DNA from: Candidatus Saccharimonadota bacterium
GTDB taxonomy: Bacteria; Patescibacteriota; Saccharimonadia; Saccharimonadales; Saccharimonadaceae
Direction: 5' to 3'
Assembly: GCA_009787015.1 (NCBI GenBank)
Contig: WRGU01000047.1
Location: 1-41,523, forward strand
DNA length: 41,523 bases
Of this stretch, positions 1 through 41,523 are shown in pieces; the first letter of the stretch is position 1, and every line of letters begins with the position of its first letter. A model generated the notes under the pieces. The model was not told the origin of the DNA and made no database searches. It saw only the letters and a program-made list of their open reading frames with translations. The translations under genes and the position numbers were made by a program.

Positions 1-9
1 CCCCCCCCC
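1..9. repeat. C9 homopolymer at left contig edge
   Basis: ccccccccc at positions 1-9; frame 3 continues as PPQGVKDS* (stop 27-29), possibly a truncated upstream gene. Confidence 0.8.
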
Positions 10-232
10 AGGGCGTCAAGGACTCATAATTTGCACTCCGCAAATTTGTGATATAATTGCGACAGCGGCGGGAATTGTATTATAAATCGGCGTCATTCTT
101 AGCGTCACTTTTTGACCACTTTAACAGGGGTGGGTCAGCACCATTCTCGGCGTCATTTTGCGGTGTTTGACTATTATGGGATTTTCATGGTTAATGTTGG
201 CGGCAGTTTGAAAAAACTCGATCAAAAATAAT

Positions 233-260
233 TTGCATTTTACGCTCTTTCTGATATAAT
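233..260 (+). promoter_or_regulatory. Putative sigma70-type promoter for rplA
   Basis: TTGCAT (233-238), 16 nt, TATAAT (255-260), upstream of rplA with RBS AAAGGAG. Confidence 0.6.
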
Positions 261-325
261 GTATCAGTTAAATTTAAGTTTGTGGGAGGTCTGAAAAACC
301 GATTGCACCACGAAAGGAGAAAATT

Positions 326-1366
326 ATGGCAAAGACTAAACAGGAATTACTCAACGAGGCAGACAAAATGGGTCTGACATTGAGCGTCAAGAACACGGTT
401 GCGGAGATCGAAACGGCGATCGCGGAGGCGGAAAAATCTGGCGTTAAAACGGAACATACTGAAATCGCCGAGCCGGTCGTAACAGAGGAAAAAACCGAGG
501 AAAAAATGGAAACAACTGAAACCGATGAGCATTTTACCAAGGCAGGCAAGCACAGCCACAAAGCGGTCGAGGAAGCCGAAAAGGAAGCCGAGCGTCAGGC
601 GCGCAAGGAAGCCGGCGACACTACGCCGCAGGACGGCAAAATCGCCAACGACACGAAAGGTCCGAAACCGGTGTGCCGCAAATTGATCGATCGCAAGGGC
701 AAGAATTACAAGAAATTAGCGGAAAAATTGGATCGCAGCAAGACTTATTCGCTCGGCGAGGCGTTGGCACTGGCGATTGAAACTTCGCCGGTCAAGTTCG
801 ACGCGACCGTGGAAATCCATGTGCGTTTGGGTGTCGACCCGAAACAGGCCGACCAAAACGTGCGCTCGACCGTATCGTTGCCGAACGGCACAGGCAAAAC
901 CGTGCGCGTCGCTGCCTTTGTCGCAGAAGCGGATGTCGAAGCGGTCAAAAAAGCCGGTGCGGATGTCGCGGGCGAGGCTGACATTCTGAAATTGCTCGAC
1001 AAGGAAGAAATTGCGTTCGACGTGTTGGTTGCAACACCGCAACTCATGCCAAAACTCGGCAAATATGCACGTTTGCTCGGACCGCGCGGTTTGATGCCAA
1101 ACCCGAAAGCCGGCACAGTTTCGACCAATCCCGCCGGTGCAGTCAAAGAAGCCAAAGCCGGCAAGGTCGAATATCGCGTCGACAAACAATCGATTGTCCA
1201 CCTCGGCATCGGCAAAGTTTCATTCGGCGCGGCGAAGTTGGAGCAGAACGCCAATGTTTTCATCACCAGCTTAAACAGCGCGAAACCGTCGTCAATCAAG
1301 GGGACTTACATCCTGTCGACCGCTATTTCCACGACCATGGGGCCGGGGATTAAAGTTTCGCTCTAA
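326..1366 (+). CDS. rplA: 50S ribosomal protein L1 with ~120-aa N-terminal extension
   Basis: C-terminal part has L1 motifs (TPQLMPKLGKYARLLGPRGLMPNPKAGTV); the long charged N-terminal extension is atypical. Confidence 0.95.
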   Translation: MAKTKQELLNEADKMGLTLSVKNTVAEIETAIAEAEKSGVKTEHTEIAEPVVTEEKTEEKMETTETDEHFTKAGKHSHKAVEEAEKEAERQARKEAGDTTPQDGKIANDTKGPKPVCRKLIDRKGKNYKKLAEKLDRSKTYSLGEALALAIETSPVKFDATVEIHVRLGVDPKQADQNVRSTVSLPNGTGKTVRVAAFVAEADVEAVKKAGADVAGEADILKLLDKEEIAFDVLVATPQLMPKLGKYARLLGPRGLMPNPKAGTVSTNPAGAVKEAKAGKVEYRVDKQSIVHLGIGKVSFGAAKLEQNANVFITSLNSAKPSSIKGTYILSTAISTTMGPGIKVSL

Positions 1367-1387
1367 AAAATTTAGCGGGGCAGCCCA

Positions 1388-2845
1388 ATGGAACACGCCA
1401 CCACACCACAACCAACCGAGAGACTACGCGTCGGGTTTCCTAATATATACCGATGTTCGGGCGGGGAAAATCGGTTGGCGGCGATGTCGCGCGCGGTGTT
1501 TAATTTAGAGAATGTCGAAGCATTTACTAAAGACAGCGAAGGAAAACCCGATATCCAAATCATATTCGGTTGTTCGAACGGTGATAGGGATTTTTACCAA
1601 AAAACTCTGGCGCAATACACCGCCGGGAAAATTATCATCGCGGGTTGTGCGGCGAATTATAAACCAGATCAGATCGATTGGGACGAAATCAAACCGGACG
1701 GCGCAAAAATCATTGTCGCGCGCCAACAGGACGGCGAGAGTCAAACCGTTGCGGTATTGCGCGCATTGGGGCATGCGCCCGACCAGGATGAATATCAGGA
1801 TCTGGTCGTGACTGATCTCCTGCACGAAAAGTCATTCGACACTCAACTGCTGGCTGTCGGAGTAGGCTGTCCAAATGCTTGTAAATATTGCACTCGACGC
1901 AACAGATTGAACGAACCGGTCAAAAGTGTACCGTTCGATAGGACGGTCGCCTGTATTGACCGAGTCCAACGGCGCGGCACGCGAAATTTAATAATTGAGG
2001 GTACGAACACGGCGGTTTATGGCATGGATTACGGGGAAAGTTGGCTCGCACCGCTAATCCAAAACATCGAGGATCGCGGTCATTTCGATTCGATGGGGAT
2101 CGCCGAAATCGCACCGCAAAATATCACGCCCGAACTGATTGCAAAAATCAATGCATCGCGCGCCGTGTCCAATATTCGTATTGTGGTTGATCATACTGAC
2201 GACAATGTGTTGCGGCGCATGAATCGGACAACCGCGAGCGAGGTCGAAAAGATTTATCAACAAATCGATCCTCAAAAAGCCGTTTCGTCGTTTTTGATCG
2301 CCGGTATGCCAGGCGAACCGACTGATCGCGCATATTACGAACGTATGCGCGAATATCTGTTGCGCAACCGACTGTTTATCGACAACATCAATCCTTTCAT
2401 GCCCGTTCCCGAGGTTGAGGATATGATACCGGATTTTCTGTCGCTGTTTCAGCGACACCGCGCATTTCACCGCACCGTCGCGATTGCCGAACAAACTAAT
2501 CGGATCTTACTAAAATCCACTTATGAGGGTAAATTTATGACCGCCCGTATCAACGGGATTGATGATCAGGTTGGCAGTCGCAAAGATGCACGTTTTGCGA
2601 CCATAAATCTGTTCGGTTATAATGCGCTCGCGATGGCGGGGCTCAAACCGGATTCGGAATTACAGGTCGGTGACGCGGTGGATATACAGGTCGGACAATT
2701 ACAACCGCACAGAATATTAAGCCGAAAAACTGGCGTTCCAAAAATGTGTCCCGGATTTTTCGTTCGACAACTCGAACCATCCGATCGCCGTCCATCGCAT
2801 AAAAAATACGATTCGCACGAAGAAATGCTAGCGGACGCGCAGTAG
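1388..2845 (+). CDS. MTTase-like (MiaB/CDKAL1-type) radical SAM protein
   Basis: CPNACKYC (CxxxCxxC) motif; N-terminal IIIAGCAANY resembles the UPF0004 domain. Confidence 0.75.
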   Translation: MEHATTPQPTERLRVGFPNIYRCSGGENRLAAMSRAVFNLENVEAFTKDSEGKPDIQIIFGCSNGDRDFYQKTLAQYTAGKIIIAGCAANYKPDQIDWDEIKPDGAKIIVARQQDGESQTVAVLRALGHAPDQDEYQDLVVTDLLHEKSFDTQLLAVGVGCPNACKYCTRRNRLNEPVKSVPFDRTVACIDRVQRRGTRNLIIEGTNTAVYGMDYGESWLAPLIQNIEDRGHFDSMGIAEIAPQNITPELIAKINASRAVSNIRIVVDHTDDNVLRRMNRTTASEVEKIYQQIDPQKAVSSFLIAGMPGEPTDRAYYERMREYLLRNRLFIDNINPFMPVPEVEDMIPDFLSLFQRHRAFHRTVAIAEQTNRILLKSTYEGKFMTARINGIDDQVGSRKDARFATINLFGYNALAMAGLKPDSELQVGDAVDIQVGQLQPHRILSRKTGVPKMCPGFFVRQLEPSDRRPSHKKYDSHEEMLADAQ

Positions 2846-2872
2846 TTGCATCAAAGACTGTCTTTGATACAA
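2846..2872. repeat. Palindrome, AAGACWGTCTT family
   Basis: TTG-C-ATCAAAGACTGTCTTTGAT-A-CAA, immediately after the radical SAM stop. Confidence 0.75.
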
Positions 2873-2930
2873 GCGTAGTTTGCGCCGAACAGGGATTTTT
2901 GATATAATTTTGTGAGTAAAGGAGGGATAT

Positions 2931-3044
2931 ATGAGCCAAGATATTTCAGACGACACGAATCAGAACGTACCTGTTGACGCTTACTATGGCGAAGACGACA
3001 GCGATGACGAATTGGATTTGAGTTTTCTCGATGAAGAAAAATAG
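2931..3044 (+). CDS. 37-aa acidic microprotein overlapping the glycosyltransferase start
   Basis: MSQDISDDTNQNVPVDAYYGEDDSDDELDLSFLDEEK; RBS AAAGGAGGG; TATAAT upstream; 14-nt overlap with the ORF at 3031. Confidence 0.6.
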   Translation: MSQDISDDTNQNVPVDAYYGEDDSDDELDLSFLDEEK

Positions 3045-4185
3045 TTCTAGTCCCGTGCGGGTGGCGTTGGTCGTACCGCACATTTTTATCAATCGGGATA
3101 TTTTGTCGCATGTGATTTTTTCCCCCGGGCGGTTGGCGCTCGATTTGGCGGCGGGATTGGGCGATTTTGGCGTTGATGTGACATTATGCACACCCGGCGC
3201 GGCGGAAGCTTCCGTGCAAAATCTCACGGCGGATATGTCGTATTTCGATAAGGAACTGGCGAGGCGAGGCTATGGTTATCTGGAACTGCTAAAAAAACAT
3301 CCGGCGGTCTTTGTTGCATTGGCGCGCCAAGTCCAAGCCGAACTGATCGCCGATGTGTATGCGCGCGCGAACGCGGACAAATTTGACATCGTGCATGTCT
3401 ACACCAACGAGGAAGACATCGCACTGCAATTCGCGCGACTATGTCAAAAACCGGTGTTGTTCACACATCACGATCCGTTTAATTTTCTGATCAAGTATAA
3501 AAGTCTCATGCCAAAATATAAAAACCTGAATTGGTTGTCGATTTCGACGAATCAACGGCGCGGCATGCCGGATGGTACAAATTGGGTCGCGAATATTTAT
3601 CACGGAATCGACATGGAAAAATACACGCCGCGTTACGATGGATCGAGCGATTATTTCGCATATATCGGACGCATTATCGAACCGAAAGGCGTGCATCTCG
3701 CGATCGACGCCGTGAATTTATATAACGAACAAAATCCCGACGCGCCGATGAAATTAAAACTCGCCGGCAAGCATTACAGCGGCGTCAGCAAGGACGAATA
3801 TTGGACAAAGGTCATCGAACCGCGCCTGGGCGGGGCAATTGAATATGCGGGGCATTTGAAGGGCGAAGACTTGGGGAAATTTTTGCGCGAAGCGAAGGCG
3901 TTGATCGTGCCGTCGATTTTCGCAGAACCCTTCGGCATGGTGACATTAGAGGCAATGGCGAGCGGCACACCCGTAATCGGTTCACGCGCCGGCGCAACAC
4001 CCGAAATTATCATTGACGGTCAAAATGGTTTCCTCGTCGACACGCCCGCCGAAATCGCCACCGCCATGTCGCGCGTTAACGAAATCGACCGCCGCGCCTG
4101 CCGCCGTCATGTCGAACAAAATTTCAGTTTAGAAAAAATGGTGCGGGAGCATGCGGAGGTTTATCAAAAAACTTGCGGTGGGTAA
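3031..4185 (+). CDS. Glycosyltransferase family 4 (GT-B)
   Basis: C-terminal PSIFAEPFGMVTLEAMASGTPVIGSRAGATPEII motif. Confidence 0.9.
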   Translation: MKKNSSSPVRVALVVPHIFINRDILSHVIFSPGRLALDLAAGLGDFGVDVTLCTPGAAEASVQNLTADMSYFDKELARRGYGYLELLKKHPAVFVALARQVQAELIADVYARANADKFDIVHVYTNEEDIALQFARLCQKPVLFTHHDPFNFLIKYKSLMPKYKNLNWLSISTNQRRGMPDGTNWVANIYHGIDMEKYTPRYDGSSDYFAYIGRIIEPKGVHLAIDAVNLYNEQNPDAPMKLKLAGKHYSGVSKDEYWTKVIEPRLGGAIEYAGHLKGEDLGKFLREAKALIVPSIFAEPFGMVTLEAMASGTPVIGSRAGATPEIIIDGQNGFLVDTPAEIATAMSRVNEIDRRACRRHVEQNFSLEKMVREHAEVYQKTCGG

Positions 4186-4345
4186 TTTCAGATTTTAGAC
4201 ACTACATATAGCGTAGGTGTGGGTAATCTGGAAAAGTGGACACTACATGTAGTGTGTCGGTGGGTAATTAAACAATCTCAATAGAAATTTTCGTCTGCTA
4301 CAAAGACAGTCTTTGCAGCAGACGTTTTACTTGTGGTGGGTAATT
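4170..4345. repeat. Tandem ATTACCCAC(C) motifs with palindromes between convergent genes
   Basis: GTGGGTAAT occurs four times; GACACTACATGTAGTGTGTC inverted repeat; degenerate second copy of the thyA 3' end. Confidence 0.6.
4292..4328. terminator. Bidirectional terminator-like palindrome, AAGACWGTCTT family
   Basis: CGTCTGCT-A-CAAAGACAGTCTTTG-C-AGCAGACG followed by TTTT; between convergent GT and thyA. Confidence 0.65.
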
Positions 4346-5183
4346 ACACAATCACGATCGGAACTTTAATCGCAGGGTGGGATTCGTAACCCACGAGTTC
4401 GAAATCGTCGAATTTGAAATCATCAATGGTTTTTTGGTTGCCGTGCAACACTAATTTCGGGAAGGGGAGGGGTTTGCGTTGCAATTGTTCCTTTGCGGCG
4501 TCGATTTGGTTGCTATAGAGGTGAGCGTCGCCGATCGAAATCACGAATTCGCGCGCTTCTAGTCCGGTAAGTTTCGCGATCATGAGCAGTAGTTCCGAAT
4601 ACTGCGCGATATTGAACGGCAAGCCGAGAAAAACGTCGCTGGAGCGTTGATAGAGTTGCATGTATAATTTACCCTTGATAACATCCAACTGAAACATGGT
4701 GTGACACGGCGGCAACCGCATTTCGTCGAGTTCGCCGGCGTTCCAACCGCTGACGATGATGGCTTTGCTGTTGGGATTGTTTTTGACTTCGTCGATTGCC
4801 CATTGCAATTGATCGAATTCTGTGCCGTCAGGCTTGCGCCAATGCCGCCATTGCACGCCGTAAATGCGCCCTAATGTGCCTTCCTTGACCGCATTCGCGT
4901 CCTGAAAACCGTCCCAAATTTTCACCCCGTTGGCATTCAGATATTCCGGCGTTTGGCATTTGCCCGAAATAAACCACAACATTTCGTGGGTCAGCGATTT
5001 ATAAGCGGTTTTTTTGGTCGTGAGCAGCGGAAAACCAAAACGCATATCAAACCGCAGTTGCGCGCCGAATACCGATTTAATCGGGCAACTGCCGCGCGTC
5101 TGTTTGGTCTTGCCGTCTTTCAAAATCCGCGCTAATAATTTCAAATATTGATATTCGGGGTGAATGCGTTTTTCGTCGCTCAT
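4344..5183 (-). CDS. thyA: Thymidylate synthase
   Basis: RLPPCHTMFQLDV, LYQRSSDVFLGLPFNIAQYSELLLMIA, ISIGDAHLYSNQ motifs. Confidence 0.97.
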   Translation of the reverse strand: MSDEKRIHPEYQYLKLLARILKDGKTKQTRGSCPIKSVFGAQLRFDMRFGFPLLTTKKTAYKSLTHEMLWFISGKCQTPEYLNANGVKIWDGFQDANAVKEGTLGRIYGVQWRHWRKPDGTEFDQLQWAIDEVKNNPNSKAIIVSGWNAGELDEMRLPPCHTMFQLDVIKGKLYMQLYQRSSDVFLGLPFNIAQYSELLLMIAKLTGLEAREFVISIGDAHLYSNQIDAAKEQLQRKPLPFPKLVLHGNQKTIDDFKFDDFELVGYESHPAIKVPIVIV

Positions 5184-5590
5184 TTGACCTCCTTAACTCT
5201 AGTTACTTTGACGCCATTTCCGCGCAGCATGTCCAGCGCCGCTTTGTCCCACCATTCGTAAAGATAATATAGTTCGCTAATACCGGTTTTCGCGATTTCC
5301 GTCGCGCATTTGATGCAGGGCGACATCGTTATTAGCAACGTCGAACCACATAGATCCACGCCGTTTTTCGCGGCGACGGCGATGGCGCTGACTTCGGCAT
5401 GAATGACCTCTGGGCGCGTGACCAATTTGCCGTCGATTTCGTCCTCCATTGGCGCGCCGGTCGGGTTGTGATTGATGCCGCTCGAAATGATTGCGCCGTT
5501 TTTAATGAAAAAGCACGACACCCCGCCCAGTTGCGCTTTGGGAACTTTCGCCAACTTTTTTAACGGTGCGATTAAATCGTCAATCTTCAT
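5180..5590 (-). CDS. dCMP deaminase-like zinc-dependent deaminase
   Basis: HAEVSAIAVAA and SPCIKCATEIAKTG; 4-nt overlap with thyA. Confidence 0.85.
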   Translation of the reverse strand: MKIDDLIAPLKKLAKVPKAQLGGVSCFFIKNGAIISSGINHNPTGAPMEDEIDGKLVTRPEVIHAEVSAIAVAAKNGVDLCGSTLLITMSPCIKCATEIAKTGISELYYLYEWWDKAALDMLRGNGVKVTRVKEVK

Positions 5591-6092
5591 ATTTTTCCTC
5601 AAATCTTTTGCTCAATTTCGCGATTTTATCAGATTTATCCTTATATAATTTGGCGTTTTCGAGCGGGGTATTTTTCAGTTTGCGGTAATTCCAAACACAG
5701 AGATTCGGATCATCAAACGGAATACAGTGAAAATGCAGGTGCTCCACGGTACTTTGCGCGTCCACGCCGTCTTTCTGAACGATTTGCATACCTTTGATAT
5801 TGTGAGTTTCGCGGATGATTTTTTTGGCGAGATACATGAATTTACGGATTGTTTCCCATTCCGCTGCCGTGAGATCTTTCACGGAACGAATGTGGCGGCG
5901 GGGGACGATCATAATCTGACCATCAACATAGGCGTACAACGACACGGTCATGACGATGCCGTTTTCTTCATAGAAAATATATTTGTCGCGCATATCGCAA
6001 AAAACACATTTTCCAACGGTCTGCCAAATGCCGTCATACCAGCCCTCGGCGCGGGCATCGCGATACATGATTTGTTTTTCGGCGTCGGTCAT
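5580..6092 (-). CDS. HIT-family hydrolase/transferase
   Basis: EHLHFHCIPF HIT motif; overlaps neighbours on both sides. Confidence 0.88.
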   Translation of the reverse strand: MTDAEKQIMYRDARAEGWYDGIWQTVGKCVFCDMRDKYIFYEENGIVMTVSLYAYVDGQIMIVPRRHIRSVKDLTAAEWETIRKFMYLAKKIIRETHNIKGMQIVQKDGVDAQSTVEHLHFHCIPFDDPNLCVWNYRKLKNTPLENAKLYKDKSDKIAKLSKRFEEKYED

Positions 6093-6655
6093 TTTTCTTT
6101 GAGCGGTTCCTTTCGGTACTGCATAAAATCCTTTAATATGTCGGACAGCGAACCGCCGATGGCGCGTTGCATGATTTGCGTGGTCGAAATCGTGGTGGAT
6201 TGACGGTCGACAACTTGAACTTCACCACCGTATTTGGTGACAGTTTTGTATTCTTTGGAATTCTTGTAATCGGACGCCCAATCTTCCTTGACCGTCACAT
6301 AAACGTCGGGTTTTAGGAGTCCGAGCGACGGTTGGCAACTCGGTTCGGGAACAATCGTCACGAAATCGACGCAGCGCAAATACGTCAAAACTTCGGCGCG
6401 AATTTTTTCACCGAGAATCGGTTTGTTCGGACCTTTGACGCGCGAAATGGCGCTATCGCCGACCACGCCGACTACCAAAATATCACCCTGTTTTTTTGCT
6501 TCTTCTAGGTACCGACATTGACCAACATGCATCAAATCCCACGAACCGGCGGTGAAAACGATTTTTTTACCGCGCGCGCGCAACTGATCGCCCAACTCCA
6601 TCAAATCACTCTGGGAAATTAAATGTTTTTTCCAACTTGACATATTACTCCTCAC
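6089..6655 (-). CDS. Cytidylyltransferase-like (RfaE/TagD-type) nucleotidyltransferase
   Basis: TAGSWDLMHVGQCRYLEEAKKQGDILVVGVVGD and STTISTTQI. Confidence 0.85.
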   Translation of the reverse strand: MRSNMSSWKKHLISQSDLMELGDQLRARGKKIVFTAGSWDLMHVGQCRYLEEAKKQGDILVVGVVGDSAISRVKGPNKPILGEKIRAEVLTYLRCVDFVTIVPEPSCQPSLGLLKPDVYVTVKEDWASDYKNSKEYKTVTKYGGEVQVVDRQSTTISTTQIMQRAIGGSLSDILKDFMQYRKEPLKEK

Positions 6656-6657
6656 TT

Positions 6658-7677
6658 TTACTGCACATATTGTATCATATTTTTTTGAATCAACATATTG
6701 CGCGTTAATCGAAAATGATGATTTTCGTGCAAAAATTCGTATGGATTGTGACGCAAAAATTTATAAAAATCATAAATCAGGAAAAATTTTACCAAGCCCC
6801 AAAACAGCGGCGTCAGTTCGGGCGAGGACAGGTTAATTCGGTTCTTGCCGCGTTTATTGTAACCGGAACTGATTAAATACTTAAAAATTTTATCAGGATT
6901 TTTCCGCGCGCAATCGATAGTTAGGAACGCGTAAGTTCGCGCCAAATCCAAAACCGCCGGACCACGCGCCGCTTTTTCAAAATCGATCAGACCGGTCAAA
7001 GTGACGTTGTCGATTCGCCAAAACGAATTTGCAGGAAGACTGTCTTCCCGCAAATATAGCACATTTCCGCGCACTAAATCCAAATGAAGTGGAATTTGGT
7101 GCGGTAATTTCGCGGCGCGAGTCAAAGTATTTTCCAAATTCTCGAATATTTTCGAATCGATCGATAAATGCAGTTTCCGATGCATCGCATTTTGAACATT
7201 CTGATCCGAAAAATAATTTTGCATGGATTTTAGTTGATTTTGACATTGATTCAGCGCGTCCGGCAAATCGCCATCGAAATCCGCCGCCGCGTGATGCAAA
7301 TCACTCATCGCCCAACCTAATAATTTGATGCGTTTTTTCGTGTAATCCTCCCACGGAATCGTTGCGCCAGGCAAATATTTGTAAATCCGCGCGTAACGAA
7401 TCCGCCCCGACGACGCACCAACGAGTTTCAGAGTTCGCGTGTCAAAACGTTCGCGCACCGGCAAACCGTACGCCGCAACATGATCAGAAACCGCATCCGC
7501 CGCATTGATGCGCGATAAAATATCAGGTTCAGACTTAAAAAATATCAGGTTCAAATCGCCCGCGTCGCGCGTTTCGATGCGATATGATTTGTTACGATAA
7601 CCCGATTTCTCCCCGTGGATTTTAGCCCACGACACGCCGTAAAAGTTTAGGGCGCGTTCAATAATTTCATTATTCAT
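6658..7677 (-). CDS. APH/choline kinase-like phosphotransferase
   Basis: LHLDLVRGNVLY (HxDxxxxN) and GLIDFEKAARGPAVLDLA; start MNNEIIE at 7677 overlaps the DHFR stop by ATGA. Confidence 0.8.
   Translation of the reverse strand: MNNEIIERALNFYGVSWAKIHGEKSGYRNKSYRIETRDAGDLNLIFFKSEPDILSRINAADAVSDHVAAYGLPVRERFDTRTLKLVGASSGRIRYARIYKYLPGATIPWEDYTKKRIKLLGWAMSDLHHAAADFDGDLPDALNQCQNQLKSMQNYFSDQNVQNAMHRKLHLSIDSKIFENLENTLTRAAKLPHQIPLHLDLVRGNVLYLREDSLPANSFWRIDNVTLTGLIDFEKAARGPAVLDLARTYAFLTIDCARKNPDKIFKYLISSGYNKRGKNRINLSSPELTPLFWGLVKFFLIYDFYKFLRHNPYEFLHENHHFRLTRNMLIQKNMIQYVQ
7027..7055. repeat. In-gene palindrome, AAGACWGTCTT family
   Basis: ATTTGC-A-GGAAGACTGTCTTCC-C-GCAAAT within the APH-like coding region. 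Confidence 0.7.
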
Positions 7678-8174
7678 CGGCGCTCGTACTCGACGAAATC
7701 GGCGTCGAGTTGATTTTTTTCGTCTTTCGGTATGGATTCTCGCGACACTTCGCGCCATTTTTTCGGATCAATTGCAGGGAAAAAGGCGTCGCCCTCGAAT
7801 TCTTCGTGAATCTCGGTGGCGTAAATTTTATCGGCTAAATCCTGATCCATAATCTGTTTATATACAAATGCGCCGCCGCCAATAAAGACCAAATCGCCCC
7901 GAACCAAATCAAAAGCTTCCTGTAAACTATGCGCCACATCTATGCCTTTTTCGTCCAAATCCACCTCGGATAACACAATATTTTGACGATTCGGCAACGG
8001 TCTGAAATTGTCGGGCAAACTATAAAAAGTTTTTAAACCCATAATTACAGCGTTTCCCGTCGTTAATTTCACAAAATTTCGCATATCCGCGGAAATTTTG
8101 CCCATCCACGGAATTTTACCTTTATTACCGATGACCCCGTTCTTGGCGAATGCTACAATAATCGCTGTCTTCAT
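7674..8174 (-). CDS. folA: Dihydrofolate reductase
   Basis: IIVAFAKNGVIGNKGKIPW, AVIMGLKTFYSLP, LVFIGGGAFVYKQ. Confidence 0.95.
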   Translation of the reverse strand: MKTAIIVAFAKNGVIGNKGKIPWMGKISADMRNFVKLTTGNAVIMGLKTFYSLPDNFRPLPNRQNIVLSEVDLDEKGIDVAHSLQEAFDLVRGDLVFIGGGAFVYKQIMDQDLADKIYATEIHEEFEGDAFFPAIDPKKWREVSRESIPKDEKNQLDADFVEYERR

Positions 8175-8191
8175 GCAAATATTGTATCACA

Positions 8192-9763
8192 CTATTTTTT
8201 GTCGCATACTTGTTTGACGATTTCGCCAATCGGGGTAGAGTCGTAATCTTCGACGTAATTTCCGCTCGTATAACCTTCGTCGTATTCCAGTTTATGACTA
8301 TATCCTTCCGTGATCGCACCCCTTTGCATTCGGATGGCGCAACGGCTGATATTGGATTGCCTGTCGCCATCCGCCCACAGCACCTGGGTCGGGGCGACAT
8401 GGACTTTTTCCCCCACATTATGCAATATACCATCAGTATAGACCAGGGGAATACCGATATTCAGGGGGTGCTGCAACCAATGCAAAATACCATATTGTTC
8501 ATCTGTTTCAGTCTCTTGCACGCGCAATCCTTTGCGACCGAATTTCCGGTTGATTGCTTCGATCGTAAATCCCGCAACCATCGCACACTCGAATTGCAAG
8601 ATCTGCAACTTCTTCTCGTGTTCCAATATTTCCTCGTAGGACAGTTGATTCGGCAGGTCAGAAGCCGGCAAACAAGGCGAGTTGGAAAAAGGCGTAATAC
8701 CATAAACCAAACCATGGTTTTTCATGACATATTTTGACGTCGCTTCATCATCCGCGTCGGTCGTACCAGGCAGACCGGCGATCAACGACGTTGACCACAC
8801 GAATTGGGATTTCCTCTTGCGAATTTGTTTTAGCGCATCCTCGAGTTTGTCAAGCGTCCCTGGGCGACCAATTTCCGCCGCTTGACGCTCGCTGCCGGTT
8901 TCGATGGTCGAATGCATGCCGGTGATGGTGTTGGAATCCCTAATCGCTTTAACCAACTCCGGATAAAGGGTTTGCGGTGCGACAGAGAATAACGAAACTT
9001 GTTCAAAACCCAACTTATCCACCTCCTCAACCAATTTGTGCAAACAACGCTCGCCGTTGTCCTTGTATAGCCCGAGGCTCTGCCCGAACAACCGCAATGC
9101 CGTGATTTCCGGATGCGTCTCTCTTAATTCCTTTAGTTCGGCGACAGCGCGCTCCAGTGGCACACTGATCGATTTTGAGCTTTCCTTTTTGAGGTAATTA
9201 TTACAACAATACGTACAGCACATATCGCAACCAGTTTGCACGATGAAATCTGCTTTGAGTCTGCTAGTATCCTGTTCATGAAAATACCCAAACGGATCAA
9301 GTTCGGTAACCGGTTCGCTTGATTCCGGAAAAACCGTGTGCATCAATGTCGCGCATTCAGTATCGCCGCTAGCGAGAACGATTTCGGTGCCCTCCGGAAC
9401 ACCGGCATCCTTGCAGAAAGGTTGGTAAAAGTTTTCGCCGTCTTCGGTGTCATCTATCGCGCCAGGAATACCGAGAAAGATAACACTTTCTGGCAACCCC
9501 CCCCCAGATTCCCGCAGAATTTCGTACGCCTTTCGGAGATCATCATTCGCGATAGTGATATTATTCGGCGTCAAAAAAGATTTTGAAACAATCAGATGAT
9601 TAATGTGCGTCCCAGCAGGCGGCAAATTATTGCCATAACGTTCAGGCATCGTGTATAAAACGGCGCCGCGCACCGCCAACTCGCGCATCTCTCTAATCGA
9701 TTTATTGCGATGGTGCGGCGCACCTTCATTCGCACCAACCACCAAAATATTCGGCTTTTCCAT
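8192..9763 (-). CDS. Radical SAM protein (MTTase-like/unknown subfamily)
   Basis: GCDMCCTYCC contains CxxxCxxC; contains a G9 coding-strand tract. Confidence 0.75.
   Translation of the reverse strand: MEKPNILVVGANEGAPHHRNKSIREMRELAVRGAVLYTMPERYGNNLPPAGTHINHLIVSKSFLTPNNITIANDDLRKAYEILRESGGGLPESVIFLGIPGAIDDTEDGENFYQPFCKDAGVPEGTEIVLASGDTECATLMHTVFPESSEPVTELDPFGYFHEQDTSRLKADFIVQTGCDMCCTYCCNNYLKKESSKSISVPLERAVAELKELRETHPEITALRLFGQSLGLYKDNGERCLHKLVEEVDKLGFEQVSLFSVAPQTLYPELVKAIRDSNTITGMHSTIETGSERQAAEIGRPGTLDKLEDALKQIRKRKSQFVWSTSLIAGLPGTTDADDEATSKYVMKNHGLVYGITPFSNSPCLPASDLPNQLSYEEILEHEKKLQILQFECAMVAGFTIEAINRKFGRKGLRVQETETDEQYGILHWLQHPLNIGIPLVYTDGILHNVGEKVHVAPTQVLWADGDRQSNISRCAIRMQRGAITEGYSHKLEYDEGYTSGNYVEDYDSTPIGEIVKQVCDKK
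9497..9505. repeat. C9 tract inside radical SAM gene
   Basis: aaccccccccca in + strand; codes for GGG in LRESGGGLPES. Confidence 0.9.
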
Positions 9764-9823
9764 GATTTAGCACAATTATACACGATGCTCGCTATTTTGT
9801 CAATGTTTTTGATAAAAAGTATT

Positions 9824-9852
9824 GACTTTTTTACACAAGTGTGATACAATGG
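9824..9852 (+). promoter_or_regulatory. Promoter of RelA/SpoT-like gene
   Basis: TTGACT - 17 nt - TACAAT. Confidence 0.7.
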
Positions 9853-9859
9853 TAGTATA

Positions 9860-11317
9860 ATGGAGCAAAATTTACATAAATTCAACGATTATCAGCCCTA
9901 TCCCCATATAAAGATATCCGATGAAGCGCAAGCGGCAGTTGATCATTTCCAATCGCGCATCAAAGTTGGTCACGACAGAGAACGAATCGCTGCGGAAAAT
10001 CACGATACCGAACAAACAATGATGCTATTTCGTGATTTTTGCGGTGGAGATTTTCCCGATAACAGCCCCGTTTACGACGCCATAGCGCTAGTCGACATTC
10101 ACAAAGGTTTGCAGGAGCGCCTTCGTGAACGGATTGCGCATAGGGCGTTAAATGGTTACATCAAACCCGACGAACGCACCGAATACGTGTTTGGGCTACT
10201 CGATGATTGCGGCAAAGTCGACGATTTTTGGCAAAAACAATCCAGTATTTCGATAGAGGATATGTGCAATTTGCTCGGCACGGTCGATTTAGAAGCCATT
10301 CCGATCCTGGGCGCCAAAAGTTTAGCATTTATGTGTAACCGTATGCCATTGCGCGGTAACGATATTCAGGAGGTTAGTAATTCGCCGGAAATGCAAAACC
10401 AGATGGCACTCGCACAAACTTTACTGGCACCAGCGTGTGAACTGATTGGTTATGATGGTTTGGCGATGGCGCTGCAAAGCGTTGTCAGCCAAGCGGCAAT
10501 GCGACGCGATCGCCAAACTTATTTTATTGACAAAGCGAGAGAGGTCCTCGACCAATTACCCCCCCCCGAAGAATTACAAGAAGACATTACGCGTGTCATC
10601 GGTGGTCTATTAGATCATGATTCCATCAACGCCGAATCGTTCCAGGGCGGCGAGCGACACGGTATTTTGTTCGGTGAAGGATTATGGGATCGCGGCAACG
10701 ACTTGCCGGACGGACGTTTTGTCTATCGTCGGAAATCGACCGGATCGATCGCGACGAAAGTTCAGGATGATTATCGAAAGTATGGTCGCATTGAAACTCC
10801 GCGCGACATCGTCGGCATCACAATCATCGCCCAGGACGACAAAGAGCGATTGCGAATCTTCGGTCAAATGATCACAAATGCTGGTCGGGTTGATGATCAG
10901 AAGATAGGCAGCGCCAAAATCATCGGTTCATCCGATTTTATTGAACAAATGATTTCCGGAATTTCTGGAACATATGATGAAAATGCCGCAAAATTAGAAG
11001 CCCCCGTCGAACGAAATAATGGCTACCAAACTGCGAAAGTCTACATCAGGCGCAAAAACACCCCGTTCGAGATCCAAGTCACTACACGGCAGGAACGCGA
11101 TATGAATCGTTACGGCAGAACTGCGCATATTTTGTACAAAAAACCGAAACGGGGCGATAGTGCGGAATCTGGCGATCAAATCGACGAAAAAATCCTGGAA
11201 TTTATGGCGGATATTCATGATCGTCGCGAACATATCGGCGAAGCAGAACTCCGTCCGACCACTATTAACGCCAGTCGAATCCTAATCAGACAGTTGTCAC
11301 GCGTTGGTCATTATTAA
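9860..11317 (+). CDS. Divergent RelA/SpoT homologue (synthetase domain retained, HD-like region degenerate)
   Basis: YRRKSTGSIATKVQDDYRKYGRIETPRDIVGITII and NGYQTAKVYIRRKNTPFEIQVTTRQERDMNRYGRTAHILYK match RSH synthetase motifs. Confidence 0.7.
   Translation: MEQNLHKFNDYQPYPHIKISDEAQAAVDHFQSRIKVGHDRERIAAENHDTEQTMMLFRDFCGGDFPDNSPVYDAIALVDIHKGLQERLRERIAHRALNGYIKPDERTEYVFGLLDDCGKVDDFWQKQSSISIEDMCNLLGTVDLEAIPILGAKSLAFMCNRMPLRGNDIQEVSNSPEMQNQMALAQTLLAPACELIGYDGLAMALQSVVSQAAMRRDRQTYFIDKAREVLDQLPPPEELQEDITRVIGGLLDHDSINAESFQGGERHGILFGEGLWDRGNDLPDGRFVYRRKSTGSIATKVQDDYRKYGRIETPRDIVGITIIAQDDKERLRIFGQMITNAGRVDDQKIGSAKIIGSSDFIEQMISGISGTYDENAAKLEAPVERNNGYQTAKVYIRRKNTPFEIQVTTRQERDMNRYGRTAHILYKKPKRGDSAESGDQIDEKILEFMADIHDRREHIGEAELRPTTINASRILIRQLSRVGHY
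10559..10567. repeat. C9 tract inside RelA/SpoT-like gene
   Basis: attaccccccccc gaa; codes PPP in LDQLPPPEELQ. Confidence 0.9.
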
Positions 11318-11524
11318 AAAACTTGCATGAATCGCGATTTTTTGGTAAAATAGTAAGAGCGTTATCAAAGACAGCGACTGAGATTTAGAATTTCTTAATT
11401 TGTCGCCGAGATAAAATTCTTCTTTTGATGACGAGAAAAGCCTTAACAATTCGGGTTATTAAACAGATGAGTTGTCCAAAACTGAATTTTGTTTCAGACC
11501 CATAATCCACAAAAATGTCATACG

Positions 11525-11575
11525 CTGGCAAGCCGGCAGAACCGTCCTTACGGACGAACCTGTCGGTTGCGTCAG
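11525..11575 (+). ncRNA. L10 leader-like RNA structure upstream of rplJ
   Basis: CTGG-CAA-G-CCGGCAG-AAC-CGTCC-TTAC-GGACG-AAC-CTGTCGG-TTG-CG-TCAG, stem with symmetric AAC/AAC internal loop. Confidence 0.65.
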
Positions 11576-11661
11576 GAATATACATTTTTGCGAATTAAGG
11601 TGTAAAGTCTTCACCAAAATTAGTTTTGAACAACAAATATAAATTAAACCAAAGGAGATTT

Positions 11662-12210
11662 ATGGCAATATCACGCGATAAAAAGCAAACTTTGGTTAAG
11701 GAGCTAGTAGATTTGCTCTCGACAGCGAAAATGACGGTTTTCGCGCAGTATAACGGTATCGATGTGGCTTCGTTGCAGAAGTTGCGCCGTGCCGCGCGCG
11801 AACAGGGCGTCACCATCAAGGTTGTCAAAAACCGTTTGGTGCGCGTCGCCACCGGTCAGGTCGACACGTTGAAAAATGTCGAAACTGGCACACTGAAAGG
11901 GCAGTTGCTCTATGCGATTTCGTCCGACGACGAAGTCGCTCCGGCGCAAGTCTTGGATAAATTCGCGAAAGATCACCCCCAGCTCGTCTTTGTCGGCGGG
12001 TTCAGTGGTGAAGGCGCGAATTTGAGCAACGCGGAAGTTGGCAACTTGGCAAAACTGCCGAGTAAAAACCAACTCATCGCCGAGGTCGTGGCGCAACTTT
12101 TGTCGCCGGTTCACGACGTTACCAACGCTCTCGCGGGCAATTTGCACGGCTTGTTGGACGGGCTGATGGATTATAGCTGTCGCGACGCCGTGCCTGACTG
12201 CATACGTTGA
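11662..12210 (+). CDS. rplJ: 50S ribosomal protein L10
   Basis: MAISRDKKQTLVKELVDLLSTAKMTVFAQYNGIDVASLQKLRRAAREQGVTIKVVKNRL. Confidence 0.93.
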   Translation: MAISRDKKQTLVKELVDLLSTAKMTVFAQYNGIDVASLQKLRRAAREQGVTIKVVKNRLVRVATGQVDTLKNVETGTLKGQLLYAISSDDEVAPAQVLDKFAKDHPQLVFVGGFSGEGANLSNAEVGNLAKLPSKNQLIAEVVAQLLSPVHDVTNALAGNLHGLLDGLMDYSCRDAVPDCIR

Positions 12211-12275
12211 AAGCTCCTGCTGCGTAATTCGTGGCAAAGTTTGCTTAAAAATTTAAGTTTTAGAAAGAGTTAAAT

Positions 12276-12551
12276 ATGAATGAAAGTTTTAAACAGAAAA
12301 TTCAAGAATCTGGGCTAACACTTGAACAAACTCTATTTTGTGCCTATTGTGCGGAAAGTGGATATTGGGACAATGGTCTACCGACATATCTGAAAGATTA
12401 TAACTGTAATAAAGATCAATGCGGGGAGAAGTATTCGCCTGAACAACAGGCGGGTTGCATGGCGCTCAATCTGAGCTTTCGACGAGAACTCAAACAGGTT
12501 TCACTGGGCACATTAAAACAACAGGTTAACGAATGTTTTAATAATATGTAA
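12276..12551 (+). CDS. Small Cys-rich hypothetical protein between rplJ and rplL
   Basis: 91 aa with 6 Cys; fills the normally short rplJ-rplL gap. Confidence 0.65.
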
Positions 12552-12562
12552 AGGAGAAAATC

Positions 12563-12940
12563 ATGGCAGATGTTAAAAAACTGGCGGAAGAACTGACAAA
12601 ATTGACAGTTTTGGAAGTCAACGAATTAAAAAATGTTTTGAAAGATGAATATGGTATCGAGCCGGCAGCAGCGGCGGTCGCAGTTGCGGCAGGTCCAGCG
12701 GCGGGTGGCGAAGCGGCGGCGGACGAAAAGACTGAATTCACGGTCAAATTGAACGATGCTGGCGCGCAAAAAGTCGCGGTCATCAAGGCAGTCAAGGAAT
12801 TGACCGGTCTCGGTCTCGGCGAAGCGAAAGCCTTGGTCGACAACGCCCCGAGCGTGATCAAGGAAAAAGTCGGCAAAGACGACGCCGAAGCCGCCAAAAA
12901 GGCTTTGGAAGAAGCCGGTGCAACCGTCGAATTAGCGTAA
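12563..12940 (+). CDS. rplL: 50S ribosomal protein L7/L12
   Basis: [46 protein letters not shown]. Confidence 0.97.
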
Positions 12941-12951
12941 TGCAACATATT

Positions 12952-13016
12952 GTCATGCTGAACTCGTTTCAGCATCCAGCAATAACGACTAGATTCCGGA
13001 TCAAGTCCGGAATGAC
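12952..13016. repeat. GTCAT...ATGAC palindromic element (intergenic)
   Basis: GTCATGCTGAACTCGTTTCAGCATCCAGcaataacgacTAGATTCCGGATCAAGTCCGGAATGAC. Confidence 0.8.
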
Positions 13017-13052
13017 AAGTTTTACACGATTATAACCCGAATTTGTTATATC

Positions 13053-13080
13053 AAAAATCCCCGCACCGGCGGGGATTTTT
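13053..13080 (+). terminator. Rho-independent terminator after rplL
   Basis: AAAAATCCCCGCaccgGCGGGGATTTTT. Confidence 0.9.
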
Positions 13081-13096
13081 AAATGTCAATTATTCA

Positions 13097-13372
13097 TTAC
13101 CAATCGGACGCATCTTCATCCATTAATCTGGCAAAGTCATGGGACGCCGCATTTTCCATGACTTCGGCGCATTGCGGCGCGACGTCACTGTTAATGTGTC
13201 GCAACAGTGCGCCACCGATAGCCTCCGCCTCTGGATTCCCGTTAACTTTTTGAACTATATCTAATAATCCTTGATATATCTTCGCCAATTCACAGGGATG
13301 TTCGCAATCTACTATATTGCAATCACCATCACCATCAATATTTTCACAATGAAAAGGTGCGTATTCGCTCAT
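13097..13372 (-). CDS. Small Cys-containing hypothetical protein
   Basis: MSEYAPFHCENIDGDGDCNIVDCEHPCELAK..., 5 Cys, preceded by AAGGAGATAGT RBS-like sequence. Confidence 0.6.
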   Translation of the reverse strand: MSEYAPFHCENIDGDGDCNIVDCEHPCELAKIYQGLLDIVQKVNGNPEAEAIGGALLRHINSDVAPQCAEVMENAASHDFARLMDEDASDW

Positions 13373-13503
13373 ACTATCTCCTTACTTTAATAATTAAGAA
13401 TTATTGTATCACAAACACACTGAGATTGCAAGTTGATAGTTTTTTATATCAATATTACAACGTTTTTGACGCGACTACTGGAAAGCTTGTGGAAAAAATG
13501 TAC

Positions 13504-13532
13504 TTGACTCGCGAAGCAAAAGGGTGTATAAT
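13504..13532 (+). promoter_or_regulatory. Near-consensus sigma70-type promoter
   Basis: TTGACT - 17 nt - TATAAT upstream of ORF 13583. Confidence 0.8.
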
Positions 13533-13582
13533 GCGAGTTGAGATAGGAATTAATAATACAGACAGAAAGCGAGATAAGTCTG

Positions 13583-14101
13583 ATGGATAGTAGCGAGATC
13601 ACATTACAAGAAAAGCAAGTTAAGCGCCTGCGCGCACTGTTGAGCGACGCGGAAACTAATTTGGCGGCGGCAAAAGAATTACTTCTAAGCATCGCCGGCG
13701 ACGACGAATTACCAAAACGCGCACCCGAGGAAATCGCCGGAAAAGTCATTGAGGGCATTTTCGACGGTCAAACCATGCACGACCAAAACGGCAAATCCTA
13801 CCCGGTGCCGGCAAATTACGCGTCCAAATCCAAATTGGTTGAGGGCGACGTTTTGAAATTGACGATCGCGGACGATGGTTCGTTCATTTACAAACAAATC
13901 GGACCGGTCGCACGCCGACAATTAATCGGCACGCTCGTCCAACACGACGGCGCATACTATGTCGAGGCGAGCGGCAAAGAATTCCGCGTTTTACTCGCGT
14001 CGGTCACGTTCTTCCGCGCCCACGTTGGCGACCAAGTCTCCATCATCATCCCCGAGGACAACCGCGACGCCGAATGGGCAGCCGTCGAAGCAACACTGTA
14101 A
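13583..14101 (+). CDS. Conserved-looking hypothetical protein with N-terminal coiled coil
   Basis: 172 aa; heptad-like N-terminus; no family recognised. Confidence 0.75.
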   Translation: MDSSEITLQEKQVKRLRALLSDAETNLAAAKELLLSIAGDDELPKRAPEEIAGKVIEGIFDGQTMHDQNGKSYPVPANYASKSKLVEGDVLKLTIADDGSFIYKQIGPVARRQLIGTLVQHDGAYYVEASGKEFRVLLASVTFFRAHVGDQVSIIIPEDNRDAEWAAVEATL

Positions 14102-14123
14102 AAACTAAACTAGGGAGGGCAAA

Positions 14124-14711
14124 ATGCAACCAAACCAAAATCAATTTTCAAATCAAGCGCCACAGCCACAATCCGCGCCCGATGATAAAAAGTTATTTAT
14201 TTTGATTGGCGTAATTATCGGCGGGTTGTTGTTGATTTTTGTTGTTTTGTTGGTTATCGTTATGGCGTCGAAGTCAGACACGACAGATAGCGCAATGACT
14301 AACACTAACAACAATCAAAATCCCACGAATTCGCTCGAGGCGTTGCAACGCAACCAACGCAATGATGCACGAAAACGTGATGTGTCGAGCGTAGTGCAAG
14401 CAGTTACGGTGTACGCGTCGAACAACCCTGCGCCATTGAACGAAATCAAGGACGGTGTCGTCTATAAAGACGATAAATCGTCAGGGAGTTTCGAGGGTTA
14501 TTTGGATCAGTTGTCAAAAAATACCGAGATTGTTCGGATTACTAGCGATTACGACGAAGTTGATAATCTCGACCTTGGTCGGATTATCGTGTTGACGGGT
14601 TATAAGTGCGATTCCTCGACATCTGCGATGCCAGTTTTAGGTAGTAAGCACACAGCAGCAGTGATCACAAAACTCGAACCGGACCAACTTTATTGCCAGA
14701 GCGCATCGTAA
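14124..14711 (+). CDS. Single-TM, pseudopilin-like surface protein
   Basis: Pro/Gln-rich N-terminus, one TM helix, then RNDARKRDVSSVVQAVTVYASNN pattern. Confidence 0.65.
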   Translation: MQPNQNQFSNQAPQPQSAPDDKKLFILIGVIIGGLLLIFVVLLVIVMASKSDTTDSAMTNTNNNQNPTNSLEALQRNQRNDARKRDVSSVVQAVTVYASNNPAPLNEIKDGVVYKDDKSSGSFEGYLDQLSKNTEIVRITSDYDEVDNLDLGRIIVLTGYKCDSSTSAMPVLGSKHTAAVITKLEPDQLYCQSAS

Positions 14712-14730
14712 ATCAGTGGCGCGAACCATA

Positions 14731-14814
14731 GTCATTGCGAATTGACAAAGCCAATGAAGCAATCTCGCATACTTTGCCATAGATTGCTTCGCCGCTAAAG
14801 CGGCTCGCAACGAC
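14731..14814. repeat. GTCAT...GAC palindromic element with multi-arm fold (intergenic)
   Basis: GTCATTGCGA / TCGCAACGAC, GAAGCAATCT / AGATTGCTTC, attg/caat, gccgc/gcggc arms. Confidence 0.8.
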
Positions 14815-14859
14815 AAAACTGCGACATTGTCACCGACATTTTGGCGCGTTGGGACAGCA

Positions 14860-15252
14860 CTATAATTCGTTTAATTCGTAGTGTTGGCAAGGATCATCAG
14901 ACCCTAGCGCTTCGCACATTAGAAAACATATTCCCGGGAGAACAAGTTTGCATTTTTCCGACGCGGTCAGAAATTCTTTGGCTTTTTTGTCCAATCTGTC
15001 GTGACACTGGGTTTGATCGGAGAATCGACAATTTTCGGATTTATCGCAGAAAACAAATAGGTCGCGCGTCTCGTAAAAAGGGCAGACCGTGGGGTGCATT
15101 GTGCCGGTGGCGTTGTCTATCATCTTGAATTCAGTTTCTTCGACCATTGTTTTGATCGTGTCTTTCATCTCAGTCATGGTATCATAACACTCGGGCGTTC
15201 CAGCATTCATGCAACGCTCATATCCTGAACATTTCATCAAAAAATTACTCAT
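14860..15252 (-). CDS. Small Cys-rich hypothetical protein (11 Cys)
   Basis: MSNFLMKCSGYERCMNAGTPECYD...; translationally coupled to an upstream 18-aa ORF. Confidence 0.65.
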   Translation of the reverse strand: MSNFLMKCSGYERCMNAGTPECYDTMTEMKDTIKTMVEETEFKMIDNATGTMHPTVCPFYETRDLFVFCDKSENCRFSDQTQCHDRLDKKAKEFLTASEKCKLVLPGICFLMCEALGSDDPCQHYELNEL

Positions 15253-15301
15253 CTAAATCGCCCACAGCATCGCTAGCCTTTTTGCAATAAAATTCTGCCA
15301 T
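15245..15301 (-). CDS. 18-aa microprotein MAEFYCKKASDAVGDLDE
   Basis: RBS AAAGGAG 6 nt upstream; ATGAGTAA overlap with the following ORF. Confidence 0.5.
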   Translation of the reverse strand: MAEFYCKKASDAVGDLDE

Positions 15302-15396
15302 AAAACACTCCTTTCACATTTATGCGACAGTTATATCATACATATTAGAATTTTTCAATATCTTCTAAAAATTAAATTTCTGGTACAATATTTAGT

Positions 15397-16932
15397 ATGA
15401 GTGAGAGGGGAAAATCCGCACAGGCCCGTTTAGCGTTGTATCGCAAATACCGGTCGCGGAATTTGGATGAAATTATCGGTCAACCGCAGGTGACGGATAT
15501 TTTGAAATCTGTTGCGAAGAGCGGAAAATTCGCGCATGCGTATTTGTTCACTGGTCAACGTGGCACAGGCAAGACTTCTGTGGCGCGGATTTTGGCGCAT
15601 TTGATCAACGGTACGGAATATGGCACGCCCGACATTGATATTATCGAAATCGACGCCGCGTCCAATAACGGCGTGGACGACGTGCGGGAATTGCGCGACA
15701 ACGTAAATCTCGCACCGATGCACGCGCCCCGAAAAATTTACATCATCGACGAAGTCCACATGTTGTCTAGCGCGGCGTTTAACGCATTGCTTAAAACCAT
15801 CGAGGAGCCGCCGGCACATGTCGTGTTCATTTTGGCAACAACCGAAATCCACAAAATGCCGGCGACGATTTTGAGCCGCGTCCAGCGTTTTCATTTCCGC
15901 CCGGTCGCGCCCGAAATTGTAGCGGGGCATTTGCGCAATATTTCTGATCAGGAAAAAATCGACGTTGATGACGACGCGTTACTATTGATCGCCGAACGCG
16001 GCGGCGGCAGCTTCCGCGATTCGATCACATTATTGGATCAGTTGAGCGGCTCGGCGGAGAAAATCACACACGAAAAAGTCGAGGAAATTTTAGGTCTCGC
16101 GCCAGAATCCGCGATCGACGCAATCGTCGACGCGGTGGTTGGGCATGATGCCGCGAGCGTGATTTCGATGTCGGCAAACTTGCATAGCGACGGCATTCCA
16201 CCGGAAATCGTCGTCGACCAGTTGATTAAAAAACTGTCCGCCGTCGCTGTGACGAGACCGCGTTTGTATGATTTGGTTGAAAAATTGCTAGACGTCACAA
16301 AATCCACCGCCCCCGACATCAAACTCCTCGCGATTCTGGTCGGATTCGCCGCAAAGGGGAGCGCTGTAGCCACACCTATCACAATGAAAGCGAACGTAGT
16401 TAAGACAAAGATCGACAAAGATAGCGGAGCCGCAACTACTTCTCGCGCAGGCTCTGGCGTTACGACGCCAGCGGCAATGACCGAGCCCCGTAACGACGGG
16501 CGCGAGGGAGTGGTGCGCAAAAGTAGTGAGGCAGAAGCGGTCGATGACAATACAACTGGACCCCGGATCGAGTCTGGGGTGACAAGTAGCGATGCGCCCG
16601 CTGAAATCACTTGGTCGGATATTTTGAGTGAAGTTAAAAATCTTGATGCGCCGGCGGTGTTGTCGACTTTGCGGTTCGCGAGTTTCGATTACGCGGACGG
16701 CGTATTGACGCTATACTTTGATAAAACTTTTCACCGCAAAAATGCCGAGAAAGCGAATTTTCGCGATGCGCTGAACACGGCTTTTCAAAATCTGTATAAA
16801 TCCGTGCCGCAAATCACCGTCGCCAAAATTGCCAAACCAGCATCAGAAAGTGAAGATTCGGATATCGCTCAGATTGCTGCTATAATGGGCGGAGGAGAAA
16901 TACTGAGTCAAAGGGAAGAATTGGAGGGTTAA
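15397..16932 (+). CDS. dnaX: DNA polymerase III subunit gamma/tau
   Basis: LFTGQRGTGKTSVARILAHL, IIEIDAASNNGVDDVRELRDNV, YIIDEVHMLSSAAFNALLKTIEEPP. Confidence 0.95.
   Translation: MSERGKSAQARLALYRKYRSRNLDEIIGQPQVTDILKSVAKSGKFAHAYLFTGQRGTGKTSVARILAHLINGTEYGTPDIDIIEIDAASNNGVDDVRELRDNVNLAPMHAPRKIYIIDEVHMLSSAAFNALLKTIEEPPAHVVFILATTEIHKMPATILSRVQRFHFRPVAPEIVAGHLRNISDQEKIDVDDDALLLIAERGGGSFRDSITLLDQLSGSAEKITHEKVEEILGLAPESAIDAIVDAVVGHDAASVISMSANLHSDGIPPEIVVDQLIKKLSAVAVTRPRLYDLVEKLLDVTKSTAPDIKLLAILVGFAAKGSAVATPITMKANVVKTKIDKDSGAATTSRAGSGVTTPAAMTEPRNDGREGVVRKSSEAEAVDDNTTGPRIESGVTSSDAPAEITWSDILSEVKNLDAPAVLSTLRFASFDYADGVLTLYFDKTFHRKNAEKANFRDALNTAFQNLYKSVPQITVAKIAKPASESEDSDIAQIAAIMGGGEILSQREELEG
16427..16583. 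repeat. Composite palindromic element(s) inside dnaX coding region
   Basis: CTGGCGT-TACG-ACGCCAG; CTCGCGC/GCGCGAG; AACTACTT/AAGTAGT; ACTGGACCCCGGATCGAGTCTGGGGTGAC. Confidence 0.65.
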
Positions 16933-18423
16933 ATGGCAAAACATAGTTCAAGCAGCGCGGATTTAGCCGGCGAAAAGAAAGTTGATCAACCGATCGTGGA
17001 TGCGGTGCAGCAAGATCCTGTTATTCCGCACGCAGTTGCGGAATCCAGTGAAAAAATAGATTCCCGGGACAAGCCCGAGAATGACGCTGCCGTTTTTTCT
17101 GGCGGTAAAATTCCGCCCCAAAATATTGATGCGGAGATGTCGCTATTGGGTGCGGTGTTGATTGATGAGGAAGTGCTCGTCGATATCGCCGACAAAATCC
17201 ATGCGAATGATTTTTACGATCCGCGCCATGAACGAATTTTTGCCGCGATGCTGCGCCTGTACGAAAAGCACATGCCGGTGGATTTATTGACTTTAACGGA
17301 CGAACTCAAAAAAACTGACGATATTAAAACCGTGGGTGGGGCAGCATATCTTTCCGAACTCACGAATTATGTGCCGAGTTCAGCACACGCCACATCGTAC
17401 GCGGGCATTACAACCAACGCCGCCACGCGCCGCCGCCTTGCCAAAGCCGGTTCGACGATCAGCGAGATGGCGTTCGATTCTAAGGACGACATCAAGGAAA
17501 TCCTGGCGAACGCCGAATCTACCTTGTATAAGGTCAGCGAGAATTCTGAAAAATCCGAACTGGTTACGATTGAATCGATTTTAACGGAATCATTCGACCG
17601 TATGGAGGAGTTGCACCGCGACAAGGGTAAATTACGCGGTATCAAAACCGGTTTTCGCGATCTCGATAAATTGACCGCGGGACTGCAAAAATCCGATTTG
17701 ATCGTTCTTGCGGCACGACCGGCGATGGGTAAGTCGACTTTCGCACAAAACTTGGCGTTCAATGTCGCGAGCAAGGAGAACAAAGCGGTGCTGATCTTTA
17801 ACCTCGAAATGAGCAACAGCCAGGTCGTCGATCGCATGTTGGCGGAAGCATCTGGCGTCGATTCGTGGAATATTCGCACCGGTCAGTTGAGTGACGAGGA
17901 TTTCGCCAAGATTTCCGAGGCGATGGGGGAGATGGCGGAAGCACCAATTTTCTTTGACGACACGCCGGGACTATCCGTCCTCGAAATGCGCACAAAAGCC
18001 CGCCGACAAGCGCACAAAACGCCTCTGGGACTGATTATCGTGGATTATTTGCAGTTAATGCAGGGTGGCGGTAAATACAGTGACAACCGCGTACAGGAAG
18101 TTTCGGAAATTTCGCGCGGATTGAAATTGCTCGCGCGTGAACTCGACGTGCCGGTCATCGCACTGTCCCAGTTATCACGTACCGTGGAATCCCGCAATCC
18201 GCAAATCCCAATGCTGTCCGACCTCCGCGAATCAGGATCGATCGAGCAAGACGCCGACATCGTCATGTTCCTCTATCGCGAAGATTATTACAATCCCGAC
18301 ACCGAACGCCAACATTTAACGGATCTGCTCATCGCAAAACACCGCAACGGTCCAACCGGCAAAGTCGAACTTTACTTCCACCCGGAACGGCTGAAATTTA
18401 TGACGTTGGACAAGAGAGCGTAA
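16933..18423 (+). CDS. dnaB: Replicative DNA helicase DnaB
   Basis: KIPPQNIDAEMSLLGAVLID, LIVLAARPAMGKSTFAQNLA, VIALSQLSRTVESR. Confidence 0.97.
   Translation: MAKHSSSSADLAGEKKVDQPIVDAVQQDPVIPHAVAESSEKIDSRDKPENDAAVFSGGKIPPQNIDAEMSLLGAVLIDEEVLVDIADKIHANDFYDPRHERIFAAMLRLYEKHMPVDLLTLTDELKKTDDIKTVGGAAYLSELTNYVPSSAHATSYAGITTNAATRRRLAKAGSTISEMAFDSKDDIKEILANAESTLYKVSENSEKSELVTIESILTESFDRMEELHRDKGKLRGIKTGFRDLDKLTAGLQKSDLIVLAARPAMGKSTFAQNLAFNVASKENKAVLIFNLEMSNSQVVDRMLAEASGVDSWNIRTGQLSDEDFAKISEAMGEMAEAPIFFDDTPGLSVLEMRTKARRQAHKTPLGLIIVDYLQLMQGGGKYSDNRVQEVSEISRGLKLLARELDVPVIALSQLSRTVESRNPQIPMLSDLRESGSIEQDADIVMFLYREDYYNPDTERQHLTDLLIAKHRNGPTGKVELYFHPERLKFMTLDKRA
17020..17085. repeat. 66-bp palindromic element in frame in dnaB N-terminus
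   Basis: GTTATTCCGCACGCAGTTGCGGAATCCAGTGAAAAAATAGATTCCCGGGACAAGCCCGAGAATGAC. Confidence 0.8.
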
Positions 18424-18433
18424 CCCCCCTATT

Positions 18434-18493
18434 GTCATTTCGAGCGAAGCCGAGAAATCTTTCGGGAGATCCCTCGACTACGCTCGGGATGAC
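18434..18493. repeat. GTCAT...ATGAC palindromic element (intergenic)
   Basis: GTCATTTCGAGCGAAGCCGAGAAATCTTTCGGGAGATCCCTCGACTACGCTCGGGATGAC. Confidence 0.8.
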
Positions 18494-18498
18494 ATTTT

Positions 18499-19962
18499 CT
18501 ACTTATACACCCTTAACAAAACCGCGTCTTTTGCATGCGAGTTCGTGACGATTTTGATCGGAATCGCTTTTTCGGGAATTTTGCTATCTGTTTTTGCTGA
18601 ATTTAGGACGATATTGACACCGCTAGCAGCCACCTTTTCCGATACCTTGATTTTCGGAAAATCGTGCGTCAGGTTCAAATAAAAATCTTTTCGCTTCGCC
18701 GGAACGACCAACGTTGCGCCGTTTTTGTATTCACCAACAACCGAGCGCGCCGCATCGAATTCCTGATCGTAATTGTAAATTGCCGCCGCATCATGTATAT
18801 TCGTCGCCACATAATGCCGCACCGTGGCATAACCATTCAAAAACACCATGATGATAATTAGCACCGACGCCAGAACGTGCGGATAAGGATTTTTCGGAAA
18901 CAGCCCGTTCCATTCGTCAATCAAAGTATATATACCGATCACCGCAAACAAACAAAGTGGCACGAACAGCATGAACGTCCAAGCGGGTTGCAAAACCGCC
19001 AGCGCTGCGGTTAATATCAGCAACGACAAAGTCAAATGCGACCGCGCCGACAGAAAATGTTGGATGCTCCTAACTATGCCGATAATCGCGATTATCAGAA
19101 ATACTGCGCTCACAATCGGCGTAATCATACCGCCCGCAAAACCAGTTTTGACCCCGCTCAATGCAATGCCGAGTTCCGCAAAATTGCCGACCGCCCAATG
19201 ACCATCGAACAATAATCCGCCAACAACCGTAGACGCATCAAAAAACAATCCAGCGATCAACGGCGACAACAAAATCGTCCCGACCACAGCGGCGATTATC
19301 AGATTTGTAAGTTTAGAACTCATAATCGTCAAACGTGTTTTCGGATGCAAAAACCCAACAATAACCAGGGTCGCCAAAATATACAACCCGCCAGGCTGAT
19401 AAATCAGCGCGCTCAATGCCGCGCAAACACCGATTTTTGCGAAGCTTTTACGAATATTCGATTTACATTGCACCGCAAAAACCGCGGCGAACAGCGCCGC
19501 CACCATCAAAAACACCGTCATCGCCGAGCCGTCGCCATTGCGCGTCAAACTCAGCAACAGTACCGACGGTACAATCAAAAATCCGCTGACGATCGCGATG
19601 TTTTTTTTGAACAACCTGCACGCAATCGTGACCAAACCCGCAACCGACAAAATCATCAAGATTACAGCAGGCAATCGGAACGCAAAAGTACTGAACCCGA
19701 AAATCTTGATGTAAATCGTTTGCACCAAGACCCACGGCAGCCCGATTAAACATGAAATATGATCCGGAAACGATGAGAAAAAATCGGACAGGGAAAAATG
19801 TCCCGACACCGTCGCCGCGGTTATTTCGCCAGCGGACAGCCCATTCGGCATATCCCAAAACCTATAAACCGCCAAGATCACCGTCAAAATACCGAGCACG
19901 CCAAATCCAACAAGATGTCGATAGTTATACAACGTAATCTTGCGCCACAGATCATTTTTCAT
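18499..19962 (-). CDS. PMT/ArnT-like glycosyltransferase, multi-TM
   Basis: Multiple TM helices; N-terminal GEITAATVSGHF region and IKIFGFSTFAFRLPAVI pattern typical of GT-C enzymes. Confidence 0.75.
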   Translation of the reverse strand: MKNDLWRKITLYNYRHLVGFGVLGILTVILAVYRFWDMPNGLSAGEITAATVSGHFSLSDFFSSFPDHISCLIGLPWVLVQTIYIKIFGFSTFAFRLPAVILMILSVAGLVTIACRLFKKNIAIVSGFLIVPSVLLLSLTRNGDGSAMTVFLMVAALFAAVFAVQCKSNIRKSFAKIGVCAALSALIYQPGGLYILATLVIVGFLHPKTRLTIMSSKLTNLIIAAVVGTILLSPLIAGLFFDASTVVGGLLFDGHWAVGNFAELGIALSGVKTGFAGGMITPIVSAVFLIIAIIGIVRSIQHFLSARSHLTLSLLILTAALAVLQPAWTFMLFVPLCLFAVIGIYTLIDEWNGLFPKNPYPHVLASVLIIIMVFLNGYATVRHYVATNIHDAAAIYNYDQEFDAARSVVGEYKNGATLVVPAKRKDFYLNLTHDFPKIKVSEKVAASGVNIVLNSAKTDSKIPEKAIPIKIVTNSHAKDAVLLRVYK

Positions 19963-19997
19963 TGCTGACTATTATACCACATTTTGCGCTTATGCGC

Positions 19998-20297
19998 TTA
20001 GGTGTTTAATGTTTCATGCGCTCGGATACACTCTAAACCTTGTCGCGCAATTTCATCTATCTGTACATCAAATTTAGTCGTGTTCGGAACGGTGTTGCCA
20101 CCCATGTCTTCCACTAATTTCTGTCGTAATGGTTCTTGTTTGTTAATCACGCATCTATCTGTTCCAAAATCATCGCAAATGCCTTGTATTTTGCAACCAA
20201 TCTTTCCAAAATTTGCCCCGTAATATTTGGTAACGGGGGAAGTAAAAGTCATCTCATATTCGCCACTTAGGTTAAAACTTATAGGTGACCACGGCAT
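19998..20297 (-). CDS. Small Cys-containing hypothetical protein
   Basis: 99 aa, 4 Cys; no family recognised. Confidence 0.55.
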   Translation of the reverse strand: MPWSPISFNLSGEYEMTFTSPVTKYYGANFGKIGCKIQGICDDFGTDRCVINKQEPLRQKLVEDMGGNTVPNTTKFDVQIDEIARQGLECIRAHETLNT

Positions 20298-20437
20298 AAT
20301 TATATCCTTTCGATTAAAAATAATACCCTTATCTTACCATTGTATCACACCTCGATTAAAAAGTCAATAGGTAAAATTTGCGCCTGCGCGCCAAATCTGT
20401 TAAACTGTTACTCGTAATTTAATAATAGGAGGATAAA

Positions 20438-20734
20438 ATGGCAGGAATGAAAGATCAAATGGCGATGGTCATGAAGTTAAAGAAGGCGCAAAAAGAGTTG
20501 GCGAACGAATTGGTCGAGGTCGAAGCCGGCGACGGCGCGGTAGTTTTGCAATTTAACGGTGAATTGAAAATCGTCAGCGTGAAATTGGACGCGGAATTGA
20601 TCGATTTAGATAATATTTCCGAATTAGAAGGTTGGATCAAAGCCGCCGTCCGCGACGGTTTGAAAGAAGCCCAAGAAGTCGCCGCCGAAAAAATGAAACC
20701 GTTGATGGGCGGGTTGAGCGCGTTGGGGCTATAA
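20438..20734 (+). CDS. YbaB/EbfC nucleoid-associated protein
   Basis: MAGMKDQMAMVMKLKKAQKELANELVEVEAGDGAVVLQFNGELKIVSVKL; upstream of recR. Confidence 0.9.
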   Translation: MAGMKDQMAMVMKLKKAQKELANELVEVEAGDGAVVLQFNGELKIVSVKLDAELIDLDNISELEGWIKAAVRDGLKEAQEVAAEKMKPLMGGLSALGL

Positions 20735-20744
20735 AATAACATTT

Positions 20745-20769
20745 GTCATCCCGGACTTGTTTCAGGATC
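20745..20769. repeat. Partial GTCAT-type element
   Basis: GTCATCCCGGACTTGTTTCAGGATC between ybaB and recR. Confidence 0.5.
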
Positions 20770-20789
20770 AGAAGATTTTAAGGTTAAAA

Positions 20790-21497
20790 GTGAATAATTC
20801 CGCCCTCCCGCGCGCACTGAACGATTTGGTCGAGGCTTTTGGCGCATTACCTGGTGTCGGGGCACGAACCGCCGAACGGTATTCGTATGCGGTTTTGAAA
20901 GGCGATAAGCAAAAATCGGCGAAACTCGCGGCGGCGTTGTCGGGTTTGCATGGACGGATCAAATTATGTCCGAAAACTTTCGCGTTGATCGATGCGGATT
21001 TGGATATTTCGCCGCTGTATACCGACCGCCAACGCAATCGTCAATTGGTCGCCGTTGTCGAAGAACCGTTTGATGTGGTCGCGCTCGAAAATACTGGTCA
21101 ATTTAAGGGGACGTATCACGTTTTGGGCGGCGCGATTTCACCGATCGACGGTGTCGGGCCGGAACAATTGCACATTCCGGAACTGATCCGCCGTCTGCGC
21201 GACGATGATGTGGCGGAAGTGATTCTCGCCACCAACGCCAGCGTCGAGGGCGAATCGACCGCGTTATATATTCAAAAACAGATTGAGGACAGCGGGTATT
21301 TTTGCGGCGCCAATGACGTCATTGCGAGCAACGCGAAGCAACCTAGCCTAGATCGCCGCGGCGACGAGTTGCCTCGCGATGACAAGCATCCTATTAAAAT
21401 CACGCGCTTGGCGCGCGGTTTGCCAATCGGCGTCGATCTCGAGTATGCTGACCAAATCACATTATCACATGCACTCAACGGGCGGCGGGAGTTGTAG
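20790..21497 (+). CDS. recR: Recombination protein RecR
   Basis: VEAFGALPGVGARTAERYSYAVL, LVAVVEEPFDVVALE, KITRLARGLPIGVDLEYADQITLSHALNGRREL; GTG start proposed. Confidence 0.92.
   Translation: MNNSALPRALNDLVEAFGALPGVGARTAERYSYAVLKGDKQKSAKLAAALSGLHGRIKLCPKTFALIDADLDISPLYTDRQRNRQLVAVVEEPFDVVALENTGQFKGTYHVLGGAISPIDGVGPEQLHIPELIRRLRDDDVAEVILATNASVEGESTALYIQKQIEDSGYFCGANDVIASNAKQPSLDRRGDELPRDDKHPIKITRLARGLPIGVDLEYADQITLSHALNGRREL
21318..21383. repeat. 66-bp palindromic element in frame in recR
   Basis: GTCATTGCGAGCAACGCGAAGCAACCTAGCCTAGATCGCCGCGGCGACGAGTTGCCTCGCGATGAC. Confidence 0.85.
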
Positions 21498-21635
21498 GTT
21501 GCGCGCATTTTTGGTTTCCTTGTGCTGAAAATGGCTATAATGAAACCACAACGCCACTGTCAATGCTGTAATGAACGCAACAATTATTGAAATTATTGAT
21601 ATTTGCATCAGTGTGACTGTTCTAATTTTACTCAT
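21465..21635 (-). CDS. 56-aa single-TM microprotein
   Basis: MSKIRTVTLMQISIISIIVAFITALTVALWFHYSHFQHKETKNARNLQLPPPVECM; RBS AAAGGAG; TATAAT upstream. Confidence 0.6.
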   Translation of the reverse strand: MSKIRTVTLMQISIISIIVAFITALTVALWFHYSHFQHKETKNARNLQLPPPVECM

Positions 21636-21717
21636 TCCATCTCCTTTCGCGCGAGATTATAACATATAGGTTCACCTAAGCTCAAGAGTAGAATGAGAAG
21701 TAATTATTTCATTTAAT

Positions 21718-22206
21718 TCATCTGAATTTCGTTAAAAATTCTTTCAAACGATCGACGATTAAATATTCTTGTTTTTTCGGTTCAGTTTCAAGCAGTTTTG
21801 CCCGCGCATCGTCGATTGATAGCCATTCTACGCCCGTATGTTCCGCGTCGTGGTCGCGCGAAAAATCAACGAATTCCATGACAAAATAATGTATGGTTTT
21901 TATAATATGAAAGTTCTTAAGCGGATGAAAATAGTCTTCTGTTTGCGCACCCAGATAACCAATTATTTTACTGCGCGCACCTGATTCTTCCTCGACTTCG
22001 CGCAAAGCGCAATCTTCCAGCGTTTCATTATGGTGTAAAGTTCCTTTCGGCAAATGGTAGGTTATGGGTCTTCCTTGGTTAAATGGGTTGCTGGCATCGC
22101 GGGTCAAAATCAAAATTTCTATATCTTGATTATCAGCGCGACGCAAAATCACGCCGCCCGCCGAAATATGATATTCCCAGTCTTCTGTTGCGCGATATTC
22201 GTTCAT
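21718..22206 (-). CDS. Nudix hydrolase
   Basis: GTLHHNETLEDCALREVEEESGA Nudix box. Confidence 0.93.
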   Translation of the reverse strand: MNEYRATEDWEYHISAGGVILRRADNQDIEILILTRDASNPFNQGRPITYHLPKGTLHHNETLEDCALREVEEESGARSKIIGYLGAQTEDYFHPLKNFHIIKTIHYFVMEFVDFSRDHDAEHTGVEWLSIDDARAKLLETEPKKQEYLIVDRLKEFLTKFR

Positions 22207-24071
22207 TTTTCTTCCCTTATTATAAAATAGAATTTTCCGCGTTTTTCAATTTGATAGTTTGATTCCGCAATCTTTTCCGCCCAAATCTTGTCGGTTGTGA
22301 CGAAAAGGTTTTCGTTGAAGTCGTCGACCGATAATTTGCCATTTTCAAACTTATCACGCCAGGTTTTTTGTTCCGCAAAAGCCTGTTCTGGGACACGCGC
22401 AAAAAATCCAACGTTGATCGTGAGATTGTGTTTTAGCGCCGCCTGTGCCAATTCTGAAAAACCGTTAATGTCGTACCGAAACCACTTATTTAGAACGATC
22501 AAGTGTTTTTGTGTGGTTACAAGATCTGCGATTTCCGGTGCAATGAATTCGCGCGTGGTAGTGTTTTGGATTTTTGCAAATCCCTCACGACGGGTTGTTG
22601 CGGCAGGACCCCACCAAATGTCGATAAATTGGATCGAGGCGATTATGCACAGCAAAATCGCAACAATACAAATGTTATTGCGAGCGAAGCGAAGCAATCT
22701 ATCGGGATCGCCGCGCTTCGCTCGCGATGACAAAATAGCCTTGCCGAACCAATAAATTATTGCGAGAATCGCCGCGTAATAAAACGCCCAGGCTTCGCGA
22801 GCAATCGCGCGAAACGCTAACCAAAATTCATAGATTTTGTCAGGCGGTTGCCATTGGAAAATGGCGATTGGTCCGACGTCGATTCTAACACCAATTGCGA
22901 ATACTAATAATCCGAACGCTGTGACGGCAATCAGGACGTTGCGCAACTTATTCATGGCGAATTTTGTACGGAATTCTTGGAATGATTTTTTATATCGCCC
23001 GCGCCACAGGATTGCCGCCACAATCAACATCACCCAAACCCCCAAACCAAACCACATCAACGTTTCCATTGATCCCGACGCATTCGGAAAACCAGGGATA
23101 ATGGAATATCCGCCCGGGTTCGCAAAACTGAGCAAGTTGAAACTTTTTTCGTGCAAATCGCGGATTTCCGCACCCGACCCGAGCGCAAAACCGCCAATCA
23201 ATATGAAAATCACACCCGCGAGCACCACCGGAATCGCAATTTGAATCAGATATTTTGTCATTCCGAGCATGGTCGAGGAATCTTTTGTCTTTTTGCGAAG
23301 ATTCTTCGACTCGCTCCGCTCACTCAGAATGACAGTCTTACTTTTGTGGTTTCGCAATCCCGCAATCACCATCATCACTCCCAGCATCGGCAAAAAATAG
23401 GGGTGGATCAGCACCGCGCCGACCAACATCGCCGACCAAACCGTGATGAATCTTAGAGGTTTCGCGATTTTTTTCGCGTCCCACACCAACAAAATCCCGA
23501 GCAAAATCAACCACTGTGCCGCCAGAGCAGGGTGATATAACGTACGCGCAATCATTATCGGACTAACGACAAGAATCAGCGCACCAGCGATGATAAATAA
23601 GATTTGTTTAACAAAATCACCTGCAATTTTTTCTTCATCCTGTGATTTAATCTTTAACCACACTTTCCGCACCAAAACCGCCGCAATTCCACCCTGTAAA
23701 ATGTAACAGATCAGCGCCCAAATACCGAAATATTGAAAATTGGCGGGCAACCAACCGGCAATTAGTTTCAACGGCAACGCGACCAGCGGAATTCCGTCCA
23801 TAAACGTGATCGGTAAACCTACCGGATAAGCTAACCCATTAATAATTGCACCCGTCGAATCAGCGCGGAAAAATTCCCAACCCAGAAAATGCTGTGCGGT
23901 GTCGTGCGTCACACTGTAAAAAATCCAATCTGTATATCCCGGGTTTACCACCGCAAAACCGAAAAATGCGCCAAAAAACAACGCGCCGAGCAACCCGCCG
24001 AGCAAAAACGCGCCCTTGGTCGAACCTAAAAATTTCAAGATTTTCATACTAATATAGTATACCACATTCAC
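22203..24071 (-). CDS. DUF6311-like multi-TM membrane protein
   Basis: DTAQHFLGWEFFRADSTG...YPVGLPITFMDGIPLVALPLKLIAGWLPANFQYFGIWALICYILQG; family recalled from memory. Confidence 0.65.
   Translation of the reverse strand: MNVVYYISMKILKFLGSTKGAFLLGGLLGALFFGAFFGFAVVNPGYTDWIFYSVTHDTAQHFLGWEFFRADSTGAIINGLAYPVGLPITFMDGIPLVALPLKLIAGWLPANFQYFGIWALICYILQGGIAAVLVRKVWLKIKSQDEEKIAGDFVKQILFIIAGALILVVSPIMIARTLYHPALAAQWLILLGILLVWDAKKIAKPLRFITVWSAMLVGAVLIHPYFLPMLGVMMVIAGLRNHKSKTVILSERSESKNLRKKTKDSSTMLGMTKYLIQIAIPVVLAGVIFILIGGFALGSGAEIRDLHEKSFNLLSFANPGGYSIIPGFPNASGSMETLMWFGLGVWVMLIVAAILWRGRYKKSFQEFRTKFAMNKLRNVLIAVTAFGLLVFAIGVRIDVGPIAIFQWQPPDKIYEFWLAFRAIAREAWAFYYAAILAIIYWFGKAILSSRAKRGDPDRLLRFARNNICIVAILLCIIASIQFIDIWWGPAATTRREGFAKIQNTTTREFIAPEIADLVTTQKHLIVLNKWFRYDINGFSELAQAALKHNLTINVGFFARVPEQAFAEQKTWRDKFENGKLSVDDFNENLFVTTDKIWAEKIAESNYQIEKRGKFYFIIREEK
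22674..22731. repeat. Palindromic element in frame in DUF6311-like gene (1)
   Basis: GTTATTGCGAGCGAAGCGAAGCAATCT...GCTTCGCTCGCGATGAC; codes ILSSRAKRGDPDRLLRFARNN. Confidence 0.8.
23257..23333. repeat. Palindromic element in frame in DUF6311-like gene (2)
   Basis: GTCATTCCGAG...CTCAGAATGAC with inner TCGAGGAATCTT/AAGATTCTTCGA; codes VILSERSESKNLRKKTKDSSTMLGMTK. Confidence 0.8.
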
Positions 24072-24131
24072 CGAATAAACTTATGGTTGCAAAGTAGGGC
24101 AATCGTAGTAGAATATTGTTAAGGAGTAATT

Positions 24132-24692
24132 ATGAGTAAAAGACATCGCAGTCCGGAAATACAAGCCCTACATCAACGTTCGGCACAGTTTAATCAATAC
24201 GCCGACATAAAAGTAAGTGAAAGAAGAGCGACAGAATTCTTTGAAACGAGGTACGCCAAACCCAAACCGCAACCCGAAATCACCCCCCCCCAGGTCGAAC
24301 AAACCGAACAAGAGCAGCCTCAACGCCCCGAACAAACCGCCATGGCGGAGTCGGCGTGCCGTTGCTTACTAACGCAGACTTATCATACCAAATATAGCAG
24401 CGGTGGAACGCCATACCAAACAACTCTCGCCGCAACTGCCGAAAGTATCGCGGATAACTGGAACATAACAATGTCGAAAGACGATCAATATATTTGGAAA
24501 TTAGAGTTGAAACATTGCTATGATGACTTTTCCCCAAGAGAACGTGACGAATTAATACTCGAGATGGAACATGATTCTCATAAAGTCAAGGAGACATGTA
24601 ATAAGTGTTCAGAGCCAGAACTCTGCAGTTGCCTGGCACCACGCGACGTGCGTCTTGGCATGCTGGTCGCAAGAACGATAATAGCGCAATAA
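24132..24692 (+). CDS. Hypothetical protein with C-terminal Cys cluster
   Basis: ETCNKCSEPELCSCLAPRD; contains C9 tract. Confidence 0.65.
   Translation: MSKRHRSPEIQALHQRSAQFNQYADIKVSERRATEFFETRYAKPKPQPEITPPQVEQTEQEQPQRPEQTAMAESACRCLLTQTYHTKYSSGGTPYQTTLAATAESIADNWNITMSKDDQYIWKLELKHCYDDFSPRERDELILEMEHDSHKVKETCNKCSEPELCSCLAPRDVRLGMLVARTIIAQ
24283..24291. repeat. C9 tract inside ORF 24132
   Basis: atcacccccccccagg; codes TPP in EITPPQVEQ. Confidence 0.9.
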
Positions 24693-24792
24693 GATCATGT
24701 TTGTATTCTTTTCAAAAGTTTTGTTACTTCGCCCACCTTATGATACAATAGTTAGTATAAATCTTTAATTTTTGCGAGGGAGAGTTGTTAAT

Positions 24793-27711
24793 ATGTCAAA
24801 AAAGGATAAATTATTAGGTAAGGTTTTCGGCGATCCACAGAAGAAAATTCTGAAACGATTGCGAAAGCAGGTCGATGGAATCAATGCGCTCGGTGATAAA
24901 TACGCTAAAATGAGCGACGCGGAACTCGCCAAACAAACCGACGTATTAAAGAAGAAATACGCCAAATTGAGCAAGCAAGTTGAAACGGACGATAAAAAAC
25001 CGGCAAAAAACACTGCCAAACCATCAAAAACTAAGGCAGATAAAAACGCACCCGAAATTATCAACAAATTATCCGACGAGGAACGCGCCAAATATGCGAA
25101 AGCAGGCGCGGGTTCGATTGATGATTTTAACGCGCTAGAAGCAATCCGTGCACGCCGAGCGGTGCAAAAGCAAAAATCAGCACTCGATGAAATTTTGCCG
25201 GAAGCATTCGCGGTGGTACGCGAAATGGCAACGCGCGTCCTTAAACAGCGTCATTTTGATGTCCAGATGATGGGTGGAATCACTCTGCACGAGGGGAATA
25301 TCGCGGAAATGAAAACTGGCGAGGGTAAAACTTTGGTGGTGACCGCACCGGTTTACTTAAACGCATTGATCGGCAAGGGCGTTCATGTTGTGACGGTTAA
25401 CGATTATCTCGCCCAACTGCACGGTTGCTGGATGGGATCGCTGTATCATGCGCTCGGTTTAACGACGGGCGTGATCATCAACGACGCGTCGTTTGTTTAT
25501 GACTCTGAATATGTGAATGAAAATCACTTTGACAAACGCATGCAACAATTACGTCCAGCGTCGCGCAAGGAAGCCTATGCGGCAGACATCACGTACGGCA
25601 CAAACAATGAATTTGGATTCGATTATCTGCGTGACAACATGGTTTCTGATCCGGAACTCCTGCGCCAACACGAATTGTACTTTGCGATCGTGGACGAGGC
25701 GGACTCGATCCTGATCGATGAAGCTCGCACACCGCTCATTATCTCTGCACCCGCTGCGGAAAACCCTGATATGTACATCAAATTTGCCGCCATCGCCGCC
25801 ACACTGGAAGCACCGAAAAAAGATCCGAACGCGCCGAAATCAATGAAAAATCCACTGACGCACAAATCGATCAATCCAGAGGACGACGAGGAAGACGGCG
25901 ATTACACTCTGGACGAGAAACGCCGCAGTGTAACTCTGACCGACCAAGGTGTCGAAAAGGTCGAGAAGTTGCTAGGGCTGAAAAATCTATACTCACCGGA
26001 TCACGTGCGCGCGGTTTATCATATGGACCAGGCGCTCAAGGCGCAAACGCTGTTCAAGCGTGATAAAGATTACGTCGTAACCAACGACGGCGAGGTAATT
26101 ATCGTTGACGAATTCACCGGTCGTTTGATGCACGGTCGCCGTTACAACGAGGGTCTGCACCAGGCAATCGAGGCAAAAGAACACGTCACCGTGCGCGAAG
26201 AATCGCAAACTCTGGCGACAATTTCGTTCCAGAATTATTTCCGTTTGTACGACAAATTGTCCGGTATGACCGGTACGGCGTTCACCGAAGCGGAAGAATT
26301 CCAACAAATTTACGGTTTGGACGTCATCCAAATTCCACCCAACAAACCGATCGTTCGCACCGACCACGATGACAAAATTTTCAAAACTGAAAAAGGTAAG
26401 ATCATGGCATTGGTCGAGGACGTGCGCCAATATCACGAGAAAGGTCGTCCGGTTTTGATCGGTTCGGCGTCAATCGCGAAAAATGAGATGATTTCGCACG
26501 CACTGAATAAAGCCGGGCTGAAACACGAAATGCTGAACGCCAAAAACAACGAGCGCGAAGCGGAAATTGTCGCGTTAGCGGGTCAGGAAGGCGCAATTAC
26601 TCTGGCGACAAACATCGCCGGACGCGGTACGGACATCATGTTGGGCGAAGGTATCGCCGAAAAGGGCGGTCTGGTCGTGATTGGTTCGGAACGCCACGAA
26701 GCGCGCCGTATCGACAACCAGTTGCGCGGACGCGGTGGGCGTCAGGGCGATCCGGGCGACACGATTTTCTACGTTTCAACCGAAGACGACCTCATGCGCA
26801 TCTTCCAAGGCGACCGCATTGCGGCATTGATGGGTCGTTTGGGTGTCGCAGAAGATCAAGCAATCACCAATAAAGCCGTTTCAAAAACCCTAGAAGCAGC
26901 ACAAAAACGCGTCGAGGGCTTCAACTTTGACACCCGCAAAAACGTTGTGCAATACGACAACGTGATCAATCGCCACCGTAAAGTGGTTTACCAGATTCGC
27001 CGCAAGATTCTGGAGGGCGATGACCTGACGCCGGAGATTTTCCGCTTGATCGACGCGCGACTCAAAACTCTGATGGCGTCGCCGATTCGTCGCGATAAAA
27101 AATTGATCGAGGAATTCGAAGAGATCTTTCCGATTGAAAAATCTGAAATTGAAAAAATCGGCAAAATCAAGAATGACAAGAAGCGCCTGCAATCCGCGCG
27201 TGCACGCATCGAGGAACTCTACGCCGACAAGGAAGACGAGTTAACGCCGGAACTACTGCGCGGTGTCGAACGCGAAATCTACATGCAAGTTCTCGATATT
27301 TTGTGGATGCAACACCTGGAAAACATGCAACACCTGCGAGAGGGTATTCATTGGCGCAGTGTCGGACAACGTGATCCGTTGGTCGAATATCGCGCCGAAT
27401 CGCAAAAATTGTTCGATTCGTTGCAGGAAACTCTGCAAAATGAAGTTTTGCGCACAGTATTTCATCTGCGCCGCGATCAGATCAACGAAAGAAAAGTGGA
27501 AGATGACGAATACGAATCTGAACTAACCCGCGCCGCCGAATCTGCCGTCGAAAAAGGCGTCAACGAAGCTGGTTTGCCCGAATCGCACAACTCCGACGAC
27601 GATTTCAAAGTCAAAAAGGGCACAACAACCGCCGATAAAAATCATGCCAAAAAAACCGCACAAAAGAAGAAAAAAGCCCAACGCCAGAACCGCAAAAAAG
27701 GTCGCCACTGA
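24793..27711 (+). CDS. secA: Preprotein translocase subunit SecA
   Basis: GGITLHEGNIAEMKTGEGKTLV, DYLRDNMV, EGLHQAIEAKE, TNIAGRGTDIMLGEG, QLRGRGGRQGDPG. Confidence 0.98.
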   Translation: MSKKDKLLGKVFGDPQKKILKRLRKQVDGINALGDKYAKMSDAELAKQTDVLKKKYAKLSKQVETDDKKPAKNTAKPSKTKADKNAPEIINKLSDEERAKYAKAGAGSIDDFNALEAIRARRAVQKQKSALDEILPEAFAVVREMATRVLKQRHFDVQMMGGITLHEGNIAEMKTGEGKTLVVTAPVYLNALIGKGVHVVTVNDYLAQLHGCWMGSLYHALGLTTGVIINDASFVYDSEYVNENHFDKRMQQLRPASRKEAYAADITYGTNNEFGFDYLRDNMVSDPELLRQHELYFAIVDEADSILIDEARTPLIISAPAAENPDMYIKFAAIAATLEAPKKDPNAPKSMKNPLTHKSINPEDDEEDGDYTLDEKRRSVTLTDQGVEKVEKLLGLKNLYSPDHVRAVYHMDQALKAQTLFKRDKDYVVTNDGEVIIVDEFTGRLMHGRRYNEGLHQAIEAKEHVTVREESQTLATISFQNYFRLYDKLSGMTGTAFTEAEEFQQIYGLDVIQIPPNKPIVRTDHDDKIFKTEKGKIMALVEDVRQYHEKGRPVLIGSASIAKNEMISHALNKAGLKHEMLNAKNNEREAEIVALAGQEGAITLATNIAGRGTDIMLGEGIAEKGGLVVIGSERHEARRIDNQLRGRGGRQGDPGDTIFYVSTEDDLMRIFQGDRIAALMGRLGVAEDQAITNKAVSKTLEAAQKRVEGFNFDTRKNVVQYDNVINRHRKVVYQIRRKILEGDDLTPEIFRLIDARLKTLMASPIRRDKKLIEEFEEIFPIEKSEIEKIGKIKNDKKRLQSARARIEELYADKEDELTPELLRGVEREIYMQVLDILWMQHLENMQHLREGIHWRSVGQRDPLVEYRAESQKLFDSLQETLQNEVLRTVFHLRRDQINERKVEDDEYESELTRAAESAVEKGVNEAGLPESHNSDDDFKVKKGTTTADKNHAKKTAQKKKKAQRQNRKKGRH

Positions 27712-27713
27712 TT

Positions 27714-28634
27714 ATGAGCAAATCGAAAATCGCCGTTTTTGATCAGCGTGCTCTAACCCCCGATCAAAAACGGCGGTTCGAAGAACTCGGTGAAGTCACG
27801 TTTCACGGTTTCAATCCCGATATAACTGGCGACGAGTATTACGAGTTAGTTAAGGATGTTGATATTATTGCCTCAACGAAAGCAGGTTTACGCGACGCAT
27901 ATCCAAAACTGCACGACGTTTTCGTAACTATACCGTTTGTATCTGCTGCATTTCTCGATTTAGAACTTCTGCGTCGCAACGATGTGACTGTCGCCAATGC
28001 CCCGGGCGCAAACCGTCACGCCGTTGCTGAATGGGCTATGACGATGACGTTACTACTGATGCGAAATTTATGGGGTCAAATCAACGCCGACGGAATCGAA
28101 TTAGAGCGCGGTTTACCCGTGTTAACACGAAGTTTATTCGACAGTAAAATGACGGTTCTCGGAGCGGGGAATGTTGGCAGGCGAGTCGCCGAACTAGCAA
28201 CCGCCTTTGGCATGAAAGTCACGATTTTCCACCGTGGCGATAATTTATTCGATGCCGTGCGCGACGCCGACGTCGTCGTTAATGCCCTGCCATTAAATAA
28301 TTCGACGCGCGGGATCCTGAATCAAAAATTTTTCGGGCAGATGAAACGGGGAAGTTACTTCGTCAGTGTTGGTTGCGAGGCTATCATAGACGATACTGCC
28401 CTGGTCTCCGCCCTTGATAGCAATCATTTGCATGGCGCAGCGGTTGACCCGGCGAGCATCAACGTCGGCGACACGCATGATCCGGTTTATCAATCCCTCA
28501 AAGACCACTCGAAAATCCTTGCGACGCCGCACATCGCGTACGCCGCCGGCAAAAGTATCGAACATGGCACAGATATTATGATCGATAACATCAAAGCCTG
28601 GCTCGACGGGAAACCACAAAATATCATTAATTAA
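27714..28634 (+). CDS. D-isomer-specific 2-hydroxyacid dehydrogenase family protein
   Basis: NAPGANRHAVAEWAM, VLGAGNVGRRVAELA, ATPHIAYAA. Confidence 0.88.
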   Translation: MSKSKIAVFDQRALTPDQKRRFEELGEVTFHGFNPDITGDEYYELVKDVDIIASTKAGLRDAYPKLHDVFVTIPFVSAAFLDLELLRRNDVTVANAPGANRHAVAEWAMTMTLLLMRNLWGQINADGIELERGLPVLTRSLFDSKMTVLGAGNVGRRVAELATAFGMKVTIFHRGDNLFDAVRDADVVVNALPLNNSTRGILNQKFFGQMKRGSYFVSVGCEAIIDDTALVSALDSNHLHGAAVDPASINVGDTHDPVYQSLKDHSKILATPHIAYAAGKSIEHGTDIMIDNIKAWLDGKPQNIIN

Positions 28635-28664
28635 ATCGATAGGCAAAAATGCCCGCGCGAAAGA

Positions 28665-28706
28665 AGAGTAGGGCGAATTCCCCATTCTAAATGGGCGAAT
28701 CGCCCT
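28665..28706. terminator. Long hairpin in convergent intergenic region
   Basis: TAGGGCGAATTCCCCATT-CT-AAATGGGCGAATCGCCCTA. Confidence 0.5.
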
Positions 28707-29508
28707 ATTCCGAATTCATAATTAAAATAACAGAGATAAAAATATTGTGCGACATTAAGTTTTTAGGGAAAAGATGGTAGTGCATACGTCTAAAATTAGG
28801 TAAAATTAACGATTTACCTCTGTTATTTTTACATCGACCTAGACACTGGATCAATAAACGGGATGCGGACAGATTTTAGCAGGAAATAACAAAAATAATA
28901 CAAAATATCACAAAATTCGCGCGCGAAGCGGCGGGCGAGAATTTCGAAATAATTATTAAATAAAAAATTATTACGTCGGGCAACACACAAGCAAAACGGG
29001 TGGTGGGGGACGCGCAACAAATCGCCTTTCGTAAATATCGCAACGTCGCACAATATATCTTTTACGACATTACACGGATCAAAACAGATGACAGCGAGGA
29101 TCATCACGATGTCTAGCGATCCACTACATAAAGTGCCAAATCACCAACAAAAAATAAGAGGCTCCCGCAGAGCACCTCCATTCCTGCCGTATAAATAATC
29201 AAGTTATTACAAGATTTGCAAGTAGCACCAGCGCCCAATACTTTAACAGATACGTATCAGATATGGAAGTACTGTCGCACGCGGACCATACAAAACGTAT
29301 CAAATTTTACAACAATTTGCATTATTTGGATTCTTGTTTTATAAAATATTACGTTAATTGACAATTTAATATTATATTATTTAATTAGTTTTCCACAGCC
29401 CCGCCATCCCGCCACAGCAAATCTTAATTTGACAATTATTTATTTTATTGTAAAAAATACAACACCCTCCCCTACCCCTGCTCTACGGCGAAAAACGCGG
29501 CGAGTCAA

Positions 29509-30396
29509 TTATTTCCAATAACCTTTACCCGCTACGCGGCAATCGACATAGGCGGGTGTAATACCGTGATCGTCAATATATTTTGCCATCGCGATGATGT
29601 CGCTCGCTTGCGACGATGGGTCGCGATCGATCTGGGTTTTGAACGGATATTCCCTGTTCGACAGATAGATTTCAACATAACGAATCGCGCCGGCGGGGAT
29701 TTCGATACGATTAACGGTTTCGCCGAATTCCGATATTTTCGCCACAATCTGTCCGACAGATTTCAAAAATGCCGCCGAAGCAGTCGGTTTCTCGCTGTCG
29801 ATGGAATTTTTATCGACAATCTGGATCTCAGGTTCAGGAAAATAATTCTCCGTGAATACCGCTCCGCCCTCGTCGACATAGTTCGTCGTCCCACCGGTAT
29901 GCCACGCCACCAACGGTTTGCGCAATTCAACCACTAATTCCGAACTCATAAATCCTGTTTTTTCTATTTTGATTGATTTAATTTCCGCGAGATTTTCGAC
30001 CATATACTTGTCCAAACGATCGTTATTGCGCAAAAAACCGAATTTTTCCAACGGATTTTTAGAAAAATATTCGTTCGCAATTTTTATGTATTTATCGGAT
30101 CTATTTCGTTTGATTTTTGCACCCGTCGCCAAAACTGTATCGAGTGATCCGCTATGTTCGATCACCAAAACAACGCCGCAAGCGCATAATATAAAGAATA
30201 TTAACATCGCCACGCCAATTTTGCGACGCTTCGCGCGCAAAGTTTTTTCTTTTTGACGTTCAGTTTTTTCGCGTTGTTCGTCACTGAAACTCGTCAAAGT
30301 CGTCCCGCGCCGATAATTTTGAAAAGTGATTTCCGCCGTTTCGATATTGCGTCGCCGCACCATTTCATTTTTCTTTGCCCGCCCAAAAAACTTCAT
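29509..30396 (-). CDS. ftsQ: FtsQ-like POTRA cell-division protein
   Basis: Single N-terminal TM; ...IKSIKIEKTGFMSSELVVELRKPLVAW; position downstream of murG. Confidence 0.75.
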   Translation of the reverse strand: MKFFGRAKKNEMVRRRNIETAEITFQNYRRGTTLTSFSDEQREKTERQKEKTLRAKRRKIGVAMLIFFILCACGVVLVIEHSGSLDTVLATGAKIKRNRSDKYIKIANEYFSKNPLEKFGFLRNNDRLDKYMVENLAEIKSIKIEKTGFMSSELVVELRKPLVAWHTGGTTNYVDEGGAVFTENYFPEPEIQIVDKNSIDSEKPTASAAFLKSVGQIVAKISEFGETVNRIEIPAGAIRYVEIYLSNREYPFKTQIDRDPSSQASDIIAMAKYIDDHGITPAYVDCRVAGKGYWK

Positions 30397-31553
30397 TATT
30401 TGCCCTTCCTGACCCGCAAAATCATGTCGACAATGTCATTTATGGCATTTGGTCGGGCAAATTTTGCCAAATTGCGCGATAATTTTTGACGCAGTTCCCG
30501 ATTGGCTAATAATTTTAAGATTGCTTTCTCGAGAATTTCAGGATTTTCTTTAACGAGATCCTGTTTCACAACAATCGCCGCATCGGCTTTTTCGTAAGCG
30601 AGCGCATTTTTCGTTTGATGATCGCCGGCGAGATGCGAGTTCGGAATGATTATCACCGCCTTATGAGCAGCCGCCAACTCTGCCATGGTCGTCGCGCCTG
30701 CTCGCGTCACCACGATATCCCCCGCCGCTAGCGCCGTTAAATAATCATCGGTCAAAAATTCAACGATTTTCATATTTTCTGAATTATGTTTTTCAAGTTT
30801 CGCAGCGTTGCCTTTACCGGCGACTAATAATATCTGTGCATTATTTTTTGTGATTAATGTTGCTATTTTTACAACAACTTCATTTGTAGAAACTGCACCC
30901 AAACCGCCGCCGACAACTAAAACTAATTCTTTATTAGTGCCAAAACCCAATTTTTCTTTGGCGGTTCTCTGCTCTGTGGCGGAAAATTCGCGAATTCCAT
31001 CACGAATCGGTACACCGACAAATTTAGTGATTTTTTTCGGATATTGCGGATAATTTTCGATGGGTGATCCCACAGCAATCGCGGTTGCATACCTCGCCAA
31101 AATCCGATTCGTCAGTCCCGGCGTTGTGTCGCTATCGTGGATCACGGTCGGGATTCGCAATACATGTGCCGCCAAACCGACCGGCAAACAAACGAAACCA
31201 CCTTTTAGAAAAATTACATCGGGTCGCCACGCGATCAACTTTATAAAACTTTGGAAAATCGCGAATGTGATTTTGATTAAGTCAATAAAATTCGGAATAT
31301 GCGTATGTGTGATATGATAAAAACTAAAATATTTATGGAAAAAATTTAGGTTCGCATAGCGCCGCCATTTACCGCTCGCGATAATGTCCACGCGTACGAT
31401 TGCGCCGAGTAATTCACGCGCCTGACCCGAAAATTTGCGATCGCACCAAACACGGATTTCGGATTTTTTATCATGTTTTTTAATTTCGTTAACGACCGCT
31501 ACGATTGGCGTAATATGACCGCCCGACCCGCCGCCCACCGAGAGAATCCGCAT
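30396..31553 (-). CDS. murG: UDP-GlcNAc:undecaprenyl-PP-MurNAc-pentapeptide transferase
   Basis: VGGGSGGHITPIVAV, VVVGGGLGAVSTNE, VVTRAGATTMAELAA, HQTKNALAYEKADAA. Confidence 0.95.
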   Translation of the reverse strand: MRILSVGGGSGGHITPIVAVVNEIKKHDKKSEIRVWCDRKFSGQARELLGAIVRVDIIASGKWRRYANLNFFHKYFSFYHITHTHIPNFIDLIKITFAIFQSFIKLIAWRPDVIFLKGGFVCLPVGLAAHVLRIPTVIHDSDTTPGLTNRILARYATAIAVGSPIENYPQYPKKITKFVGVPIRDGIREFSATEQRTAKEKLGFGTNKELVLVVGGGLGAVSTNEVVVKIATLITKNNAQILLVAGKGNAAKLEKHNSENMKIVEFLTDDYLTALAAGDIVVTRAGATTMAELAAAHKAVIIIPNSHLAGDHQTKNALAYEKADAAIVVKQDLVKENPEILEKAILKLLANRELRQKLSRNLAKFARPNAINDIVDMILRVRKGK

Positions 31554-32778
31554 ATGACACTCCTTTCACTTCACTTACTTTTCGATGAATTGTGTAATGC
31601 GAAATCGCAAAAACTAATCCTAAACTCGCCATTATAAACAACATCGACGTGCCGCCAAAACTAACGAGCGGCAACGTGATTCCGGTCAGCGGCAAAATCT
31701 GAATCATCGCCCCGATATTCATAATAATGTGCGCCGCCAACCAACCAAAAACCCCAGCGGCAACCAAACGTAAATAAACATTCTCCGTAAAATCGATTTT
31801 GTCGATAATCCGTTTCAGGAGCGCCGCAAAAATTAGCAACAGAACAACAAGACCAATAAATCCGAATATTTCACCAACGATCGCAAAAATCGAATCATGA
31901 ATCGCTTCCGGCAGGTAGCCAAAGGACTGAACCGATTGACCCAAACCCCGTCCCGAAAAACCGCCCGAACCAAGTGCGATCATCGCCTGATCAATGTGAT
32001 AATCCGCCGTGTCGTTACCCTGCCCCATAAAGGTCGACATACGCGCCAAACGATGCGGCGCAATCAAGATCGACCCAACGCCGAGCACCACGATGCACGA
32101 AACAATCCACAATAAATTGCTCCATTCCACACCCGCGATAACGAGCTGCATCAGGAAAATCGCGACCAACGCCACACCCGTTCCGAGATCTTTTTGCATA
32201 ATGACGATTACAAATAACGAAATCATCAGCATCGCGCAAGCCGGCAATAAAGTTTTTTGCCAACTATTAATCTCGCCCAACGCGACACGTACCGCGAGAA
32301 ATCCTGAGGTCAATAAAATCATTCCGAATTTCAGAAATTCCGCTGGTTGAAAACCGAACGAACCAAAATTATACCAACGACACGCGCCTTTTGTGCAAAA
32401 TGCCGGCGGGATTTTTAACCAACCCATAATCGGCAATAACAAACACATAATCAGTGCGATCATAAAAATCATCACGCCGAATCGTCGCCAAAAATCCAGC
32501 GGAATCCGCGACGCGATAACGAAAGCCAAAATACTCGCGACCAAAAACATGCCCTGTCGCCACATGAATTCATTCATACCGTCGCCCGCCGTGACCGCCG
32601 GTGCAATCGAAAACAGTGTCACCAAACCGATGACCGACAAAATAGCAATTAAAACGACCAATATATAATCAGGTCGGTGTTTGCGACCTAAATCCAGTTT
32701 CGGACCGACCTTAAAAACTTTGGCTAGATTATGTAAAAACGGTTCGCTGCGACCGACGTCGTTCGACCGACGACTCAT
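31489..32778 (-). CDS. ftsW: SEDS-family peptidoglycan polymerase FtsW
   Basis: GGFSGRGLGQSVQSFGYLPEAIHDSIFAIVGEIFGFIG, LTGITLPLVSFGGTSM. Confidence 0.95.
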   Translation of the reverse strand: MSRRSNDVGRSEPFLHNLAKVFKVGPKLDLGRKHRPDYILVVLIAILSVIGLVTLFSIAPAVTAGDGMNEFMWRQGMFLVASILAFVIASRIPLDFWRRFGVMIFMIALIMCLLLPIMGWLKIPPAFCTKGACRWYNFGSFGFQPAEFLKFGMILLTSGFLAVRVALGEINSWQKTLLPACAMLMISLFVIVIMQKDLGTGVALVAIFLMQLVIAGVEWSNLLWIVSCIVVLGVGSILIAPHRLARMSTFMGQGNDTADYHIDQAMIALGSGGFSGRGLGQSVQSFGYLPEAIHDSIFAIVGEIFGFIGLVVLLLIFAALLKRIIDKIDFTENVYLRLVAAGVFGWLAAHIIMNIGAMIQILPLTGITLPLVSFGGTSMLFIMASLGLVFAISHYTIHRKVSEVKGVSYADSLGGRRVGRSYYANRSGR

Positions 32779-33806
32779 TGGACATTACCCCCCATGAGCG
32801 CCACAATGAGCCCGATAATTCCCGCCGCAATACCGACCAACCAAAACCGCATCGTAACTTTCGCTTCCGGCCAACCGATCGCTTCGAAATGATGGTGAAT
32901 TGGCGTCGATAACCAAATTTTACGATGGAGAAATCTTTTTGTGAAAGCTTGAATAATCACACTGCCGGTATCAATCACAAAAACTATGCCGATAATCGGC
33001 AGAATAAACAGACAGTTGGTTAACATCGCCACCACGCCCAAACTCGTCCCGAGTGCCAATGAACCTGTGTCCGTCATAAAAAAGCGCGCCGGATAAATAT
33101 TGAACCACAAATACGACAGCAGCGCGCCGACCACCGTAATGCAAAAACCCATCACGCCAAAATTTTGTTGCAACAGTGCGATTATCGCAAAAATTCCAAA
33201 CGCAACTGCCGCCAAACCGCCCGCCAAACCATCTAAACCATCCGCGATATTGACCGCGTTACCCGTGGCTACCACCACGAATGCGAATAGTGGAATAATC
33301 CAAAAACCAACTTGCCATTCGCCGATGAACGGGATGTGTATGTAATCGTGCTCCAATTTTCCCCAAAAAAACCAACCGAACGCCAACCCAATACAAATCA
33401 TCATAATAAATTTAATTGGCGCGCGCAAACCCGCCGCCCCACCGTCGGAACGCAAATTCAAAATGTCATCAATCAAACCAATCACCGCACCGACCACCAA
33501 CGCCGTCAATGGCAAAACCGTTAATTGGCTGAAATTAAAAATTAATGTGACGACCGAAATCGCAATCACAAAAACCGACCCCGCCATGGTTGGTATGCGA
33601 CGTGCGATTTTGTGAGCATGCAATTTGTTCATAACCGTCAATTTCTTGCCGTCGAGCGTGATAGTTTTTTGTTTTTTCCAAAACTTAAACCGATATGCAA
33701 AATAAGTATAAATCGGCGTCAGAATCATCGCCAGCACAAACGCAAAAATCCCAAGCGGAAATTTTGCCGCCAGAACTTCTGTTATTTGCGTTAAAGTTTC
33801 ATGCAT
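32775..33806 (-). CDS. mraY: Phospho-MurNAc-pentapeptide transferase
   Basis: HKIARRIPTMAGS, NAVNIADGLDGLAGG, FFMTDTGSLALGTSLG, PIHHHFEAIGWPE. Confidence 0.95.
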   Translation of the reverse strand: MHETLTQITEVLAAKFPLGIFAFVLAMILTPIYTYFAYRFKFWKKQKTITLDGKKLTVMNKLHAHKIARRIPTMAGSVFVIAISVVTLIFNFSQLTVLPLTALVVGAVIGLIDDILNLRSDGGAAGLRAPIKFIMMICIGLAFGWFFWGKLEHDYIHIPFIGEWQVGFWIIPLFAFVVVATGNAVNIADGLDGLAGGLAAVAFGIFAIIALLQQNFGVMGFCITVVGALLSYLWFNIYPARFFMTDTGSLALGTSLGVVAMLTNCLFILPIIGIVFVIDTGSVIIQAFTKRFLHRKIWLSTPIHHHFEAIGWPEAKVTMRFWLVGIAAGIIGLIVALMGGNVQ

Positions 33807-33836
33807 TTTTCTTCCCTTTTTTTGAAAAACATATCG

Positions 33837-35588
33837 TCATTTTGAAAATCCTCTGTACTGAATAATGTAATTATTTAGTTCGTCAAAGATGGGTTGAGCC
33901 GCTCTCGAACCGGCATACGCCCCTTCTTCCGGGTAGTCATCCACCCTTACCATTATAACATATTGCGGCACTTTATCCTTATCTGCGGTGAAACCAATCG
34001 CTGTTCCCGTCGTACGATTTAGCGCATATTTTCCGGTCGCATCATCGTAAATCTGCGCTGTTCCAGTTTTTGAACCGATGTAATATCCCTTGTCCTTCCC
34101 TGGTTGATTGTCCTGCCGCGCCTGATAAATCATTTCTTTCAGCTCTCGACTGGATTTTTCGCTAATGATATTCTGCGCCAGAATATTCGGTTCCAGAGTT
34201 TTTTCTTTACCCTTATGATCAACAACTCCATCAATTAGTGTCGGTTGATAATACGTCCCGCCATTAATCGCCGCCGAAAATGCCGCGGTAAACTGCACCA
34301 TAGTGACCGCCATACCTTGACCAAAAGTCATATTCGCATAACGCACGCGACCGCCCTGTACATCATCGGGCGAAAACAGTGAACTTCGAGCCTCGCCCGC
34401 CTGTTCGATGCCGGTTTTTTGACTGAAACGATAACGATTTGCAAAATATTCAAACATCGTCTGGCGCGCTTGCTTTGTGATGTCGCCGTTGCCAATCTGT
34501 TGCAATTCCCAAACCACACCCGTATTTAACGACCACTGTAAAATCTGCGTTGCGGTCATATCACGACCATCGACCTGACGCGAAGCATTGCAAATCTGCG
34601 CATCGTCAATTTGAACACAACCCGTATTATGGTAAATCGTATTCGGCGTGATCACGCCCGCGTCCAACGCCATACCCGTCGTCAAAGTTTTCATCACCGA
34701 ACCAGGTTCGAACGCGTAACTGGTCGTTCGATTTTGAAAGTTCGTGATGTCGACAACTTCGCTAAATTCCGCCGGATTATACGTCGGATAATTTGCCATT
34801 GATAAAATCTTTCCATTTTGCGGATTCATCACGATAATCGAACCGCTTTTTGTTCCAGCACGCTCCAAACCGTTTTTCAAGATAACCTCAGCCTGTGATT
34901 GAATACTGCGATCGATCGTCAAAATATAATCCGCGCCATTTTGCGCCGGAATACTGACATCGTCCGTACCGATCATCAACGGAATCCGCCGCACATCGGT
35001 CACAGATTGCAATAACCCGGGCTTACCCGTCAACTCATCGTCAAAAAATCCCTCAACACCATATTGTCCCTCACCATCCGTATTCACAAAACCGAGAATT
35101 TGCGCCGCCAAATTACCCTCCGGATAAGCCCGCTGCGTCGTCGGCTGAAAACCCAAACCAGCCAGATCTTCTTCCTGAATTTTTTTCACTTGATCGCGCG
35201 TCACCTGACGCGCCAAAACCAAATACTGATTTTCCTTATTATTTAATTTTTTATCAGTCAGATTACTCTCGATCATTTTATCCGGAACATTTTTCTTGAT
35301 AACATCGCGTATTTTCCCGGGATTTTTCACCTGCGACGGATCGGCAAATATCGTGTACACCGTTTGATTCAAAACGAGCGGCGTGAGCTCGCCATTCTGA
35401 TCACGCGTATAAATCTGCCCGCGTTCTGGATTGATCGTAAACTTACTCGTCTGCATCTGCTCCGCGACGCTCACATACTTATCGTGATCAATAATCTGTA
35501 TCGAAAACAATTTCACCGCAAAAACCGCCAACACCAAAAACAACCCGACCGTCACCACACCAGTACGCGAAATTTTTTGTGTTGCCAT
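33837..35588 (-). CDS. ftsI: Class B penicillin-binding protein
   Basis: EPGSVMKTLT, SLN, SKTGTAQI; N-terminal TM. Confidence 0.9.
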   Translation of the reverse strand: MATQKISRTGVVTVGLFLVLAVFAVKLFSIQIIDHDKYVSVAEQMQTSKFTINPERGQIYTRDQNGELTPLVLNQTVYTIFADPSQVKNPGKIRDVIKKNVPDKMIESNLTDKKLNNKENQYLVLARQVTRDQVKKIQEEDLAGLGFQPTTQRAYPEGNLAAQILGFVNTDGEGQYGVEGFFDDELTGKPGLLQSVTDVRRIPLMIGTDDVSIPAQNGADYILTIDRSIQSQAEVILKNGLERAGTKSGSIIVMNPQNGKILSMANYPTYNPAEFSEVVDITNFQNRTTSYAFEPGSVMKTLTTGMALDAGVITPNTIYHNTGCVQIDDAQICNASRQVDGRDMTATQILQWSLNTGVVWELQQIGNGDITKQARQTMFEYFANRYRFSQKTGIEQAGEARSSLFSPDDVQGGRVRYANMTFGQGMAVTMVQFTAAFSAAINGGTYYQPTLIDGVVDHKGKEKTLEPNILAQNIISEKSSRELKEMIYQARQDNQPGKDKGYYIGSKTGTAQIYDDATGKYALNRTTGTAIGFTADKDKVPQYVIMVRVDDYPEEGAYAGSRAAQPIFDELNNYIIQYRGFSK

Positions 35589-35615
35589 TATGGTTATATT
35601 TTAACACAGAGTGAC

Positions 35616-35645
35616 CAAAAAGACAAAACTGATTTTGTCTTTTTG
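35616..35645. terminator. Hairpin between 940-aa gene and ftsI
   Basis: CAAAAAGACAAAA-CTGA-TTTTGTCTTTTTG, 13-bp perfect stem. Confidence 0.5.
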
Positions 35646-35653
35646 TAAGTAAA

Positions 35654-38476
35654 TTACAACTCCTCATCTTCACCGCCATCACCACCAGATGACGCAGCAA
35701 CAATATCGCCCGTTCCCATAGCGTCAGCGCACGAACCTTCCTTCGTGCTATCTTTCGAATAATAGCAATCGTTATTAATCATGATATTGTAATCCATAAT
35801 ATAAGTTCGCACATGAAGCCAATATTCAGATGTATCGTCGCAATTGTTATAGTTCTTGCCGCCTACGTCACCCGAAAGCTGAATGTCGCTAGCACCACTA
35901 AGCGGTACATCGTGCGGCTTTGTGTTGTCTACATAGTTCCAACTAGTACCACTTTTGTTATCAATAGCCTTAACGCTTAGATCATCTTTGTCGATCTCCA
36001 TAGCAAAGCATTGCCTTACTCTCTTTATCATGCTTTTGTCGATGTTATTCTTCATCCAGTTCGTATTTTCGTACATATCCCACATATCTGAAGTATTCGT
36101 TGCACCACTGCCGGCTAGTGTGTCCATTTCTGATTTTGAGTACGCATACAGCGGCACACCGTAGTCCCAGTCACCAGATTCCAAGGCGTACGACACACCA
36201 GTAATTTTATTGATTGCCATGCCAAATAATTGAGGTAATGCGCCAAAGAATCTCGCGACATTGCCAAGTTGCGTCGTCCAATGTTGATCCGATATATTGA
36301 AGTGAGCAGCACGGGCAATGACGTTCGCGGTCGACCGATAATCGGTCGGGTCGAACAACTTCGCCCAAAATGGTTTTTTTGCATATTCTTCAGCTAAAAA
36401 TTTACGCTGGTCGTCTATGAGCTCCGCAGTTTCTAGGTGGGTCAATTCCCTGCCGCCAGTGGAGATCATTTGTTCATTAGATAGAAAATGAGCACCGTAC
36501 ATATCAATCGATCCAAATTCCTCTGGCGTGGTCGACTCATGAATATCGAGCGTCTTGCCAAAAATAAAGCCTTGCGCAGAACCCATTATATTACCAAGAA
36601 ACTTACCGACATAATCCGTATATTTTTGAAAATCAGGGACAAGCATTCCTATAAATGGCTTCAACACATGCTCCCAAAACTTTCCGAGGACCCAGCTTAC
36701 CCCTTTGCCAATTTGATCATTTATCCAATCGTTAACTTTACAGATCATCTTATCCCACACAAATTCACTAACCCCAGGAACAGCACCTATCGGGCCCAAT
36801 AATCCTGCGCCAACACCGTCTATTATTGCCCTCACTATAGCACCGATCCAGTTGTTACCGCCAAACGACATGTAGCCATTATTGACATCATTCAACGCAA
36901 CTGGAACCGTTGCGATTTGTTTATCGCCATAAGGTTCACCGAGTGCTGCGCGGACTGGCGCAGCGTCCCAAAAACTACTAGATATTCTTTCGTCGGTCGC
37001 GACGGTCTTGAGGTTACCGCTTTCGTCACCTTCCATGCGACCCACATAGACCTCGTCGCTGTAGAGCTTCAGTTTACTGACTTCGCCAATCTCTTCCATG
37101 TCTAAGTCTTCACTGCCACTCATAATTTGCGACCCGACACCAACAGTTTCAGCCAGGTCACCAATCGCTGTAGCCACTGTACCGGCATATTTCATTGCAC
37201 CAATATGTTTATCTATCCCGTTTAAGAAACAAAAAACTTGAATGATAACCAATATAATACCAATAATAGTAAAAGCCTCTAAAACCGCTTCTGCGGTGGC
37301 CTCGGACATCCCAAGAACCGATTGCATAACGGTCTTAGCAACTGCCTTAAACCCACCTTTCGTGAAAGTTTCTGCCATTTCATCCGCATTCTTGCCGAGC
37401 AGTTTTGCAAGACGTTTTCCCAAAAAACCCAGTAACTTGTCTGTTGCCCATTTTTTTAACTTTTTGAACGGATGCAACCACGATATTTTATTAACCTTTT
37501 TAAGCGCCATTCTTGTTTTTATCCTACCAATAATATCAAACCTACCAACGTCGTTCATCTCATTAATGAAACGTCTGGCTTGGGTGTATGACATTTTACT
37601 AAGGTCGAACATTGCTTCACCGATATTGCTAATTGATTCAAGTGAATCACCAATTTTTAGTAAGCTATCGAGTTTATCCATTCCTACTTCGTTTAAATCC
37701 ACTATTATACTCTGGGCGTTCCCCGCAATATTGCTATTAAAAACCAACCCGTTGTTTGCCATATTTTTTATGGCACTATCTGCCATTCTGTTACCGATTA
37801 TACCTAAACGAGTACTTTGTATATTGCTAGCAATACTATCCTTAATCCCCATCGCTGTTGACTTCATGGATTTCATCATGCGCACAGAGGTTTGCGCATC
37901 GCTCACCCACATTTTAACATCTTTTACAAAATGCAAAATCTGCAAAAATTGCACTGGACCAGAGATAATCGTCCCCATAGTAAAAATGCCGCCACCCATT
38001 ACTAGCCCGATTATCCAACCTGTTATCCCTTTCTTATGCTTACCAAAGAACCCCCCCTTACTCTTCGACTTGCCCTTCCCCGCGGTGTTATTGTATTGAA
38101 AACCCGGGGTATTAGTGTTGTCGTGTTCGGGTCGTGCGAGGTCGCGCATGCGTCCTTTGTCTGCGCCGCCGACGCCCGAATCACCCCGCGACAGACCACC
38201 TGATTCTACTTCTTTTCTTTCGGCGTCCAATAAACTATTTCTCGTTTCGCTCTGGCGGTCGAAATAGGTTTGGAATTTTTCGTGGTCGTGGTGAAATGCT
38301 GCACGGTTGGGGTCTTCCTCTTCGCGAAAACGCGAAAAATTATCCGCGCCAGAATCAGATTCGGGTTCGCCCGAATAATCGGCGAATTCGGAAGAATCCG
38401 TCGATCCGGAAAAATCGCTTGGATCAGCGAACTCCCTCGACTCCCCAACATCATCTAAATCATCGCGTATAGCCAT
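35654..38476 (-). CDS. Large (940 aa) multi-TM hypothetical protein embedded in the dcw cluster
   Basis: Acidic low-complexity N-terminus, GKHKKGITGWIIGLVMGGGIFTMGTIISGPVQFLQI TM, further hydrophobic segments, acidic Gly-rich C-terminus. Confidence 0.8.
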   Translation of the reverse strand: MAIRDDLDDVGESREFADPSDFSGSTDSSEFADYSGEPESDSGADNFSRFREEEDPNRAAFHHDHEKFQTYFDRQSETRNSLLDAERKEVESGGLSRGDSGVGGADKGRMRDLARPEHDNTNTPGFQYNNTAGKGKSKSKGGFFGKHKKGITGWIIGLVMGGGIFTMGTIISGPVQFLQILHFVKDVKMWVSDAQTSVRMMKSMKSTAMGIKDSIASNIQSTRLGIIGNRMADSAIKNMANNGLVFNSNIAGNAQSIIVDLNEVGMDKLDSLLKIGDSLESISNIGEAMFDLSKMSYTQARRFINEMNDVGRFDIIGRIKTRMALKKVNKISWLHPFKKLKKWATDKLLGFLGKRLAKLLGKNADEMAETFTKGGFKAVAKTVMQSVLGMSEATAEAVLEAFTIIGIILVIIQVFCFLNGIDKHIGAMKYAGTVATAIGDLAETVGVGSQIMSGSEDLDMEEIGEVSKLKLYSDEVYVGRMEGDESGNLKTVATDERISSSFWDAAPVRAALGEPYGDKQIATVPVALNDVNNGYMSFGGNNWIGAIVRAIIDGVGAGLLGPIGAVPGVSEFVWDKMICKVNDWINDQIGKGVSWVLGKFWEHVLKPFIGMLVPDFQKYTDYVGKFLGNIMGSAQGFIFGKTLDIHESTTPEEFGSIDMYGAHFLSNEQMISTGGRELTHLETAELIDDQRKFLAEEYAKKPFWAKLFDPTDYRSTANVIARAAHFNISDQHWTTQLGNVARFFGALPQLFGMAINKITGVSYALESGDWDYGVPLYAYSKSEMDTLAGSGATNTSDMWDMYENTNWMKNNIDKSMIKRVRQCFAMEIDKDDLSVKAIDNKSGTSWNYVDNTKPHDVPLSGASDIQLSGDVGGKNYNNCDDTSEYWLHVRTYIMDYNIMINNDCYYSKDSTKEGSCADAMGTGDIVAASSGGDGGEDEEL

Positions 38477-38517
38477 TACGTCAATTTTATCATAAACATA
38501 ATGAAAAGTGCAAATAA

Positions 38518-38760
38518 ATGATACAATATAGGTATGAAGGACGTAAAGGCAATGGAAAAAGGCGCAACCACGCTGACATCATGTGGCGAGTGGGGCTCTT
38601 CCCTATGGTAGTCGAAGCCATAAAAAGTTCCATTATGGTTAAGACAGAAGCTCGCGAGCAGAATTTTAACGGTCAGAAAGTAAGAGTAACGTACTACGAA
38701 CATTCGTTAAGATCGAATTTCAACGCTTCTAACAAAAAACCTCCCGAGGGAGGTCTTTAA
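38518..38760 (+). CDS. Possible 80-aa protein opposite the dcw strand
   Basis: Open frame from ATG to TAA, ending through a hairpin; no family recognised. Confidence 0.3.
   Translation: MIQYRYEGRKGNGKRRNHADIMWRVGLFPMVVEAIKSSIMVKTEAREQNFNGQKVRVTYYEHSLRSNFNASNKKPPEGGL
38734..38757 (-). terminator. Rho-independent terminator upstream of the 940-aa gene
   Basis: Minus strand GACCTCCCTCGGGAGGTTTTTTG. Confidence 0.8.
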
Positions 38761-38820
38761 GTGCTCGATTTTTCAGCGTAAGATCTTTAGCCGAATACGG
38801 GATTACCCTTTCAAGCACGT
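38755..38820 (-). ncRNA. Candidate structured RNA / small RNA ending at the terminator
   Basis: Minus strand GTGCTTG...CGAGCAC closing stem with internal GGG/CCC and AGATCT arms, TATAAT just upstream. Confidence 0.35.
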
Positions 38821-38987
38821 AACCATTATACGACGGCTGTTCTTTGTTGTTTTAGGGAACCGTCAAACATTGTTGCAATAAACCTTATATCTTGTGGAAA
38901 ACTCTAGCTACCCGCTTGCGCAATCACAATCCAGCGGTCTCGCAATCCGCTCGATTGTTCCCGTCGCAACACGACAAAACCGCCGGA

Positions 38988-39356
38988 TTAATCCGCGTGG
39001 ACGACATCAACCGGTGCGGTCATCGCTGCTGCGACCGATGAACTCTGGACGCGGCTTAATGATTCTAAACGCGCGTTTTCGATTTTCAAATCGTCCTGTT
39101 CCGCCGCCAACTGCGCGCGGACTTGATTGATACTGTTCATTTCGTAACCAAACGTGCTGGTTTTAGTCAGTTGCGTCAAATACAACAATCCGAGAAACGC
39201 GATCAATAAAATAATTAAGACCGCGTGTGAAATCGGTCCGAGTTTGATCGATGACGCGTACACCGTTAAATTCTGATTGCGATTCCATGAACCGCCGCCC
39301 GCCATCGCTCGTGCACGTCCGCGCGTTGAAATAAATTCTGTTCGTTGTTTTAGCAT
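38988..39356 (-). CDS. FtsL-like septum formation protein
   Basis: ~122 aa, one TM, coiled coil (INQVRAQLAAEQDDLKIENARLESL), located after rsmH. Confidence 0.7.
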   Translation of the reverse strand: MLKQRTEFISTRGRARAMAGGGSWNRNQNLTVYASSIKLGPISHAVLIILLIAFLGLLYLTQLTKTSTFGYEMNSINQVRAQLAAEQDDLKIENARLESLSRVQSSSVAAAMTAPVDVVHAD

Positions 39357-39507
39357 TATTCTCCTTTTATTTTGGATTTCATGGTCAGATTTTCCCGCAC
39401 GTTTAATAGGAAAATCCGTCCACAAAAAACATTTTTGTTTTAGATTTTTGTTTTTTTGGAACTCAACCCCGACTCGCTACGAATTAGAGTCGGGATCGAG
39501 TTAAGTC

Positions 39508-39570
39508 TTAGCCATGTCGCACAACGACTTTTTGGGCGCGCGACTTGCTGCTGGTAATTTGTATTGGCAT
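39508..39570 (-). CDS. 20-aa microprotein MPIQITSSKSRAQKVVVRHG
   Basis: RBS-like GAAAGGGG upstream; followed by a GC-rich hairpin. Confidence 0.4.
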   Translation of the reverse strand: MPIQITSSKSRAQKVVVRHG

Positions 39571-39593
39571 TTTGAGCCCCTTTCTTTTTATTT

Positions 39594-40487
39594 TTATTTT
39601 GTTTTTACGGCGGCGCGGAGTTTTGCGCTCCTCGCGCGCGGATTGTTAACGTCATTCATATCACCGCTGATCGGATGTTTGGTCAGGTTTTTCATAATCG
39701 ATTCAAACCCAGCCTCGCACTGATCTTTCAGAAAATTTTTCACGATTCGATCTTCCAAGCTATGGAAACTGATAATCGCCAACCGACCACCCGGATTCAG
39801 AAGATCCGGCAGAACCGGCAACACGCGTTCCAGTTGCCCGAGTTCGTCATTAACTGCGATCCGGACGGCTTGAAAAGTTTGCGTAGCGGGGTGAATTTTA
39901 CCCCATCCACCCTTCACTTTCTTCACCAATTCGGCGAGGTCGGTCGTCGTCATAAATGGATTCTTTTTGCGCGTCGTGGCAATCGCATGCGCGATTTTTG
40001 CCGCCATGCCGGAACGCTCCTCCCCATATTCAGTCAAAATTCGGAAAATATCTTTTTCGGAATAGCGATTCACGATTTTCGCCGCGGTCAAATCTTGCGA
40101 TTGATCCATGCGCATATCGAGAACCCCCTCGCCCCGAAAACTAAATCCCCTATCGAACCGATCGAGTTGCGGTGATGACACACCCAGATCCAACAAAATC
40201 ATATCAAATTTTTCGCCCTGCTCACTCAATTCTTGTGCCGCGTTCAGAAAATCCAAACGGATTACCCGCGCGCCATTCTGCGCCAAATCTTCTAACTGTG
40301 AAATCGCGAACTCATCGCGATCCACGAGCGTCGCCAAATTCGCCGCACCAATGCGAGCAATAACCTCCCTGGCATGTCCGCCATAACCGGCGGTCAAATC
40401 CAAGTAGGTCTCACTCTGCGCTGGTTTCAGCAAATCTAAAACTGCGTCAAGTAAAACTGGGATATGGAGTTGTTGTGGTGTTGTCAT
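39594..40487 (-). CDS. rsmH: 16S rRNA (cytosine(1402)-N(4))-methyltransferase
   Basis: HIPVLLDAVLDLL, YLDLTAGYGGHAREV, LDLGVSSPQLDRFDRGFSFRGEGVLDMRMD, PATQTFQAVRIAVNDELGQLE. Confidence 0.97.
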   Translation of the reverse strand: MTTPQQLHIPVLLDAVLDLLKPAQSETYLDLTAGYGGHAREVIARIGAANLATLVDRDEFAISQLEDLAQNGARVIRLDFLNAAQELSEQGEKFDMILLDLGVSSPQLDRFDRGFSFRGEGVLDMRMDQSQDLTAAKIVNRYSEKDIFRILTEYGEERSGMAAKIAHAIATTRKKNPFMTTTDLAELVKKVKGGWGKIHPATQTFQAVRIAVNDELGQLERVLPVLPDLLNPGGRLAIISFHSLEDRIVKNFLKDQCEAGFESIMKNLTKHPISGDMNDVNNPRARSAKLRAAVKTK

Positions 40488-40496
40488 ATCTTTTTG

Positions 40497-40707
40497 TTAC
40501 GGAGGTCACCTATTCGACAATCAGTTTTTGTTTTATTTTTGTTTGTTTTATTTATAAGTTAGTTTGCGCTTTCGTCATGCGACGACTGCACAACCATATG
40601 AGAGACTTATGTGTGAGGTGGAGTTTTGGTTTTTAGAACCATGTGCCACGATCCATTCGTGCCGGCGATCATCTTCCGGCTGATTGTCGAGTAGTTGACC
40701 TCTGTAA
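40497..40707. repeat. Imperfect 28-bp inverted repeats flanking ~155 bp between mraZ and rsmH
   Basis: TTACGGAGGTCACCTATTCGACAATCAG (40497-40524) vs reverse complement of 40680-40707 TTACAGAGGTCAACTACTCGACAATCAG, 24/28 identical. Confidence 0.85.
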
Positions 40708-40772
40708 GATGTTAATGTGCATTTGTTTGGTCGATTCCGGCGTTTAGCGCCAAACCAACCATGTATCTATCC

Positions 40773-40800
40773 TGTCATTCCGAGCACAGCCGAGGAATCT
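40773..40800. repeat. Half GTCAT-type element
   Basis: GTCATTCCGAGCACAGCCGAGGAATCT just downstream of mraZ. Confidence 0.6.
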
Positions 40801-40803
40801 ATT

Positions 40804-41175
40804 TTATGCGTTCGCCTCCTTCGCTGTTAATCGCCAATATCTGCCCGCCCGCACCGCTATAACTTCGCGGTCAATGCCAGCATATTCAACCAAGTGCTGC
40901 TCAATCATGAACCGCCCCTGTTTGTCGTCCAGTTCAGCCTCCGACTTGCCGCTGCGAAATTTGACATTCAAATCCGCAACTCGCTCATCGAGGATATCAC
41001 CTTGCAAAGCCACTTCCATATCTTCCTCCCATACCGATTTCGGATACAGGTGCAAATATTTCCCGAAGCCCCGCGTGACAACGATGCCGCCCTCGAATTC
41101 TGATCGTAACTCGCTCGGCACCGTTAGCCGCCGTTTATCGTCGAGTTTCCTTTCAAAATAATCGATTTTGCCCAT
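40804..41175 (-). CDS. mraZ: Transcriptional regulator MraZ
   Basis: ERKLDDKRRLTVPSELRSEF, VVTRGFGKYLHLYP; RBS AGGAAGG before ATG at 41175. Confidence 0.93.
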   Translation of the reverse strand: MGKIDYFERKLDDKRRLTVPSELRSEFEGGIVVTRGFGKYLHLYPKSVWEEDMEVALQGDILDERVADLNVKFRSGKSEAELDDKQGRFMIEQHLVEYAGIDREVIAVRAGRYWRLTAKEANA

Positions 41176-41241
41176 CGCCCTTCCTGCGTTAAATTTATTG
41201 GTTATTTTGTGTTCTGTGGTGTTTATTTGTTTTCCACTGCG

Positions 41242-41273
41242 CCCATTATATACCCACATTGACCCACATGCAA
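41242..41273 (-). promoter_or_regulatory. mraZ promoter with MraZ-box-like TGGG repeats
   Basis: Minus strand TTGCAT - 17 nt - TATAAT; TGGG at 41263-66, 41253-56, 41242-45 (10/11-bp spacing). Confidence 0.75.
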
Positions 41274-41365
41274 TAGTTTTTTTACACATTTTACCCACTC
41301 AATCTAAAATCCTGTGGATAAGTCCAAACTTTACAGATTACCATTCATGCAATATGTTGTCAAAA

Positions 41366-41395
41366 ATACAAAAAGAGCGGTGTTCAAAACCGCTC
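41366..41395 (-). terminator. Rho-independent terminator of the truncated right-edge gene
   Basis: Minus strand GAGCGGT-TTTGAAC-ACCGCTCTTTTTG. Confidence 0.85.
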
Positions 41396-41414
41396 ATTAT
41401 AGAACAACGACTAT

Positions 41415-41523
41415 TTAAGATTCTGCGTCTTCGCCCGACCCTACTAAATCTTTGCCCGCTTCTAGGGCTAACATGGTATCAAGCATCATTTTTCGCATGG
41501 TCTCAAGATGATCCCCCCCCCCC
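41415..41523 (-). CDS. 3' end of a truncated gene, interrupted by the contig edge in a G tract
   Basis: ...GGDHLETMRKMMLDTMLALEAGKDLVGSGEDAES*; followed by a terminator. Confidence 0.6.
   Translation of the reverse strand, partial: GGGDHLETMRKMMLDTMLALEAGKDLVGSGEDAES
41513..41523. repeat. C11 (or longer) homopolymer at right contig edge
   Basis: gatccccccccccc terminal run. Confidence 0.85.

Follow-up and report, generated by a model that had tools for sequence, protein, structure and literature searches.

Phase variation through homopolymers in promoter spacers is known from porA and opc of Neisseria and from fim of Bordetella. In Campylobacter, the lengths of poly-G/C tracts peak at 9 (53%) and 10 (26%), strains carry 5-81 putative phase-variable genes each, and poly-C is on the coding strand in 5% of the tracts that lie in ORFs (PMC6321876). 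Here, we analysed poly-G tracts in a Candidatus Saccharibacteria genome, five of them in one stretch of 41,523 nucleotides, the whole of which is called the window below. Like the Campylobacter phasome, this set has a length peak at 9, dozens of tracts in a small genome and both ORF and intergenic sites; like the Neisseria and Bordetella spacer loci, it includes G/C runs between -35 and -10, where gain or loss of one base alters the spacing. The tracts also resemble KOPS (FtsK) and Chi in being G-rich and leading-strand polar at a similar density.

The differences are equally specific. Unlike in Campylobacter, a quarter of the ORF tracts here have C on the coding strand, almost all of them are in frame, G follows the replication strand (in this genome, G000, and in G064, from another genus of the family) and T follows the tract. 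Unlike in Neisseria and Bordetella, many promoters are involved at once in this Patescibacterium, with a nearly fixed G9 and spacers mostly of 15-16 or 18-20 bp. Unlike KOPS and Chi, the tracts avoid conserved genes and concentrate in spacers, do not co-vary with the FtsK gamma domain and have weak polarity in some relatives. Three features set the tracts apart from the known cases, namely their polarity by replication strand, the T on their 3' side and the strong bias towards open frames. In the literature that we searched, no report described repertoires of phase-variable homopolymers for Saccharibacteria or for other Patescibacteria.

The window tracts and their two host genes

The first-pass annotation had placed two C9 tracts in the window, one inside each gene of a divergent pair with an intergenic region of about 96 bp. 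Both positions were confirmed, as was the intergenic region (96 bp, 9764-9859), and three further tracts were found, which read as C9, C9 and C11 on the plus strand (Table 1). The minus strand carries the G-run of every one of the five, with host genes in both directions. Overlapping C8 matches number 12 in the window, compared with a mean of 0.39 in shuffles, and 0 of 100 shuffles reached 12.

Table 1. Coordinates of tracts, genes and promoters in the window and of the recurrent promoter regions elsewhere in the genome (for tracts, the strand is the one that carries G).
Feature	Position	Strand	Remarks
G9 tract, contig start	1..9	-	adjoins TTGACG -35-like element
Radical SAM protein, RimO/MiaB-like, 523 aa	8192..9763	-	Pfam Radical_SAM 2e-17
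G9 tract (C9 on +)	9497..9505	-	codons 87-89, Gly-Gly-Gly, of radical SAM gene; then T
Sigma-70-like promoter, radical SAM gene	9775..9803	-	TTGACA-17-TATAAT, 12/12; spacer without G-tract
Sigma-70-like promoter, RSH gene	9822..9850	+	TTGACT-17-TACAAT, TG before -10; spacer without G-tract
RSH-like protein, 485 aa	9860..11317	+	Pfam RelA_SpoT 1e-9
G9 tract (C9 on RSH coding strand)	10559..10567	-	codons 234-236, Pro-Pro-Pro; then T on -
G9 tract	24283..24291	-	in-frame C9 (ITPPQ) in ORF 24132-24692 (+)
G11 run, contig end	41513..41523	-	length uncertain: contig edge
Near-identical promoter regions, G000	C17:9462, C36:36, C44:22659, C8:1, C32:16121 (L083, L045, L062, L092, L049)

In the radical SAM protein, which is RimO/MiaB-like by sequence, CxxxCxxC begins the SAM domain (residues 174-341). 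The protein has five paralogs in the genome; the closest, C8_2939, carries no tract and aligns with a gap at the corresponding place, and another (C51_40550) has its own G9 at a different position. An ortholog of the gene was sought in 100 relatives and none was found. The N-terminal part of the RSH-like protein is helical and is followed by the RelA_SpoT synthetase domain (residues 290-429), in which R290, K292, D316, E404, Q406 and H423 are invariant in nine homologs. We take these residues to be of active-site type, relying on general knowledge of RSH enzymes as to which are catalytic. The predicted structure (pLDDT 77, pTM 0.80) resembles B. subtilis Rel, and the best structural matches of the model were the catalytic regions of Rel and SpoT (E 4e-6). 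By its predicted domain and modelled fold, the protein belongs with the RSH (RelA/SpoT homolog) synthetases and is a putative (p)ppGpp synthetase. In the RSH ortholog of the same genus (G001, L223), the tract position reads DIRDPEQV compared with DQLPPPEEL here, and there is no G/C run. Downstream of the RSH-like gene are the genes for ribosomal proteins L10 (11662-12210) and L7/L12 (12563-12940), with a small ORF (12276-12551) between them.

Neither gene-pair tract interrupts its reading frame, and the assembly thus shows both genes in the ON state. A one-base slip leads to a stop 16-17 codons later in the radical SAM gene and 17-19 codons later in the RSH-like gene, in each case upstream of the catalytic domain. 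Translation would then end after about 103 codons in the radical SAM gene and about 252 codons in the RSH-like gene; with truncation before each catalytic domain, each gene would switch ON or OFF independently. The pair had been proposed as a switchable alarmone/radical-SAM module, and for this we found no support, since its tracts are two of about 55 in the genome and the radical SAM gene lacks an ortholog among the 100 relatives. The RSH ortholog is tract-free. Neither tract is a conserved locus, and absence from relatives was one of the findings by which the annotation's proposal was to fall, although contingency loci are commonly not conserved. Slipped-strand phase variation, which had been suggested for these two genes, is the best general reading of the tracts. 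A special switch for the two genes was rejected because such tracts occur throughout the genome and conservation of the pair is lacking; the pair is ordinary as a pair, its members being adjacent accessory genes with a tract in each by coincidence.

Genome-wide tracts in coding sequences and promoter spacers

We scanned all 51 contigs of the genome (857,924 bp, 95% complete), of which the window is contig C47. A scan of genome contigs with the RSH-like protein gave no match; RpoB places the genome in Candidatus Saccharibacteria, with 83% to a reactor MAG. There are 58 G/C runs of 8 or more, at about 55 sites. The number of runs declines from 391 at length 5 through 51 at length 6 and 12 at length 7 to 4 at length 8, and then spikes at exactly 9 (46 runs), with 2 runs of 10 and 4 of 11; no A/T run exceeds 8. 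The base 3' of G9 is T in 38/41 cases, compared with 42% after G5, and the same preference is found in coding tracts (22/24). The tracts exceed chance and have the slippage-prone homopolymer length of contingency loci. Furthermore, of 100 contig ends, 11 fall within a run at least 8 long, compared with 0.06 expected, which indicates that the tracts break the assembly. One contig-edge run is 26 long; either reads fail at poly-C ends or the lengths are mixed.

Of 295 genomes in the family, 76 contain the exact tract with its T, which is rich in a few genera, absent in many and variable within a genus; a few tract-rich members are also found in other families of the order. The length peak recurs in other genera: G064 has 6 runs of length 8, 17 of length 9 and 3 of length 10, and half of G020 (genus g20) has 31 of length 9 and 12 of length 10.

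Coding tracts lie mostly in genes of narrow distribution. A homolog in G064 was found for 1/24 coding-tract genes compared with 348/699 other genes (p=3e-6); these are lineage-specific genes, although conserved proteins would be expected to avoid Gly/Pro runs in any case. Poly-C is on the coding strand in 6/24 coding tracts of G000 and, in addition, in ORF 24132-24692 of the window. Among the clear coding tracts of five genomes, 26/28 keep the reading frame and the other 2 do not; the apparent OFF frames are in G064 (C4:86828, G8) and G120 (L300, G10), and a short ORF that ends at its tract in G000 (C38:12045) is a likely third OFF case. It is this bias towards ON frames that weighs most heavily against phase variation. 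Two G000 paralogs of unassigned family (L034; C48:15718-16785 and C48:17906-18928) carry G9 at an equivalent loop (SGGGSVYEE and NGGGSSYDE).

Tracts are found between good -35 and -10 elements in about 28% of cases in G000, 35% in G064 and 26% in G020, compared with 3-5% for G5-6 runs. Spacers that hold a tract of exactly 9 measure 15, 16, 18 or 19 bp, and none measures 17 bp. In G064 the usual layout is -35, N9, G9, TATAAT, which gives 18 bp; spacers with G8 measure 17 bp and the single one with G10 measures 19 bp. Near-identical promoters of G020 (TTGACT-N6-G9/G10-TA(C/A)ACT) differ by one G. Differences of G9 versus G10 among paralogous promoters occur in both G020 and G000; between species, including those of g20, too few sites could be aligned for site conservation to be compared. 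By inspection, 9 of 12 promoter-tract genes in G064 look secreted or surface-located, and those in G000 include large repeat proteins (FISUMP, delta-60/SBBP). Judged from their positions, in ORFs or promoter spacers, the tracts sit where a change of length would alter expression, as expected of contingency loci. Near-identical promoter regions of the form TTGACYCAT-G9/10-TAGGTGATATAAT lie on different contigs of G000, some upstream of large surface proteins, and may recombine with each other.

Probable slipped-strand switching and its alternatives

The tract set probably represents genome-wide poly-G contingency loci, that is, slipped-strand phase variation in a Saccharibacteria episymbiont. 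Points in its favour are the length peak at 9 shared with other genera and with Campylobacter, the enrichment in promoter spacers and accessory genes, the one-G differences among near-identical promoters, the apparent OFF frames, the places of truncation in the two window genes, the gap in the tract-free radical SAM paralog and the absence of MutS in 29/30 relatives. Replication slippage would be expected to add or remove one G; at spacer tracts, a slip would change how far apart the -35 and -10 lie, mostly for surface or accessory genes, and at ORF tracts it would put accessory genes into another frame. We infer variation of tract length within the population, with expression switching accordingly. 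Several findings count against phase variation: the share of in-frame tracts is higher than free switching predicts, the share of poly-C on the coding strand is above that of Campylobacter, and the RSH ortholog of G001 lacks the tract. Moreover, phase variation predicts neither the strand polarity nor the preference for T.

A different account, which we consider unlikely, is that the tracts are an unselected mutational by-product, in which leading-strand G-runs, in the absence of mismatch repair, drift to about 9 and persist only where they are tolerated, in spacers and dispensable genes. MutS is indeed absent in 29/30 relatives, the tracts lie in accessory genes, and a leading-strand bias would be natural for a replication-coupled process. 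However, MutS is missing from tract-rich and tract-poor relatives alike, and its loss was therefore rejected as the difference between them. Drift would also have to be reconciled with A/T runs that show no such excess, with G8 being rarer than G9, and with the fixed spacer layout of G064 and the concentration in surface-gene promoters, which suggest selection.

A further possibility is that G9T is a leading-strand polar DNA signal for a chromosome-processing protein (KOPS/FtsK or Chi-like), tolerated in spacers and accessory genes. In G000, G9 is on the G-rich strand in 31/32 cases, compared with 68-71% for G4 and G5, and tract pairs within contigs are on the same strand in 37/38 cases, compared with 60% of gene pairs. 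The polarity persists in nearly all contigs after the skew is corrected for gene direction and is found with coding tracts alone (agreement 16/19); the two tracts of the dnaA contig, which lie to the left of its skew minimum, are leading-strand tracts. Tract pairs in G064 agree in 47/51 cases. G8 is the commonest among the 8-mers that are at least 90% polar in both genomes, T comes next in 90% or more, the density is about one tract per 15-20 kb, and FtsK with a gamma domain and a UvrD-PDDEXK protein are both encoded. However, the strong origin-to-terminus polarity of G000 and G064 fades in genus g20, where it is weaker in G020 (68/90) and G096 (62/81) and absent in G120 (21/35), so the polarity is real in this genome and is not a rule of the family. 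Nor does FtsK gamma, compared across 30 genomes, track tract content: it is near-identical in G198 (tract-bearing) and G002 (no tracts), and its canonical form is found in both tract-rich and tract-poor genomes. Avoidance of conserved genes, strong enrichment in spacers and changes of tract content within a genus also argue against such a signal, which is in our view quite improbable. A KOPS role, which the polarity had suggested, was disfavoured after the FtsK gamma comparison and GGGNAGGG counts. We are decidedly doubtful of a combined reading, by which GGGGGGGGGT would be a leading-strand-polar signal for some replication or recombination protein in some Saccharibacteria, with switchable surface-gene promoters built on it and switching tied to fork direction.

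Two separate observations concern these subjects. A 27-kb stretch of G020 contig C13 (L278, L279) holds eight tracts of mixed orientation, unlike most other contigs, and is perhaps a mobile or inverted region. The FtsK gamma of G000 (L097:1625-3859, minus strand) differs strongly from the canonical form, which most relatives have retained.

The G-tract might instead be a promoter element or a regulator site that defines a G-tract spacer regulon, with no role in slippage. Spacer tracts have G on the non-template strand in 33 cases and a C-run in 3, and the position next to the -10 is constant in G064 and G020, which favours this reading. Yet half or more of the tracts lie outside promoters and near-identical promoters differ by one in tract length, and we regard this explanation as very unlikely. 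That the tracts are poly-G errors of sequencing or assembly, an idea to which the contig ends inside long runs lend some colour, is hardly credible, because interior tracts keep open frames and the same length peak and 3' T recur in independent genomes.

Implications for Saccharibacteria

If the poly-G tracts switch as contingency loci, these episymbionts would, like mucosal pathogens, randomise the expression of surface and accessory genes; this would bear on host switching and phage escape and would also explain the assembly breaks at poly-C. In addition, replication-strand polarity that is independent of gene direction is a testable feature of simple-sequence tracts.
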